NCBI GenBank assembly: GCA_958295975.1
Contig: OY282446.1
Location: forward strand, 310,001 to 374,000
Origin: Tepidiformaceae bacterium
GTDB taxonomy: Bacteria; Chloroflexota; Dehalococcoidia; Tepidiformales; Tepidiformaceae
Reading direction: 5' to 3'
DNA: 64,000 nt
In this document: in pieces, positions 1-64,000 of the stretch
How the letters are laid out: every line of letters starts with the position of its first letter
How positions within the stretch are numbered: the first letter of the stretch is position 1
The notes under the pieces: generated by a model
The model's database searches: none
The model's input: the letters and a program-made list of their open reading frames with translations, nothing else
What the model was told of the DNA's origin: nothing
Translations under genes and position numbers: made by a program

Positions 1-1
1 C

Positions 2-343
2 GGCAGGCGCATCCCCATCTGGTTCGGGGGCTTCAGCGCGCCCGCCTTCGAGCGCGCCGCGCGCATCGGCGACGGCTTCATCTTCGGCGGGAGCTCGACC
101 GACGCGCTCGCCGCCCTCAAGACGATTCGCGGCCATCTCGCGCGCGCGGGGCGCGACCCCGCCGCGTTCGGCGTCGAGGCCATGGTCAACTACGCCGACG
201 GCCCGGAGCAGTGGACGGCGGAGGTCGAACGCTGGCGCGGGGCGGGAGCGGACTACGTTTCCATGCGCACCATGAACGCGGGCCTCGACGGTCCGCGCGC
301 CCACATCGAGGCGATCGAGCGCTACTGGCGCGAGGTCTCCTGA
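2..343 (+). CDS. LLM-class (luciferase-like) flavin/F420-dependent oxidoreductase, C-terminal part
   Basis: This is the last 113 codons of a gene that begins before the window. The fragment opens with IPIWFGGFSAPAFERAARIGDGFIF, split here as IPIWFGGFSAPAF and ERAARIGDGFIF, which matches the C-terminal barrel segment of luciferase-like monooxygenases (an I-P-[IV]-W-[IVF]-G-G ... A-A-R-[IL]-G-D-G pattern). Family members bind FMN or F420 in a TIM barrel and oxidise varied substrates, so the substrate cannot be named. The gene is read in the same direction as the amidohydrolase that starts 50 bases later. The family assignment is fairly secure; the choice between FMN and F420 is not decided by this fragment. 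Confidence 0.75.
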   Translation, partial: GRRIPIWFGGFSAPAFERAARIGDGFIFGGSSTDALAALKTIRGHLARAGRDPAAFGVEAMVNYADGPEQWTAEVERWRGAGADYVSMRTMNAGLDGPRAHIEAIERYWREVS

Positions 344-393
344 GCGTCGCGTACGATGGCGGCGGACGGAGCGCCGCCCGCGGGAGGAACGCC

Positions 394-1335
394 ATGAACG
401 GCATGATCGACGTACACCACCACGCGCCCGCCGCCGAAATCGCGGCGGCGGCGGCCAGCTTCGGGCTGACCGTCGGCGGCGGCTGGACCCCCGAGCGCGC
501 GCTTGCGGACATGGACGCCAGCGGCATCGCCGCCGCCGTGCTCACGCCCATCGTCTTCGTCGCCGACGTGGCCGACCCCGCGGCGGCGGTCCCCCTGCAC
601 CGCGCGACGAACGACTACCTCGCGGGCGTCGCGCGGCGCTGGCCCCGCCGCTTCGGCGCCTTCGCCACGCTGCCCATCGTGGACCCCGCCGCCGCCCGCG
701 CCGAGCTCGACCGCGCGTTCGACGAGCTGGGCATGGACGGCGTGCTCCTGCCCAGCGGCGTCGGCCCCGACCTCATCGGCGCGGAGCGCTTCGCCCCCGT
801 GCTGGCGGCGCTCGACCGGCGCGGCGCGACCATCCACCTCCACCCCACGGCCTCGCCCGTCGGCATTCCCGGGCTGCCCGCCTCCGTGGTCGATTTCCCC
901 GTGGAGACGACGCGCGCGCTCGGCAGCCTGCTGGCCTCCGGCGCGTTCGAGCGCCACGGCAACCTGACCTGGATCGTGGCGCACGCGGGCGGCTGCTTCC
1001 CCTACATCGCCGGGCGCGTGGCCCGCTCCGACGGCGCGGAGCCGCTGCGCTCGAACGCGCCCGCGGGCGTCGCCGCCTACCTGGCGCGCCTCTACTACGA
1101 CGTGGCCGTCTGCTGCCACCCCACGGCGCTGCCCAGCCTGCTGACCGTGACGGACGCGGACCACCTCATCTTCGGCACGGACTACCCGGCCTTTTCGCGC
1201 GCGGACGTGGACGGCGCCATCGCCTGGCTGCGGGACGAATCCGGCTTCGACGCGGCCCAACTGGCGGCCATCGGCGCGGCCAACGCGCGCCCCTTCTTCC
1301 CCCGCCTCGCCGCCGACATGGACGCGGCGGGATAG
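394..1335 (+). CDS. Amidohydrolase-2 family metal-dependent hydrolase/decarboxylase
   Basis: The 313-residue protein has the amidohydrolase TIM-barrel pattern: an N-terminal metal-binding HHH at residues 8-10 (IDVHHHAP), a mid-barrel WIVAHAGG histidine, and FGTDYP near the C-terminus carrying the last metal-site aspartate. This arrangement is typical of the ACMSD-like branch, which contains decarboxylases and hydrolases of aromatic or carbonyl acids. The start was taken at ATG 394 because GGGAGG lies 7 bases upstream; an upstream in-frame extension lacks family sequence. It sits between an LLM oxidoreductase and fumarase genes, which does not identify the substrate. Confidence 0.8.
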   Translation: MNGMIDVHHHAPAAEIAAAAASFGLTVGGGWTPERALADMDASGIAAAVLTPIVFVADVADPAAAVPLHRATNDYLAGVARRWPRRFGAFATLPIVDPAAARAELDRAFDELGMDGVLLPSGVGPDLIGAERFAPVLAALDRRGATIHLHPTASPVGIPGLPASVVDFPVETTRALGSLLASGAFERHGNLTWIVAHAGGCFPYIAGRVARSDGAEPLRSNAPAGVAAYLARLYYDVAVCCHPTALPSLLTVTDADHLIFGTDYPAFSRADVDGAIAWLRDESGFDAAQLAAIGAANARPFFPRLAADMDAAG

Positions 1336-1374
1336 CCGGATTCCGCGCCGCGTGCGCGCCCGCGGGGGAGGCGC

Positions 1375-1380
1375 TACGAT
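1375..1380 (+). promoter_or_regulatory. -10-like hexamer TACGAT, leaderless geometry for fumarase alpha
   Basis: TACGAT ends 6 bases before the GTG start of the fumarase alpha gene, so transcription would be expected to begin at or within a base or two of the start codon. The same spacing recurs before several other genes in this window. No clear -35 was identified. A purine-rich GGGGGAGG lies further upstream, but at a poor distance for a ribosome binding site. Confidence 0.45.
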
Positions 1381-1386
1381 GAAGCC

Positions 1387-2232
1387 GTGCGGGAGATCGC
1401 GGCGTCCGCCATCACCGAGACCGTGGCCAGGCTGGCCGTCGAGGCCGCCCACTTCCTGCCCGGGGACGTGGAGGGCGCCATCCGCGAGGCGCGCGGGACG
1501 GAACGCTCCCCCCTCGGCGTGCAGATCATCGACGAAATCCTCGAAAACGCGGAGATCGCGCGCGAGCGCATGCTGCCCCTCTGCCAGGACACGGGCACGG
1601 CGGTCGTCCACGTCGAGCTGGGCCAGGACGCGCACGTGACCGGCGGCTACCTGATCGACGCCATCAACGCGGGCATCGAGCGGGGCTACGGCGAGGGCTA
1701 CCTGCGCAACTCGATCGTGGACCACCCCTTCGGCGCGCGCACGAACACGGGCACGAACGCGCCCGGCGTCATCCACACCGAGATCGTGCCCGGCGACGCC
1801 ATCCACATCGGCTTCATGCCCAAGGGCGGCGGCTGCGAGAACATGTCCCGCTACCGCAACTTCCTGCCCGGCGCGGGCCGTGGGGCCGTCGTCGACTTCG
1901 TCTGCGAGACGGTGGACGTCTCCGGCGGCAACCCCTGCCCGCCGCTCGTCATCGGCGTGGGCGTGGGCGGCACCGCGGAGAAGGCCATGACCATCGCCAA
2001 GCACGCCCTCTTCCGCGCCATCGGCGAGCGCAACCCCGACCCCGACGTGGCCGCCCTCGAGGGCGAGCTGCTGGAGGCGGTGAACGCGCTCGGCGTGGGG
2101 CCGCAGGCGGTGGGCGGCTCGACCACCGCGCTCGACGTGTTCGTGGAGACGCACCCCACGCACATCACGGCGCTGCCCGTGGCCGTCAACATCCAGTGCC
2201 ACAGCGCGCGCACGAAGCACGCGACGCTCTAG
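1387..2232 (+). CDS. Class I fumarate hydratase, alpha subunit
   Basis: This is the N-terminal, [4Fe-4S]-binding half of a two-subunit class I fumarase, which interconverts fumarate and malate in the TCA cycle. Family landmarks are PLCQDTGTAVV (C66), DHPFGARTNTGTN, PKGGGCENMSR (C150), NPCPPLVIGVG (C184) and NIQCHSAR (C271). C66, C184 and C271 have spacing compatible with the three cluster ligands I recall for this family. The GTG start is placed by homology and by the -10-like hexamer just upstream. The stop codon overlaps the AGGAGG ribosome binding site of the beta-subunit gene 8 bases later, so the two are clearly one transcription unit. A related tartrate dehydratase alpha subunit is the main alternative. 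Confidence 0.9.
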   Translation: MREIAASAITETVARLAVEAAHFLPGDVEGAIREARGTERSPLGVQIIDEILENAEIARERMLPLCQDTGTAVVHVELGQDAHVTGGYLIDAINAGIERGYGEGYLRNSIVDHPFGARTNTGTNAPGVIHTEIVPGDAIHIGFMPKGGGCENMSRYRNFLPGAGRGAVVDFVCETVDVSGGNPCPPLVIGVGVGGTAEKAMTIAKHALFRAIGERNPDPDVAALEGELLEAVNALGVGPQAVGGSTTALDVFVETHPTHITALPVAVNIQCHSARTKHATL

Positions 2233-2240
2233 GAGGCGGC

Positions 2241-2825
2241 ATGGCGGAGCAGACGGCGATCCGGCTGCCGCTCACGGACGAGGCCATCGCGGGGCTGCGC
2301 ATCGGCGACCACGTGGCCTTCAGCGGCGTCATCCACACCGCTCGCGACGCCGCCCACAAGCGCCTCATCGCCATGGCGGACGCGGGCGAGCCGCTGCCGC
2401 TCGACCTGCGCGGGCAGGTCATCTACTACGTCGGCCCCACGCCCGCGCGCCCGGGGCGCGTCATCGGCTCGGCCGGCCCCACCACGGCCATGCGCCTCGA
2501 CCCCTACACGCCGCGCATGCTGGAGCTGGGGGTGAGGGGCATCATCGGCAAGGGCGGGCGCGGGCCCGCCGTGCGCGAGGCCCTGCGCGCCCATCGCGCC
2601 GTCTACTGCATCGCCGTGGGCGGCACGGGCGCGCTCCTCAACCGCCACATCGCCGCCGTTGAGGTGGTCGCCTTCGAGGACCTCGGCACGGAGGCCATCC
2701 GGCGGCTGGACGTGCGCGACTTCCCCGCCATCGTCGTGAACGACGCGCACGGCGGCGACCTGCTGGAGACGGGCAAGCGGCAGTACCGCACGAGCGCGCG
2801 CCCCATGCCCGCTCCGGGAGCCTGA
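2241..2825 (+). CDS. Class I fumarate hydratase, beta subunit
   Basis: The 194-residue protein is the C-terminal catalytic half of class I fumarase. Visible signatures are GVIHTARDAAHKR near residue 35, YYVGPTPA, GSAGPTTAMRLD, IIGKGGRGPA and IAVGGTGAL. ATG 2241 follows a strong AGGAGG that overlaps the stop of the alpha gene. It should assemble with the alpha product into the active enzyme. Its TGA stop shares the bases CTGA with a candidate CTG start of the hemA-like gene that follows. Confidence 0.9.
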   Translation: MAEQTAIRLPLTDEAIAGLRIGDHVAFSGVIHTARDAAHKRLIAMADAGEPLPLDLRGQVIYYVGPTPARPGRVIGSAGPTTAMRLDPYTPRMLELGVRGIIGKGGRGPAVREALRAHRAVYCIAVGGTGALLNRHIAAVEVVAFEDLGTEAIRRLDVRDFPAIVVNDAHGGDLLETGKRQYRTSARPMPAPGA

Positions 2826-3904
2826 CCACGCCCGCCCCCCTCGCCCTCGACCGCCTGACCGCCTGCGGCTGGGAGGCGGCGGCGCTCGACCGCGAGGCCA
2901 TCGCCGCGACGGAGCATGCCGCGCGCGCGGCCCATCCCGATGCCGCCCTCGTCCGCACCTGCCAGCGCATCGAGGCCCACGCGCTCGCGCCCTGCGCCTG
3001 CCCCGCGCCCGCCCGTTGGCGGGGCCTCGGAGCGCTGCGGCATCTGGCCGAGGTGGCCGCCGGGCTCCACTCCGCCGTGCTCGGCGAGGAGCAGATCCTG
3101 GGGCAGGTGCGCGCCGCCTTCGAGGGCGCGGACGCGGAGCTGCGCGACCTCGAAGGCGTGGCCGTGGCCGCCGCCCGCGCCCTGCGCGCCGAAACCGCCT
3201 TCGACAGCCACGCCGGACACCTGCTCGACCGCGGCCTCGCGCTCGCCGGGCTCGCCGCGGGCGGACGGCTGCTCGTGCTGGGCACGGGCGCGATGGCGCG
3301 GCTCGTGGCCGAGCGCGGCCTGGCCCTCGGTTTCGACGAGGTGCTCGTCGCGGGCCGCCGTCCCCCGCGCCGCCCGCTGCCCGGAACGTTCCTGCCGCTG
3401 GCGCGCATCGGCGGGGCCGAGCCGGTGACGGCGGTGGCGGGCTGCCTCGGCTCCGGCGCGAACGCCATCCCCCTGGCGGCGCTGCCCCCCGCGCGCTGCG
3501 TGCTCGACCTGGGGACGCCGCGCAACTTCACGGGCGCCGCCGAGGCGCGCGTCGTCACCATCGCCGACCTGCTCTCCGACGAGGCCGCGCGCCCGCACGC
3601 CACCGCCCGCCGCGGGGCGCTGCGTGAGCGCCTCGGCGCGCTGCTGGATGCGGAGCTGGCGGCGCGGCGCGAGACGGCGGCCAGCCCCGTGGGCGCGCTG
3701 CGCGAGTCGGTCGAGCGCGCCCGCCGCCGCGAGCTGGCGCGCCTCGCCCGCCGCCATCCGGACATCCCGCCGGAGACGCTGGACGCCATCGCGCGCGCCC
3801 TCGTGAACGGCATCCTGCACGCGCCCACGGAGCGCCTGCGCGCCCTCGGCGAGGACTCCGCCCTGGCCCGCGAGCTGGCCGCCCTGTTTCGGGACGGGGA
3901 GTAG
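2822..3904 (+). CDS. hemA: Divergent glutamyl-tRNA reductase
   Basis: The predicted protein matches glutamyl-tRNA reductase, the first enzyme of the C5 route to tetrapyrroles, across its length. It has VRTCQRIEAH (nucleophile C47 in the usual TCNRxE context, with N replaced by Q), GLHSAVLGEEQILGQV, a Rossmann segment LLVLGTGAMARLVAERGL, CVLDLGTPRNF, and the C-terminal helical NGILHAPTERLRAL. At about 360 residues it is shorter than the usual 400-450, mainly between the catalytic cysteine and GLHSAVLGE. No ATG, GTG or TTG is available upstream of the catalytic cysteine in this frame. CTG 2822, which overlaps the fumB stop as CTGA, is the best start and fits the coupling seen elsewhere here. 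No other heme genes are adjacent. Confidence 0.75.
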   Translation: MTTPAPLALDRLTACGWEAAALDREAIAATEHAARAAHPDAALVRTCQRIEAHALAPCACPAPARWRGLGALRHLAEVAAGLHSAVLGEEQILGQVRAAFEGADAELRDLEGVAVAAARALRAETAFDSHAGHLLDRGLALAGLAAGGRLLVLGTGAMARLVAERGLALGFDEVLVAGRRPPRRPLPGTFLPLARIGGAEPVTAVAGCLGSGANAIPLAALPPARCVLDLGTPRNFTGAAEARVVTIADLLSDEAARPHATARRGALRERLGALLDAELAARRETAASPVGALRESVERARRRELARLARRHPDIPPETLDAIARALVNGILHAPTERLRALGEDSALARELAALFRDGE

Positions 3905-3913
3905 TGTCTGGCT

Positions 3914-3932
3914 TGGAAGGACCTCCCTTCCA
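3914..3932 (+). terminator. Hairpin after hemA, possible terminator
   Basis: A 7-bp perfect stem (TGGAAGG/CCTTCCA) with a 5-base loop starts 10 bases after the hemA stop. There is no T-run, so it may only protect the 3' end or act with Rho. Confidence 0.35.
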
Positions 3933-4022
3933 GCAGGGCGGCGAACGGCTCGGCCATGGGGCGCGGATAAGCTGCGAGCGTTCGACCAGTGCGCTGGAAG
4001 GGGAGGCGCAGGGCCCTACCTG

Positions 4023-4085
4023 CTAGAGCAGGATCATCAGGAGCACAGCGATCAGGCGGGCATCGGCGAAGATGTACACCTTCAT
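4023..4085 (-). CDS. Candidate 20-residue hydrophobic peptide with near-perfect Shine-Dalgarno
   Basis: The reading frame encodes MKVYIFADARLIAVLLMILL, then TAG. The mRNA upstream reads GGAGGTGATCC, an 11-base match to the usual 3' end of 16S rRNA, with 9 bases between GGAGG and ATG. That is far stronger than the ribosome binding sites of the surrounding genes. The peptide has a short polar N-terminus followed by one hydrophobic segment long enough to sit in a membrane. It stands alone, with convergent neighbours on both sides, so it is not an obvious leader for a downstream gene. I do not recognise it. It could be a small membrane protein, a toxin-like peptide or a chance reading frame. Confidence 0.5.
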   Translation of the reverse strand: MKVYIFADARLIAVLLMILL

Positions 4086-4322
4086 AACGGATCACCTCCA
4101 AAGTATTCCAAGCAGCTGAGTTACATGTACCTACAGGATACGGGGTTGCCCCCGTGCGCCCATGGCTTGGATACAAGCACTCTAGCACATGATCATGAAC
4201 GGCATGTGAACGCGCTGGTGTTGGATGGAGCGGTGCAGTCGGCGGGATGGCGGCTCGCACGCGGGTGGCGGTGCTCATGGCAGGGTGCCACAGGCGGCGC
4301 TTCCCCCACTGACACGCGCCCT

Positions 4323-4339
4323 CGGCGGGGATTCCGCCG
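4323..4339 (-). terminator. Hairpin just after pyrK, possible pyr operon terminator
   Basis: A CGGCGG/CCGCCG stem with a 5-base loop lies 6 bases beyond the pyrK stop on the minus strand. No T-run follows. Confidence 0.35.
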
Positions 4340-4345
4340 CGCCCC

Positions 4346-5110
4346 TCAGAACACGTCGAAGAGGTTGAAGCGCGGGCCGTCCTTGCAGCAGAGGCGCACG
4401 CCGTGGCGCGTCTCGATGGCGCAGCCGTAGCACAGGCCCCAGCCGCACGGCATCGTCTCCTCCATCAGGATCTCCGGGCGCTGGCGGCGGCCGTTGTCCC
4501 GCAGCGCGTCGGCCAGCGCCGCGAACATCGGGGTCGGGCCGCAGGCGTAGAGGCGGCTGGACCAGGCCACGTACTCGTCGAGGTGCTCCGTGACGCGCCC
4601 GTGCAGCCCGCGCGTGCCGTCCTCGGTGGCGACCACGTACTCGACGGCGCTGGGCCAGGCGTCGGCGGGCAACAGCTGTGAGGCCGTGCGCGCGCCCATC
4701 ATGGCCGTCACCTGGTGGCCGCGCGCCAGCGCCGTCTCGGCCAGGTCCACCATGGGCGCGACGCCGACGCCGCCCGCCACCAGCAGCAGGTTGCCCGCGC
4801 CGTCGGGCAGGCGGAAGCCCTTGCCCAGCGGCCCGTAGAGGGAGAGGACGTCGCCGCGGCGGCGCTCCGCCAGCCAGCCCGTGCCGTGCCCCGTGACCGC
4901 GTAGAGGAGGGCGATGCGGCCCTCGTCGCGGCGGTGGATGCTGAAGGCGCGCGCGAACATCGGCTCGCCCCCCTCGGGGGCGCAGTGGACCATGACGAAC
5001 TGTCCGGGCTCGTGGCCCGCCGCCGCCAGCGCGGGCGCGTCGAGCCAGAGCGCGATGCCGCCCTCGTGGCTGGGTTCGTTGGAGAGCACGGCGGCGCGCT
5101 CGCGGATCAC
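4346..5110 (-). CDS. pyrK: Dihydroorotate dehydrogenase electron-transfer subunit
   Basis: PyrK carries electrons from class 1B dihydroorotate dehydrogenase to NAD+ through FAD and a [2Fe-2S] cluster. The 254-residue protein shows the FAD site RAFSIHR (55-60), the flavodoxin-reductase nucleotide loop GGVGVAPM (113-120), [10 protein letters not shown] (190-199), and a C-terminal cluster C222-x4-C227-x2-C230-x11-C242. The GTG start shares GTGA with the carB stop, so it is translationally coupled as the last gene of the pyr operon. The catalytic partner PyrD is not in this window and should be encoded elsewhere. Confidence 0.92.
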
Positions 5111-8100
5111 GGGACGGCGCCGTTCACGTACTCGTCGAGGCGCGCGACGGCGGGGGTCACCGTGCCGCGCATGGCCTCGATGGCAGCGCGCGCGGTGTCG
5201 AGCGAGGTATAGCAGGGGATGCGCTGCTCGGCGGCGGCGCGGCGGATGTGGAAGCCGTCGCGCAACGAGCCCGTGAGCCGCCCCTCGGGCGTGTTCAGCA
5301 CGCCGCGCACGGTCCCGTCGCGGATCACGTCGACGACGTTGGGGCGCTCGCCGCTGAGCACCTTGGTGACGGTGGTGGCGGGGATGCCGAGCGCCTCCAG
5401 CATGGCCCCCGTGCCCTCCGTGGCGTAGAGGGGGCAGCCCGCCTCGTGCAGGCCGCGCACGAGCGGCAGCGCCTCCGTCTTCGTCTGGTCGCTCAGGGAG
5501 AGGAGCACGGGCGTGGCCGGCGCGAGCGCCAGCCCGGCGGCCCGCAGCGCCTTCGCCAGCGCCGCCCCGTAGGTGCGGTCGATGCCCATCACCTCGCCCG
5601 TGCTCTTCATCTCCGGCCCCAGGTAGGTATCGACGGCGGGCAGCTTGGACATGGAGAAGACGGGCGCCTTCACGGCCACGAGGTCGCGCTCCGGCCAGAG
5701 GCCGCCCTCGTGGCCCTGCTCGGCGAGGCTCTGGCCGCACATGGCGCGCACCGCCAGCCGCACCATGGGCACGCCCGTCACCTTCGAGAGGAAGGGCACG
5801 GTGCGGCTGGCGCGCGGGTTCACCTCCAGCACGCAGACGCGCGGCCCGCCCGTCTCCGGCGGCAGCACCACGTACTGGATGTTGGTGAGCCCCACGGCCC
5901 CCAGCCCCAGCGCGATGCGCTCGGTGTATTCGGCGATGAGCGCGCGCGCCTCGGCGTCGAGGTGGATGGGCGGGTAGATGGCCATGGAGTCGCCGGAATG
6001 GACGCCCGCGCGCTCGATGTGCTCCATGATGCCGGGGATGAGCACGCGCTCGCCGTCGCAGATGGCGTCCACCTCCACCTCGCGCCCCTCGAGGTACTTG
6101 TCGATGAGGATGGGGCGGCCCTCGGCGGCCTCGGCGGCCTGGGCGAGGAAGCCCACCATCTCGCGCGGGTTCTGCACGATCTCCATGGCGCGCCCGCCCA
6201 GCACGTAGGAGGGGCGCACGAGCACGGGGTAGCCGATGGCCTGGGCCGTCTTCATGGCCTCCTCGAGCGTGCGCACGGCCCCGCCCGGCGGCTGGGGGAT
6301 GCCCAGCTCCTGCAGGAAGCGCTCGAACAGCCCGCGGTCCTCGGCGGTGTCGATGGCCTCCGTGTCGGAGCCGATGATGGCCCGCCCCGCGCGCCGCAGC
6401 GGCTCCGCCAGGTTCACCGCCGTCTGCCCGCCGAACTGCACGATGCTGGGGGGCGCGACGCCGTCCTCGCCCGCCTCGTTGTCGAGGATGGCGCGGATCG
6501 CCTCCTCGTCCAGCGGCTCGAAATAGAGGCGGTCGCTCGTGTCGAAGTCGGTGGAGACGGTTTCGGGGTTGGAGTTGACGAGGATGGCGCGCCGTCCCGC
6601 CTCCCGCAGCGCCCGCGCGGCGTGCACGCTGGCGTAGTCGAACTCGATCCCCTGGCCGATGCGGATGGGGCCGCTGCCGAGCACCACCGCCGGGTTGCCC
6701 GCCTGCGGCTCGGCCTCGTTCTCCTGCTCCCAGGTGGAATAGAAGTAGGGCGTGACCGCGTCGAACTCGGCGGCGCAGGTGTCGACCATCTTGTAGACGG
6801 CGCGGACGCCCAGCTGGCGGCGCAGGTCGCGCACGTGCTCGGGCAAGCGGTCGGCCAGCCGCCCCACCATCTCGTCGCTGAAGCCCATGCGCTTGGCCGC
6901 CAGCAGGAGTTCGCCGTCGAGCGGCTCGGAGAGCAGGCGGCGCTCCATGGCCACGATGCGGGCGAGGCGTTCGAGGAACCAGGGGTCGATGCCCGTCTCC
7001 GTGGCGATGGCGGCGGTCGCGCGGTCGCGGCGCAGGGCCGCCATCAGGGCCCACAGGCGCGTGTCCGTGGCGGACAGGTCGATGGCCCCGGCCTCGCGCC
7101 AGGCGGGATCCTCCCAGAGGAGCGTGCGCCGTCCGAATTCGAGCGAGCGCACGGCCTTCGCGAGCGCCCCCTCGAAGGTGCGGTCGATGGCCATGACCTC
7201 GCCCGTGGCCTTCATCTGCGTGCCCAGCTGGCGGTCGCCCAGCGCGAACTTGTCGAACGGCCAGCGCGGAATCTTCACCACGCAGTAATCGAGCGCGGGC
7301 TCGAAGGCGGCGGTCGTGCGCTGCGTGACGGCGTTCGGGATCTCGGCGAGCGCGCGGCCGCAGGCGATCTTGGCCGCCACGCGCGCGATGGGGTAGCCCG
7401 TGGCCTTCGAGGCCAGCGCCGAGGAGCGCGAGACGCGCGGGTTCACCTCGATCACGTAGTAGGGCAGGGGATCGCGCGGGTCCCCCTCCCAGGCGCGCAC
7501 GTCCGGCCGCGGGGCCAGCGAGAACTGGATGTTGCAGCCGCCCTCGATGCCCAGCGCGTCGATGATGCGCAGGGCGGCGGAGCGCAGCATCTGGTAGTCC
7601 TTGTCCGTGAGCGTCTGCGACGGCGCCACCACGATGGAGTCGCCCGTGTGCACGCCCATGGGGTCGAGGTTCTCCATGTTGCAGATGGTCACGCAGGTGC
7701 CCGCGCCGTCGCGCATGACCTCGTACTCGATCTCCTTCCAGCCGCCCAGGTAGCGCTCGATCAGCACCTGCGAGATGGGGCTGGCGGCGAGGCCCCCGGC
7801 GGCGATGGCGCGCAGCTCCTCCGCCGTGCGCGCGATGCCCCCGCCCGTGCCCCCCAGCGTGTAGGCGGGGCGCACCACCACGGGCAGGCCGATGGCCGCC
7901 GCCGCCGCCTCGCACGCCGCCAGCGTCTCGCAGCTCTCGCTCTCCAGCACGGGCTCGCCGAGGGAGGCCAGCAGCCCGTTGAACAGCTCGCGGTCCTCCG
8001 CCTGCCGGATCGACTCCAGGGGCGTGCCCAGCAGACGCACGCCGTAGCGGTCGAGCACGCCCGCGTTGGCCAGCTCCACGGCGAGGTTGAGGCCGGTCTG

Positions 8101-8367
8101 GCCGCCCAGCGTGGGCAGCAGGCCGTCGGGGCGTTCGCGCGCGATGACGCGCTCGAGCACGTCCGCCGTGAGGGGCTCGATGTAGACGGCGTCGGCAACG
8201 TCGAGGTCGGTCATGATGGTGGCCGGGTTGGAGTTCACGAGGATGCTGCGCACGCCCTCCTCGCGCACGGCCTTGCAGGCCTGCGTGCCCGCGTAGTCGA
8301 ACTCCGCCGCCTGCCCGATGACGATGGCCCCGGAGCCGATGATGAGGACGCTCTCCGGCTTCGTCAT
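5107..8367 (-). CDS. carB: Carbamoyl-phosphate synthase large subunit
   Basis: The 1086-residue protein has the full large-subunit architecture: two homologous ATP-grasp halves (each with [16 protein letters not shown] and a GG.TGLNLA or GGQTAVNLA motif), an oligomerisation region between them and a C-terminal MGS-like allosteric domain ([10 protein letters not shown] ... [14 protein letters not shown]). It makes carbamoyl phosphate from ammonia supplied by CarA, bicarbonate and two ATP, feeding both pyrimidine and arginine synthesis. ATG 8367 overlaps the stop of the small membrane-protein gene upstream as ATGA, and its own stop overlaps pyrK as GTGA. Confidence 0.97.
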
Positions 8368-8801
8368 CGCCCGCGCGCCCCCCGCCGCCCGACGAGGCGG
8401 GCGAGGCCGCGGCGCACTGGCGGGAGCGCGGGCAGGAGCAGCAGCAGGGGCGCGAGGGCGGCCTCGCGGCCGGCGCCGTCGAGCAGCAGCGCGCCCGTGA
8501 GCGCGCCCGCCGCCGCCCCCGCCGCGATGGCCGCGAGGTGGCGGCGCGGCGCGCGCGCTCCCGCGCCCGGCAGGCCCAGCGCCAGCAGGGCGAGGAACAG
8601 GCCCGTGAGCAGGCCCGCGCCCGCGAAGGCCCGCGCCCAGAAGCGCCCGGCCCCGCCGCCGAACACGTTCTCGCCCGCGAAGCTGGCGGCGAGGATGAGC
8701 AGGCCCAGCGCGAACGCGGTGGCCGCCGCCGCCAGCAGCGGGCCGCTCCAGGGCGCGCCCTCCGGGGCGGGCGTCGGGCGGGCGCGTCGCGCGGCGGCCA
8801 T
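8364..8801 (-). CDS. Small multi-pass membrane protein embedded in the pyr operon
   Basis: The 145-residue product is strongly hydrophobic, with about four membrane segments (for example [56 protein letters not shown] and [12 protein letters not shown]), plus arginine-rich ends. I recognise no family. It lies between the acetyltransferase gene (1-base gap) and carB (4-base ATGA overlap), so it must be co-expressed with pyrimidine genes. A transport or topology role would be speculation; membrane proteins of this type are not usual members of pyr operons. Confidence 0.75.
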
Positions 8802-8802
8802 G

Positions 8803-9255
8803 CTAGAGGGGCAGCTCGAAGCTCATGTCGGGGTTTCGCATGGGCACCATGCCCCCGATGGCGGAGAGGAAGCTGAGCGCGGGCTCGTTGCCCTCCGGCA
8901 GCCGCCCGCGGATGCGCCGGTAGCCGAGGTCGCGCGCCTGCTCCAGCAGCTCCTCCGCGATCTGCGTGGCGATGCCGCGGCGGCGGTGGTCGGGCAGCAC
9001 CCACACGCCCAGTTCGGCGGTGGCCGGATCGTCGGCGCCCGCCTCCACCGCGCCGAAGGCCACCGGCAGCGACCCGTCGAGGGCGATGGCCGCCGCGCCG
9101 CGCGTCTCCAGCCGCGTCAGCCAGGCGCGCGCGGAGGCGGCGTCGAGCGTGGGGGGCAGCCCCGGGTTCGCCTCTCCGCGCAACAGGTGGGCGATGGAGG
9201 CGATGGCGTCCGCGTCGGCGGGCGTGGCCGGGCGCAGGGCGGTGGTGCGCGTCAC
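8803..9255 (-). CDS. GNAT-family N-acetyltransferase
   Basis: The 150-residue protein begins LRPATPADADAIASIAHLL and contains ELGVWVLPDHRRRGIATQIAEELLEQARDLGYRRIR, the acetyl-CoA binding motif A (R/Q-x-x-G-x-G/A, here RRRGIA). The substrate cannot be predicted. Its GTG start shares GTGA with the carA stop, so it is translated with the pyrimidine genes although GNAT enzymes have no defined role in that pathway. Confidence 0.85.
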   Translation of the reverse strand: MTRTTALRPATPADADAIASIAHLLRGEANPGLPPTLDAASARAWLTRLETRGAAAIALDGSLPVAFGAVEAGADDPATAELGVWVLPDHRRRGIATQIAEELLEQARDLGYRRIRGRLPEGNEPALSFLSAIGGMVPMRNPDMSFELPL

Positions 9256-10340
9256 GGCGCGCGCTCCCCGCGCATCAGGTTCACGAAACGGTCGAACATG
9301 CCCATGCTGTCCAGCGGCCCGGGGCTCGCCTCCGCATGATACTGGATGGCCATCACCGGTTCGTCGCGCATGATGATGCCCTCGACCGTGCCGTCGTTCA
9401 GGTTCACGTGGCTCACCTCCGCCGATGCGGCCAGCCCCTCGGGATCGACCGCGTAGCCGTGGTTCTGGGCGGTGACGACGACCGCCCCCGTGCGCTCGTC
9501 GCGCACGGGATGGTTGCCGCCGCGGTGGCCGAAGGGCAGCTTGAAGGTGTCCGCCCCCAGCGCCCGCGCGATCACCTGGTGGCCGAGGCAGATGCCGAAG
9601 AGGGGCACGGTCCCGATCAGGCGGCGCGCCTCTTCCACCTGCGCCGTCCGCACCCGCGGATCGCCCGGTCCGGGCGACCAGACCACGCCGTCGGGCCTGA
9701 GCGCGAGCGCGTCGTCCGCGCTGGCGTCCACGGGCAGCACGGAGACGGCGCAGCCGCGGGCCGCCAGCGAGCGCATGATGTTGCGCTTCACGCCGCCGTC
9801 GATGAGGGCCACGCGGAAGGCGGGCTCGGCGGGCCCGTCGGGCCATTCCCGGGGCCGCGCCGTCGAAACCCTTGCCGCCCAGTCCACGCCGTCGTAGGCG
9901 GGCATGGCGCGCAGGCGTTCGAGCGCCTCGCCCGCGGGGGCGGTCGTGATCGCGCCGGGCATGACGCCCTGGCGGCGGATGCGGCGCGTGACGGCGCGCG
10001 TGTCCACGCCCTCGATGGCCACGACGCCGCGTTCGGCGAGGAAGGCGCCGAGACTGCCGCTCGCGCGCGGATGGCTGGCGAAGGGCGCGATCTCCCGCAC
10101 GATCAGCCCGCGCGGCTGCATCGCCGCCGATTCCTCCACCGCCCCGTCCACGCCGTAGTTTCCGATCAGGGGGTAGGTGAGCGTGAGCAGCTGCCCCGCG
10201 TAGGAAGGGTCCGTCAGCATCTCCTGGTAGCCGGTCATGGAGGTGTTGAAGACGACCTCGCCCTCGGCGTGGCCGGGCGCGCCCGCCGCGCGGCCCTCGA
10301 ACACGGCGCCGTCGGCCAGCACCAGCCGCGCGCTAGCCAT
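9252..10340 (-). CDS. carA: Carbamoyl-phosphate synthase small (glutamine amidotransferase) subunit
   Basis: CarA hydrolyses glutamine and passes ammonia to CarB. The 362-residue protein has the conserved N-terminal domain (VVFNTSMTGYQEMLTDPSYAGQ, split here as VVFNTSMTGYQEM and LTDPSYAGQ) and a class I amidotransferase domain with nucleophile FGICLGHQ and the histidine/glutamate pair in AIQYHAEASPGP. ATG 10340 starts MASARLVLADG; the stop of pyrC overlaps it by 8 bases. Confidence 0.97.
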   Translation of the reverse strand: MASARLVLADGAVFEGRAAGAPGHAEGEVVFNTSMTGYQEMLTDPSYAGQLLTLTYPLIGNYGVDGAVEESAAMQPRGLIVREIAPFASHPRASGSLGAFLAERGVVAIEGVDTRAVTRRIRRQGVMPGAITTAPAGEALERLRAMPAYDGVDWAARVSTARPREWPDGPAEPAFRVALIDGGVKRNIMRSLAARGCAVSVLPVDASADDALALRPDGVVWSPGPGDPRVRTAQVEEARRLIGTVPLFGICLGHQVIARALGADTFKLPFGHRGGNHPVRDERTGAVVVTAQNHGYAVDPEGLAASAEVSHVNLNDGTVEGIIMRDEPVMAIQYHAEASPGPLDSMGMFDRFVNLMRGERAP

Positions 10341-11664
10341 GCGCGGCCTCCGCCGGGGCCGCGGCATGGCGCAGCACGCCCGCGACCACGACCGCCCGCA
10401 CCCGCCCGCGCAGCTCCATGCCCGCGAGCGGCGTGTTGCGCCCCTTTGAGGCGAAGCGCGCGGGATCGACGGTCCAGCGCTCGTCGGGGTCGAAGACGGT
10501 GGCGTCGGCGGCGAGGCCGGGCGTGAGCGTGCCCGCGCCGGGTGCGTGGCGGGCGAGCGCGAACGCCTCCGCCGGGCCGTGCGTGAGCGCGCGCAGGGCG
10601 GCGGCGGGATCGAGTTCGCCGCGCGCCGCCAGCGTCGTCACCGTGGCCAGCGCCGTCTCGGCGCAGCTGATGCCGAAGGGGGCGGCGTCGAACTCGCGCA
10701 GCTTCTCCTCGGGCGCGTGCGGCGCGTGGTCGGTGGCGATGGCGTCGATCACGCCCTCGTTCACGCCCGCCAGCAGGGCCCGCCGGTCGCGCTCCGTGCG
10801 CAGGGGCGGGTTCACCTTCGCCGACGTGTCGTAGGCGGGGGCCGCGCCGCCGCCCGCCACCGCCTCCTCCGTGAGGAAGAGATGGCTGGGCGTGACCTCG
10901 CAGGTGAGGGGCAGGCCGCGCTCCTTCGCGCGCGCGGCCTGTTCCACGCTTCCGGCGGTGCTGAGATGCATGAGGTGGAGCCGCCCGCCGGTGAGCTCGC
11001 AAAGGGCGATGGCGCGCGCCACGGCGGCCTCCTCGGCGGCGGCGGGCTGGCCGCGCAGGCCGAGGCGCTCGCCGGTCGCGCCCTCGTGCATGACGCCGCC
11101 GCCGCTGAGGGTGGGGTCGTCGCAGTGCTCGGCCACGACGAGGCCGAGCGCGCCCCCCAGCGCGAGCGCGTGGCGCAGCAGGTCGCCGCCGGCCACGGGA
11201 TCGCCGTCGTCGCTCACGGCCACGCAGCCCGCCTCGGCCAATTCGGCTAGCTCGGCCAGCCGCCGCCCCGCGCGTCCGGCGGTGACGCAGCCAACGGGCG
11301 CCACGCGCACGCGCGCATCGCGCCCCGCCCGCTCCAGCAGCCCGCGCACGGCGGCGCCGGAATCGGGCGGCGGCGTCGTGTTGGGCATGGCGCAAACGGT
11401 GGTGAAGCCGCCGCGCAGGGCCGCCTCCGTCTCCGTCGCGATCGTGCCCTTCTGCTCGAAGCCGGGCTCGCGCAGGTGGGCGTGCAGGTCGACGAAGCCG
11501 GGCGCGACCACGCAGCCGCGGGCGTCGAGCGTCTCCGCGCCGCCGGCGTCGAGCCCCGCGCCGATGGCGCGCACGCGCCCGTCCGCGATGAGCACGTCGG
11601 CCCGCTCGTCGCGTCCCGCCGCCGGATCGACGACGCGCCCGCCGCGGATGAGGAGGGCGCTCAC
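10333..11664 (-). CDS. pyrC: Dihydroorotase (class I)
   Basis: The 443-residue enzyme cyclises carbamoyl aspartate to dihydroorotate. It has the metal-binding DLHAHLREPG at residues 59-68, further ligands in VAEHCDD and HLMHLST, and the catalytic aspartate in IATDHAPHAPEEK. GTG 11664 shares GTGA with the pyrB stop. It lies in the expected order after pyrB, as in many Gram-positive and Thermus-type operons. Confidence 0.95.
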   Translation of the reverse strand: MSALLIRGGRVVDPAAGRDERADVLIADGRVRAIGAGLDAGGAETLDARGCVVAPGFVDLHAHLREPGFEQKGTIATETEAALRGGFTTVCAMPNTTPPPDSGAAVRGLLERAGRDARVRVAPVGCVTAGRAGRRLAELAELAEAGCVAVSDDGDPVAGGDLLRHALALGGALGLVVAEHCDDPTLSGGGVMHEGATGERLGLRGQPAAAEEAAVARAIALCELTGGRLHLMHLSTAGSVEQAARAKERGLPLTCEVTPSHLFLTEEAVAGGGAAPAYDTSAKVNPPLRTERDRRALLAGVNEGVIDAIATDHAPHAPEEKLREFDAAPFGISCAETALATVTTLAARGELDPAAALRALTHGPAEAFALARHAPGAGTLTPGLAADATVFDPDERWTVDPARFASKGRNTPLAGMELRGRVRAVVVAGVLRHAAAPAEAAHG

Positions 11665-12701
11665 CGCCGCCTCGCCGTGGCCAGCAGGTAGAGCGCGGCC
11701 ATGCGCACGGCCACGCCGCCCGCGACCTGCTCCTCGACCACGGAGCGGGGGCCGTGGGCCACCTCGGGCGCGATCTCGACGCCCTCGTTCATGGGCCCCG
11801 GGTGCATCACGATGGCGTGGGGCCGCGCCCGCGCGAGCCGCTCCTCCGTGATCTGGTACTGGCGCACGTAGTCGCGCAGGGAGGGCGCCGGGCCCTGCCC
11901 CTGGCGCTCGCGCTGGATGCGCAGGGCCATGACCGCGTCGGCGTCCGCGAGCGCCCCGGCGAGGTCGCTCGTGACCTCGCAGGCGCCCGCGCCGGTGTCC
12001 TCGGCGAGGGCGCGCGGCGCCGCGAACGTGCGCGGCAGCAGCGTGGCCGGTCCGCAGAGCGCGACGTGCGCGCCCGCCGCCCGCAGCGCCCACAGGTTGG
12101 AGCGCGCCACGCGGCTGTGGAGCACGTCGCCCACGATGGCCACCTTGCGCCCCGCCAGATCGCCCAGATGGCGGCGCATGGTGTAGAGGTCGAGCAGGGC
12201 CTGCGTGGGGTGGGCGTGCGCGCCGTCGCCGCCGTTCACGACGCTGGCGGCGGTGTGGCGCGCGGCCAGCGCCGCCGCGCCCGAGGCGGGATGGCGCAGG
12301 GCCAGCACGTCCGCGCCGATGGCCTCCAGCGTGCGCACCGTATCGACCAGCGACTCGCCCTTCTCCACGCTGCTGGCGGAGGCGGCGAGGTTCACCACGT
12401 CCGCGCCCAGCGCCTTGGCGGCGAGCTCGAAGCTGGCGCGCGTGCGCGTGCTGTGCTCGTAGAAAAGGGTGACGACGGTCGTGCCGCGCAGCGCGGCCAC
12501 GCGGCCCACGGGCCGCTCCCGCACCTCGGCCATGGCCTCCGCCGTCTCCAGCACGAGCGCGATCTCCGCCGCCGAGAGCACGTCCGTGTCCAGCAGGTCC
12601 TTGCGCGTCCAGGCCGTCCCCGCGGCGGGGGCGGGCGGCGGCTGCGTCGCGGCCACGGGGGGCGCGTCCGCGGCGGGGGCGGCGGTCTCAATGCTCGCCA
12701 T
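11661..12701 (-). CDS. pyrB: Aspartate carbamoyltransferase catalytic subunit
   Basis: The protein has the carbamoyl-phosphate loop [11 protein letters not shown] (S84-T85-R86-T87), [12 protein letters not shown] and [11 protein letters not shown], all typical of ATCase. A Pro/Ala-rich extension of about 30 residues precedes the conserved domain; there is no later methionine to use instead, so either it is real or a non-ATG internal start is used. The first 14 bases overlap the end of pyrR. No regulatory subunit gene (pyrI) is present. Confidence 0.95.
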
Positions 12702-13242
12702 GGCGTTCGGCTCCCTCCAGCAGGTAGACCGCGTCCTCGCCGTCCGTTTCCGCCAGCCGCACCTCGACCGTCTGGGCGGGGGCCGTGGGGATGTTGCGGC
12801 CGACGAAGTCGGGGCGAATGGGCAGTTCGCGGTGGCCGCGGTCCACGAGCACGGCCAGGCGCACGCGCGCGGGCCGCCCGAAGTCCATGATCGCGTCCAG
12901 CGCGGCGCGGATGGTGCGGCCCGTATAGAGCACGTCGTCCACGAGCACGACGGTGGCGCCCTCCAGCCCGCGGGGGATGGTGCTGGGGCGCACGGAGGGC
13001 GGCGGCGCACGCTGCGCGAGGTCGTCGCGGTGGAGGCCGGTGTCGAGCGTGCCCACGGGCGGGCGCTCGCCCTCGAACGCCTCGATGGCCGCCGCCAGCC
13101 GCTCCGCCAGCGGCGCGCCGCGCGTGAGCAGGCCGATCAGGTACAGCCCCCGCGCGCCGCCGTGGCTCTCGATGATCTCGTGCGCGAGGCGGCGGATGGT
13201 GCGCGCCAGCTCCTCGCCCCGCTGCAGTTCGACGGGGCTCAC
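12688..13242 (-). CDS. pyrR: PyrR: pyr mRNA-binding regulator / uracil phosphoribosyltransferase-like
   Basis: PyrR binds pyr mRNA when UMP is abundant and represses expression; many members also have uracil phosphoribosyltransferase activity. The 184-residue protein has the PRPP-binding loop [18 protein letters not shown] (98-115) and [12 protein letters not shown]. It is the first structural gene of the operon. The GTG start lacks its own ribosome binding site but shares GTGA with the stop of a 16-codon leader peptide, implying that translation of pyrR depends on the leader. A hairpin like known PyrR targets lies upstream. Confidence 0.93.
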
Positions 13243-13289
13243 GGCGGAGACGGCCTGTTCGCGGCGCGTGCGTCGGGCCAGCCGGTCAT
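13239..13289 (-). CDS. Pyr operon leader peptide (16 residues), coupled to pyrR
   Basis: ATG 13289 begins [16 protein letters not shown] and ends in TGA, which overlaps the GTG start of pyrR as GTGA. A strong GGGAGGAGG sits 7 bases before the ATG, directly beside the PyrR-binding hairpin. pyrR itself has no ribosome binding site, so ribosomes probably arrive by finishing this peptide. The peptide sequence carries no pyrimidine-specific codon bias that I can see. The arrangement resembles the leader-coupled pyr operon described in Thermus. Confidence 0.7.
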
Positions 13290-13302
13290 GCCGGCGCCTC
13301 CT

Positions 13303-13335
13303 CCCTTGGCGGCCTCGCGGGACCGTCTTAAAGGG
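13303..13335 (-). promoter_or_regulatory. PyrR-binding hairpin (translational operator) of the pyr operon
   Basis: Read on the minus strand, the core is GGTCCCGCGAGGCC (13324-13311). It matches the Bacillus PyrR-binding loop AGUCCAGAGAGGCU at 10 of 14 positions. It folds as CGGUC/GGCCG closing a 6-base CCGCGA loop, with a bulge (TTAAGA region) and a lower CCCTT/AAGGG stem, the architecture known for PyrR sites. The lower stem ends next to the GGGAGGAGG ribosome binding site of the leader peptide, so bound PyrR should block ribosome entry. No separate terminator/antiterminator pair is evident, favouring translational control. Confidence 0.75.
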
Positions 13336-13342
13336 CTAGGGC

Positions 13343-13372
13343 AGGTTAGCGGGTTCGGCGGCGTACGCGCAA
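13343..13372 (-). promoter_or_regulatory. Probable pyr operon promoter
   Basis: Minus-strand TTGCGC (13372-13367) and TAACCT (13348-13343) are separated by 18 bases. Transcription would start just upstream of the PyrR hairpin, which would then be at the very 5' end of the mRNA. Confidence 0.5.
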
Positions 13373-13376
13373 ATTC

Positions 13377-15047
13377 CTACCCCAACGCACCCTGCGAACC
13401 CTCGGCGCGGCGACGACGGGGGGCGCGTCGGAAGGTGGCGGGCGGCGCCATGCGCGGGTACTCCGCGCGCGCCTCGCCCGACAGCAGCGCCTCGATCGTC
13501 AGGATCTGGATGCGCGGGTAGAGCTGGCCGGGGAAGTGCTCCGGCTCGTAGAAGCCCGCCGCCGCCGCTTCCCGCCGCATCGGCTCGGTGGGTTCGCCGA
13601 GCGTGACGAACAGCCCGACCTCGGCGCCCTCGCGTTCCACGTCGCCCTTCAGCGTGGCGATGTCGGCGCGCGCCACCTGCCCGCTCTTCACCTGCACGAC
13701 GATGCGCTTCGCCCTGCCGCTCTCGTCGTCGAAGAAGGTGATGAAGCCGTCGATGCCGGCATCGGGACCGCGCTCCTTCACGGGCCGCGCCTCGACGAGA
13801 CCGAGCGCCCACCACTGAAACTGGTAGCGCCCGTCGTGTTCGCTTTCCACCGCCAGCGCACGGGCGCTCTCCACGTCCTTCGGGTCGCCGATGACGGTGT
13901 AGGGGGAGAGGTCGTCGCCGAAGGCGTCGTGCAGGCGGCTCTTGAGGAGGGCGATGGCGATGTGGGTGATGTCGATGCCAATCCACCTGCGCCCCAGCCG
14001 TTCGGCCACGGCCACGGTGGTGCCGCAGCCGCAGAAGGGGTCGAGCACGACGTCGCCCTCGTTGCTGGAGGAGGCGATGATGCGTTCGAGCAGGGCCTCC
14101 GGCTTTTGCGTGGGGTAGGAGAGCCGTTCCGGCGACGTGTTGGCGATGCGCGGAACGTCCGTCCAGATGTTCTGAAGCGGCTTGCCTTCTGTGTCGTCAA
14201 GGTAGACCTTCAGCCCGTCCATCCTCGGCGTTCCGTCCCGCTTCGTCTGAATTCGGCCCTGGTCCCACCATGCCTCGAGCTGCTCGAGGCGATAGCCCCA
14301 GCCGCGGGAAGGCCCCGGCGTTGTTCCCCTCCATTCGAATTTGCCGGAGTCGCTGTCGGGTCGCGGCGCCGTCAGGTCGTCGAGTTTATAGACCCTGCCG
14401 TCAGGATCACGATGGCGGAATCGCTTCAGCTGTTTGTCACTGTACTTTTGCTCTCCGTTCGGATACTGATGGAACTGCCGGTTCCAGGTTCGGTTTTCGG
14501 TTTTCGTGTAGTAGAAGATGATGTCCGCGACGTTGCCGTAGCGGTCGGCGGTATTGTGGCTCTCGGTGCGCTGCCAGGTGATCTCGTTGTTGAAGTTCTG
14601 CGCACCGAACGTGCCGTCCAGCAACAGCTTGATGTAGTGGCTGGCCGTGGGGTCGCAGTGCAGGTAGAGGCTGCCCGTCGGCTTGAGCACGCGGTGCAGT
14701 TCCACCATGCGCTGCGCCATCATCGTCAGGTAGGCCATCATGTCGTTGCGGCCAAGGAAGGCGTGCATGGCCTGCAGCAGGTCCGCCAGCTTCACCGGCC
14801 CGTTCGCGACCACGTCGCGGTAGGCCGCCTCCGAGCCCAGATCCCAGTGCCAGGTGTCGTCGAAGGCCGTGATCTGCGCGGCGGACTCCTCGCCCGACTT
14901 CTCGCGGAAGAGGATGTTGTAGGTGGCCTTGGAGTTGAAGGGCGGGTCGAGATAGACGAGGTCGACGGACTCGTCGGGGATGTGCTCGCGCAGGATGTTG
15001 AGGTTGTCGCCGAAGTAGAGGGCGTTCGTCCAGTCGGGGCTGGCCAT
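13377..15047 (-). CDS. DNA adenine/cytosine-N4 methyltransferase fused to a Mrr-like nuclease domain
   Basis: The 556-residue protein has catalytic motif IV DPPF at 34-37 and the SAM-binding motif I DPFCGCGTT at 336-344, the motif order of beta-class amino-methyltransferases. After about residue 395 follows a second domain with GPDAGIDGF (428-436), KRIVVQVKSG (448-457) and a following beta/alpha pattern, matching the D-x(n)-[E/Q]-x-K core of Mrr-type PD-(D/E)xK nucleases. The whole resembles a single-chain restriction-modification protein or a methyltransferase with a DNA-binding nuclease-like appendage. No separate specificity or helicase gene is adjacent. Its ATG lies 7 bases after TATACT, so the mRNA is probably leaderless. 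Confidence 0.85.
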   Translation of the reverse strand: MASPDWTNALYFGDNLNILREHIPDESVDLVYLDPPFNSKATYNILFREKSGEESAAQITAFDDTWHWDLGSEAAYRDVVANGPVKLADLLQAMHAFLGRNDMMAYLTMMAQRMVELHRVLKPTGSLYLHCDPTASHYIKLLLDGTFGAQNFNNEITWQRTESHNTADRYGNVADIIFYYTKTENRTWNRQFHQYPNGEQKYSDKQLKRFRHRDPDGRVYKLDDLTAPRPDSDSGKFEWRGTTPGPSRGWGYRLEQLEAWWDQGRIQTKRDGTPRMDGLKVYLDDTEGKPLQNIWTDVPRIANTSPERLSYPTQKPEALLERIIASSSNEGDVVLDPFCGCGTTVAVAERLGRRWIGIDITHIAIALLKSRLHDAFGDDLSPYTVIGDPKDVESARALAVESEHDGRYQFQWWALGLVEARPVKERGPDAGIDGFITFFDDESGRAKRIVVQVKSGQVARADIATLKGDVEREGAEVGLFVTLGEPTEPMRREAAAAGFYEPEHFPGQLYPRIQILTIEALLSGEARAEYPRMAPPATFRRAPRRRRAEGSQGALG

Positions 15048-15054
15048 CGCGGGC

Positions 15055-15060
15055 AGTATA
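15055..15060 (-). promoter_or_regulatory. -10 hexamer TATACT, leaderless geometry for the methyltransferase gene
   Basis: A near-consensus TATACT ends 7 bases before the ATG, which puts the expected transcription start at the initiation codon. No ribosome binding site is present between them. The -35 region is poor. Confidence 0.6.
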
Positions 15061-15071
15061 GGCCCTTCCGC

Positions 15072-16415
15072 TCAGGCGCCGCCGGAGGCGGCGTCCGCCG
15101 CGACCTGCCCCTCGGCGAAGGGCGTGATCGTGCCGACCATGTCCACGGTGCTGTCGAGCCGCTTCTGCAGGCCGCTCATGAGGCCGAGCACGCGCAGGAT
15201 GAGCAGGATGTCCGGCGGTACCTCGGTCACGGGGTTCTCGGCCAGCAGCCGCGCCAGCCGCTCGTTCACCTCGCCCACCACGTCGGCGTCGGCGTAGGGG
15301 CGCTGCGCCGGTCCGGCCGAATCGAAGAAGGAGCGCCCCAGCGCCACCAGCGTGGCCGGATCGTCGTACCGCGTGCGGAAGCCGAGCTTCTGGAAGCCGT
15401 CCACCATGCCCGCGTCGTTCTGGCCCATGACGGCCAGCGTGAAGCGGTTGTAGGTGCGGCGGAAGTCGTCCGGCAGCTCCTTGCTCAGCCCGAAATCGAG
15501 GAAGACCACGACTGGTCCCGGCAGCACGAGCAGGTTGCCCGGGTGGGGGTCGGCGTGGAAGAAGCCGTTGACGAGGATCTGCTCGCAGTAGGCCTCCATC
15601 ATGATGCGCGCGACGGCGTTGGGGTCGATGCCGCGCGCCAGCAGCTCGTCGGTGTCGGAGATTTTGACGCCGTCGATGTACTCCATGGTGAGCACGCGCC
15701 GCGCCGTGTGCTCCCAGACGATGCCGGGGACGCGCACGTCCGCGCGGTGGGCCAGTTCGCGGGCCACGCGCTCGGCGCTGCGGCCCTCGCGCGCGAAGTC
15801 GAGCTCGCGCGGCACGTTGCGCCCCATCTCCGCGGCGATCATGCGGAAGTCGTAGTTCGGCTCGATGCGCGCGAGCAGGTCGACGAGCAGGGAGATGCTG
15901 CGCAGGTCCGTCTCCACCACGCGGTCGATGCCGGGGTACTGCACCTTCACGGCCACCTCGCGGCCGTCATGGGTGCGGGCGCGGTGCACCTGCGCGAGCG
16001 ATGCGGAGGCGATGGGCGCGCGCTCGATGCGGGCGAAGGCGCGCTCCGGCGGGGCGCCCAGCTCGCGCCGCACCTGCGCGGCCACCTCGCGCCAGGGCCG
16101 CGCGGGCACGGCGTCCTGCAGCCGCGCGAGCCCGCCCACCAGCTCGGGCGGGGCGATGTCGGCGCGGCTGCTGAGGAACTGGCAGGCCTTGATCAGCAGC
16201 CCCTCCATGCGCACGGCCAGCCGGTAGAGGCGGTCGGCGGTGGCGCGGTGCCGCGCGGCGTAGCGCCGCCGCCGCTCCTCCGCGCTCAGGCCGCGCATGC
16301 GCTGGACGCGCTTGTAGCCCAGGTAGATGACGGCGAAGTTCCAGGCGACCAGCCAGAACCGCCAGAGGCGGCGGGGCCAGGGCAGGGGAGGCGCGCCCGT
16401 ACGGGTCCGGCCCAC
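15072..16415 (-). CDS. ABC1/AarF/UbiB-family atypical kinase
   Basis: The 447-residue protein has the family hallmarks: KACQFLSSRADIAPPELVGGL (the KxGQ-type motif, here KACQ, in which the G is replaced by C), ASASLAQVHRA (A-rich loop), VAVKVQYPGI (catalytic lysine), FHADPHPGNLL and VFLDFGLSKEL (D of the metal site). Known members bind ATP and act in quinone or lipid metabolism. Arginine-rich sequence and a hydrophobic segment (WRFWLVAWNFAVIYLGY) near the N-terminus suggest membrane association. GTG 16415 was chosen because GGGAG lies 7 bases upstream; a longer frame would run into the tRNA gene. Confidence 0.85.
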   Translation of the reverse strand: MGRTRTGAPPLPWPRRLWRFWLVAWNFAVIYLGYKRVQRMRGLSAEERRRRYAARHRATADRLYRLAVRMEGLLIKACQFLSSRADIAPPELVGGLARLQDAVPARPWREVAAQVRRELGAPPERAFARIERAPIASASLAQVHRARTHDGREVAVKVQYPGIDRVVETDLRSISLLVDLLARIEPNYDFRMIAAEMGRNVPRELDFAREGRSAERVARELAHRADVRVPGIVWEHTARRVLTMEYIDGVKISDTDELLARGIDPNAVARIMMEAYCEQILVNGFFHADPHPGNLLVLPGPVVVFLDFGLSKELPDDFRRTYNRFTLAVMGQNDAGMVDGFQKLGFRTRYDDPATLVALGRSFFDSAGPAQRPYADADVVGEVNERLARLLAENPVTEVPPDILLILRVLGLMSGLQKRLDSTVDMVGTITPFAEGQVAADAASGGA

Positions 16416-16499
16416 GGCGGCGCTCCCGGCGGGGAGGAATGCGGGCGCGGCGCGTGACGGTTGCCCCTTCAGCGGGTCCGCCCGAAACTGGAGGCCCGT

Positions 16500-16574
16500 T
16501 CCCCGGTAGCTCAACGGTAGAGCGAGCGGCTGTTAACCGCTAGGTTCGAGGTTCGAATCCTCGCCGGGGAGCCA
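16500..16574 (+). tRNA. tRNA-Asn (GTT), CCA encoded
   Basis: The sequence folds as a complete cloverleaf: acceptor TCCCCGG/CCGGGGA, D-arm GCTC..GAGC, anticodon stem AGCGG/CCGCT enclosing CTGTTAA (anticodon GTT), and a T-arm GAGG-TTCGAAT-CCTC. The 3' CCA is encoded at 16572-16574. Confidence 0.95.
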
Positions 16575-16651
16575 GCGTGCCCCCGCCGTGCGGCGTGATG
16601 ATCGGGCAACGGGGGCCGGGGGATCGCTCCAGTTGCGGGCGGTGACGATGG

Positions 16652-16765
16652 TTACCGGCGGTCGGCGTCGCGGGCCCGCAGGATGACCTCCGACTCGATG
16701 CGGGTTCCCGTCGCTGCCTTCTCCGCGCGGATTTCCCGCAGCAATTGCTCGTTCGGAGTTGTCAC
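16652..16765 (-). CDS. Possible 37-residue small protein
   Basis: A short reading frame starts GTG (MTTPNEQLLREIRAEKA...) and ends ...VILRARDADRR-TAA between the tRNA gene and ridA. The sequence is charged and helix-prone, unlike random high-GC translation, but there is no convincing ribosome binding site and no family I recognise. It could be the remnant of a larger gene. Confidence 0.3.
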   Translation of the reverse strand: MTTPNEQLLREIRAEKAATGTRIESEVILRARDADRR

Positions 16766-16839
16766 GGCATCAGCCTGTCAGCGCCGCTGGCGTTTTGCAA
16801 GCGCTGTCCCGCTATCATGGCTGCCCGCAGGAGAATGCC

Positions 16840-17247
16840 GTGACCGTGACCATCCGCCACCTCAACCCCGAAACGCTTCACCGCAACCCCGCCTTTTCGC
16901 AGGCCGTCGCCGTCGAGGGCGCGCACCGCGCCGTCTGGGTGGGCGGCCAGAACGCCGTGGACGCCGGGGGCAACGTCGTCGGCAAGGGCGACGTGGCGGC
17001 GCAGGCGGAGCAGACGGCGCGCAACCTGCTGGCCGCGCTCGCCGCCGCGGACGCGGGCATCGACGACGTCGTGAAGCTGACCGTGTACGTGGTGGCGGGC
17101 CAGTCCGCCTTCCCCGCCTACGAGGCCTTCGGGCGCGTCTGGGGCATGCCCGCGAACCCGCCCGCGCTCAGTCTCGTCTACGTCTCCGCGCTCTTCCATC
17201 CCGACTTCCTGCTCGAGGTCGAGGCCGTGGCGGCGGTGGCCCCGTAG
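16840..17247 (+). CDS. RidA/YjgF/YER057c-family protein lacking the catalytic arginine
   Basis: The 135-residue protein has the chorismate-mutase-like RidA fold pattern: VWVGGQNAVDAGGNVVGKGDVAAQAEQTARNLLAAL followed by DDVVKLTVYVV and a C-terminal LLEVEAVAAV. Classical RidA enamine/imine deaminases have an arginine in a PAR[ST]-type motif before the last strands; here the segment reads NPPALSLVYVSALF, so that arginine appears absent. It may therefore be a non-deaminase member. GTG 16840 follows AGGAG at a good distance, and TATCAT (16812-16817) may be the -10. Confidence 0.85.
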   Translation: MTVTIRHLNPETLHRNPAFSQAVAVEGAHRAVWVGGQNAVDAGGNVVGKGDVAAQAEQTARNLLAALAAADAGIDDVVKLTVYVVAGQSAFPAYEAFGRVWGMPANPPALSLVYVSALFHPDFLLEVEAVAAVAP

Positions 17248-17265
17248 CGGCTGCCCGTCTCCCGC

Positions 17266-17293
17266 TTGCGCGTGGTTCCGTGTGTGGTACCAT
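17266..17293 (+). promoter_or_regulatory. Probable hicAB promoter with palindromic operator
   Basis: TTGCGC (17266-17271) and TACCAT (17288-17293) are 16 bases apart. The perfect palindrome TGGTACCA (17285-17292) overlaps the -10, a usual place for an antitoxin operator. AAAGGAGG follows at 17301-17308. Confidence 0.45.
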
Positions 17294-17352
17294 CCACGCG
17301 AAAGGAGGCGGTGTGGCAGAGTGGGCCGCCAACGCGAACGGCGGAGGCGCTG

Positions 17353-17587
17353 ATGGCGCGGGACTGGCCCACGGAACTGCGGGCGCTCAGGCGGCGGCGC
17401 AACAACGTCTCCGCGGCGCAACTCGACACGCTGCTGCTGCGGGCGGGATTCACCTCGCGGCAGCAGGGCACGAGCCACAGGGTCTACACGCACCCGCGGC
17501 TCGAACGCATCCTCAGCATTCCCCAGCGCCGGAAGGTGCGCGCGCCCTACGTGGACCAGACGGTGAAGGCCATTCGGGAGGTGACCG
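17353..17587 (+). CDS. hicA: HicA-type toxin with no in-frame stop codon
   Basis: The product begins MARDWPTELRALRRRRNNVSAAQ and continues with LLLRAGFTSRQQGTSHRVYTHP, then LSIPQRRKVRAPYVDQTVKAIREV. This matches the dsRBD-like HicA mRNA-interferase fold, including the G-[ST]-S/T-H motif with its catalytic histidine. HicA proteins normally end about here, yet no stop occurs in this frame until the end of the P450 gene at 19575. A one- or two-base shift near 17580 would bring a TGA directly before the hicB start. The end given is the end of the recognisable domain. Either the toxin gene is frameshifted at its 3' end (true mutation or sequence error) or it makes a long aberrant tail. A GTG at 17310 is an alternative start. 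Confidence 0.6.
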
Positions 17588-18028
17588 ATGAAGACGGAAG
17601 CGTATCCGTGGGAGCCCTACCACTTCCGCCTGCAGCGGCTCGACGACGGCGACGGCGACGGGCCCTACTGGTTCGCCACGGTCGAGGAGCTGCCGGGCTG
17701 CATGTCCGACGGCGAAACCGAGGCCGAGGCGATGGAGAACGTGCGCGACGCCATGAAGGAGTGGATCGCCGCCGCGCGCGCCGAGGGGCGGCCCGTGCCC
17801 GAACCGGCGGAGGACCCCGACTACAGCGGCCAGTTCCGCGTGCGCCTGCCCGCCGAACTCCACGGCGCGCTCGCGCGGGAGGCGAACCGCCAGGGCACGA
17901 GCCTCAACCAGCTCGTGCTCGGTTTCCTCGCGGGCGGCATCGGCTGGGGCCGTCAGCCGCTCGCCGTCGCGCCCGCCGACCGGGGCATCCGCATGGTGGG
18001 CGAGGATATCGCGCCGTACGACGCCTGA
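17588..18028 (+). CDS. hicB: HicB-type antitoxin with C-terminal ribbon-helix-helix
   Basis: The 146-residue protein has an N-terminal RNase H-like partial fold (GPYWFATVEELPGCMSDGETEAEAMENVRDAMKEW, split here as GPYWFATVEELPGC and EAMENVRDAMKEW) and a C-terminal Arc-type DNA-binding segment FRVRLPAELHGALAREA followed by GTSLNQLVLGFL. HicB neutralises HicA and represses the operon. ATG 17588 follows GGGAGG at 5 bases. It lies inside the open, stopless frame of hicA, so the two frames overlap formally. Confidence 0.85.
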   Translation: MKTEAYPWEPYHFRLQRLDDGDGDGPYWFATVEELPGCMSDGETEAEAMENVRDAMKEWIAAARAEGRPVPEPAEDPDYSGQFRVRLPAELHGALAREANRQGTSLNQLVLGFLAGGIGWGRQPLAVAPADRGIRMVGEDIAPYDA

Positions 18029-18067
18029 CCGACGGGGGCGCGCGCGTGGGCATCGTATGCTGCGCCG

Positions 18068-18148
18068 ATGACCGGCGGGGGCGGGATCGAAGCCGCGAGC
18101 GAACTCGGGGCGGAACCGCCTCCGCCGCACGTCGAACGGCCCTCCTGA
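18068..18148 (+). CDS. Possible leaderless 26-residue peptide upstream of the P450 gene
   Basis: TATGCT (18056-18061) ends exactly 6 bases before ATG 18068, the geometry seen at leaderless starts elsewhere in this window. The frame runs MTGGGGIEAASELGAEPPPP... to TGA. Sequence content alone is not convincing. A second TATGCT at 18182-18187 could be the P450 promoter. Confidence 0.25.
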   Translation: MTGGGGIEAASELGAEPPPPHVERPS

Positions 18149-18255
18149 TTGAGCCGGCGTGCCACGCGCCGCGCGGCGCGGTATGCTACGGGGGACGAAC
18201 GCGGGGCCGCGCCGCCCGACGGTGCGCCCCGCGCGGACGAACATGGGGGAGCCCG

Positions 18256-19575
18256 ATGACCGAGACGATGTACCAGGAGATGATCGACGCCACGGCCGAG
18301 TGCCCGATGAAGCTGGACGACGTCGACCTCTTCGCGCCGGGCCAGCAGGAGCACTGGTTCGATTCCTACAAGATCCTGCACGAGGAAGCGCCCGTGCTGC
18401 GCATCCCCGGCGAGGGCACCACGCCCGATACGGACGGCTTCGTCATCACCAAGTACGAGGACATCGCGATGATCATTCGCGATCCCTACACCTTCCCCCA
18501 GCCCACCTACGGCGGGGCCGGGCTGGAGCACGCCGAGGACGACGACCACTCCGTGCTGCTGGACGCCATGGCGCGCAACACCCTGCGCCCCAACATGGAG
18601 CTGCACAAGCAGCACCGCATCCAGCTGACCGACCCGTGGGTGGGCGCGACCGGCGCCCCCCGTCACCGCCCCATGGTGACGCGCTACGTGGACGAGCTGA
18701 TCGACGCCTGGATCGACCGCCAGCCGTCGGAGATCGACTTCGTCGAGGAGTTCGCCGCGCCCCTGCCGCAGATGGTGATGACCACCATCCTCGGCTTCCC
18801 CTTCGAGGACATGCCCCAGCTGCGCGTCTGGGGGCAGGCGCAGGTGCGCCGCTTCGTCTACGGCAAGGGCCACCGCAACCTCATGAGCGACAAGGAGGAG
18901 GCGGAGAACGCCCACGACCTCGGCGAGTTCATGGAGTACGTGCAGGCGCAGGTGACGCGCAAGCGGCAGGACCCGCAGGACGACATGACCACCTTCCTCA
19001 CGCAGGTGGAGTACATGGGCCGCAAGCTCACCGACTCGGAGGTCGTGGGCGTCGTCTTCGGCATGCACATCGGCGGGCTGGAGACGACGCAGTACGCCAT
19101 CGCCGCCGAGGCCGAGCTGCTGGCGCGCGAGCCCGACCTGTGGAACGCGATCAAGGCCGACCGCTCCCGCATCCGCTTCTTCGTGGAGGAGGGGCTGCGC
19201 ATCCAGGCCCCCACGCAGGGCCTCTCCACGCGCATGACCGCGAAGGACGTGGAGATGCGCGGCGTGACGATCCCGAAGGGCTCGATCCTCCACCTCCGCT
19301 ACGGCGCCGCCAACCACGACCCCGAGGAGTTCCCCTGCCCGGCGGACGTGGACCTCGCGCGCGCGAACACGGGCCGCCACATGACGTTCTCGCAGGGCAT
19401 CCGCGTGTGCCCCGGCGCGGGCATCTCGCGGCTCGAGCAGAACATCGCCTGGGAGCGGCTCTTCGAGCGCCTCGACGGCCTCTCCTTCACGCCCGGCCTG
19501 AACGACTTCCGCCACCAGCCCGGCATCATGCTGGGCCTCTGGGACCTGAACCTCACCTTCGAGAAGGCGAAGTAA
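18256..19575 (+). CDS. Cytochrome P450
   Basis: The 439-residue protein is a bacterial soluble P450 monooxygenase. It shows the I-helix oxygen-activation motif GGLETT (273-278), the K-helix E-x-x-R as EGLR (312-315), and the heme loop FSQGIRVCPGAGISRLE with thiolate C385. The loop has S-Q-G-I-R instead of the usual G-x-G-x-[HR]. ATG 18256 follows GGGGGAG. Redox partners are not adjacent, although a ferredoxin reductase-like flavoprotein is encoded 8 kb downstream. The substrate is unknown. Its frame is continuous with that of hicA upstream, but a single fusion protein is not credible because hicB lies between. Confidence 0.92.
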   Translation: MTETMYQEMIDATAECPMKLDDVDLFAPGQQEHWFDSYKILHEEAPVLRIPGEGTTPDTDGFVITKYEDIAMIIRDPYTFPQPTYGGAGLEHAEDDDHSVLLDAMARNTLRPNMELHKQHRIQLTDPWVGATGAPRHRPMVTRYVDELIDAWIDRQPSEIDFVEEFAAPLPQMVMTTILGFPFEDMPQLRVWGQAQVRRFVYGKGHRNLMSDKEEAENAHDLGEFMEYVQAQVTRKRQDPQDDMTTFLTQVEYMGRKLTDSEVVGVVFGMHIGGLETTQYAIAAEAELLAREPDLWNAIKADRSRIRFFVEEGLRIQAPTQGLSTRMTAKDVEMRGVTIPKGSILHLRYGAANHDPEEFPCPADVDLARANTGRHMTFSQGIRVCPGAGISRLEQNIAWERLFERLDGLSFTPGLNDFRHQPGIMLGLWDLNLTFEKAK

Positions 19576-19589
19576 CAGCGAGGGGGGCC

Positions 19590-19817
19590 ATGGCCGAACC
19601 GCAGTCCGTGAGCGAGCTGGCGCGGCTCGCCAAAAGCGCCGCGCGCATGCGCTGGGGGCCGGAGGACAGCGGCTCCGCGCCCGTCCTGCCCGGCAGGGAG
19701 AAGCGCGCCGGCGGGGCTGACGCCGACCGCCTCTCCGGCGACGAGGAGCGCGCCGTGCTGAAGGCGCTCGATCCCTTCTGGACGCGTGGCATCCTCAAGC
19801 CGGAGGACGGGGAGTAG
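19590..19817 (+). CDS. Small charged protein following the P450
   Basis: ATG 19590 follows AGGGGGG and lies 14 bases after the P450 stop, so it is co-transcribed. The 75-residue product (MAEPQSVSELARLAKSAAR ... DPFWTRGILKPEDGE) has no cysteines, no membrane segment and no family I know. Its tight linkage suggests a role tied to the P450 but the sequence does not show which. Confidence 0.65.
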   Translation: MAEPQSVSELARLAKSAARMRWGPEDSGSAPVLPGREKRAGGADADRLSGDEERAVLKALDPFWTRGILKPEDGE

Positions 19818-19820
19818 CGC

Positions 19821-20951
19821 TCAGCCCCAGCTGAACGCCAGCGTCTCCCCGTAGAAGGCGGCGAGCCGCTCCGCGTCCGCCTCCGCGCCCTCGCGCGCCC
19901 AGGCGGGCGGCTCCGCGAAGGGCTCGACGCGCACCTCCAGCCGTCCGCCCTTGCGCTCGTGGCGCCACACGCCCTCGCTGCGCCCGTCCACGAGCAGCAC
20001 GGGCGAAATCCAGCCCTGGGGCCGGTGCACGCGCGCCTTGAACTCCGGCGCGAGCACCGCCGGTTCGTCCCGCGGCGAGGCGATCACGTACGGGTCGAAG
20101 GCGGGCAGCAGGCGCACGGCGCGCCGCGGCGCGGCCCTGGCGATGGCCTCGACGCTGCTGGCGAGCGCCCAGTGCGGTTCGCCCCCGACGGCGACCTCGA
20201 CGGCCTCCGCGCCGAGCGCGCGGAAGCGGCGCAGGGCCTGCGGCGGGCGGCGCGGCCCCCACCAGCGCGAGTACTCCGCCGCCGTGGCGGGGCCGCAGGC
20301 GTCGAGGTAGCGGCGCGTGACGGCGTCGAGCGCCTCCTCCGGCGGCGGGCCCGGCGACGCCCCCAGCCACGCCTGCGGGCTGACGAAGGTCACGTTGCGC
20401 CCGCGGTTCGGCCCGAAGCACAGCGCGCCGCGGAAGGAAGCGGGCTTCAGGTACGCGCCCCAGCTGTCGCGCAGCTTCCCGCCCAACTCGGGCGAACCCG
20501 ACGCCGCGGCCACGGCTTCGGCCAGCTCGTCGCGCGTGAGCCCCTCGCCGCCGAGCGCCCCGCGCACCCCGTCCAGCAGCGTCTCCAGCTCCTCGCGCGT
20601 GATGGAGAAGCCGCGCAGCCAGGCGCCCTTCAGGTAGTGGTCGAAGGTGTCGAGCGCGGCCTGCCAGACGCCGTACTCGTTCGCCGGCAGCAGGTGGAGC
20701 GTGCCGCGCATGGCCCAGGTCTTCACCAGCGTGCGGCGCTCCCACAGCTCGCGGTCGAGGTCGCCGGGCCGGAGGCCGTCGATGCGCGCCCAGGCGGCCA
20801 GCTCGGCGGCGGACGCCGACTGCGCCTGCAGCCCGCCGATGGCGCCCGTCACCGCCGTCAGCTCCTCCCGCGGACGCCGCGCGGTCAGGCGCTGGCGCTC
20901 CATGCGGTGGGCCAGCACGGACGGCCAGCCCAGCTCCGCGCTCACGTTCAC
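19821..20951 (-). CDS. Winged-helix DNA glycosylase-like protein (YcaQ/AlkZ family)
   Basis: The 376-residue protein belongs to the HTH_42 winged-helix family that includes DNA interstrand-crosslink glycosylases AlkZ and YcaQ. It has the catalytic Q-x-Q motif in IGGLQAQSASAAELA, then TLVKTWAMRGTLHLLPA, a later RFRALGAEAVEV... segment, RLLPAFDPYVIA and PVLLVDGRSEGVWRHERKG. These enzymes excise bulky or crosslinked bases. The GTG start shares GTGA with the stop of the upstream oxidase gene. The family is well supported; actual glycosylase activity is inferred. Confidence 0.85.
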   Translation of the reverse strand: MNVSAELGWPSVLAHRMERQRLTARRPREELTAVTGAIGGLQAQSASAAELAAWARIDGLRPGDLDRELWERRTLVKTWAMRGTLHLLPANEYGVWQAALDTFDHYLKGAWLRGFSITREELETLLDGVRGALGGEGLTRDELAEAVAAASGSPELGGKLRDSWGAYLKPASFRGALCFGPNRGRNVTFVSPQAWLGASPGPPPEEALDAVTRRYLDACGPATAAEYSRWWGPRRPPQALRRFRALGAEAVEVAVGGEPHWALASSVEAIARAAPRRAVRLLPAFDPYVIASPRDEPAVLAPEFKARVHRPQGWISPVLLVDGRSEGVWRHERKGGRLEVRVEPFAEPPAWAREGAEADAERLAAFYGETLAFSWG

Positions 20952-22051
20952 GCTCCAAAGCGGGCCGGGTCGAAGGGCGCGAGGTCGAGCGTGGCGCGCC
21001 CGTCCAGCATCAGCTCGGCGATGGCCTCGCCCGTGGCGAGCGAGAGCAGGATGCCCTTGCGCCCGTGTCCCGCCGCCACCCACGCCCCCCGCCGTCCCGG
21101 CGCCGCCCCGATGAGCGGCAGGCCGTCCGCGGAGAGGGGCCGCAGGCAGGCGGTCTGGTCGACCACGCGCGCGCCTTCCAGCCGTGAGGTGCGGAGGGCC
21201 ACGTCCGCGAGGATGCGCGCGCGCGCCTCGGGCGTGGGCTCGTCGTCGAAGCCCGCGTCCTCCGCCGTCGTGCCCGCGTACACGATGCCCGTCGGCTTCG
21301 TGACGGCGTACTGGCCGTCGAAAGCGGAGAAGCCGCCCGGCGGCGGCGCGGCGGCGGGTTCGAGGTGCACGATCTGGCCCTTCAGCGGGCGCACCGGCAG
21401 GGGCAGGTCGAGCCAGGCGGCGGCGCGGTGCGTCCACGGCCCCAGCGCGAGCACGGTCGCGTCGGCGGTAACGGCGTCGCCGCCCTCGAGTTCGACGCCG
21501 GAGACGTGGTCCGGCCCGCCGAGCAGCCCCGCCGCCCGCCCCGTGCGCAGGGACGCGCCCATGCCCTTGGCCGATTCGATCAGCCGCTGCGTGAATTTGG
21601 CGGGGTCGAGCTGGGCGGAGCGCAGCAGCAGGCCCCCGGCGGCGGGCCGGTCGAGCCAGGCGCAGCGGTCGGCGAGGGCCTCGGGCGCGATCCATTCGCC
21701 GCCCACCACCTCCGCGCGCTCCCGCAAGGCCGCCGCCTCGTCCGCGTCCCGCGCGACGGCGCAGCTCTCGTAGGGCGCGTAGTCGTAGGTCCCGGGCCCG
21801 TCGAGCAGCTCCGCGAGCGTGGCGTGGAGCGCGGCGCCGCGCTCGGTCAGGGGCGCGAGCGCGGCGGTCTCGCGGTCGGCGGGCGGCATGAGCGGCGAGA
21901 GCAGCCCGGCGGCCTTGCCGCTGGCGGCGTGGGCCACCGCCGCGCCCTCGATCACGAGCGGCTTCGCCCCGCGCCGCGCGAGGAACCAGGCGCAGGCCGC
22001 CCCGATGACGCCGCCCCCGACGATGGCGATGTCCGCGCGCTCGCTGGCCAC
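20948..22051 (-). CDS. DAO-family FAD-dependent oxidoreductase (ThiO/glycine oxidase-like)
   Basis: The 367-residue protein starts VASERADIAIVGGGVIGAAC, a GxGxxG dinucleotide fold, and has the DAO-family segments ASGKAAGLLSPL, LALGPWTH and AGHGRKGILLSLATGEAIAELML (the last split as AGHGRKGILLSLA and TGEAIAELML). Such enzymes oxidise glycine, sarcosine or other amines with O2. GTG 22051 was chosen because a GATACT hexamer ends 6 bases before it, implying a leaderless transcript, and the glycine-rich fold begins soon after. It shares GTGA with the downstream AlkZ-like gene. Substrate unknown. Confidence 0.85.
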   Translation of the reverse strand: MASERADIAIVGGGVIGAACAWFLARRGAKPLVIEGAAVAHAASGKAAGLLSPLMPPADRETAALAPLTERGAALHATLAELLDGPGTYDYAPYESCAVARDADEAAALRERAEVVGGEWIAPEALADRCAWLDRPAAGGLLLRSAQLDPAKFTQRLIESAKGMGASLRTGRAAGLLGGPDHVSGVELEGGDAVTADATVLALGPWTHRAAAWLDLPLPVRPLKGQIVHLEPAAAPPPGGFSAFDGQYAVTKPTGIVYAGTTAEDAGFDDEPTPEARARILADVALRTSRLEGARVVDQTACLRPLSADGLPLIGAAPGRRGAWVAAGHGRKGILLSLATGEAIAELMLDGRATLDLAPFDPARFGA

Positions 22052-22057
22052 GGCGGC

Positions 22058-22063
22058 AGTATC
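22058..22063 (-). promoter_or_regulatory. -10 hexamer GATACT, leaderless geometry for the DAO-family gene
   Basis: GATACT on the minus strand ends 6 bases before GTG 22051, with no ribosome binding site in between. Confidence 0.5.
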
Positions 22064-22106
22064 GCCGCGCACGCCCCCGCGCGCCAGAAGGCTCGGCGCG
22101 CGCCCG

Positions 22107-23666
22107 TCAACGGCCCGACGCGTCCGCCCCCGTTTCGGCGAAGATGAAGTAGATGCCGCCCGGCTCGAACGCGGCCAGCGTGTTCATGCCGGGGATGGCC
22201 TCGCCGCCGGGGGACCAGGAGCGCCACGACTGCGTGGCCACGTCCCACTGGTGTACGGCGGTGACGCGCAGCGTGAGCTCCGCCACGGCCTCGGCCACGG
22301 GCGTCTCCTCGCCCCGCCAGCGCACGAAGGTCAGGCCCGCCACCAGCGTCGCTTCCAGCCGCTCTTCCGGGGCCTCGTGGACCAGCGTGACGGTGGCCGC
22401 GCTGCTTCCCTCCCCGATGAGACGACCGCTGAACTCGCCCCGCACCTCCGACGCGCCCTGCCGGTCGGTCACGCTGAGCGCGCAGAGGCTGCCCGCCACG
22501 ACCGAGGCGGTGTAGCTCTCCCCGGCGGCCAGCGAGGGCGTGAACGCGGACGGCCCGCAGGCGAGGCGGACGCCGTAGACCGCGTCCTCCGGCGCGTTCC
22601 CCTCCTCGGCCACGGTGACGGTGACGGTGACGGCGCCGTAGCGCGTCGCCGGGACGAACGGCGCTGGCGACTCCGGTTCGGGTTCCCGGATGATTGGTTC
22701 GGGGCCGATGGCGAGCGCGTAGGTGGCCGCGTCGCAGTCCTCGTCGCGCGCGGTGAAGGCGTAGTCGCCCGCCCAGTCGGGCGGAGGCGTGCCCGTGATG
22801 GTGAAGGCGGTGTCGTCGAAGACGAGCCCGGCGGGCAGGTCGGGGGTGAGCGTGTGGACGACGGTTCCGGTGCCGCCCGTGGGCGTGGGCAGCTGGATGT
22901 TGACGGGACTGCCCGGGTCCAGGATGCGTTCGCCGCTCGTGGCGAAGGACGGGGAGTCGTCGGCGACGACCGGATCGAAAGCGCCCGTCAGCCAGAACGG
23001 TTCCCCTTCGGTGATGAGCCGTGTGCCGTGGCGCGATTGGTAGAACTCTTCGGTCGGAAAGCCGAGCGCGAAGAGATGCCCGACGTCGTCGTCGGTGATC
23101 TCGTAGAACCCCTCGGTGGTGGCGCCCGCGATGGGCGTCCAGGCCAGCGACGGCTGATCGGGCGAGCGGTACCACTGGTAGCGCGTGATGTTGCCTCCAT
23201 TACTCCCCTGAAGGTAGAGCGCCATGACCGTGCCCACCTCCAGCGTGCGGAAGGGATTGGCGGCGTTGTAGTCCGTGGAGGCGAGGATCTCGGCGGACCA
23301 CGGGTTCACGCCGCCCGCCGTGATCGCCCGGACGCGGTAGGACCACTGCGAATCGGGTGGGAGGTTGGAGTGGGTGTAGCTGGTCGTGTCGCCCGAGACC
23401 TGCGAGAGGAAACTCCAGCCGCCGCCGACGCCGCGCTGCCTGCTCTCGATGCGGTAGCCGGTGATCGTCGGGTTCGTCCAGCTGGCGGCTGGCGGGTTGC
23501 CCCCGCGCGGCGCCTGCCAGCCGATCGTGATCGTCGTGCAGTCAGCCGCGCTCCGCGTCACGCGCCAGGGGCGGGTCGTCGGCGACACGATGATGGTGAC
23601 GGACTGCGTGTCGCTGGCGCCGTTGCTGTCCGTGGCCGTGAGCGTGAGCGGGAACGTGCCGGCCAC
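22107..23666 (-). pseudogene. 5'-truncated Ig-like/fibronectin III surface protein
   Basis: The frame encodes an extracellular-type multidomain protein: the end of a putative-Ig (He_PIG) domain (GTPTVAGTFPLTLTATDSNGA), a fibronectin type III domain (WQAPRGGNPP ... YRVRAITAGG), a ligand-type domain, a second He_PIG domain (DLPAGLVFDDTAFTITGTPP) and a C-terminal module ending WSPGGEAIPGMNTLAAFEPGGIYFIFAE that I associate with Chloroflexota surface proteins. Coding continues upstream without a start (GALPAGLSWTAATRSIIGTP) right up to the enoyl-CoA hydratase stop at 23842, and no signal peptide exists. It therefore looks like the 3' part of a gene cut off by a rearrangement at about 23.84 kb. GTG 23666 is the first usable start, in mid-domain. 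Confidence 0.65.
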
Positions 23667-23841
23667 GGTGGGGGTGCCGATGATGCTGCGCGTGGCCGCG
23701 GTCCAGCTGAGCCCGGCCGGCAGCGCTCCGCTGAGCGTGTAGGTCGTGCCCGGTCCGCCCGCGCCCTGCAGGACGACCTGATTGAGGCGGGCGACCCCGA
23801 GGGGCCGCCCGCCGATGGCTGGACGGATGCGGCGGACGCCG

Positions 23842-24711
23842 CTACGAACTGGCCGCCGCGGGCGCCCTGCGCGCGCCGCCGCCGGGCCGCGGGGCCGCGC
23901 CGTCGCCCACGTAGATGCCCGCGCCGGACACCTCGCGCCAGTGCGTGTGGGCGAGCGTGTGCATGATGAACACCGCCTGCTGCGCGTTCCACAGCCCCTG
24001 CGCGTCCTGCGTCTGGTTCACCGCCTCCTTCGTGATCTTCAGCCCGAACGACGGCTTCTCCGCGATCTTCCGCGCCAGCTCCTCCACGTAGTCGCTCAGC
24101 TCCGCGCGCGGCACCACCTCGTTCACCATGCCCGCCTCGTAGGCCCGCTGGGCGCTCACCCAGTCGCCCGTGTAGAGCATCTGGCGGGCGAGCCGGTGGC
24201 CGAACTCCCACGGATGGGCGAAGTACTCCACGCCGGGAATGCCCCAGCCCACCACGAGGTCGCGGAATTCGGCGTCCTCGGAGGCGATGATGATGTCGCA
24301 CACCCACGCCAGCATGAGGCCGCCGGCGATGGTCTTGCCCTGCACCTCGGCGATCATGGGCTTGGGCAGGTTGCGCCAGCGGCGGCACATCTGCAGGTAG
24401 ATCTCCTCCTCCTTGGCCATGGCCCCCTCCGCGCCGGGCGCGTCGAAGTTGGCCCACGTGCCCACGGGGCGCACGTCGTTGAAGCCGAGGCCCGTGCCGC
24501 CGCGCATGTCGTGGCCGGAGTTGAAGTGCGGGCCCTCGCCGCTGAGGATGATGACCTTCACGGCGTCGTCCCGGTTGGCGTGGTCGAAGGCGTCGTTCAG
24601 GTCGCGCGTGAGCTGCAGGTCCTGCGCGTTGCGGGCCTCCGGGCGGTTCATGCGGACGCGCACGATCTCGGGCGTCAGGTTTTCGTAGAGCACCGTCTTG
24701 AACTCGGGCAT
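23842..24711 (-). CDS. Enoyl-CoA hydratase/isomerase family protein
   Basis: The 289-residue crotonase-fold protein has VRVRMNRPEARNAQ at the N-terminus, the first oxyanion-hole segment GPHFNSGHDMRGG and the second AEVQGKTIAGGLMLAWVCDIIIAS. The usual catalytic glutamates are not both evident, so it may act on an unusual CoA ester. ATG 24711 follows AGGAGGGG. A TATACT (24740-24745) gives a short normal leader. The C-terminus ends in a Pro/Ala/Arg-rich tail that abuts the truncated Ig-like frame, so the tail itself may have been altered by that rearrangement. Confidence 0.88.
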   Translation of the reverse strand: MPEFKTVLYENLTPEIVRVRMNRPEARNAQDLQLTRDLNDAFDHANRDDAVKVIILSGEGPHFNSGHDMRGGTGLGFNDVRPVGTWANFDAPGAEGAMAKEEEIYLQMCRRWRNLPKPMIAEVQGKTIAGGLMLAWVCDIIIASEDAEFRDLVVGWGIPGVEYFAHPWEFGHRLARQMLYTGDWVSAQRAYEAGMVNEVVPRAELSDYVEELARKIAEKPSFGLKITKEAVNQTQDAQGLWNAQQAVFIMHTLAHTHWREVSGAGIYVGDGAAPRPGGGARRAPAAASS

Positions 24712-24739
24712 GGGAACCCCTCCTGCGGGTATCGGGCGC

Positions 24740-24745
24740 AGTATA
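24740..24745 (-). promoter_or_regulatory. -10 hexamer TATACT upstream of the enoyl-CoA hydratase gene
   Basis: Near-consensus TATACT lies 28 bases upstream of ATG 24711, giving a leader of about 20 bases that contains AGGAGGGG. This is a leadered contrast to the leaderless starts nearby. Confidence 0.5.
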
Positions 24746-24776
24746 CGCGCCCGGCGCGCCGCCGGAGCGCCAGCGG

Positions 24777-25604
24777 CTAGATCGTCTCGCGCGATTCGCC
24801 CACGTCCGCGGCGGTTCCGCCGTCCAGTTCGGCGGCGACGGCGCGGATGGCGCCGAACTCCTCGCGGAAGGCGTTGTGCACGGCGCGCGTCTCCGTGGAG
24901 TGGAGCACGAAGCGCGCGCCCTCGCGCAGCCAGCGGCGCGTGAGCTCGGCCGTCTGGTGGTGGATGAGCACGGGCAGGCCGCGCGCGCGGCAGGTGGCGA
25001 TGATGGCGCGCAGGGCGGCCTCGTAGGCGGGGTGGTCGTACTGGTCGGGAACGCCGAGGGAGATGCTGAGGTCGTTCGGGCCCACGAAGATGGCGTCCAC
25101 GCCGTCGATGGCCACGATGTCGTCGAGCGCCTCCATGGCGGGCACGCTCTCGATGCCGATGATGCAGACGTTGTGGCGGTTGCGCGCGAGCAGGTAGTCG
25201 CGCGTGGCCTCGCTCGGGAATTCGCCCAGCTCGACCGCGCGCCGCGCGAGTTCGCCCTTGAGGGGCCGCCATTTGGCCGCGCCCACCACCTCGCGCACCT
25301 CGTCGGGCGTCTCGCAGTAGGGCGCGAGCACGCCCTGCGCGCCCGCGTCGAGCGCCATCGTCACGTGGTGCGAGCGGGGCACGGGCACGCGCACGATGGG
25401 GACGACGTCGACGCCGCGCAGGCCCGCCAGCAGGTCGGCGATCTCGCCGCGGTCGCGGGGCGCGTGCTCGCTGTCGATGATCACGTAGTCGAGGCCAAGG
25501 GCGGCCACGGGCGCGGCCCAGCGCGGGTTGCGCGCCACCGAGAGCATCGTGCCGTAGACGATTTCGCCCGCGCGCGACTTCCGCTTCAGCGTCTCGCCGT
25601 CCAT
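24777..25604 (-). CDS. HpcH/HpaI-family aldolase/citrate lyase-like protein
   Basis: The 275-residue protein has the class II pyruvate-aldolase landmarks: GLDYVIIDSEHAPRD (catalytic histidine), DAGAQGVLAPYCET, IIGIESVPAMEAL and FVGPNDLSISLG. Family members cleave or form 4-hydroxy-2-oxo acids in aromatic or sugar-acid breakdown. The substrate cannot be predicted. ATG 25604 (MDGETLK) is used; MRDGMDGE, nine bases upstream, is equally possible. It is separated from the hydratase gene by 65 bases with its own promoter region. Confidence 0.88.
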   Translation of the reverse strand: MDGETLKRKSRAGEIVYGTMLSVARNPRWAAPVAALGLDYVIIDSEHAPRDRGEIADLLAGLRGVDVVPIVRVPVPRSHHVTMALDAGAQGVLAPYCETPDEVREVVGAAKWRPLKGELARRAVELGEFPSEATRDYLLARNRHNVCIIGIESVPAMEALDDIVAIDGVDAIFVGPNDLSISLGVPDQYDHPAYEAALRAIIATCRARGLPVLIHHQTAELTRRWLREGARFVLHSTETRAVHNAFREEFGAIRAVAAELDGGTAADVGESRETI

Positions 25605-25696
25605 GCCGTCCCTCATACGGGCTGGCGCGCGGCGGGGCAAGCGCCGCTGGCCCGCGCGGGGCCGCATCGCTAGGATTTCGCGCCGGAGGAAGCGCC

Positions 25697-26800
25697 ATGT
25701 CCGATCTGCCCATTCCGATGACGCCGGAGGAGTTCACGCCCGACTGGCTCAGCGCCGCCCTGCGCGCGGGCGGAACGCTGGCGGACGGGTCCGTCGCCGC
25801 CGTGGAGGCGTCCACGCTGGGGGAGGGCTTCGGGCTGCTGGGCTCGCTCGCGCGGCTGCGGCTCACCTACGACCGGCCCCGCGCGGATGCGCCCGCCACC
25901 GTGGTCGCCAAGTTCCCCGCGCAGGCGGAGCAGAACCTCGCCCTCGCCCGCCAGTACCTCGTCTACATCCGCGAGGCGCGCTTCTTCAACGAGATCAGGG
26001 AAAGCATCACGGCCATGCCCACGCCCCGCGCCTGGTACGTCGGCTACGACCTGGAGTCGAGCGACGGCGTCATCCTGCTGGAGGACCTGGCGGAGACGCG
26101 CCGCATCGGCGATCAGGTGAGCTCGCCCACCCACGCCGAGGCGCTGCAGCTGATGACGCAGATCGCCGACCTGCACGCCACCTGGTGGGGGCGCGCGGAC
26201 GAGGAGGCGGTGGCCTGGGTGCCCGCCTTCGAGGGCCCCGTCTGGATGATGACGACGGAGACCATGCGCTCGCTCTGGCCCGTCTACCGGGACCTCTCCG
26301 GCCACCAGCTCACGCCCGGCATGGCGGACGTCATCGAGCGCGCCTGGGACGGGCTGCCCTGGCTCGGCCAGCAGCTGAGCCGCGCCCCCATGACGCTCGT
26401 GCACGGCGACTACCGGCTCGACAACATGTTCTTCCCGCCGACCGAGGGCGACCCCGTCACCATCATCGACTGGCAGCTTATGTCGCGCGGGCGCGGCCCC
26501 TACGACGTGGCCTACTTCATGAGCCAGAGCCTCGACGTGGAGCAGCGCCGCGCCACCGAGCGCGAGCTGCTGCGCCGCTACCACGACGGCCTGCTGGCGG
26601 GCGGTGTGCGCGACTACTCGTTCGACGACTGCTTCGAGGACTACCGTCTGGCCACGCTCTGGTGCGTGATGTATCCGGTGGCCATCGGCGCGGGCATGGC
26701 CGGGCCGACGGAGCGGGGCGCGCAGCTGAACGCGCAGACCTCGCGCCGCTCCTTCGCCGCCATCCAGGACCTCGACGCCGTCTCCGTCCTGCCGGCCTGA
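25697..26800 (+). CDS. APH-fold phosphotransferase (EcKinase-like)
   Basis: The 367-residue protein has kinase-like motifs: ATVVAKFPAQAEQN (nucleotide-binding lysine), LVHGDYRLDNMFF (catalytic loop, aspartate and asparagine) and TIIDWQLMSRGRGPYDVAYF (metal-binding DxQ/DWQ). It belongs to the aminoglycoside-phosphotransferase-like superfamily, near the ecdysteroid-kinase-like group, which phosphorylates varied small hydroxylated compounds. ATG 25697 follows GGAGGA, and TAGGAT is the likely -10. Confidence 0.85.
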   Translation: MSDLPIPMTPEEFTPDWLSAALRAGGTLADGSVAAVEASTLGEGFGLLGSLARLRLTYDRPRADAPATVVAKFPAQAEQNLALARQYLVYIREARFFNEIRESITAMPTPRAWYVGYDLESSDGVILLEDLAETRRIGDQVSSPTHAEALQLMTQIADLHATWWGRADEEAVAWVPAFEGPVWMMTTETMRSLWPVYRDLSGHQLTPGMADVIERAWDGLPWLGQQLSRAPMTLVHGDYRLDNMFFPPTEGDPVTIIDWQLMSRGRGPYDVAYFMSQSLDVEQRRATERELLRRYHDGLLAGGVRDYSFDDCFEDYRLATLWCVMYPVAIGAGMAGPTERGAQLNAQTSRRSFAAIQDLDAVSVLPA

Positions 26801-26812
26801 CGCGGGGGGCGT

Positions 26813-27283
26813 CTACCCCAGCGCGGCCTCGATCTCGCCGAGGTGGGCGTCCACGTGCATGCCCATGGACATGAGCACGAGGTCCGACATCTCGATCTCG
26901 TTCGGCATCATGGGCAGCTTCACGGGCATGGCCAGCGCCGCGTCGTCGAGCGCCTCGACGCCCGCCGCGGCCACGTCGTAGGCGGCGTGCATCTCGTCGA
27001 GGATCTCGGCGGCGGACTTGTCCGCGCGCTCGGCGATCTGGCCCGCGTTCTGGGCGTCCACGTCGAAGGGCGGCGGCTCGCCTTCCAGTTCGGACATGGC
27101 GCGCACGGCCTCGACGAGAGGCAGGGGATTGGCGCGCGCGGCCAGGTGGCTGAGGGCGTCGCGCACGCGCCAGTCGCCGCTGGCGAGGGGCGTGTCGGGG
27201 GCGGCGACGATGCGCGCGCGCAGCCCTTCGCCGCGCGCGTCGGCGGCGCGGATGGCCTCGATGATCGCTTCACGGGTCGCCAT
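26813..27283 (-). CDS. DinB-like four-helix protein
   Basis: The 156-residue protein fits the DinB/MDMPI-type metal-binding four-helix bundle, with histidines in RDALSHLAAR and a C-terminal HVDAHLGEIEAAL. Such proteins include thiol-dependent transferases, but specificity cannot be read from sequence. ATG 27283 follows AAGGAGA. It is divergent from the flavoprotein gene, sharing a 115-bp control region. Confidence 0.75.
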   Translation of the reverse strand: MATREAIIEAIRAADARGEGLRARIVAAPDTPLASGDWRVRDALSHLAARANPLPLVEAVRAMSELEGEPPPFDVDAQNAGQIAERADKSAAEILDEMHAAYDVAAAGVEALDDAALAMPVKLPMMPNEIEMSDLVLMSMGMHVDAHLGEIEAALG

Positions 27284-27362
27284 GGGGCGTCTCCTTCCGC
27301 GCCGGGGAACCGGCGGATGCCCCAGTCTGCGGCCCGCGCGCGCGGATTGCCAGCGCGCCCGT

Positions 27363-27392
27363 TTGACGCGGCGGCGGGCGCTTCGCCAGAAT
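27363..27392 (+). promoter_or_regulatory. Promoter with leaderless start for the flavoprotein gene
   Basis: TTGACG (27363-27368) and CAGAAT (27387-27392) are 18 bases apart, and the -10 ends 6 bases before GTG 27399. This is the clearest complete leaderless promoter in the window because the -35 is near consensus. Confidence 0.65.
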
Positions 27393-27398
27393 CGCGCC

Positions 27399-28613
27399 GT
27401 GGCCCATCCCGAACGCATCGCCATCGTCGGCGCTTCCCTGGGCGGCCTGCGGACCGCGCAGGCGCTGCGCGGGCGGGGCAAGTTCGCGGGCGCGATCACG
27501 CTCATCGGCGCGGAGCCCCACTACCCCTACGACCGCCCGCCGCTCTCCAAGCAGGTGCTGGCGGGCGAGTGGGAGCCCGCGCGCGCGCTGCTGGAGACGC
27601 CCGAAAAGGTCGACGCGCTCGGCCTCGACCTGCGCCTCGGCACGCGTGCGGCGGCGCTCGACCTAGAGGCGCGCGCGGTCGCGCTGGAGGGCGGCGGGCG
27701 CGTGCCCTTCGACGCGCTCGTGATCGCCACCGGCGCCTCCCCGCGCACGCTGCCGAACACGCCCGATCTGGCCGGCATCCACACGCTGCGCACGATCGAC
27801 GACTCGCTCCGCATCCGCGCGGCGCTGGCGGAGGGGCCGCGCGTGGCCGTGGTGGGCGCGGGCTTCATCGGCGCGGAGGTGGCCGCCGTGGCGCGCTCCG
27901 CCGGGCTGGAGGTGACGCTCATCGAGGCCCTGCCCGCGCCCCTCGCCAACGCCGCGGGCGCGACCGTCGGCGAGGCCTGCGCCGCCCTCCACCGCAGCCA
28001 CGGCGTGGACGTGCGCTGCGACACGCTGGTGGCGGGCTTCGAGGGCAGCGGGCGCGTCGAGCGCGTGCTGCTCGCCGACGGCGCCGCGGTCGAGGCCGAC
28101 CTCGTCGTCGTCGGCATCGGCGTGGCCCCCGCCACCGGCTGGCTGGAGGGGTCGGGGCTGACGCTGGACGACGGCGTCGTCTGCGACGAGACCTGCGCCG
28201 CCGCGCCGGGCGTCTACGCCGTGGGCGACGTGGCCCGCTGGCGCAACCCCCTCTTCGGCGAAACGATGCGCGTGGAGCACTGGACGAACGTCATCCACCA
28301 GAGCCGCCACGTGGCCCGCAACCTGCTGGCGGAAGCGGGCGAGGCGCGCCCCTTCGCCTCCGTCCCCTACGTCTGGTCCGACCAGTACGACGCCAGCATC
28401 CAGGCGCTGGGGCATCCCCGCCCCGACGACGAGGTGGAGGTGCTGCACGGGGCCATCGAGCGGCTCGAATTCGTGGCGGCCTACTGGCGGAACGGCGTGA
28501 TCGTGGGCGGCATCACCTTCAACATGCCGCAGCAGCTCGCCGCCTGCCGTCCGCTCATCGAGGCGCGCGCCTCCCGCGAGACGGTGCTCGAACACGCCCG
28601 CGCCGCGGGCTAG
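27399..28613 (+). CDS. FAD/NAD-dependent ferredoxin reductase-like flavoprotein
   Basis: The 404-residue protein resembles reductase components of oxygenases and P450s (BphA4/rhodocoxin reductase type). It begins ERIAIVGASLGGLRTAQAL (FAD fold), then YDRPPLSKQVLAG, the NAD-binding VAVVGAGFIGAEVAAVA, GVYAVGDVARW (FAD contact) and a C-terminal reductase domain (YVWSDQYDASIQALG). It should pass electrons from NAD(P)H to a ferredoxin. No ferredoxin gene is adjacent; the P450 8 kb upstream is a possible end user. The GTG start is set by the promoter geometry and the fold. Confidence 0.9.
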   Translation: MAHPERIAIVGASLGGLRTAQALRGRGKFAGAITLIGAEPHYPYDRPPLSKQVLAGEWEPARALLETPEKVDALGLDLRLGTRAAALDLEARAVALEGGGRVPFDALVIATGASPRTLPNTPDLAGIHTLRTIDDSLRIRAALAEGPRVAVVGAGFIGAEVAAVARSAGLEVTLIEALPAPLANAAGATVGEACAALHRSHGVDVRCDTLVAGFEGSGRVERVLLADGAAVEADLVVVGIGVAPATGWLEGSGLTLDDGVVCDETCAAAPGVYAVGDVARWRNPLFGETMRVEHWTNVIHQSRHVARNLLAEAGEARPFASVPYVWSDQYDASIQALGHPRPDDEVEVLHGAIERLEFVAAYWRNGVIVGGITFNMPQQLAACRPLIEARASRETVLEHARAAG

Positions 28614-28628
28614 CGCCGCGGAGGCCGC

Positions 28629-29618
28629 ATGGACCCCGCCGAGCTGACCGGACGCCTGACGCGCTTCTGCCGCGAGCAGCTGGGCGATCCCGCCGCCGCC
28701 GTCTCGGGCGTGGAGACGATGCCCGGCCACGCGGGCTTCTCCTTCGGCTTCACGGTCGCGTCGCGGGGCGAATCGCGCGGCTGCGTGCTGCGCGTGCCGC
28801 CGCCCAACGTGCGCCGCCGCGGCACCGCCGACGTGCTGCGCCAGGCGCGCATCGTGCGCGCCCTGCGGGACACGGAGGTGCCCGTCGCCGAGGTGCTCTG
28901 GGAAGGCGGCGACGAGCGCTGGTTCGGCTCCCCCTACTTCATCGTGAACCGGCTGGACGGCGAGGTGCTGCGGAGCGACTGGGGCCAGTCCCTGCCGCTT
29001 GAGCGGATGCGCCCCATCGCCCATCAGGCCATGCGCGCGCTGGCCGCCCTGCACCGGCTCGACTGGCGCGAGTACGCCCCCGACGACGGCCCGCCGCTCG
29101 CGCTGGCCCCGGACGTGACGCGCTGGGACCGCTTCCTCGACCGCTCCGGCGACCCGGAGCTGACGGCGCTCGCGCCCGCCGTGCGCGCGCGCCTGCTCGA
29201 ACGCCTGCCCCGCACGCCGCGCGCGGGCGTCTTCCACGGCGACTACCAGTGGTCGAACGTGCTCTACAGCCGCGAGGGGCGGCTGCTGGCCGTCATCGAC
29301 TGGGAGCTGTGGGGCGTGGGCGCGACGCTCAACGACCTGGGCTGGATCATCACCTTCGCCGACCCCGAGGCGTGGACGCAGGGGCTGAACCACGCGCTGC
29401 CGCCGCCGGAGGAGCTGATCGCCGAGTACGCCGCCGCCGCTGGCGAGGACCCCGGCGACATCGGCTGGTACCGCGCCCTGGCCGCCTACAAGTTCGGCGT
29501 CATCAGCGGCTTCAACCTGATGCTGCACCGCACGGGCAAGCGCCCGGATGATTCGTGGGAGGGGACGGCGCTCTCCATCCCCGGCCTCATGCGGCGCGCC
29601 CTCGACCTGCTCGGCTAG
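28629..29618 (+). CDS. APH-fold phosphotransferase
   Basis: The 329-residue protein shows SFGFTVASRGESRGCVLRVPP (split as SFGFTVASRG and GCVLRVPP), VFHGDYQWSNVLY (catalytic loop) and LLAVIDWELWGVG with NDLGWIITF. This matches aminoglycoside phosphotransferase-like kinases similar to those near acyl-CoA dehydrogenase 10/11 domains. The target is unknown. It starts 15 bases after the flavoprotein stop with GGAGG upstream, so the two are probably co-transcribed. Confidence 0.85.
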   Translation: MDPAELTGRLTRFCREQLGDPAAAVSGVETMPGHAGFSFGFTVASRGESRGCVLRVPPPNVRRRGTADVLRQARIVRALRDTEVPVAEVLWEGGDERWFGSPYFIVNRLDGEVLRSDWGQSLPLERMRPIAHQAMRALAALHRLDWREYAPDDGPPLALAPDVTRWDRFLDRSGDPELTALAPAVRARLLERLPRTPRAGVFHGDYQWSNVLYSREGRLLAVIDWELWGVGATLNDLGWIITFADPEAWTQGLNHALPPPEELIAEYAAAAGEDPGDIGWYRALAAYKFGVISGFNLMLHRTGKRPDDSWEGTALSIPGLMRRALDLLG

Positions 29619-29628
29619 CGGCCTTCGC

Positions 29629-29832
29629 TCAGCGCAGGGCCTCGAGGAGGCCGAGCAGCACGCCCACGACGGCCACGCCCGCCGCCATCACGCCCACGAT
29701 CCAGCGCGTCAGATGCGTCTCCGACCTGGCGATCTGCGCCTCCAGCGAAAGGCGAACGCGCTCAACGTCGCCCCAGGTCGCGGGGCTGCCGTAGTCCCTG
29801 TGGGAATCGCCCGACTGTTCCGTCGCCGCCAT
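29629..29832 (-). CDS. Small coiled-coil protein with C-terminal membrane anchor
   Basis: The 67-residue product has a charged helical stretch (WGDVERVRLSLEAQIARSE) followed by one membrane helix (IVGVMAAGVAVVGVLLGLLE). Similar small tail-anchored proteins are common and uncharacterised. ATG 29832 follows GGAGG, and a GATACT -10 lies at 29855-29860. It is convergent with the kinase gene. Confidence 0.6.
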   Translation of the reverse strand: MAATEQSGDSHRDYGSPATWGDVERVRLSLEAQIARSETHLTRWIVGVMAAGVAVVGVLLGLLEALR

Positions 29833-29898
29833 GCCCGTGCCTCCGTTCGCCGCCAGTATCGCACATCCCACGGCGCCAGTGCGGACGGGCGGAAGCGG

Positions 29899-30813
29899 CT
29901 AGTGGCCCCGCAGGCGGCGCGCGGCGCGCTCGAAGAGGCCCGGGCCGCGATCGCGATCGCGCAGGCGCGCCAGCCCCTCGCTCGCGCCCAGGAGCACGGG
30001 CCGCGACCAGTCGCGCAGCGTGGGCGCGCGGTCCTCGCGCACGCTGGCGGGCGGCTCGAAGCGCTCGAAGGGGCGCCACTCGTTCCCCTCGCGGATCAGG
30101 GCCTCGCGTCCGGCGGCGGTCGCCAGCGCGATGCCCGCGGCCAGGTCCCAGACGTGCACGCCGCCGAAGCGGGCGGTGGCGAACACGCCCGCGGCCACGA
30201 AGGCGCACTCGATGGCCGCCGAGCCGGTCACGCGGTTGTCCCAGTGGGCGGCGCGGCCGGGCGATCCGCCGGGCGCGGCGCTGAGGCCGCGCCGCACGCC
30301 CGCGTTGGCGCGCGCCTCCACGGGCTCGCCCTCGAAACGCAGGGGGCCGCCGCGGCGCGCGTGGTAGACCCCCGGGCCGAGGCCGTGGCTGGCCGAACAC
30401 CAGATGGCCCCCGCCACGGGCGCGCCCCCGCGCAGCACGCCCACGCTGGCGGCGAAGAGCGGGAAGCGGTTCACGAAGTTCGTCGTGCCGTCCACGGGGT
30501 CGATGGCCCACAGGTACTCCGCCTCGGCCACCGCCGCATCCTCCTGCTCCTCGCCGAGGATGGCGTGGCCGGGGAAGCGCGCCGCCAGCCGCTCACGGAT
30601 CATGGCCTCGACGGCGCGGTCGACCTCGGAGACGGGATCGGTGGGCGCGGCCTCGCCGGAAGGCTTCCCGTCGTCGCCCTTGTAGTCCACGGCCACGGAG
30701 CGCCCGAGGGCGGCGGCGATCTCCGCGCCCGCGGCCCCGGCGAGCTCGCGCGCGGTCGCCTCCAGCTCCGCCAGCAGGGCGTCGTCGTCCGGCGCGGGCG
30801 CGGCGTCCGTCAT
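29899..30813 (-). CDS. Inositol monophosphatase family protein
   Basis: The 304-residue protein has the metal-binding ILGEEQED and AIDPVDGTTNFVNRFP motifs and the C-terminal HVWDLAAGIALATAAG, all typical of the IMPase/FBPase-like superfamily. It may dephosphorylate inositol phosphate, a histidinol-phosphate type substrate or a sugar bisphosphate. It starts 10 bases after the transaldolase/isomerase gene, so it is the third gene of a sugar-phosphate operon, which favours a sugar-phosphate substrate. Confidence 0.88.
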   Translation of the reverse strand: MTDAAPAPDDDALLAELEATARELAGAAGAEIAAALGRSVAVDYKGDDGKPSGEAAPTDPVSEVDRAVEAMIRERLAARFPGHAILGEEQEDAAVAEAEYLWAIDPVDGTTNFVNRFPLFAASVGVLRGGAPVAGAIWCSASHGLGPGVYHARRGGPLRFEGEPVEARANAGVRRGLSAAPGGSPGRAAHWDNRVTGSAAIECAFVAAGVFATARFGGVHVWDLAAGIALATAAGREALIREGNEWRPFERFEPPASVREDRAPTLRDWSRPVLLGASEGLARLRDRDRGPGLFERAARRLRGH

Positions 30814-30823
30814 GGGCGCGGCG

Positions 30824-33450
30824 TCACGGCGCGACCGCCGCCCGCAGCTCGGCCAGCGTGACGCGGGCGACGCGCCGTCCGCGCCCCAGCAGCGCCTCCA
30901 GGTCGCCCCGCGCCTGCGCCGCCTTCAGGCGGGCGAAGGTGTACGGCTTGCCCGGCACGGGCAGGTCGACCGCGTCGCCGTCCACGATCTGCACGAAGAC
31001 GCCGTTGGCCGCGCCGCCCTTGTGCAGCTGGCCGGTGGAATGGAGGTAGCGCGGCCCGAAGCCGGCGGTGACGGCCACGCCGTGGCGGTCGCGCAGACGC
31101 AGGCGCAGCTCGCGCAGGGCCGCGGCGCGCTCCGGCGTGCGCGGCAGCCAGGCGAGCAGCGCGAGGTAGTCGCCGGGCCGCAGCGAGGCCAGCGCCTCCG
31201 CCAGCGGGAGCGTCTCCGGCGGGGCAGCGGGCGCGGCCAGCGCACGCGCGGTCGCGTCCTTCGCCTCCTGCACGTTGGGCTGGTCGAAGGGATGGACGCC
31301 GAGGATGTGTCCGGCGACGGCGGTGGCGACTTCCCAGCGCGCGAACTCGGCGGGGAGCTGGGCGGGGCCGTCGTACGGGAGGCGCGCCACGGGGAAGCCC
31401 GCCGCCGCCAGCGCGTCCAGCCCGTCATGCTCGCCGAGGGCGACGAACAGGCGGTCCTCGCCGTACGCCTCCGGTCCGGCGAGCGGCTCGCCCTCGACGG
31501 GCACGAGGCCCTTGCCCTCCTTGCCGAGGGATTCGGAGAGGAGCTGTTCAATCCAGACGCCGAGCCCGTCCATCCCGTCCGGCAGGACGAGCGTGACCTT
31601 GTCGCGCCCGGCGAGCGCGGCCTCGCCCAGGATGGCGCCGAGCAGCGCCCCCGGGTTCGCCTCCGGATCGTCCGCGCGGCAGGCCTCGAACATCTCGCGC
31701 GCGCGCAGCGCCAGCAGCTCCACGTCCGCGCCCGCCAGCGCCGCCGGGACCATGCCGAACGCGGAGAGCGCCGAGAAGCGCCCGCCGATGTCGGGGTCGC
31801 CCGCGAAGATGCGGCGGAAGCCCCGCTCCCGCGCGACGGCTTCCAGCGAGGTTCCGGCGTCGGTGATGACGGCGAAGCGCGAGGGATCGCCCGCCTTCTC
31901 CCAGAAATGCGCGAGCAGGGCGTGCGTCTCGATGGTGCCGCCCGTCTTGCTGGAGGCGATGAAGAAGGCGCGGTCGAGGTCGAGCCGCGCCTCGAGCGCG
32001 AGCAGCTCCGCGGGGTCGGTCGTATCGGGAACGTGCAGGGTCATGCCCGCGTCCGCGCCCAGCGTGTCGTGCAGCACTTCGGCGGCGAGGCTGGAGCCGC
32101 CCATGCCCATGAGCACCGCGTCCGTGAGGCCCCCGGCGGCGAGTTCGCGCGCGAAGGCGGCCAGTTCGGGGGCCCGTTCGCGGATGCGCCCGGGCGCGTC
32201 GAGCCAGCCGAGGCGGTCGGCAATGCCGTCGGGCTCGGGCTTCCAGAGGGTATGGTCGCGCGCCCACAGGCGGCGCACGACCCCGTCGCGCCGCAGCGCG
32301 TCCAGCCGTTCCGCGACCGGCCCCGCGAGCTCGCCGGGGGCGCAGGCGGCGAGGGGACGGCGGGACGGCGCGGCGGCGAGGCGGCGTTCGAGTTTCCCCA
32401 TGAGGGCGCGGAAATCGCGCGCGAAGGCGGCCAGCCCCTCCTCCAGCAGGCGGTCGGTCACGGCCTCCAGGTCCACGCCCGCGGCGGCCGCTTCCTCCAG
32501 CCGGCGGCGCGCTTCGGCGAGCGCGTGCGGCGGCGCGGGCGCGACCGGCAGGTGGTCGAGCACGGCGTCGAGCGTCGCCTGCGGCATGGTGTTCACGGTA
32601 TCGGGAAAAACCAGCGTCTCGACGTAAAGGACGTCGGAGTAGGCGGGGTTCTTCGTGCCGGTGGAGGCCCAGAGCGGGCGCTGCGGACGCGCTCCGGCGG
32701 CGGCCAGGCGCTCCCAGCGCGGGCCGGAGAAGCGCTCGCGGAAGCACTCGTACGCGCGGCGCGCGTTGGCCACGGCGATGGTCCCGCGCAGGGGCGAGTG
32801 CGCGGGCAGCAGCGCATCCACGGCGGTATCGACGCGCGAGACGAAGAAGGAGGCGACGCCAGCGACGGCGTCGAGCGGCTCGCCCGCGGCCAGCCGCCGT
32901 TCGAGTCCGGCGAGGAAGGCCCCGGCCACGCGCTCGTAGACGGCCACGCCGAAGAGGAGCGTGACGTTCACGTTCACGCCCGCCGCGATCAGCTCCGTGA
33001 GCGCTTCCACGCCCGCGGGCGTGCCCGGAACCTTGATCATGACGTTGGGGCGGTCCACCAGCCGGAAGAGGCGCAGGGCCTCGGCCACGGTCGCCTCGCG
33101 GTCGTGGGCGATGTCCGGCGGCGCCTCCAGCGAGATGTAGCCGTCCGCGCCCGCGGTGGCCTCGTACACGGGCCGCAGCGCGTCCGCGGCCATGCGGATG
33201 TCCTCGCGGGCGAGGGCCGTGAAGGCGGCGTAGGGGTCCGTCTCGCCCGCGGCGATGACGGCCTGCAGGGCCTCCTCGTAGTCGCCCGATTCGGAGATGG
33301 CCTTGTCGAAGATGGTGGGATTGGAGGTCATGCCCGTGATCAGGTCCGCCTCCACCATGCGCCCGATTTCGCCGGAGACGAGCAGCCCGCGGCGGATGTA
33401 GTCGAGCCAGACGCTCTGGCCGTGTTCGCGCAGCCGCGCGGCGGCGTGCG

Positions 33451-33454
<4 letters not shown>
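30824..33454 (-). CDS. Bifunctional transaldolase / glucose-6-phosphate isomerase
   Basis: The 876-residue fusion has an N-terminal transaldolase ([33 protein letters not shown] with the Schiff-base lysine, [13 protein letters not shown]) and a C-terminal phosphoglucose isomerase ([39 protein letters not shown] and the LLHKGG-like [12 protein letters not shown]). Such fusions are known in several bacterial groups. It links the pentose phosphate pathway with glycolysis. GTG 33454 shares GTGA with the transketolase stop upstream. Confidence 0.95.
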
Positions 33455-35487
<2,033 letters not shown>

Positions 35488-35589
35488 GCGCGGGGGCGCT
35501 CCGGCTGAGGATGGCGGCGGCGGGAAAGCCCGCCGCGTCCGCGCAAGGCTAGCACGAACGCCCCGTGGCCGGAATGAGCGCCGCGTTCG

Positions 35590-35618
35590 TTGACCGCTCC
35601 GTGGCACCTGCCTATGCT
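35590..35618 (+). promoter_or_regulatory. Promoter of the first secreted protease gene
   Basis: TTGACC (35590-35595) and TATGCT (35613-35618) are separated by the ideal 17 bases. The resulting leader would be about 140 bases and begins with a 7-bp hairpin (35638-35654). Confidence 0.6.
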
Positions 35619-35637
35619 CCCTCCGTCGAACTGCTGC

Positions 35638-35654
35638 AGGGCGCGTTGCGCCCT
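35638..35654 (+). promoter_or_regulatory. Hairpin at the 5' end of the protease leader
   Basis: AGGGCGC/GCGCCCT with a 3-base loop lies about 13 bases after the expected transcription start. It could stabilise the mRNA; no terminator T-run follows. Confidence 0.3.
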
Positions 35655-35765
35655 CCGGCCCTGAACCCCCGCGCGAGGGGATGGCGCACCAGCGCCTCCT
35701 TGTCGGTTCACGGCGGATGCGGCAGTTCGACGACTACGCCTTCCCTTGCCGCAAGGAGGCTCTTC

Positions 35766-37130
35766 GTGAAGAACTGGTTCATCGGCGCGATCGTCGTCGC
35801 CTTGGCTGCCGTCTCCATCGTCGCGGGCGCGCTGGCCCAGAGCGCGCGCACGGCCAACGTCGAGGTGCGCGTCTGGCAGCGCGTGAGCGACGCGCAGGCG
35901 CTCTACATCAGCGCGCGGCCCGAGGGCGGCAGCTGGCGCACGCTCGGCACCATCCCGCTGCCGATGAACCACCAGCAGAGCGGCTTCCGCTACAGCGACA
36001 TCACCATCGCGGGCGTGGACGTGCGCGTCTGGCAGCGCGAAACCAACGCGCGTGGCCTCTACATCAGCGCACGGCCCATAGGCGGCTCTTGGCGCGCACT
36101 GGGCACCATCCCGCTCGACATGTCCGGCCTCAGCAGCACTGGTGCCTACCGCTACGGCGACATCACCGTGCGCGTCCCCTTGCCGAACGCCGCTACTCCA
36201 ACGCCCGCCCCCACGCCGACGCCTTCGCCCACGTCTGCAGCGGGAACGGTCTGCCGGTTCTCAGACACGCTCCCGACTGTCGTCGCCAGCACGGTCAAGG
36301 TCACGACTCCCAGCGGCGTTGGCACGGCCTTCTACGTGGGCGGCGGGCAGTTCGTGACCGCCGGGCATGTCGTGGATGATCGCCCGCGCTCCATCACGCT
36401 CTCTAACGCCAGCGTCCGCCTCTCCGCGCGGCTCGTGGGCTACTACTCCAGCACCAGCGGCGATGTGGCGCTGCTCTCCGCATCCGCGTCTGGCCTCACC
36501 CCGCTCGGCTGGGCGGGAAGGTTGGCGCTGGGCGTGCCCGTGGCCGTCGTGGGCTATCCCGAAGCTCTGGGTGTGAGCGCGTCCATCGCACGGGGCCACG
36601 TCTCTCGGCACTTCACACAAGGAGGCATCTCCAGGATCCAGACGGACGCGGCGGCTAGCCCGGGCAATAGCGGCGGGCCGTTGGTGGACGCCTGTGGGCG
36701 CGTGGCAGGAGTGATGAGCAGCAGCAGCATCGGCGAACGCGGTTCCGAGGGGCTACACTTCGCCGTGGCCGAGCCGACGCTGAGCCGGAAGCTGATAGCG
36801 CTTGGCCTGCGCGGCTACGCCGTGACGCCGCCGGGCGAATACCCCGAAGAAACCTATGTGCCACCGGCCGCTACTGCCACGCCCACACCCACCCCACGCG
36901 CAACCACATGCGACTACTACAAGATTGAGGCCCTTGCCCGGCAGTACGCTGATCGTGTGCTGGAATCGGTTCGCCAGAACAACGAGGCCGTGGATCGGTG
37001 CGAGGCGGATGATCGGCGAACCCGCGCACTGGGCGGAACAGGGACGGTCTGCGCGCCGCGCATGGGGATAAACTACTCGGCAGTGGTCGCCCACGAGCGG
37101 GAACGGCTTCTGGGGCTATACTGCCGCTAG
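35766..37130 (+). CDS. Secreted trypsin-like serine protease with two VRVWQR modules (copy 1)
   Basis: The 454-residue protein has a signal peptide ending near ALAQS, two related modules of about 50 residues (VRVWQRVSDAQALYISARP and VRVWQRETNARGLYISARP), a Thr/Pro linker (about 142-158) and a trypsin-like domain with H201 (FVTAGHVVDD), D233 (SGDVALLS) and S302 (SPGNSGGPLVD), the HtrA/DegP-type triad. A second Thr/Pro linker leads to a Cys-containing C-terminal segment. GTG 35766 follows AAGGAGG. It is exported and probably acts at the cell surface. Much of it is nearly identical in DNA to the oppositely oriented copy at 40.6-43.2 kb. Confidence 0.85.
   Translation: MKNWFIGAIVVALAAVSIVAGALAQSARTANVEVRVWQRVSDAQALYISARPEGGSWRTLGTIPLPMNHQQSGFRYSDITIAGVDVRVWQRETNARGLYISARPIGGSWRALGTIPLDMSGLSSTGAYRYGDITVRVPLPNAATPTPAPTPTPSPTSAAGTVCRFSDTLPTVVASTVKVTTPSGVGTAFYVGGGQFVTAGHVVDDRPRSITLSNASVRLSARLVGYYSSTSGDVALLSASASGLTPLGWAGRLALGVPVAVVGYPEALGVSASIARGHVSRHFTQGGISRIQTDAAASPGNSGGPLVDACGRVAGVMSSSSIGERGSEGLHFAVAEPTLSRKLIALGLRGYAVTPPGEYPEETYVPPAATATPTPTPRATTCDYYKIEALARQYADRVLESVRQNNEAVDRCEADDRRTRALGGTGTVCAPRMGINYSAVVAHERERLLGLYCR
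35853..35956. repeat. Left arm of a perfect 104-bp inverted repeat
   Basis: By eye, these 104 bases are identical to the reverse complement of 42964-43067. They encode the first VRVWQR module of each protease. Confidence 0.85.
36239..36859. repeat. Left arm of a ~620-bp near-identical inverted repeat
   Basis: This segment encodes the trypsin-like domain and is highly similar (mostly scattered third-base changes) to the reverse complement of about 41981-42600. The two arms face each other across about 5 kb. Confidence 0.8.
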
Positions 37131-37224
37131 TGGGGGGCCAGCTCATGCCCCTCCACCGGGTGGGGGGGGGCGTCGCAGGGAGATGGCTACCTACCCGACG
37201 AGACAGGCCGAGGAGGTGAACGAC

Positions 37225-37473
37225 ATGGTGACTCGTAAGAAGCGGCAGCCGCGTGGCCACCACGCCTATACCTTCGATGAAGGCGACGGGAAACTTCGCA
37301 GTGGCTATACTACCAACCCCGATCAGCGCAAGGCTGCATGGGAGCGTAAGTTCCCCGGACTCAGGAACTTTCGTTCCACTAAGTACGCTACGGAGCGTGA
37401 AGCACGGGACTCGGAGAAGCGGCGTCATGCGAAGCGACTTCGTGAGGGGCGACACCCTGACGTTGCTGATTGA
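37225..37473 (+). CDS. Small GIY-YIG-like protein
   Basis: ATG 37225 follows a strong AGGAGGTG at 6 bases, so it is preferred over ATG 37183. The 82-residue basic product contains HHAYTFDEGDGKLRSGYTTNPDQR, split here as HHAYTFDEGDGKL and RSGYTTNPDQR. This resembles the [GV]-[IY]-Y ... G-x-T-x(n)-R core of the GIY-YIG nuclease superfamily in minimal form. G+C is clearly lower than the neighbours, pointing to recent acquisition. The fold assignment is a guess from a short motif; a nuclease function is not shown. The gene ends 7 bases before a strong hairpin. Confidence 0.5.
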   Translation: MVTRKKRQPRGHHAYTFDEGDGKLRSGYTTNPDQRKAAWERKFPGLRNFRSTKYATEREARDSEKRRHAKRLREGRHPDVAD

Positions 37474-37480
37474 CGCCGAA

Positions 37481-37499
37481 ACGCGCCTTTGAGGCGCGT
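37481..37499 (+). terminator. Hairpin after the GIY-YIG-like gene
   Basis: ACGCGCCT/AGGCGCGT forms a perfect 8-bp stem with a 3-base loop, 7 bases after the stop. There is no clear T-run. Confidence 0.45.
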
Positions 37500-37638
37500 C
37501 TGTGAGGAGCTGGCCTCCCCAGAGGTGCCAGACCCGCCCCTTCCCCATGGCGTCCCCTCCCCACAGGCAGTATGCGCGCGCGACGGGCACCAGCAGGGCC
37601 TCACTATCCCCGCGCGTTCCCGTAAGGGGCGGTTGCGC

Positions 37639-37644
37639 TACGCT
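37639..37644 (+). promoter_or_regulatory. -10-like TACGCT before the TreT-like gene
   Basis: TACGCT ends 8 bases before ATG 37653, close to the leaderless geometry seen elsewhere. No ribosome binding site is apparent. Confidence 0.4.
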
Positions 37645-37652
37645 GCGGGCGG

Positions 37653-39086
37653 ATGCCGCCCCTGAGCCAGGTCGACCTCCGCTCGCATTCCCTCGAACGC
37701 TTCCGCGGGATCGTCGAGGCGGACGCCTTCGAGCGCGCGCGCGCCACGCTGGCGCGAAGCCGCGAGCTGCTCGACGGGCGCGCCGTCTGGCACGTGAATT
37801 CGACCGCCGAGGGCGGCGGCGTGGCGGAGATGCTGCGCTCGCTGCTGGCCTACGCGCGGGGCGAGGGCATCGACGCGCGCTGGGCCGTCATCGCCGGCAA
37901 CCCCGACTTCTTCCGCGTGACCAAACGCCTGCACCACGCCCTGCACGGGTCGGCGGGCGACGGCTCGCCGCTGGACGAGGCGGCGGCGCGCGTCTGCCGC
38001 GAGACGCTCGCGCCCAACGTCGAGGCGCTGCTCGCCGAGGTGCGCCCCGGCGACGCCGTCGTGCTCCACGATCCGCAGACGGCGGGCATGGCCCCCGCGC
38101 TCATGGCGCACGGCGCGACCGTCGTCTGGCGCTGCCACATCGGCACGGACGACCTCACCCCCGAGGCCGGGCGCGGCTGGGCCTTCCTCGCCCCGCACGT
38201 GCGCGACGCCCCCCTGCGCGTCTTCTCCCGCCGCGCCTACGTGCCGCCCGCCCTCGACGACGCCCGCAGCGTCGTCGTGCACCCCTCCATCGACGCCTTC
38301 TCCGCCAAGAACCAGGAGCTGGACGAGGCCTCCGTGCGCGCCATCCTCACGCGGGCGGGGCTGGTGGCCGGACCGGCGGGCGGCGGCGCGCCCTGCTTCA
38401 CGCGCGAGGACGGCTCGGCGGGCACGGTGGAGCGGCGCGCGAGCGTGCTGCGCGAGGGCGGCGCGCCCGCCTGGGATGCCCCCCTCGTCGTGCAGGTCTC
38501 GCGCTGGGATCCGCTCAAGGACCACGGCGGCGTGATGCGCGGCTTCGCCGCCTTCGCCGCACGCCCCGAGGGGGCGGACGCGCACCTCGTGCTCGCCGGG
38601 CCGGACGTGGCGGGCGTCAGCGACGACCCCGAGGGCGGCCTCGTGCTCGAGGCGCTGAAGGCCGAATGGCGCGCCTTCCCCGAACCGCTGCGGGCGCGCA
38701 TGCACCTCGCCTCGCTGCCCATGGACGACATCGGCGAGAACGCCGCCATCGTCAACGCCCTCCAGCGCCACGCCCGCGTCGTCGTGCAGAAGAGCCTGCG
38801 CGAGGGCTTCGGGCTGACGCTCACGGAGGCCATGTGGAAGCGGCGGCCCGTCATCGCCAGCCGCGTGGGCGGCCTGCGGGACCAGGTCACGCACGGCGAG
38901 GAGGGCCTGCTGCTCGACGACCCCACGGACGCGGACGCGCTCGCCGACGCGCTCAGCCGCGTGTTCCGCGACGGGGCGCTCGCCGCCGCGCTGGGCGAGA
39001 AGGCGCACGCGCGCGTACGCTCGCAGTTCCTCGGCATCCGCCACCTCACGGAGTACCACGAGCTGATCAATGGCCTCCTTGCCTGA
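37653..39086 (+). CDS. GT4-family glycosyltransferase, trehalose synthase (TreT) type
   Basis: The 477-residue protein matches TreT-type retaining glycosyltransferases, which join a nucleotide-diphosphate glucose and glucose into trehalose. Landmarks are VWHVNSTAEGGGVAEML, DAVVLHDPQTAGMAPAL, VVWRCHIGTDDLTPE, VVQVSRWDPLKDHGGVMRGF and the donor-binding REGFGLTLTEAMWKRRPV. A role in compatible-solute synthesis is the likely physiological use. The last 17 bases overlap the VTT membrane-protein gene. Confidence 0.88.
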   Translation: MPPLSQVDLRSHSLERFRGIVEADAFERARATLARSRELLDGRAVWHVNSTAEGGGVAEMLRSLLAYARGEGIDARWAVIAGNPDFFRVTKRLHHALHGSAGDGSPLDEAAARVCRETLAPNVEALLAEVRPGDAVVLHDPQTAGMAPALMAHGATVVWRCHIGTDDLTPEAGRGWAFLAPHVRDAPLRVFSRRAYVPPALDDARSVVVHPSIDAFSAKNQELDEASVRAILTRAGLVAGPAGGGAPCFTREDGSAGTVERRASVLREGGAPAWDAPLVVQVSRWDPLKDHGGVMRGFAAFAARPEGADAHLVLAGPDVAGVSDDPEGGLVLEALKAEWRAFPEPLRARMHLASLPMDDIGENAAIVNALQRHARVVVQKSLREGFGLTLTEAMWKRRPVIASRVGGLRDQVTHGEEGLLLDDPTDADALADALSRVFRDGALAAALGEKAHARVRSQFLGIRHLTEYHELINGLLA

Positions 39087-39996
39087 CGACGCCGCGCCGA
39101 ACCCGAATTCGCCGCGTTCGGCCATCATCCTCGTCGCCGCCGTGGCGCTGGGCGCGGCCATCGCGGCGGGCCTCTACGCCGCCTTCGACAGCCGCGGCGT
39201 GGCCCTCGGCGCGGGCATCGTGGCCGCCTGGATCGTCTGGGGCGAGCTGAGCGACCGCTTCGGCCCCGCGCGCGGGCGCAAGGCGGGGAGCGGCCCCGCG
39301 CTGCTCGACCCCGTGCGGCGGCGGCGCATCCTCGGCATCGCCGCCTTCACCGTGGCCACGGCCCTCGTCGTGGCCGAGCTCGCCCTGCGCGACCTCGACG
39401 CCGACGGCATCCGCGAGTGGGGGCTGGGGCTGGGCGTGTGGGGGCCCGTCATCCTCATCGCCGTGCTGGCCGCGGCCATGGTCTTCGCGCCCATCCCCAA
39501 CCCGCCCTTCATGATCGCCGCGGGCCTCATCTGGGGCACCGCCCTGGGCGTCGTCTACGCCGTCATCGGCCAGCTCATCGGGGCCGTCATCATCTTCTGG
39601 CTGTCGCGGCGCTTCGGGCGCGCGCTGGTGCCGCGTCTCGTGGGCGAACGGGCGGCAGAGCGCATCGACATGCTCGCGCGCGAAATCGGGCCGCAGCTCG
39701 TCTTCTGGTGGCGCATGATGCCCGTCTCCTTCGATTTCGCCGCCTACGCCGCCGGGCTGACGGCCATGTCCTTCCGCCTCTTCGTGACGCTCGTGCTGGT
39801 GGGCTCCATCATCCCCACCTCGGTGGTGGTGGGCTTCGGCGACTCCATCGACAGCTCGTGGACGGCGCGCTTCGTGATGGCGGGGCTGGTCGTGGTGGCC
39901 ATCGCCGTGCCCGCGACGGTGCTCTACCTCCGCAACCGCCACCGCCTGCCGCCGCCGCGCGAGCTCCTGCGCCAGCTCGGGGAGTACGTGGGCTAG
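39070..39996 (+). CDS. VTT-domain (TVP38/TMEM64/DedA-type) membrane protein
   Basis: The 308-residue protein has about seven hydrophobic segments. The VTT core shows APIPNPPFMIAAGLIWG (re-entrant loop F/APIP...), GQLIGAVIIFWLSRRFGR and RMMPVSFDFAAYAAGLTAMSF. Such proteins are involved in lipid scrambling or undecaprenyl phosphate recycling. It overlaps the treT-like gene by 17 bases and must be co-translated with it, though a functional link with trehalose is not obvious. Confidence 0.85.
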   Translation: MASLPDDAAPNPNSPRSAIILVAAVALGAAIAAGLYAAFDSRGVALGAGIVAAWIVWGELSDRFGPARGRKAGSGPALLDPVRRRRILGIAAFTVATALVVAELALRDLDADGIREWGLGLGVWGPVILIAVLAAAMVFAPIPNPPFMIAAGLIWGTALGVVYAVIGQLIGAVIIFWLSRRFGRALVPRLVGERAAERIDMLAREIGPQLVFWWRMMPVSFDFAAYAAGLTAMSFRLFVTLVLVGSIIPTSVVVGFGDSIDSSWTARFVMAGLVVVAIAVPATVLYLRNRHRLPPPRELLRQLGEYVG

Positions 39997-40027
39997 CGGG
40001 GGCAAGATGCGATGACAGTGGCGCGGA

Positions 40028-40489
40028 TTATTTGGCATCTCCTTCGTCAGGCATCCACAGCCTTTGGAGCTGGTCTTCAACGAAGTCCATGTACTTCGCT
40101 TCGTTATTCTCCGCGAGCAACGGAAAAGCTTCATCAATCAGCCTCTTCCTTTCTTTCTCACACCACTCATGGACGTCCACGCCAAGAGGCAACGATCCAC
40201 CACTAGACCACCGCACATCACCATTCTCATCACGCCTAGGATTCATGACAGTGCGCTTGAGAAGGTAATTAATAATTCGCTTCTCATCGATGTGCGCCAC
40301 GAGCTGAGAAGATTCCCCGATGAACTCCAGAAGAGATTCGTGGATGGAATGGACAGTCACGTCCTCCATATCCGACTGGAGGGTATTGATCATCTGGTCG
40401 ATGATTGCGCCCTCAATCACACTGAAGATCATGTCGTAGTCTTCATTCGAGGCATTCCTGAACAGAATGCGATCAGTCAGTTCGGACAT
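40028..40489 (-). CDS. Lower-GC orphan protein, 153 residues
   Basis: The acidic, helical product (MSELTDRILFRNASNEDYDM ...) has no motif that I recognise. Its G+C is near 50%, far below neighbouring genes, and codon use differs, which suggests horizontal acquisition. AGGAG lies about 12 bases before ATG 40489. It is convergent with the VTT gene and lies just downstream, in the same direction, of the second protease gene. It could be a defence or regulatory gene but nothing in the sequence shows that. Confidence 0.7.
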   Translation of the reverse strand: MSELTDRILFRNASNEDYDMIFSVIEGAIIDQMINTLQSDMEDVTVHSIHESLLEFIGESSQLVAHIDEKRIINYLLKRTVMNPRRDENGDVRWSSGGSLPLGVDVHEWCEKERKRLIDEAFPLLAENNEAKYMDFVEDQLQRLWMPDEGDAK

Positions 40490-40589
40490 TGTTCTTTTTC
40501 ACTCCTGTTGACCTGCCTCATCAGCGCCGGGTGGTCACCCCGGTCGGACGCACGACAATGCGCGCGTTTCGGCTACGAACGGATGCTCA

Positions 40590-43151
40590 TCACCCGCCCT
40601 CCGGCACGTTAGGACCGTAGACCACTCCGGTGAGGAACGATGCATTTCCTTCGTTATTGGGGATCAGGGCGGTGGCAAATGATGTCCCCACGATATAGAG
40701 ACGGACCGTATTGGCATCCACGATCTCCTGTCGAGAGACAGATCCGGTGCCGAGGCTGTGGTGGTTGCCCACAGCGAATCCTCCGTAGGCGAGATACCAC
40801 TGATGCGAAAGGCCGAAACGGAAGGCGCTGAAGTCCGGGATGCCGCTACCCCCGTTGGCTTCGAGCAGCATCACAACCCGGCCATCGGCACGGTGCCCCA
40901 TAGCTTTCACATGCCAAGTACGCCCGCCATAGGCAAACGTAGCCTTGTCAGCCCCAGCCCGAACGCTCGTGAGCCATGCGTGCGTGTTATGGCGTCCGTC
41001 TCCCTCGGCAGCCCACAGGTGCGCGTACCCGCTCATCAGCAGATTCTGAGCGGGGGTCACAGTCCGCGTCGGCGTCGGTGTAGCAGTCGGGCTAGGCGTG
41101 GGCGTGGGCGCAGCCGTGGCCGCGATGCAGAACCAATACGCCGTGGACCAGTGCGTCGAGACGCCATCCTCGGCGAGCTGGATGGAGTGGCAGCCCGCTT
41201 CCAGCGCATCGAGCGTGGCCCAGACATCAGCTTTCCGAATGCTTGCCCCTTCGTCGAATCTGTACATGAAATTGTCGGCGCTGGAATAGTCAACGACCCA
41301 TAGACCATAAGCGTCGTGATTCTTCGGGTCCAGGTTGCGTGCGCGACGATGACACTCTTCTTCGCTGACATCTTCGTCAGAAGGGTACGTACAGAATGCC
41401 GTCACGGTGACTTGGACAGGAGTAGGCGTCGGGGTGGGCGTTGGACTCGGAGTAGGCGTCGGCGAGGGCGTCGGGTACGCCAATTGACAATCCTGCTTGG
41501 CAGACGAGTACCCTTTCTGTGTGGCGAAGGCACATTTCGCAATGCGGTATTTCTGAGCACTATCGTGCTGTAGACCAACATAATAATCTGTTTCAGAACT
41601 ACTCAGATAGGGATCGAAATCCATGCGCGCCTTATAGAAATTGGCGGTATGATACCAGTAGTTCACGATAGAATCATACAGTGCTTTCGACTCATCATCA
41701 CGGAGAACATCATGATGCCTGTGGCCATTGACGTAAGAAAACATTCTTGCAGCGACTCTATACTGATCCTCTGCAGCGGCATATAGATCGTCAGGGCTGT
41801 ACCAACGCTGGTGCGGGCATCGTCTCTGGATACAGTTGTCCCACCTTTCTTCAGCTCCATCGAGAAGCGCCTGAGCTTCTTGCCAACTACGATCAATCGC
41901 GTCAAAGAACGAGCGTATTTCCTGTATTGAAGGCAGAGGACGAGGCGTCGGGGTAGGAGTAGGAGTCGGAGTCCTGAAATCGTACGTCTCGTCGGGATAC
42001 TCCCCCGGTGGCGTCACGGCGTAGCCGCGCAGACCGAGGGCTATCAGCTTCCGGCTCAGCGTCGGCTCGGCCACGGCGAAATGCAACCCCTCGGAACCGC
42101 GTTCCCCGATGAAGCTGCCGCTTACTGCGCCCGCCACGCGCCCGCAAGCGTCCACCAGCGGCCCGCCGCTGTTGCCCGGACTTACCGCCGCGTCCGTCTG
42201 AATCCAGGAAATGCCTCCCTGCGTGAACTGCCGCGAGACATGGCCGCGTGCGATGGACGCGCTCACACCCAGAGCTTCGGGATAGCCCACGACGGCCACG
42301 GGCACGCCCAGCGCCAACCTTCCCGCCCAGCCGAGCGGCGTGAGGCCAGACGCAGACGCCGAGAGGAGCGCCACATCGCCGTTGGTGCTGGAATAGAACC
42401 CCACGAGACGCGCGGAGAGACGGACGCTGATGTTGGAGAGTGTGATGGAGCGCGGGCGGTCATCCACGACATGCCCGGCAGTCACGAACTGCCCGCCGCC
42501 CACGTAGAAGGCCGTGCCCACGCTGCTGGGAGTCGTGACCTTGACCGTGCTGGCGACGACCGTCGGAAGCGTGTCCGAAAACCGGCAGACCGTTCCCGCC
42601 GTAGGCGAAGGTGTGGCCGTAGGCGTTGGCGTTGGTCTTGGCGTGGGCGTTGGGGTAGGCGTCGGTTCCGGCGTCGGCGTCGGCGTCGGGGTAGGCGTGG
42701 CGGGCAGGGGGACGCGCACGGTGATGTCGCCGTAGCGGAAGGTGCCGGTGCTGCTGAGGCCGGACATGTCGAGCGGGATGGTGCCCAGCGTGGACCACGA
42801 GCCGCCGCGCGGGCGCGCGCTGACGAAGAGGCCGCGCGCGTCGCTCACCTGCTGCCAGACGCGCACCTCGACGACGGCGTCGGGCGCGCCCGCGCGGGGC
42901 ACGGTCACGGTGATGTCGCCGTAGTGGTAGCGGCCCGACTGGCTGAGGCCGCTCATGGCGATGGGGATGGTGCCGAGCGTGCGCCAGCTGCCGCCCTCGG
43001 GCCGCGCGCTGATGTAGAGCGCCTGCGCGTCGCTCACGCGCTGCCAGACGCGCACCTCGACGTTGGCGGTCGCGTCCGATTGCGCGCCCGCGCCCGCCAC
43101 CATCAGCGCGACGAACGCGGCCAGCAGCGCCCCGGCGGTCCAGCGCTTCAC
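40590..43151 (-). CDS. Secreted trypsin-like serine protease with extended C-terminus (copy 2)
   Basis: The 853-residue protein starts with a signal peptide (MKRWTAGALLAAFVALMVAG, cleavage near AGAQ), two VRVWQ modules, a long Thr/Pro linker, and a trypsin-like domain with the same triad (FVTAGHVVDD, NGDVALLS, SPGNSGGPLVD). Beyond the shared part come three further segments separated by Thr/Pro linkers: a helical Cys-containing domain, a short CTYPSDEDVSEEECHRRA domain and a C-terminal beta domain (WHVKAMGHRADGRVVMLLEA). The C-terminal half has lower G+C than the N-terminal half, so it looks grafted on. GTG 43151 shares GTGA with the recQ stop. Confidence 0.85.
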   Translation of the reverse strand: MKRWTAGALLAAFVALMVAGAGAQSDATANVEVRVWQRVSDAQALYISARPEGGSWRTLGTIPIAMSGLSQSGRYHYGDITVTVPRAGAPDAVVEVRVWQQVSDARGLFVSARPRGGSWSTLGTIPLDMSGLSSTGTFRYGDITVRVPLPATPTPTPTPTPEPTPTPTPTPRPTPTPTATPSPTAGTVCRFSDTLPTVVASTVKVTTPSSVGTAFYVGGGQFVTAGHVVDDRPRSITLSNISVRLSARLVGFYSSTNGDVALLSASASGLTPLGWAGRLALGVPVAVVGYPEALGVSASIARGHVSRQFTQGGISWIQTDAAVSPGNSGGPLVDACGRVAGAVSGSFIGERGSEGLHFAVAEPTLSRKLIALGLRGYAVTPPGEYPDETYDFRTPTPTPTPTPRPLPSIQEIRSFFDAIDRSWQEAQALLDGAEERWDNCIQRRCPHQRWYSPDDLYAAAEDQYRVAARMFSYVNGHRHHDVLRDDESKALYDSIVNYWYHTANFYKARMDFDPYLSSSETDYYVGLQHDSAQKYRIAKCAFATQKGYSSAKQDCQLAYPTPSPTPTPSPTPTPTPTPVQVTVTAFCTYPSDEDVSEEECHRRARNLDPKNHDAYGLWVVDYSSADNFMYRFDEGASIRKADVWATLDALEAGCHSIQLAEDGVSTHWSTAYWFCIAATAAPTPTPSPTATPTPTRTVTPAQNLLMSGYAHLWAAEGDGRHNTHAWLTSVRAGADKATFAYGGRTWHVKAMGHRADGRVVMLLEANGGSGIPDFSAFRFGLSHQWYLAYGGFAVGNHHSLGTGSVSRQEIVDANTVRLYIVGTSFATALIPNNEGNASFLTGVVYGPNVPEGG
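41981..42600. repeat. Right arm of the ~620-bp near-identical inverted repeat
   Basis: Reverse-complement partner of about 36239-36859, encoding the trypsin-like domain of copy 2. Confidence 0.8.
42601..42712. repeat. Low-complexity hexamer-like repeat encoding a Thr/Pro linker
   Basis: Degenerate GGCGTC/GGCGTT units run through this stretch and encode TPTP-type linker. A shorter similar tract lies at about 41415-41475. Such tracts can change length by slippage. Confidence 0.7.
42964..43067. repeat. Right arm of the perfect 104-bp inverted repeat
   Basis: Reverse complement of 35853-35956. Confidence 0.85.
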
Positions 43152-45319
43152 GGGGCCAGCGTATCACGCCCCCCGCGCGCTTCCGCCAGCTCGCGGTTGA
43201 GGTAGGCGCGCGCGATCTTGAGCGTGTCCCAGTCGAGCGCGCCGTCCAGCGCCTCGTGCATCGGGCGCAGCGTGGTCAGGGGACGGCCCCCCGCCAGCCG
43301 CCGCAGCCGCGCCAGCTCGGCCTCGCCGACCCACTCGCGCACGTCGGCAATGTCGCCGCGCTCGACGCAGTCGGCGAGGTGCTGGGCGATGGTGCGCGGG
43401 GAGAGGCCGCGGCGTTCCGCGATCTCCTCGATGGCCAGCCCCTCGCGGTGCAGTTCGAGGGTGCGGCGCGCGCTCCCCCCGACGGCGCTCCGGGACGCGC
43501 GGGAGACCTCGCGCGGCCGCTCCTCGCGCGCGTCCGCCGTTTCCCCCACATCCGCCGCCGCGCGCACGACCGCGAGGAAGGCCTCGCCGTAGCGCTCCGC
43601 CTTCACGCGGCCCACGCCCTGCACCGTCAGCAGGGCGCGCTCGTCCGCGGGGCGCCTGGCCACCATGTCGTGGAGGGTGGCGTCGCTGAAGATGACGAAC
43701 GGGGGCACGCCCTCCTCCTCGGCGAGGCGGCGGCGCAGGGCGCGCAGCTCCATGAAGAGCGGGGCCTCGGCGGAGGGCTCGCGGCGGCGCGGGGGGGCGA
43801 GGCAGGGGCCGCAGGCGCCGCAGGAGCGCGGGCCGCCCGTTTCCCCGAAGTAGTCGAGCACGCGCGCGCGCAGGCAGGTGGCCGATTCGGCGTAGGCCTG
43901 CATGGCGTCGAGGTTGCCGAGGGCGTGCGCGCGGTGGGCCTCGAGCCCGGCCAGGTCGATGGCGTCCTCGCCGTCGGGGCGCAGGGCCCGCGCGAAGCGT
44001 CCGCGGCGCTCGGCCAGCCCCGAATCGACGAGCGCCTGCACGGCGGCGTTGACGCCGGGCGTCTCCTCCCCGGCGTCGAGCAGGTCGTCGATGAGGGCGC
44101 GGTCGCCCGCGTGCCGCACGAGCGCGCGGTAGACCTCCAGCACGGTCGCGGGCGGCGGATGGGAGAGCTCGATGAAGAACTCGCGCAGGCCGCGGTCGCG
44201 CGGGGCGAAGAAGAGGGCGCAGTCGGCCGGATCGCCGTCGCGGCCCGCGCGTCCGGCCTCCTGGTAGTAGGCCTCGATGGACTCCGGCAGGTCGTGGTGG
44301 ACGACCAGCCGCACGTCGGGCTTGTCGATGCCGAGGCCGAAGGCGTTGGTGGCCACGATGACGCGCAGGGAGTCGCGCGCGAAGGCGTTCTGGATGCGCG
44401 TGCGGTCGTCCTCGGCCATGCCCGCGTGGTAGCGCGCGCAGCGGATGTGGCGGCGCTGCAGGGCCTCCGTGAGCGACTCCACGCGCTTGCGCGTGGCGCA
44501 GTAGACGATGGCCGAGGCCTCGCTCCCCAACGCCTCCAGCAGCTCCGCGACGCGCTCCAGCTTCTCCTTCTGGCTCTTCACGCGCACGGCGTGGAAGCGC
44601 AGGTTGGGGCGGTCGAAGCCGGCCACGCGCACGTCCGCGTCGCGCAGCCCCAGCCGCTCCGCGATGTCGGCGCGCACCTTCGGATCGGCGGTGGCCGTGA
44701 GCGCCACCACGGGCGGGTCGCCGAGGCGCGCGCGCACGCCCCCGAGGTCGCGGTAGCTGGGGCGGAAATCGTGCCCCCACTGCGAGATGCAGTGCGCCTC
44801 GTCCACCGCCAGCAGGGACACGCGCACGCCCCGCAGGGCCGCCGTGAAGCGCCCGTCCGAAAAGCGCTCCGGGGCCACGTAGAGGAGGCGCAGGTCGCCC
44901 TCCGCCGCGCTCCGCAGGATGGCCGCCTGCGCCTCGCGCGGCACGGTGGAGTTGATGGCCGCCGCCGCCACGCCGTTGCGCGCGAGCGCGTCCACCTGGT
45001 CCTTCATGAGCGCCAGCAGGGGCGAGACGACGATGGCCAGCCCGTCGAGCAGGAGGGCGGGCAGCTGGTAGCAGACGCTCTTGCCGCCGCCCGTGGGGAG
45101 CACGGCGAGCGTGTCCCGCCCGGCGAGCACGGAGGCGATGACCTCGGCCTGTCCGGGCCGGAACTCGCCGTAGCCGAACACCTCGCGCAGGAGCGCGCGG
45201 GCGGGCGCGAGGCCGCGCGGGTCGTGGGGGGCGGGCCGGGCGTTCGCGGGGGCGGGCGCGGCGCGCGGGGGCGCGGCGGGTTCGGTCACGAGGCGCAGTT
45301 GCGGGGTGGTATTGGTCAC
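43148..45319 (-). CDS. recQ: RecQ-family ATP-dependent DNA helicase
   Basis: The 723-residue protein has helicase motif I LPTGGGKSVCYQLPAL, motif II VDEAHCISQWGHDFRPSY, motif VI YYQEAGRAGRDG, an RQC zinc-binding cluster (CLRARVLDYFGE..SCGACGPC), an HRDC domain (LLTVQGVGRVKAERYGEAFL) and a C-terminal helix-turn-helix (GLAIEEIAERRGLSPRTIAQ). It unwinds 3'-5' in recombination and fork repair. GTG 45319 lies 7 bases after TACACT, so a leaderless mRNA is likely. It precedes the second protease gene with a GTGA overlap. Confidence 0.95.
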   Translation of the reverse strand: MTNTTPQLRLVTEPAAPPRAAPAPANARPAPHDPRGLAPARALLREVFGYGEFRPGQAEVIASVLAGRDTLAVLPTGGGKSVCYQLPALLLDGLAIVVSPLLALMKDQVDALARNGVAAAAINSTVPREAQAAILRSAAEGDLRLLYVAPERFSDGRFTAALRGVRVSLLAVDEAHCISQWGHDFRPSYRDLGGVRARLGDPPVVALTATADPKVRADIAERLGLRDADVRVAGFDRPNLRFHAVRVKSQKEKLERVAELLEALGSEASAIVYCATRKRVESLTEALQRRHIRCARYHAGMAEDDRTRIQNAFARDSLRVIVATNAFGLGIDKPDVRLVVHHDLPESIEAYYQEAGRAGRDGDPADCALFFAPRDRGLREFFIELSHPPPATVLEVYRALVRHAGDRALIDDLLDAGEETPGVNAAVQALVDSGLAERRGRFARALRPDGEDAIDLAGLEAHRAHALGNLDAMQAYAESATCLRARVLDYFGETGGPRSCGACGPCLAPPRRREPSAEAPLFMELRALRRRLAEEEGVPPFVIFSDATLHDMVARRPADERALLTVQGVGRVKAERYGEAFLAVVRAAADVGETADAREERPREVSRASRSAVGGSARRTLELHREGLAIEEIAERRGLSPRTIAQHLADCVERGDIADVREWVGEAELARLRRLAGGRPLTTLRPMHEALDGALDWDTLKIARAYLNRELAEARGGRDTLAP

Positions 45320-45326
45320 GGCGCGC

Positions 45327-45332
45327 AGTGTA
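45327..45332 (-). promoter_or_regulatory. -10 hexamer TACACT, leaderless geometry for recQ
   Basis: TACACT on the minus strand ends 7 bases before GTG 45319. The divergent AlbA_2 gene has its own candidate TAGGCT on the other strand in the same 80-bp gap. Confidence 0.5.
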
Positions 45333-45400
45333 GAACATGCGCTCAGCGTGGGGTAGGCTTCGCGCATGTCCGCTCTCAGCGATCCCGACGGAGGCTCCTG

Positions 45401-46537
45401 ATGTTCACTGGCGACCTGGAACGGAAGACGTACGCGGACGTTGAGGCCTTTCTGGCGGAGAAACTCCCCGAGGGGACGCGGCTGGACTACAAGTGCAAAA
45501 TGCCCGGGAACATCGAGCGCCCGATCGCTGCCATGGCGAACTCCGAGGGCGGCGTGATCATGATCGGCGTCGGTGAGGAGCCCGCGACCCGCAAGCCGAA
45601 ACTGCCTCCCGTGGGCATCGAACTCGCGGGACAGGCCGAGCGTGTCCAGTCGAAGGCGTATCAGGCCATCCACGAGCCGATCACGGCGCTCGACATCGGC
45701 ACGTTCCCCTTCCCGGACGACGGCGAGCGCGGAATCCTCGTCGTGCGCGTCCATCCGTCCGAACGCGCGCCCCACGCCGTCGATCAGGGCCTCAGAATCC
45801 TCCGCCGTGTGGGCGCGCAGGCGATGCCGGAGGGCAAGGACCTCGATGACCGCATGCACCTCGACCGGATTGGGTGGTTGTTCGAGCGCCGCCAGCGCAA
45901 CCAGCATCTGATCGACGCGGCGATGACGCGCTACGAGTCGCTGCTGCTGTGGGAGCCGCCGCCCGCAGGGCACTACCGGTTCGACATCGCCGCCTGGCCC
46001 GTGGTGGCGCACGCCGATCCGCTCACGGTTAAGGATCTGAAGAATCTAGTGCACATACACAGTGGGTACAGCGATTTCCCGGTGAATTGGAGGGCGATTG
46101 CTGGCGGACTAGTGAACATCCAGCAACCGGAATACTGGTCTCACTACTGTGACGTTACAGGGCTCACCGCGTGCACCGCGACTTGGGAAATTAAGGAGAA
46201 ACGTACACCTCGTGAAATCTATGGTACTTGGTGGTTTGGCACATCACTGGCGCTGCTCAAATGGGTCGGTATGGCAAGCAGGAAATCAGGGCGTGGCGGC
46301 ACGATCCGGGTGCGCGCCCGGCTTGAGCGAGTCCTAGGCGCAAGGCTTGTCCTGAATGCCCGAAGCGGCTTTGACCAAAAGCCGTCCCTCCAGGATGAAT
46401 TGAGCGCCACAGCGATTGCTTCAGTCGATGATCTCGCCAGCGATCCCAAGCCCTGCGCTGCCGAACTGTTCAGCCAGCTCGCGGAGGCATTTGACTGGGT
46501 TATTCCGGTTGAAACCATGCTCAAGAGACTACCCTGA
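45401..46537 (+). CDS. AlbA_2/Schlafen-type (divergent AAA-4) domain protein
   Basis: The 378-residue protein opens with LERKTYADVEAFL, then EGTRLDYKCKMPG and AAMANSEGGVIMIGVGEE, the core of the AlbA_2 putative nucleic-acid-binding domain (E..xDyK ... A.aNs.GG.i.iGV). The rest is unlike the usual winged-helix partners and I do not recognise it. Part of the C-terminal half (about 46.0-46.3 kb) has lower G+C. GGAGG lies 6 bases before ATG 45401. Related domains occur in regulators and in defence proteins; context here (next to recQ) does not settle the role. Confidence 0.75.
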   Translation: MFTGDLERKTYADVEAFLAEKLPEGTRLDYKCKMPGNIERPIAAMANSEGGVIMIGVGEEPATRKPKLPPVGIELAGQAERVQSKAYQAIHEPITALDIGTFPFPDDGERGILVVRVHPSERAPHAVDQGLRILRRVGAQAMPEGKDLDDRMHLDRIGWLFERRQRNQHLIDAAMTRYESLLLWEPPPAGHYRFDIAAWPVVAHADPLTVKDLKNLVHIHSGYSDFPVNWRAIAGGLVNIQQPEYWSHYCDVTGLTACTATWEIKEKRTPREIYGTWWFGTSLALLKWVGMASRKSGRGGTIRVRARLERVLGARLVLNARSGFDQKPSLQDELSATAIASVDDLASDPKPCAAELFSQLAEAFDWVIPVETMLKRLP

Positions 46538-46541
46538 CGCC

Positions 46542-49026
<2,485 letters not shown>

Positions 49027-49066
49027 GCCCGCATTCCGGCGCCGCCGCCCAGAGCGACGGAGCCCG

Positions 49067-49100
49067 GCGAGGGGGCGCGATCGGCGTCGCGCCCCCTCGC
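49067..49100 (+). terminator. groEL terminator hairpin
   Basis: A perfect 14-bp stem (GCGAGGGGGCGCGA and its complement) with a 6-base loop starts 40 bases after the groEL stop. Only a short T-containing stretch follows (TCCATCTTCG). Confidence 0.75.
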
Positions 49101-49121
49101 TCCATCTTCGGGACGTGCGCC

Positions 49122-49562
49122 GTGCCCCATTCCGAGAACGGCCCGCAGGTCGATTTCGCGGCGCTCCGCGAGCGGCTGGAACACGCCGACCTCGTTGTCA
49201 TCGGCTTCCACGCCTTCCCCGACCGCCTGCTGCTGGACGCGCGCAGCTCGCCCGCGGAGGGGCCGCTCGTGGCCGTGGTCGCGCCCGTCGCCGGCGTGCG
49301 CGAGCGGTACGCCTGGCTGGAGCGGCACCGCGCCGCGTTCGGCCCGCCCGAGGGCTTCACCTTCGCCGTGTGGCCGCACTCCATCGCGCTCCTGCGCGAC
49401 GACGGCGTGCTGGCCCCCATGTCCGCGCGCATGGAGGCGGTCTCGAACGAGGCGGACCTGGCCATGTCGCGCGCGCTCGCGCGCCTGCGTGTGCTGGAGC
49501 GCCGCGCCGTGCGCGAGGCCGTGCGCGGCGGCCCCGGCTGGGAGACCCTCTGGCCGGAGTGA
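49122..49562 (+). CDS. Conserved-looking hypothetical protein, 146 residues
   Basis: The product (VPHSENGPQVDFAALRERLE ... ETLWPE) alternates predicted strands and helices and includes DLVVIGFHAFPDRLLLD and PLVAVVAPVAGVRERYAWLE. I do not recognise the family. It follows the groEL terminator and lies 19 bases before rmuC in the same direction, so it is probably co-transcribed with rmuC. Confidence 0.65.
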   Translation: MPHSENGPQVDFAALRERLEHADLVVIGFHAFPDRLLLDARSSPAEGPLVAVVAPVAGVRERYAWLERHRAAFGPPEGFTFAVWPHSIALLRDDGVLAPMSARMEAVSNEADLAMSRALARLRVLERRAVREAVRGGPGWETLWPE

Positions 49563-49581
49563 GCGCGGAAGGAGCGCATCG

Positions 49582-50769
49582 ATGGAACTGACGCTTGGAC
49601 TCGCCGTCGGCCTCGCGGCCGGATTCGCCGCCTGCTGGTATTTCATGGCCCGGAAGCGCGGCGCGGAACTGACCGGCGCCCGGCTGCGGCTCGCGGCCGC
49701 CGAAGCCGATCACGCCGCCCGCCGGGAGGAGCTGGAGAAGGCCCGCGCCGAGCTCGATACCCGCTTCCGGGGCATCGCCGCCGAAGTCGTGCGCGAGAAC
49801 AGCAACGAGTTCCGGCAACAGGCCCAGACGCTGGTCAAGCCCGTCGGCGAATCCCTCGACAAGCTCCAGCAGCGCATCGGCGAAATCGAGGAGAAGCGCA
49901 GCGGGGCCTACGAGGGCATCAGCAGGCTCGTCGCGGAGACGAAGGAGCAGATGGGCGCGCTCCGCACGGAGACGGGGCGGCTCAACAGCGCCCTGCGCTC
50001 GCCCCAGATTCGCGGACGCTGGGGCGAGCAGCTGCTGGAGAACATCTTCGAGCTGGCGGGCATGCGCGAGCACGTCCACTACCGCAAGCAGGCCACGCTG
50101 GAGACGGACGAAGGCCAGTCGCGGCCCGACTTCATCGTCACCGTCCCCGGCGGCATGAAGATCGTGATCGACTCCAAGACGCCGCTGGAGAGCTACTACC
50201 GCGCGCACGAGACCGACGACGAGCGGGAGCGGGACGAGTTGCTCCGGCGGCACGCCCAGTCGCTGGCCAACCACGCGCGCGATCTGGGCCGCAAGGACTA
50301 CAGCCGGGCCGTGGAAGGCGCGCTCGACATGGTGGTGCTGTTCGTGCCCGCGGACGCGATCCTCGACGCCGCCATGCGGGCGCGCGCCTCCGTCTGGGAG
50401 GCGGCGTGGCGCGACCACCGCGTCCTCATCGCCACCCCCAGCGTCGTCATCGCGCTGCTGTGCACGGTCCACGCCGCCTGGCAGCGCGAGCACGTCCAGC
50501 GGAACGCCGAGGCCATCGCCCGCGAGGCGCGCGAGCTCTACCACCGGCTCGGCATCTACGCTGGTCACATCGACGGGCTGCGCCGCGGGCTGCAGCAGGC
50601 CGTGACGGCCTACAACAACAGCGTCGGATCGTTCGAGCGCCGCCTGCTCGTCCAGGCGCGGAAGCTGGAAGACCTGCACGCCGTGGGAAACGCGGACCAG
50701 TTCGAGGCGCCCGAGCCGCTCGACACCAGCCTCCGCCGCCTTGAATCGACGGATGAGCGCGAGGAGTGA
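49582..50769 (+). CDS. rmuC: DNA recombination protein RmuC homologue
   Basis: The 395-residue protein has an N-terminal membrane helix (TLGLAVGLAAGFAACWYFMA), a long coiled coil, and the RmuC nuclease-like core RGRWGEQLLENIFELAGM, SRPDFIVTVPGGMKIVIDSKTPLESY (split as SRPDFIVTVPGG and KIVIDSKTPLESY), and FVPADAILDAA. RmuC limits recombination at inverted repeats in E. coli. ATG 49582 follows GGAAGGAG. Confidence 0.93.
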   Translation: MELTLGLAVGLAAGFAACWYFMARKRGAELTGARLRLAAAEADHAARREELEKARAELDTRFRGIAAEVVRENSNEFRQQAQTLVKPVGESLDKLQQRIGEIEEKRSGAYEGISRLVAETKEQMGALRTETGRLNSALRSPQIRGRWGEQLLENIFELAGMREHVHYRKQATLETDEGQSRPDFIVTVPGGMKIVIDSKTPLESYYRAHETDDERERDELLRRHAQSLANHARDLGRKDYSRAVEGALDMVVLFVPADAILDAAMRARASVWEAAWRDHRVLIATPSVVIALLCTVHAAWQREHVQRNAEAIAREARELYHRLGIYAGHIDGLRRGLQQAVTAYNNSVGSFERRLLVQARKLEDLHAVGNADQFEAPEPLDTSLRRLESTDEREE

Positions 50770-50779
50770 GCGGGCGGGC

Positions 50780-51793
50780 TCAGCCGCCGATGTGCGACAT
50801 CTCCACGCGCGCGAGGCCGCTCGTGGCCTCCGTGCGCAGCTCCGAGTAGCGGTCCTCGCGCACGCGCCAGACGCGCGCGATGGCCTCCGACAGCTCGGCG
50901 TCGTCCGCGCCCGCGCGCAGGAGCGCGCGCAGGTCGAAGCCGTTGGCCCCGAAGAGGCAGGTGTAGAGCGAGCCCTCGGGCGAGAGGCGGGCGCGCGTGC
51001 AGTCGCCGCAGAAGGGCTCGGTGATGGAGGAGATGACGCCGATCTCGCCGCCCCCGTCGCGGTAGCGGTAGCGGCGCGCCACCTCGCCGCGGTAGTTCGG
51101 GTCGGCGGGTTCCAGCGGCAGGACGGCGTCGATGCGGGCCACGATTTCGGCGGCGGGCGTCACGTGGTCGAGCGCCCAGCCGTTGGTCGTGCCCACGTCC
51201 ATGTACTCGATGAAGCGCACGATGACGCCGCTGCCGTGGAAGTGGCGGGCGAGGTCGACGATGGTGTGGTCGTTCAGGCCGCGGCGCACGACGGCGTTGA
51301 CCTTGACGGGGCCGAGCCCGGCGGCGAGCGCCGCCTCGATGCCCGCGAGCACCACCTCGACGCCCGCGTCCACGTCGTTCATGGCGCGGAAGACGGCGTC
51401 GTCGAGCGAATCGAGGCTGACGGTGACGCGCCGCAGCCCGGCCTCGCGCAGGGGTGCGGCCTGGGCGGGCAGGAGCGCGCCGTTGGTCGTGAGCGTGAGG
51501 TCGCGCAGGCCCTCGACGGCGGCCAGCCGGCGCACGAGCCCGGGCAGCCCGCGCCGCACCAGCGGCTCACCGCCGGTGATGCGGATCTTCTCCACGCCAC
51601 GGGCGACGAAGAGCCGCGCCAGCCGCTCGATCTCCTCGTAGGTGAGCAGCTCCTCGCGGTCGAGGAACTGGAAGGCGGGGCCGAACACTTCCTTCGGCAT
51701 GCAGTAGACGCAGCGGAAGTTGCAGCGGTCGGTGACGGAGACGCGCAGGTCGCGGAGGGGGCGGTCGAAGGCGTCGCGGGCGTCGGCGGGCAT
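50780..51793 (-). CDS. moaA: GTP 3',8-cyclase, molybdenum cofactor biosynthesis
   Basis: MoaA is a radical-SAM enzyme that, with MoaC, makes cyclic pyranopterin monophosphate. The 337-residue protein has the N-terminal cluster C24-x3-C28-x2-C31 (CNFRCVYC), ITGGEPLVR, and a second C-terminal cluster ([14 protein letters not shown]...TCLF). It ends in the essential Gly-Gly (HIGG). It follows the MerR-type gene by 7 bases on the minus strand. No other moa genes are adjacent. Confidence 0.95.
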
Positions 51794-51800
51794 GGCGGGC

Positions 51801-52265
51801 TCAGTCGCGGGCGGCCACGGAGGCCGCCTCGGCGAACTGGCGCAGGAGGTCGTCGTGCTTCGCCAGCCGCTCGGCCAGCTGCGCGCGCATCTTCTCCATC
51901 CTCCCCACCTTCTGGTCGAGGATGGCGATCTGGCGGAGGGTGACCTCGCGCGCGATGCGGACCTTGCGCGCCTTCTCCCCGGCCCCGGCGTCCTTGCGCC
52001 ACTCGGCCCGGATCTGCGTGCGCACGTCCTCCGCCTCCAGCATCTCCTTGATGTCGGCGAGGGAGACGCCGAGGAGGTCCTTCAGCTCCCGCACGCGCTC
52101 GATGCGTTCCATGTCCTGAGGCGAATAGAGGCGGAAGCCGCCCTCCATGCGCGTGGGCGGCGGCAGCAGGCCGCGCTCCTCGTAGTAGCGCAGCGTGCGC
52201 TGCGTCAGGCGCGAGCGTTCGGCCGCTTCACCGATCTGGAGATAGCCGGGGGCGCTCTTCTCCAT
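51801..52265 (-). CDS. MerR-family transcriptional regulator
   Basis: The 154-residue protein has the N-terminal winged helix [26 protein letters not shown], then [32 protein letters not shown], and a coiled coil. There is no metal-binding cysteine cluster, so it likely senses something other than heavy metals. It lies upstream of moaA in one transcription unit and may autoregulate. Confidence 0.92.
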
Positions 52266-52551
52266 GGCTCGCCGCCAGTGTGGCGGCGGGCGCGGGGCGC
52301 GTCAATCACGCGCGCGCCCGTTTCGCCAATGCCCGCGCGGCGCGGGAAACGGGGCGCGCGCCATAAGCGGCCCCCGCGCCGTGAAAGATGCGTTAATGAC
52401 GGCGCGGCGCGGGCCGGAAGCGCTTGCCCCGCGCGAGCGGCGGGCGCTAGTGTCTCCCTGGCCGCGCCGGAGGGCGCGACCCCACCCGCAGCCATTCGAG
52501 CGGAAACCACGCCGCGGGCGCTGGCGCGCCCCGGGGGGAGTGCGCGCGCAC
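52266..52551. other. Divergent intergenic region between merR and the dnaA-like gene
   Basis: No gene is seen. A possible promoter for the dnaA-like gene is TTGCCC (52424-52429) with TAGTGT (52448-52453), 18 bases apart. No DnaA-box clusters (TTATNCACA type) or AT-rich unwinding element is visible, so this does not look like a replication origin. Confidence 0.5.
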
Positions 52552-53877
52552 GTGCCGGAGCAGGAGCGATCGGAACCGCGGGACGCGGCGCGCCTCTGGG
52601 AGGCGGCCCTCGGACGGCTCCAGATCGAGGTGAGCCGCGCCAACTTCGAGACCTGGCTGCGGGGCACGCGGGCGCTCGCGCGCGAGGGCGGCGCGCTGAC
52701 GGTCGAGGCGGGCTCCGCCTTCCGCGCCGACTGGCTGAACGGGAACCTCGCGGCCCTGGCCTCGCACTGCGTCAGCGAGCTCGCGCGCGAACCCCTGTCC
52801 GCGCGCTTCGTCGCGCCCGGCGCCGCCCGCGGCGGGGAGCGCACGGCGACCGCCGCCGCCCCCGCGAACGCGGACGAGCCCGCCGCATTGGGGCGCATCA
52901 ACCGCGCCTTCACGCTGAAGCGCTACTTCCGCTCGCACGGGAACGCCCTCGCCCTCGACGGCTGTCTGGGCCTCGTGGGGGAGGCGGAACCCGCCGCGCC
53001 CGCGATCAGCCCGGTGGTCGTGCACGGCGAGCCCGGCGCGGGCAAGACGCACCTGCTGCACGGCATCGCGCGGGCCGCGCGCGAACGGGGCTGGCCCGTG
53101 GCCTGCCTCAGCGGCGAGGGCTTCACCATGCGCTACCAGCGCGCCCTGCGCGACGGCGCCGTGGAGGCCTTCCAGGACGCCGTGCGGGGCGTGCGCCTGC
53201 TCATCGTCGACGACCTGCACGACCTCGTGGGGAAGCAGGGCACGCTGCGCGAGCTGCTGCACACGCTCGACGCCGTCGCGCACGCGGGCGGCGGCGCGGC
53301 GCTGGGGAGCGAGGCGCGCCCGCGCGAACTGGGGCTGCCGGAGCGGCTCAGCTCACGGCTGGAAGCGGGCCTCGTAGCGAACGTGACGCCCTTCGCCCCC
53401 GCCGAACGCCGCGCCTTCATCGAGGCGCGCCTGCGCGAACTGCGCCTCGCCCTGCCCCCCTGGTGCATCGACCAGCTGGCCAGCCGCCCCGGCCCGGCGC
53501 GCGCGACGCTGGGGAACGTGCACGCGGCGGCAGCGCTCCAGCGGCAGGGCGAGCTGGACGAGCTGCGTCTCGCCGCGGCGCTCGGCGCGGCGGAGCTGCG
53601 CGAGTGCGGCATGGAGACGGCGAAGGCGGCGATCGCGCGCATCGCCGCCCACTTCGCGCTCGCCGCGGGCGAGCTGGAGGGGCGCGCGCGCACGCGGGAG
53701 GCGACGCGCGCGCGCGCCGTGGCGGCGGCGGCGCTGCGGGAGGGGGGCCGCAGCCACGCCGAGGTGGGCGCGCTGCTGGGGGGCCGCGCGCGGGGCACGG
53801 CCGTGGGGCTGGCCGAACGGGGCCGCGACCTCGCCGCGAACGACCCCGCCCTCGCCGCCCTGCTGCGCGCGGGCTAG
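52552..53877 (+). CDS. DnaA-like replication initiator with degenerate DNA-binding motif
   Basis: The 441-residue protein has all four DnaA regions: domain I (ARLWEAALGRLQIEVSRANF ETWLRG), a variable linker, an AAA+ domain with Walker A GEPGAGKTH (159-167) and Walker B VDDLHDLVGKQ (219-229), LPERLSSRLEAGLVANVTPF, and a C-terminal helical domain. The DnaA signature that reads DNA boxes, normally close to GGRDHTTV, is GGRARGTAV here (410-418), and the N-part of the signature is also weak. No dnaN, gyrase or recF neighbours are present. It may be a paralogue with other targets or a highly diverged initiator. GTG 52552 is preferred over GTG 52540, which is too close to the GGGGGGAG. Confidence 0.8.
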   Translation: MPEQERSEPRDAARLWEAALGRLQIEVSRANFETWLRGTRALAREGGALTVEAGSAFRADWLNGNLAALASHCVSELAREPLSARFVAPGAARGGERTATAAAPANADEPAALGRINRAFTLKRYFRSHGNALALDGCLGLVGEAEPAAPAISPVVVHGEPGAGKTHLLHGIARAARERGWPVACLSGEGFTMRYQRALRDGAVEAFQDAVRGVRLLIVDDLHDLVGKQGTLRELLHTLDAVAHAGGGAALGSEARPRELGLPERLSSRLEAGLVANVTPFAPAERRAFIEARLRELRLALPPWCIDQLASRPGPARATLGNVHAAAALQRQGELDELRLAAALGAAELRECGMETAKAAIARIAAHFALAAGELEGRARTREATRARAVAAAALREGGRSHAEVGALLGGRARGTAVGLAERGRDLAANDPALAALLRAG

Positions 53878-53883
53878 GGCGCC

Positions 53884-53915
53884 GCGTCGGCGCGGGAGGC
53901 GTGACGCGCCGACGC
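53884..53915 (+). terminator. Hairpin after the dnaA-like gene
   Basis: A perfect 11-bp stem (GCGTCGGCGCG and complement) with a 10-base loop starts 6 bases after the stop. No T-run. Confidence 0.5.
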
Positions 53916-53936
53916 CCCCAGCCGCGTTGAGCGAAT

Positions 53937-53966
53937 TTGACGGAGTCCGCACAACCCCGGTAACAT
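53937..53966 (+). promoter_or_regulatory. Promoter of the OLD-family nuclease gene
   Basis: TTGACG (53937-53942) and TAACAT (53961-53966) are 18 bases apart. The leader would be about 25 bases and contains GGAGCAGG before ATG 53998. Confidence 0.65.
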
Positions 53967-53997
53967 GGGAAGGGCCGTATCGGCTTTCGGAGCAGGC

Positions 53998-55854
53998 ATG
54001 AAAATTATCGAATTCCAAGTGCGGAACTTCCGCAATATCGTTGACTCCAACCTTATCAGCTTGGAGTCTGACGTGACTTGTTTGGTTGGGAAAAATGAGT
54101 CTGGGAAATCCGCTCTCCTCGAAGCACTCTACCTGCTGAATCCCTCTTACCATGAAGATTTCAATATTAACGAACAGTATCCGAGGTGGCTGCTTACCCA
54201 AGATCGGCGCAGCGACGGTATTAGTGAACGTGCTCTGGTCACTGCGAACCTTCAGCTCGAAAAACCCGAACTCGCTGCGATTGAAGAGGTTCTTGGACCC
54301 AAGATTATCATCGACGAAAAAGTTACCGCATCCCGCCACTATAACGGCGGAATTCTCTGGGGAATTGAGTGTGACGAAAATGCTGCAATCCAAAATGCAA
54401 TTCGAGACATGCCAGCTGTAGTCGCCAAACACTTGGGCACATGTACAAATCTGCAGGAGCTCCGTGACTCTCTTACCAGCCTGGAAGTCTCGGACAACGA
54501 ACTGTCTTCTGATGACATAGAAGCGGCTACCTCTATCGTTGAAGATCGTGGCCTCGACACCGATTCCATCCACCAGATACTCGAACCAATACTCACCGAA
54601 CACTTGCCTCTAGTCTTCCGCTTCACACAGTATCAAACGCTCCCTGGCAGGATCGAACTCGCGGAGGTCATGAACGACAATCTCAGTAGTGATCCAAGTG
54701 CAACAGCACGATCATTAATGTCACGAGTGGATGCAGACTTCACCAGTCTTGCCACTGAAAACTATGAGTTGCGTCGTAGCGAAATGGAAGCAGTCGCAAT
54801 CGGTCTTACTCAGGAAGTTTTTGAATACTGGAAGCAGAATCCTGACCTCGAAGTTTTGATCGACACCGATAAAGCAGAGAATGGGCAGAAGTATATCGAA
54901 ATTCGCCTTCGTGATAGGCGAACCGGGTTTTCGAACAATTTCTCCCAACGATCTTCGGGGTTCCAGTGGTTCTTTTCTTTCCTTGCTGCGTTCAGTGAAT
55001 TTGAAGGAAGGGACAAACAGACTATTGTTCTGCTTGATGAACCAGCACTTACTCTCCATGGACGAGCACAGGCCGACTTTATCCGCTTCATTAACGAGCG
55101 CTTGGCACCTTCAAATACAGTAGTGTACACTACTCACTCTCCATTCATGGTGGAAATCAGTGCCCTCAACAGAGTGCGAATTGTTGAAGACAAGGGTCCG
55201 CCGAATGGATCCGTGACATCGGATGCAGTGCTTGCATCAGACCCGGACAGTCTCTTCCCACTCCAAGCCGCTCTGGGCTATGACATCGCACAGAACCTTT
55301 TCATCGGTCCAGACAACCTCGTCGTCGAGGGCATTTCGGAATTGGTCTATCTCAACTCCATGAGTAGCATACTGGCTAGCATTGATCGTACGCGCTTGGA
55401 TGAACGATGGCGCATACTTCCTGCTGGCGGAGCAACTAATATTCCTACTTTTGTCGCACTCATCGGTCCTCATCTTGGTGCAACGGTTCTGGCAGACTCG
55501 AATGCTAAGGGCATGCAAAGGATTGATGGAATGATCAAAAACAACCTCTTGAGCAAGAGTCGACTCATTTTCGTGAATGAGGTTCTTTCTGGGAAAAACG
55601 GAGATATTGAGGATATTTTCTCGACTGAAGATTACCTCGCTCTGTATAATGCAGCATTTGATCAGGATATCAAATCTAGCGATCTTCCTCCCGGCGACAG
55701 AATCGTCAAGCGAATCGAGTCTCGGATTGAGAAAGAGTTCGATCACTATCTCCCAGCTCAGTACATGACGCGCGCAGATCATAGTTTCAGTGAAGAAACC
55801 GTGATGAGGTTCGAGAAACTGTTTACTCGTATCAACGCAACGCTCAGCGACTAA
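53998..55854 (+). CDS. OLD-family ATP-dependent endonuclease (class 1 type)
   Basis: The 618-residue protein has an SMC/RecF-like ATPase (Walker A GKNESGKS 31-38, Walker B TIVLLDEPALTLHG, and TTHSPFMV) followed by a TOPRIM nuclease domain (LVVEGISELVYLNSM, ATVLADSNAKG, GDIEDIFS). OLD proteins act in anti-phage defence and nucleic-acid processing. There is no UvrD-like partner (GajB), so it resembles stand-alone class 1 members. G+C is about 48%, against roughly 70-75% on both sides, which is strong evidence of horizontal transfer. It has its own promoter and lies between a terminator and convergent genes, like a single-gene insertion. Confidence 0.88.
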   Translation: MKIIEFQVRNFRNIVDSNLISLESDVTCLVGKNESGKSALLEALYLLNPSYHEDFNINEQYPRWLLTQDRRSDGISERALVTANLQLEKPELAAIEEVLGPKIIIDEKVTASRHYNGGILWGIECDENAAIQNAIRDMPAVVAKHLGTCTNLQELRDSLTSLEVSDNELSSDDIEAATSIVEDRGLDTDSIHQILEPILTEHLPLVFRFTQYQTLPGRIELAEVMNDNLSSDPSATARSLMSRVDADFTSLATENYELRRSEMEAVAIGLTQEVFEYWKQNPDLEVLIDTDKAENGQKYIEIRLRDRRTGFSNNFSQRSSGFQWFFSFLAAFSEFEGRDKQTIVLLDEPALTLHGRAQADFIRFINERLAPSNTVVYTTHSPFMVEISALNRVRIVEDKGPPNGSVTSDAVLASDPDSLFPLQAALGYDIAQNLFIGPDNLVVEGISELVYLNSMSSILASIDRTRLDERWRILPAGGATNIPTFVALIGPHLGATVLADSNAKGMQRIDGMIKNNLLSKSRLIFVNEVLSGKNGDIEDIFSTEDYLALYNAAFDQDIKSSDLPPGDRIVKRIESRIEKEFDHYLPAQYMTRADHSFSEETVMRFEKLFTRINATLSD

Positions 55855-55876
55855 TCCAGCTAACTGCAACGCGGCC

Positions 55877-56221
55877 CTAGCGCGCGGCGCGCAGCAGCAG
55901 GAGGGCGGCGGCGCGCACGCCCTCCGCGCCGAAGCCCGCGATCACGCCCGCGCAGGCCGCGCCCAGGGGCGAGTGCGTCTCGCCGTCCCAGGGCGCGCTC
56001 CGCACCTCGACGACGGTCCCCGGGGCGGCGCGCACGGCGGCGGCCACGTCCGCGAGGTCCGCCGCATCAAGGGCGTCGCTGCAGAGGACGGCGTCCCCGT
56101 CCGCCCCCGCGAGGGCGGCGGTCACGTCCGCGGCGACGGCATAGCGGCGCAGTTCGACGCCGTCGGGGAGGTCGGGCGCGGGGGCGTCCGCGGGCAGCAG
56201 CACGCGCACGCGCGCCATCAC
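55877..56221 (-). CDS. Hypothetical protein coupled to the CoA-transferase gene
   Basis: The 113-114-residue product is Ala/Val/Asp-rich and looks like a small alpha/beta domain (VRVLLPADAPAPDLPDGVEL ... GVIAGFGAEG). Its start is either GTG 56221 or ATG 56218; both overlap the stop of the CoA-transferase gene (GTGA or TGATG), so it is translationally coupled. The first strand pattern resembles the N-terminus of NAD-binding dehydrogenases, but the length is too short for one. Confidence 0.6.
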   Translation of the reverse strand: MMARVRVLLPADAPAPDLPDGVELRRYAVAADVTAALAGADGDAVLCSDALDAADLADVAAAVRAAPGTVVEVRSAPWDGETHSPLGAACAGVIAGFGAEGVRAAALLLLRAAR

Positions 56222-58629
56222 AGGCTGCCAGCGGCGTAACGCGGCGCGTCGTGCGTCGCCCCGGCGGCATGGAGCGTCTCGATGGCGGCCTCGTCCATGC
56301 CGAGGAGGTCCGCGAACACCTCTTTATTATGTTCAGCGAACAGCGGGGCGGCGCGCGCGATGGCGGCGGGCGTCTCCGAGAAGCGCCAGGGGAAGCCGGG
56401 GAAGAGGTGCGTGCCCGCCACGGGATGGCGCACGCGCACGAAGAAGTCGCGGTCGTGGAGGTGGTTGTCGCTCACGATCTGCCAGTTGGCCATGACGGGC
56501 GCGGCGGCCAGCCCCGCCGCCTGCAGCGCTTCGGCGGCGGCGCTCACGGTGCGGCCCGCCGTCCACGCGCCGATGGCGGCGTCGATGGCGGGGGCGTGCG
56601 CGCGGCGTCCCGCGACCGTCGCCGCCCAGGGTTCCGCCGCCAGCGCGGGCGCGCCGATGGCCTCCGCGAGGGCCGCGAACTCGCGCTCGTCGCGCACGGT
56701 GAGCGCGAGCCAGTGGTCCTCGCCCGCGCAGCGATGGACGCCCTGCGGCGCATAGAGGGGCGAGGCGTTGCCGGCCGGTTCGGGCGCTTCCCCCGTGGCC
56801 GCGAAGGTGAGCAGCTCCTGTGCGAAGAAGGGCAGCACCGCCTCGAAGAGGGACATGTCGATCCAGCGCCCGCGCCCGTGCGCGCGCCGCCCGTGGAGGG
56901 CCGCGAGCATGGCCACGGCGCCGAGGTTGCCCGTGACCGGATCGGCATAGTAGCTGCCCGTGCCGAAATACTCGCCGGGGCCGTAGCCGAGCACGCTGGC
57001 GAGCCCGCTCATGGCCTCGATGTTGCTGCCGTAGGCGGAGTAGTCGCGCTCCGGGCCGGTCGCGCCGAAGCCCGCCATCGAGCACATGACGAGGCCGGGG
57101 TTGACCTCGCGCAGGACGTCGTAGCCGATGCCCAGCTGGGTCATGACGCGGGCGGCGTTGTTCTCGATCAGCCCGTCCGCCTTCGCAACCAGCGCGAGCA
57201 GGACGTCGCGCCCCTCCGCCGTGGCGAGGTTGAGGCAGACGGCGCGCTTGTTGCGGTTCAGCTTGTTGAAGTACCCGGCGCGGTGGTAGTGGTCGGGCCA
57301 GAGGTCGGGGGGCGTGTAGACGAGGGCGCGCGTGGCCGGCTTCGTGTGCAGCTCCACCTTGATGACGTCGGCCCCCAGGTCGGCGAAGTGCCGCCCGGCG
57401 ATGGGCCCCGCCCAGTTGGCCGTGACCTCGATGAAGCGCAGCCCCGCGAGTGGTCCGCGCAGCGCGGCGCCGGGAACGGGCGCGGAAGCGGGCGCGGGCG
57501 ACGGCGCGGCGGCGTTGGCCCACGGGAACCCGGGGGCGAGCACGGCCTCCGTGTGTTCGCCGAGGGCCGGAGCGGCGGCGACCGCGGCGGGCTCGTCCCT
57601 GCCCGCGGACAGCTTCCAGGGCAGGCCGGGGGCGAGCAGCTCGCGCCCCCCGACGCGCAGCGCCCCGAACCAGTGGCGCGCGGCCAGCTGCTCGCTGGCG
57701 GCCACGTCGGCCATCGTGTTCACGGGCGTGACGGCGATGCGCAGCTCCTGCGCGGCGTGGTAGATCTCCTGCTTGGAGCGCGTTTTCGCCCATGCCGCGA
57801 AGGCGTCCACCGCCTCGCCGAAGCGCGCGGTCCAGACCAGCGGGTCCAGCCACGACTCGTCCTCCAGCAGGTCGAAGCGCTCGATGAGCACGAAGAGGTT
57901 GGGGTAGGGCACGAGGTTGAAGAGGAAGACGAAGCCGTCGGCGCAGGGCGTGAAGGCGGCGCCCGTGCGGCGCTGGACCTGCCCCTGATGCGTCCAGATG
58001 GTGGTCAGCCAGGCGTGGTCGCTGAGCATGGCCTCCTGGTGGGAGAGCTCGATGCGCTGGCCGCGTCCCGTTTCGCGCGCGCGCCGCAGCCCGGCGAGCG
58101 CGGCCACGGCGGCGTGCGCGCCCGCGTGGAAGGCCGCCTGATGGCCGGGCAGCGCCAGCGGCTCGCGTTCGGGGTCGCCGCCGAAGTAGTGGTAGCCGCC
58201 CGTGGCGTACTCCGTGAAGGGGCTGGCCCGCCAGTGCGCGCGCGCGCCGCTTCGTCCGTAGGGCGAGAGCGAGACGACCACGGCGCGGTCGCTGGCGGCG
58301 GCGAGGCGCTCCTCGAGGCGGTCGGCGGCGGCCCCGCGCTCGCCGTGGACGACGATGTCGGCGCGCGCGGCGAGCCGTGCGAGGCGCGGATCGTCGGGCG
58401 CGAGCGCGGCATCGAGCTTGCCCGCCGCCAGCCAGGCGAAGAAGGCGCTCTCGCCCTCCACGAGGGGGGGCTCGGCGCGCGCGGGATCGCCAGCGGGCGG
58501 CTCCACCTTGACCACCTGCGCGCCGAGGTCGGCGAGCAGCCGTCCGCAGAAGGGCCCGGCCACGCCCGTGGCCAGCTCGAGCGCGACCACGTCGGCGAGC
58601 GGCGGCGGCAGGGAATCGGCGGCGGCCAT
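56218..58629 (-). CDS. Tandem-domain CaiB/BaiF class III CoA-transferase
   Basis: The 803-residue protein contains two complete CaiB/BaiF domains. The first begins VVALELATGVAGPFCGRLLA and the second LRFIEVTANWAGPIAGRHFA, each followed by LGAQVVKVE/LGADVIKVE. The class III catalytic aspartate is expected in a G-x-x-x-[DE]-[ML]-S segment. The second domain has RWIDMSLFEA (Asp present), whereas the first has QRIELSHQEA (Glu instead). The N-terminal half may thus be structural, mimicking a heterodimer. Acyl substrate unknown. TAGAAT lies 9 bases before ATG 58629. Confidence 0.9.
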   Translation of the reverse strand: MAAADSLPPPLADVVALELATGVAGPFCGRLLADLGAQVVKVEPPAGDPARAEPPLVEGESAFFAWLAAGKLDAALAPDDPRLARLAARADIVVHGERGAAADRLEERLAAASDRAVVVSLSPYGRSGARAHWRASPFTEYATGGYHYFGGDPEREPLALPGHQAAFHAGAHAAVAALAGLRRARETGRGQRIELSHQEAMLSDHAWLTTIWTHQGQVQRRTGAAFTPCADGFVFLFNLVPYPNLFVLIERFDLLEDESWLDPLVWTARFGEAVDAFAAWAKTRSKQEIYHAAQELRIAVTPVNTMADVAASEQLAARHWFGALRVGGRELLAPGLPWKLSAGRDEPAAVAAAPALGEHTEAVLAPGFPWANAAAPSPAPASAPVPGAALRGPLAGLRFIEVTANWAGPIAGRHFADLGADVIKVELHTKPATRALVYTPPDLWPDHYHRAGYFNKLNRNKRAVCLNLATAEGRDVLLALVAKADGLIENNAARVMTQLGIGYDVLREVNPGLVMCSMAGFGATGPERDYSAYGSNIEAMSGLASVLGYGPGEYFGTGSYYADPVTGNLGAVAMLAALHGRRAHGRGRWIDMSLFEAVLPFFAQELLTFAATGEAPEPAGNASPLYAPQGVHRCAGEDHWLALTVRDEREFAALAEAIGAPALAAEPWAATVAGRRAHAPAIDAAIGAWTAGRTVSAAAEALQAAGLAAAPVMANWQIVSDNHLHDRDFFVRVRHPVAGTHLFPGFPWRFSETPAAIARAAPLFAEHNKEVFADLLGMDEAAIETLHAAGATHDAPRYAAGSL

Positions 58630-58676
58630 CGGCGGCTCATTCTACGCGCGAACGGCCCCGGCCCGAACGGCGGCGC

Positions 58677-61600
58677 TCACTCCCCGTCGGGGATGGCGAA
58701 CTCCACCGCCCAGAGCTGGCCCGTCTCGTCGTACTGGCCCGTCGCGACGCTGGCGATGGGGTAGTCGGGCAGCCTGACGCTGGCCACGCAGTCCCCGTCC
58801 GTGCGCGCCCCACGCGCCGTGAGGGAGAAATCGAGGTTCTCGAAGCCGTACTGCCGACGGCTGGCGGGCAAGTCGCCGGCATCGACGGGGACGACATGCA
58901 GGAAGAACGCGGCCCCGGCCTCCTCCTCCGTACACCCGTCGCGCACGTAGACAAGCGTGCCGCCGTCACGGTAAACGTCGAAGACGGACCTGGCCACGGG
59001 TTCGCCGGACAGCGCCGCCCGAATGGCATCAGGGCGCACGAAGGGGAACTCCACCGCCCAGCGTTCGCCCGTCTCGTCGTACTGGCCCGTGCGCACGCTG
59101 GCGACGGGATACCCGGGCAGGGGCACGACGGCGAGGCACCGTCCATCGTGGCGGGCGCCATGATCCCAGAGGCTGAAGTCACGGTTCTCGAAGCCGTGCG
59201 CCTTGCTCCCGTCGGGCAGGTCCGCCGCATCGACGGGCGTGAAATGAAGGAAGAACGCGCCATCGGCCTCATCCTCCGTGCATCCATCCCTGACGTAGAC
59301 GAGCGTGTCGCCGTCGCGATGGATGTCGAACTCTCCGCTGGCCAGGGGCTCGCTCGCCAGCACGTCCGGATCGACCGTCCGGGGCGTGAGCGCGAACCGC
59401 ACATCCCAGCGCCAACCGTTCTCGCCGTACTGCCCGGTGCGAACGGAGGCGACGGGCCAGGCGGGCAGGGGGAGGGCAGTGATGCAGCGGTCGCCAAAGC
59501 GCGCGCCGCGATTCCAGAGGCGGAAACTGACCCGCATCGCCGTGCTCCCGTCGAGACCGTTTTGCCCGATCTCGTCCGGCAGGTCCCCGGGATCGACGGG
59601 GAAGAAGAAGGCCAGGAACTCAGCTTCCTCATCGTCCTTCGTACACCCATCCTTGACGTAGACAAGCGCGTCGCCGTCCCGATGGATGTCGAAGTCGGCG
59701 CTGGCCAGGGGCTCGCCGCCCAGCACCGCCGGATCGACCGGAGATGCGATGCCAACCCGCACCTCCCAACGCGTGTCGTCCCCATTGGTAAGGCGGGCAT
59801 TGAAGCGGTAGACGGGATAGTCGGGCAGAAGGAATATCCAGGAGCACCGTCCATCGCCATCGAGAACGAACGATCTGTCCAGCACATGCGGGAAATGCTC
59901 GACCCCGAACAATTTTTGCTTGCCGGAGAGGACGGCAGTATCAACGGGAAAGACTTCGATGCTGAATTGATCCTGCAAAGAATTGCTCTCGATATCCTCC
60001 TGCGGCACGCATTCTTCCCGGACGAAGACGAGCATATTGTCGTGGAGGTAGATGGTGAAGAACGATCGGGCGATTGGTTCACCGGATAGCGCCGCCTGGA
60101 CGATCGCATCCCGCCCCCCGGCATTCAGCTGCCTTCCTCTGAAGATGGCGATGGTATTATTGTAAATCCTGCTCACGTACGTTCGGGAGGAAACGGGACG
60201 ATCGGAGTAAAAGCCAGTGGAGAAGATCACATAATCCCGGGAAACCCACACCCTCTTTGATTCAGGGAGAAGTGGAACCAGGGTAGCAATGTTCCAGCTG
60301 GAAAACCGAATCTCCTGTTCCGGATGATCTTCAACAATTTCCTTCACCAAATTCCAGTATAATTGCAACCACATGCCCGTCTCGTACTGGGATGCAAGAT
60401 AGTCCGGCGTGGTCCTGTCCACGAAACTATTATAATAACTATCCTGCAGGGGATGTATTCTCACCATGGACACGAGCACGACCGCCACGCTCGCTCCCAC
60501 CAGTGCATGGATTCCCGCACGTATCCACCGGTGGTTGGTGCACGAAAGGAGCCAGTGAAGCCCCGCGACCGCGAGAAGCGCGAGCGGGGCGTAGAGAAAG
60601 TAGACATGCCTCCATTCGTTATAGATGTTTACCTTCCCCACGAAGGTGGCGACGATCAAGGCGACGACGATCGCCAGCAACAGGAGGTTGAAACGAAGGG
60701 GAGTCGCGCGCCAGACGTCACTCGGACGGCGCGCCGCACGCCAGCATAGCCCGGCCACGCCGATCACCGCGAGCAGGAGCGTCACTGGCGGCGTCGTGAT
60801 CCCGATCCACAGCGGAATATACTCGAACGGAGGCCCGTCCGGCCCAAACAGCCATTCGCCGCGGAAGAGATTGTACACCGGAGTGGGCAGAGCTGAAGCC
60901 ACCTGAAACGCCGCAATGAACCCTCCGATCGGATCGGTCCAGATTCCGGGAAATACGGCGTACCACGTCAGAGCCGCGCCCAGCGCGAAGGCCCCTCCCG
61001 TGAGCAGGATGCGCTTCCGCTCCCCCACCCCTCCGGCGAACAGCAGATCCAGCCCCCGCAGGGCGAGCACGGCGGCGAACAGAAAGATCCCCATCATGCG
61101 AAGGTTGACAAGCAGACCCACGCCCACCCCGCACAGCAGGAAAGCCGCCAGCGTATCCCGCCCGAAGGCGCGGTGGATGAAGTAGAGCGCAATCATGAAC
61201 ATGGCCGCGAAAGGCAGGTCCTTGGAGTTGTAAAAGGAGTGTGCATAGAGACGCGGATGCAGCAGAAAGAGGACCATGGCGACAAGCGCCAGCGCCCTGT
61301 TGTTGAACGCCCGTAACACAAGCAGGTAGCAGAAGACGCCGCCAGCCAGGAAGAACAGGTGCGTGAGCATGTGCCTGCTGAGAAAGATGTCCCGGCTGTC
61401 CTCCAGACCGAGGAGACGCTCGACGAGAACCAGCGCCACCTCGAAGGACGCGCCGTAGTATCTGTTGATGAAGGAGTGGGGCAGTTGGTCGTAGGCGCGA
61501 TCACCCTCCCCCGCGAGATAGTCGAGCGCCGTGCTTCCGTGCAGGTGCTGGATGGCCGAGTCCGTCCCGATGCCGTAGTCGTCGAGCACGAGCGCGCCAG

Positions 61601-61718
61601 CCAGCAGGAAAAGCGCGCACACGGCCAGCAGCACCCAGTGGGCCGCAGCCAGCCGCCGCGCCGCCAGTGCGGCGCCCACGGCCCAGCGCCTGACTGCTGG
61701 CGCCGCACGTTCGGACAT
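58677..61718 (-). CDS. GT39-type membrane glycosyltransferase with four C-terminal repeats
   Basis: The 1013-residue protein has an N-terminal multi-pass region (about residues 15-440, around ten membrane helices) with the early acidic LVLDDYGIGTDSAI loop expected for GT-C/GT39 enzymes using lipid-linked sugars. The rest is four tandem repeats of about 105-125 residues with the consensus GEPxARSxFDIxRDGDxLVY and GQYDETGxxWxVEF at their ends; the later ones are well conserved (DGCT, FFLH, PVD, DLP, GFEN.DFSLW). The repeats probably lie outside the membrane; their role is not known to me. ATG 61718 is set by TAGCAT ending 7 bases upstream (leaderless). A damaged paralogue and a third copy follow upstream. 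Confidence 0.82.
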   Translation of the reverse strand: MSERAAPAVRRWAVGAALAARRLAAAHWVLLAVCALFLLAGALVLDDYGIGTDSAIQHLHGSTALDYLAGEGDRAYDQLPHSFINRYYGASFEVALVLVERLLGLEDSRDIFLSRHMLTHLFFLAGGVFCYLLVLRAFNNRALALVAMVLFLLHPRLYAHSFYNSKDLPFAAMFMIALYFIHRAFGRDTLAAFLLCGVGVGLLVNLRMMGIFLFAAVLALRGLDLLFAGGVGERKRILLTGGAFALGAALTWYAVFPGIWTDPIGGFIAAFQVASALPTPVYNLFRGEWLFGPDGPPFEYIPLWIGITTPPVTLLLAVIGVAGLCWRAARRPSDVWRATPLRFNLLLLAIVVALIVATFVGKVNIYNEWRHVYFLYAPLALLAVAGLHWLLSCTNHRWIRAGIHALVGASVAVVLVSMVRIHPLQDSYYNSFVDRTTPDYLASQYETGMWLQLYWNLVKEIVEDHPEQEIRFSSWNIATLVPLLPESKRVWVSRDYVIFSTGFYSDRPVSSRTYVSRIYNNTIAIFRGRQLNAGGRDAIVQAALSGEPIARSFFTIYLHDNMLVFVREECVPQEDIESNSLQDQFSIEVFPVDTAVLSGKQKLFGVEHFPHVLDRSFVLDGDGRCSWIFLLPDYPVYRFNARLTNGDDTRWEVRVGIASPVDPAVLGGEPLASADFDIHRDGDALVYVKDGCTKDDEEAEFLAFFFPVDPGDLPDEIGQNGLDGSTAMRVSFRLWNRGARFGDRCITALPLPAWPVASVRTGQYGENGWRWDVRFALTPRTVDPDVLASEPLASGEFDIHRDGDTLVYVRDGCTEDEADGAFFLHFTPVDAADLPDGSKAHGFENRDFSLWDHGARHDGRCLAVVPLPGYPVASVRTGQYDETGERWAVEFPFVRPDAIRAALSGEPVARSVFDVYRDGGTLVYVRDGCTEEEAGAAFFLHVVPVDAGDLPASRRQYGFENLDFSLTARGARTDGDCVASVRLPDYPIASVATGQYDETGQLWAVEFAIPDGE

Positions 61719-61725
61719 GGGGGCC

Positions 61726-61731
61726 ATGCTA
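61726..61731 (-). promoter_or_regulatory. -10 hexamer TAGCAT, leaderless geometry for the GT39-type gene
   Basis: TAGCAT ends 7 bases before ATG 61718. The sequence TAGCATGGCCCC is shared with the upstream region of the small acidic membrane-protein gene at 63638-63643. Confidence 0.5.
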
Positions 61732-61760
61732 CCCGACGGAAGCCGTGCGTTCTCCCGGTC

Positions 61761-62781
61761 TCACTCCCCGTCCGCGAGCGCGAACTCCACCGCCCAGAGC
61801 TGGCCCGTCTCGTCGTACTGGCCCGTGCGGATGCTGGCGATGGGGTAGTCGGGCAGGGGGACGGCCGCCGTGCAGCGCTCCCTCCACCTGCCTCCGCGCT
61901 GCCAGAGGGAGAAATCGCGGTTCTCGAAGCCGTGCCGCCTGCTGTCGGATGGCAGATCCTCGAGGGCGATGGGGACGACGTGGAGGAAGAATGCGGACCT
62001 GACGTCGTCCCCCGTACACCCATCCCTGACGTAGACGAGTTCGTCGCCGTTCCGATGGATGTCGAAGACGGACCTGGCGACGGGCTCGCCCGCCAGCGCC
62101 AGCGAATCGGTCTCCGGCGGCGTGACGGAGAACCGCTCAGCCCAAAGCCAGCCCGTCTCGTCGTACTGTCCCGTGTCGATGTTGGCGATGGGGTAATCGG
62201 GTAACCTCGCGACGCCCACGCAACGCCCGTCGAGCATCCTTCCGCGCTGCCAAAGGTAGAACCCGCGATCCTCGAAACCGCACTGCCTGTTGCCCGCTGG
62301 CAGATCCCCGGGGGCAACGGGATAGAGGTGGAGGAAGAACGCGGCCCCGGCGTCCTGCTCCGTACAGCACGAACAGCACCATGGCGATCAGCGCCAGCAG
62401 CCGGTTGCCGAACATGCGCTGGACCAGCAGATAGCAGAAGACGCCGCCCGCCAGGAAGAACAGGTGCGTGAGCATGTGCCGGCTAAGCCAGATGTCACGG
62501 CTGTTCTCCAGGCCGAGGAGACGCTCGACGAGCACCAGCGGCGCCTCGAAGGCAGCGCCGTAGTACCGGTCGTGGTACACGCCCACCTGCTCCAGTGCCT
62601 GATCGCCGCCCCCCGTGAGGTAGTCGAGCGCCGCCTGCCCGATCAGACGCTGGTTGAGCCCATCCCCCCAGACGCCGTAGTCGTCGAGCAGGAGCACGCC
62701 CGCCAGCAGGAAACCGGCGCAGACGACCAGGAGTCCCCAGTGAGCGGCGGCCAGCCGCCGAACCGGAGACTGGGCGTTCAC
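61761..62781 (-). pseudogene. GT39/repeat protein paralogue broken by an internal frameshifting deletion
   Basis: GTG 62781 opens a paralogue of the GT39-type gene: RLAAAHWGLLVVCAGFLLAG ... HMLTHLFFLAGGVFCYLLVQ ... LIAMVLFVL. At about 62366 it passes directly into the middle of a C-terminal repeat (CTEQDAGAAFFLHLYPV) but in another frame, so some 350-700 residues of the membrane domain and repeats are missing. The original frame runs on into unrelated sequence until 62137. The repeat frame continues intact for 1.7 repeats to the stop at 61761. The start shares GTGA with the upstream gene, so the stub may still be translated. Confidence 0.8.
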
Positions 62782-63386
62782 GCGGACGGGCCTCGACCGG
62801 GCGGCGGCGCGAGGACGGCGAGCGCGCCCGCCGCGGCATCCTCCGGCGCGGGCGCGTCGCGGCCCACCACGGCGATGCGCGGCCCGCCCACGCCCAGGTG
62901 GGCGGCGAGCGCCGCGTTCAGCGCCTTCGCGTCGGCGGGGTCGCGCTCCGGCGCGACGAAGACGACGGCGCCCGCCCCGCGCCCGCGCATGAGCTGGCCG
63001 AACGCCTGCGCCGCCAGCAGGGGCGCGCGATGGCGTCCCGCGAAGGCGCGCTTCTCCTCCACGGAGGCGTCCGGCGCGGGGCGCGGCAGGGAGGAGACGA
63101 CGAACAGCGCGTCGCAGCCCCTGAAGCGCTCCCACGCCTTCGCGGCGAACGCCCCCACGGCGGCGGGATCGGAGGCGTCCATGACCTCGACGAAGTGCTC
63201 GCGGCCGATGGCCCAGACCTCGTTGGCGATGGAGTGCGCGGCGTACTCCTGCGCGGGCAGGGGGTTGAAGGTGGCGAGCGCGAGGGAGGCGCCCGCCTCG
63301 GCGGCGGCCACGGCCACGGCGCGGTGGTGGGCGTCGCCCCCGCCGATGACGGCCACGGCCTTGCCCGCGAGCGCGCCCCCGGCCAT
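62778..63386 (-). CDS. Rossmann-fold SDR-like protein without the catalytic tetrad
   Basis: The 202-residue protein begins GKAVAVIGGGDAHHRAVAVA, a nucleotide-binding loop of the short-chain dehydrogenase type, and keeps the SDR layout (CDALFVVSS near strand 4). No YxxxK active site is present; the equivalent region reads ADAKALNAALAAHLG. It may be a non-enzymatic or divergent member. Its ATG overlaps the stop of the acidic membrane-protein gene by one base (TGATG) and its stop overlaps the GT39 pseudogene start as GTGA. Confidence 0.7.
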   Translation of the reverse strand: MAGGALAGKAVAVIGGGDAHHRAVAVAAAEAGASLALATFNPLPAQEYAAHSIANEVWAIGREHFVEVMDASDPAAVGAFAAKAWERFRGCDALFVVSSLPRPAPDASVEEKRAFAGRHRAPLLAAQAFGQLMRGRGAGAVVFVAPERDPADAKALNAALAAHLGVGGPRIAVVGRDAPAPEDAAAGALAVLAPPPGRGPSA

Positions 63387-63631
63387 CAGCGCAGCGCCAC
63401 CAGCAGGATGGGCAGCACCAGGGCGAGGAGCACGAGCAGCGTGACGCCCACGCCCACGGCGCTCCAGTCGCGGCGGCGGGCGCGGCCCGCGTAGTAGCGC
63501 TGCTCCCAGCTGCCGTCGAGCAGGTCGCGGTCGCGCTCGTCCGGCCCCGGCGCGAAATCGTCGCCGCCGTCGTCGTCGTCGTCGTCATCCCACTCGTCGT
63601 CGATCCAGCCGTCGCCGTCACGTTCGGGCAT
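63386..63631 (-). CDS. Small acidic membrane protein with poly-Asp N-terminus
   Basis: The 81-residue protein has a run of aspartates (WIDDEWDDDDDDDGGDDF), a charged linker and one C-terminal membrane helix (GVGVTLLVLLALVLPILLVAL). The acidic tail is likely cytoplasmic and could bind cations or a basic partner. ATG 63631 lies 6 bases after TAGCAT, implying a leaderless transcript. It is the first gene of a coupled series leading into the SDR-like gene and the GT39 remnant. Confidence 0.7.
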   Translation of the reverse strand: MPERDGDGWIDDEWDDDDDDDGGDDFAPGPDERDRDLLDGSWEQRYYAGRARRRDWSAVGVGVTLLVLLALVLPILLVALR

Positions 63632-63637
63632 GGGGCC

Positions 63638-63643
63638 ATGCTA
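63638..63643 (-). promoter_or_regulatory. -10 hexamer TAGCAT, leaderless geometry for the small acidic protein gene
   Basis: TAGCAT ends 6 bases before ATG 63631. Its TAG is also the stop codon of the upstream GT39/repeat gene. Confidence 0.5.
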
Positions 63644-64000
63644 GCGAACGGACGCGCCATCGTCTCCGGCCCGCTCCCCATCCGGAAACGCGAACTCGAC
63701 CCACCAGCGCTGGCCCGTCTCGTCGTACTGGCCGGTCTGGACGCTGGCGATGGGGTAATCGGGCAGAGGGACGGCTGCGGTGCAGCGCTCCCGCCACCTG
63801 CCGCCGCGCTGCCAGAGGGAGAAGTCGCGGTTTTCGAAGCCATACTCCTCACTCCCGTCGGGCAGGTCGCCGGGATCGACGGGGTAGACATGGAGGGCGA
63901 ACGCGGCCCCGGCGTCATCCGTCGTACACCCCTCCCGGACGTAGATGAGTTCGCCGCCAGCGCGCCAGACATCGAAGACGGACCTGGCGAGGGGCTCGCC
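63641..64000 (-). CDS. C-terminal end of a third GT39-type repeat protein (partial)
   Basis: The 119-residue fragment, entering from beyond the window, is one complete repeat: GEPLARSVFDVWRAGGELIY, then GFENRDFSLWQRGGRWRERC and a final GQYDETGQRWWVEF. It is very similar to the last repeats of the intact GT39-type protein and of the pseudogene. It is evidence for a tandem paralogue array on the minus strand. Confidence 0.8.
   Translation of the reverse strand, partial: GEPLARSVFDVWRAGGELIYVREGCTTDDAGAAFALHVYPVDPGDLPDGSEEYGFENRDFSLWQRGGRWRERCTAAVPLPDYPIASVQTGQYDETGQRWWVEFAFPDGERAGDDGASVR

Follow-up and report, generated by a model that had tools for sequence, protein, structure and literature searches.

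A diverged DnaA, probably the sole replication initiator of the Tepidiformaceae, and candidate altered recognition elements upstream of dnaA and rplI-dnaB

The window analysed here, a stretch of 64,000 nucleotides (bases 310001-374000 of a genome assembled as a single contig of 2,401,284 bases and estimated to be 96% complete), carries a dnaA gene of 441 codons on its forward strand (positions 52552-53877, GTG start), which was identified by profile searches and an AlphaFold model. A Shine-Dalgarno run, GGGGGGAG, precedes the start codon (52533-52540, forward strand), and a putative promoter was read from the sequence at 52424-52453 of the same strand (-35 TTGCCC at 52424-52429 and -10 TAGTGT at 52448-52453, with a spacing of 18). 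DnaA is the starter of chromosome copying in nearly all bacteria, and an earlier note on this DNA had described the window protein as containing domains I, III and IV with an altered DNA-reading signature; both observations held. Pfam DnaA_N (domain I, 52591-52776, with the Trp6 equivalent kept) and Bac_DnaA (the domain III AAA+ module, 52900-53379) were matched at 35.1 and 85.9 bits, respectively, both above their cut-offs, and Bac_DnaA_C (the domain IV helix-turn-helix, 53632-53802) was matched at 26.6 bits, below its cut-off of 31.5 bits, all on the forward strand. The structural model (mean pLDDT 88.8) agreed with the presence of the three domains in a single chain, its best PDB match being B. 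subtilis DnaA (8btg) and its other top matches likewise DnaA structures (3r8f, 1l8q). Alignment placed the signature GGRARGTAV at 53779-53805 (forward strand) in place of GGRDHTTV, and the pattern GGRDH[ST]T is absent from the protein. Because the NCBIfam equivalog model TIGR00362 scored 170 bits, about half of its cut-off of 343.9, the protein is, as judged by profile, a strongly diverged full-length DnaA, that is, a DnaA variant.

The gene is bordered by a divergent MerR-type regulator (51801-52265, reverse strand), a neighbour conserved across much of the family, and by a MoaA-type radical SAM protein (50780-51793, reverse strand), also a conserved neighbour; both were assigned by Pfam and locus comparison. 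On the other side of dnaA lies a further conserved neighbour, a CaiB/BaiF-like CoA-transferase (56218-58629, reverse strand), named from its sequence without a family search. The order groEL-moaA-merR-dnaA-caiB is conserved in much of the family. Other Dehalococcoidia have a dnaA-obgE-nadD locus, and in one member of the class outside the family (L066) jag-yidC-rnpA-rpmH lies on the far side of dnaA. Between dnaA and caiB the window holds an OLD-family-like ATPase/TOPRIM gene (53965-55854, forward strand) with a G+C content of 48% versus ~73% for the genome, which looks like a recent insertion because caiB directly follows dnaA in the loci of relatives. The earlier note was also right that no dnaN adjoins dnaA: dnaN was located at 431 kb of the contig, 68 kb away.

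Profile searches of the genome returned two matches to PF00308, namely the window DnaA and a protein, encoded downstream of dnaB, that combines two DnaC/IstB-like ATPase modules, and a single match to PF08299 (domain IV), again the window DnaA. A second, canonical dnaA, for which the earlier note had suggested looking, was therefore rejected for this genome, and with domains I and IV present in the one DnaA found, the protein did not fit a DnaA paralogue or Hda. Across the family, a domain IV match was present in 34 of 38 genomes, among them every one of the 22 of good quality; exactly one match was found in 33 genomes and two in G016 alone. It is quite probable that the window DnaA is the sole replication initiator of its genome.

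To describe the reading head, 28 family members were aligned with E. coli DnaA, whose numbering is used here and whose base-reading residues are R399, P423, D433, H434, T435 and H439 (PMC7561715). In the window DnaA, D433 is replaced by Ala, H434 by Arg and T435 by Gly, and T436 is kept. His434 was absent from all 28 members (Arg in 16, Lys in 7, Ala in 3 and Pro in 2), and Asp433 was kept by 16 of them; eight members of the window's genus have Ser at position 433, and the window DnaA has Ala. The family DnaAs have also lost His439 and have a one-residue deletion in domain IV ahead of the recognition helix-turn-helix, and domain IV retains Arg399 (27 of 28 members), Arg407 and Thr436. Lys178, Asp235, Asp236, Arg227, Arg285 and Arg334 were invariant (28/28), and the conservation of K178, D235, D236, R285 and R334 is that expected of a DnaA; domain III of the window protein keeps the Walker A Lys, the Walker B Asp-Asp pair, the Arg finger R285, R281 and the sensor II residue R334, with Glu at the sensor I position Asp269. 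Outside the diverged group, 20 of the 23 listed DnaAs had His434, and the sister families keep RDHST.

All 22 good-quality genomes of this family (class Dehalococcoidia, Chloroflexota) carry the same DnaA type, and the family DnaAs made up one side of a branch with a support of 100 in a quick tree that itself warns of long branches. Since the substitutions are common to the whole family and conserved, the alignment indicates that they go beyond chance, and by the same comparison the divergence is family-wide and old. We consider it probable that the box specificity of DnaA has changed in this family, and such a shift in DNA reading would have occurred before the family radiated. A search of the available literature found no paper on the DnaA of this group.

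Few protein-DNA pairs of bacteria are as conserved as DnaA and its 9-bp box. The classical box, TTATNCACA, had zero occurrences in the window, in keeping with the earlier statement that no DnaA boxes lie near dnaA. Genome-wide there were 5 sites versus 5 for a reversed-pattern control, and six further family genomes had at most 2 sites above the reversed control. The enrichment or clustering of classical boxes that goes with a typical DnaA was not observed, and in the window's genome they occur at chance frequency.

The starting point of replication was assessed from the GC skew of sampled stretches together with gene orientation. In the window's genome (G000), dnaA lies away from the extremum of the sampled skew, and an origin at dnaA was rejected, there being no extremum at that position. 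The arrangement that the earlier note had named as contrary to its own reading, a sole dnaA at the skew minimum with classical boxes close by, was found in one part: the dnaA is the sole one, but it is off the extremum and TTATNCACA is missing from the window. Among complete relatives, G020 had a positive skew from 0 to ~1.2 Mb and a negative skew from 1.26 to 2.7 Mb, and G034 displayed the same kind of pattern; in both the skew dropped abruptly from about +0.2 to -0.2 from one 2-kb window to the next, and this switch was located between yidD and the gene preceding yidC, adjoining rpmH, rnpA, yidC, jag, parA and parB. Palindromes resembling parS were observed within ~0.6 kb at the switch, eight in G020 (L212 9937-10468) and six in G034 (L213 9731-10336). 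The parS sequence is the 16-bp palindrome TGTTTCACGTGAAACA and, with parAB next door, has the properties of a chromosomal parS. In the window's genome, two perfect copies of parS lie at 1,159 kb, in its yidD-yidC gap and ~0.8 Mb from dnaA. In all three complete genomes compared, rpoB points away from the parS-bearing region, and in two of them so does 16S; the 16S gene of G000, a genome in which the skew is weak, points towards the presumed origin.

An origin at the usual skew minimum was rejected as well: the skew changes gradually there, and the sharp switch lies at the opposite extremum together with parS, with rpoB orientation in agreement and the 16S gene of G000 in disagreement. The origin is most likely the rpmH-rnpA-yidD-[parS]-yidC-jag-parA-parB region, ~0.8 Mb from dnaA in the window's genome, and the polarity of the GC skew is apparently inverted in G020 and G034, implying a C-rich leading strand; in a canonical relative (G048) the skew looks conventional. 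The over-represented 8-mers and 9-mers of the origin gap were the parS palindromes only, the other 8-mers at the origin being no better represented than in random windows of G020, and TTATGTG did not cluster at the origin. Considered as a candidate box, the direct repeat CCGTKAAWG upstream of dnaA was not found in the origin gap. A palindrome that looks like a Gram-positive-type LexA box, GAACAAATGTTC, stands next to the last parS in both relatives (L212 ~10438-10449; L213 ~10309-10320).

Comparison of upstream regions revealed two conserved elements before dnaA. In the window, element E1 is CCATAA (52361-52366, forward strand; TTATGG on the opposite strand) and element E2 is GTGAA (52381-52385, forward strand), 20 bp after E1. 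The motif [AC]CATAA occurred upstream of dnaA in all 28 family members, with [AG]TGAA 18-20 bp downstream of it in 27, and, by a stricter count, 15 of the 28 dnaA promoters had a second [CG]ATAA (E3) 50 bp (±1) from the first and near the -35 element. Elsewhere in the sampled DNA the 50-bp pair was encountered once, in G034, directly before rplI, and it was present before rplI-dnaB in 12 of 16 genomes; among 9814 stranded 300-bp control segments a single one contained it, and that segment was the rplI-dnaB promoter. In the window's genus, E1 and E2 precede dnaA and E3 is absent, and the 50-bp pair was not found before rplI-dnaB. Downstream of rplI come dnaB, a gene for a DnaD-like protein and the gene for a tandem helicase loader. 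At L002 1240-2640 and L254 12728-14518 the loader encoded in such an operon combines two DnaC/IstB-like ATPase modules in a single chain, and double hits within single ORFs suggest that the two-module loader is widespread in the class.

Read on the complementary strand, the elements are TTATG or TTATC, which corresponds to the first half of the DnaA box. Because they contain this TTAT half, we infer that they may be sites of DnaA in which the second half has changed; that DnaA itself binds the operator has about even odds. The neighbouring MerR protein is an unlikely binder, as the element is found upstream of dnaA also at loci without an adjacent merR. In the genomes examined, the origin region had no cluster of candidate new boxes. 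Matches with a score of at least 12 within 2.5 kb of the origin numbered two in G020 and two in G034 (against a background of 0.44-0.46 per 10 kb), of which one lies just upstream of rpmH in these genomes; isolated matches preceded rpmH in G004 and G008, and none was present at the origin region of G000 or G021. Either the DnaA sites at the origin are more degenerate, or DnaA is recruited there in another way, or the operator is that of a different protein.

The reading that we prefer, with a probability of about 0.6, is that the window encodes the sole functional initiator DnaA of a lineage within the Dehalococcoidia whose DnaA shifted its reading specificity before the family radiated. This DnaA would oligomerise with ATP and load DnaB in the usual manner, and its site would match the classical box in the TTAT half (TTAT[GC]...) but differ from it in the CACA half. 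Sites would be arrayed as E1, about 12 bp, E2, about 26 bp, and E3 (the last missing from the window's genus), and through such arrays upstream of dnaA and of rplI-dnaB-helicase loader DnaA would regulate its own gene and couple the supply of initiator and helicase, with replication beginning at the distant parS-bearing rpmH-parB region. A bolder version is more tentative and somewhat less probable than its negation: that the family rewrote its initiation code as a whole, with a new TTAT[GC]-type phased E1-E2-E3 site controlling dnaA and rplI-dnaB-loader, dnaA having left the origin and the skew having become inverted with a C-rich leading strand. Of the three interpretations offered by the earlier note, a diverged initiator with non-standard boxes is the best supported, by a sole and family-wide diverged DnaA, albeit with no box cluster at the origin; a regulator of initiation gains indirect support from the conserved candidate operator upstream of dnaA and rplI-dnaB; and a paralogue does not stand, the other PF00308 match being a DnaC/IstB-like helicase loader.

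That last interpretation, in which the protein is a paralogue with other sites and a canonical dnaA is unassembled or elsewhere, is nearly refuted. It could appeal to a genome completeness short of 100% and to G016 (86% complete), where a canonical and a diverged DnaA are both present. None of the 22 good-quality family genomes, however, has a canonical DnaA, and the G016 exception can be discounted because its canonical dnaA lies on contig C35 (L252) beside an obgE that groups with the marine Chloroflexi record L091, outside the family, and the family-type obgE is on a separate contig, C15; C35 is a probable contamination. Only slightly less remote is relaxed selection, under which domain IV is decaying, GGRARGTAV is a broken reader and the genome is close to losing its dependence on DnaA. 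The window protein is indeed the most eroded of its genus (GGRARGTA versus GGRSRST), but the recognition helix is nearly invariant within that genus, and dN/dS in seven related pairs was 0.04-0.25 for domain IV, well below 1, and 0.04-0.17 for domain III, values that indicate purifying selection on every DnaA domain.

Two further explanations concern the role of the operator. DnaA might have been kept as a transcription factor regulating helicase supply, with initiation proceeding without recognition of DnaA boxes, for example by an initiator at parS/ParB or by loading on single-stranded DNA. The distance of dnaA from the presumed origin, the lack of a box cluster there besides the parS sites and the location of the conserved operator at promoters fit this explanation, which we nonetheless regard as improbable, given the conservation, as in a working initiator, of the ATPase, Arg-finger and sensor II residues along with the domain I Trp, and the presence of DnaB and a helicase loader. 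Less improbable, though still unlikely, is that the operator belongs to another regulator and that the changed box of DnaA is a different one: the element has only TTAT in common with the DnaA box, was not found clustered at the origin and, within the sampled DNA, is highly specific to two promoters. Against this, joint control of dnaA and dnaB by multiple phased sites is typical of DnaA, classical DnaA boxes precede dnaA in some sister families (L005, L016), and the element accompanies dnaA even where merR lies elsewhere, which makes MerR an unlikely binder. The diverged initiator remains our preferred reading. A family with a changed DnaA reading head and classical sisters amounts to a natural experiment on the joint change of initiator and site, in which the elements before dnaA and rplI-dnaB are a concrete, testable candidate for the new site, and programs that find origins by classical boxes or the usual skew polarity would probably mislocate them in family genomes.

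Compared with bacterial DnaA at large (TIGR00362; E. coli, B. subtilis), the window protein has the same domains I, III and IV, catalytic residues and predicted fold (8btg), but it reaches half of the equivalog cut-off, its equivalents of D433, H434, T435 and H439 are missing, its domain IV is one residue shorter, the gene is not beside dnaN or recF and classical boxes are not in surplus. DnaAs of other Dehalococcoidia belong to the same class but have the classical RDHST and a dnaA beside obgE, whereas dnaA of the family lies between merR and caiB. Thermotoga and the window's family are not close relatives. T. maritima DnaA is a working DnaA in which, one arginine aside, most of the classical base-reading residues are missing and which recognises a different 12-mer (PMC7561715); its known boxes cluster at oriC, five of them in a 149-bp minimal oriC (PMC10316083), whereas no origin cluster was found in the family. 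DnaA regulates its own gene, and DnaA boxes are predicted before Caulobacter dnaB (PMC8203912), so that sites before dnaA and the helicase gene are shared with the known DnaA regulon, although the candidate sites of the family are not TTATCCACA. A DnaA with another box thus has a precedent in Thermotoga; what is unusual is an entire family whose only DnaA is without the classical reading residues, and what is new is the CATAA element in every dnaA promoter of the family, with its matching 50-bp pair before rplI-dnaB-helicase loader.
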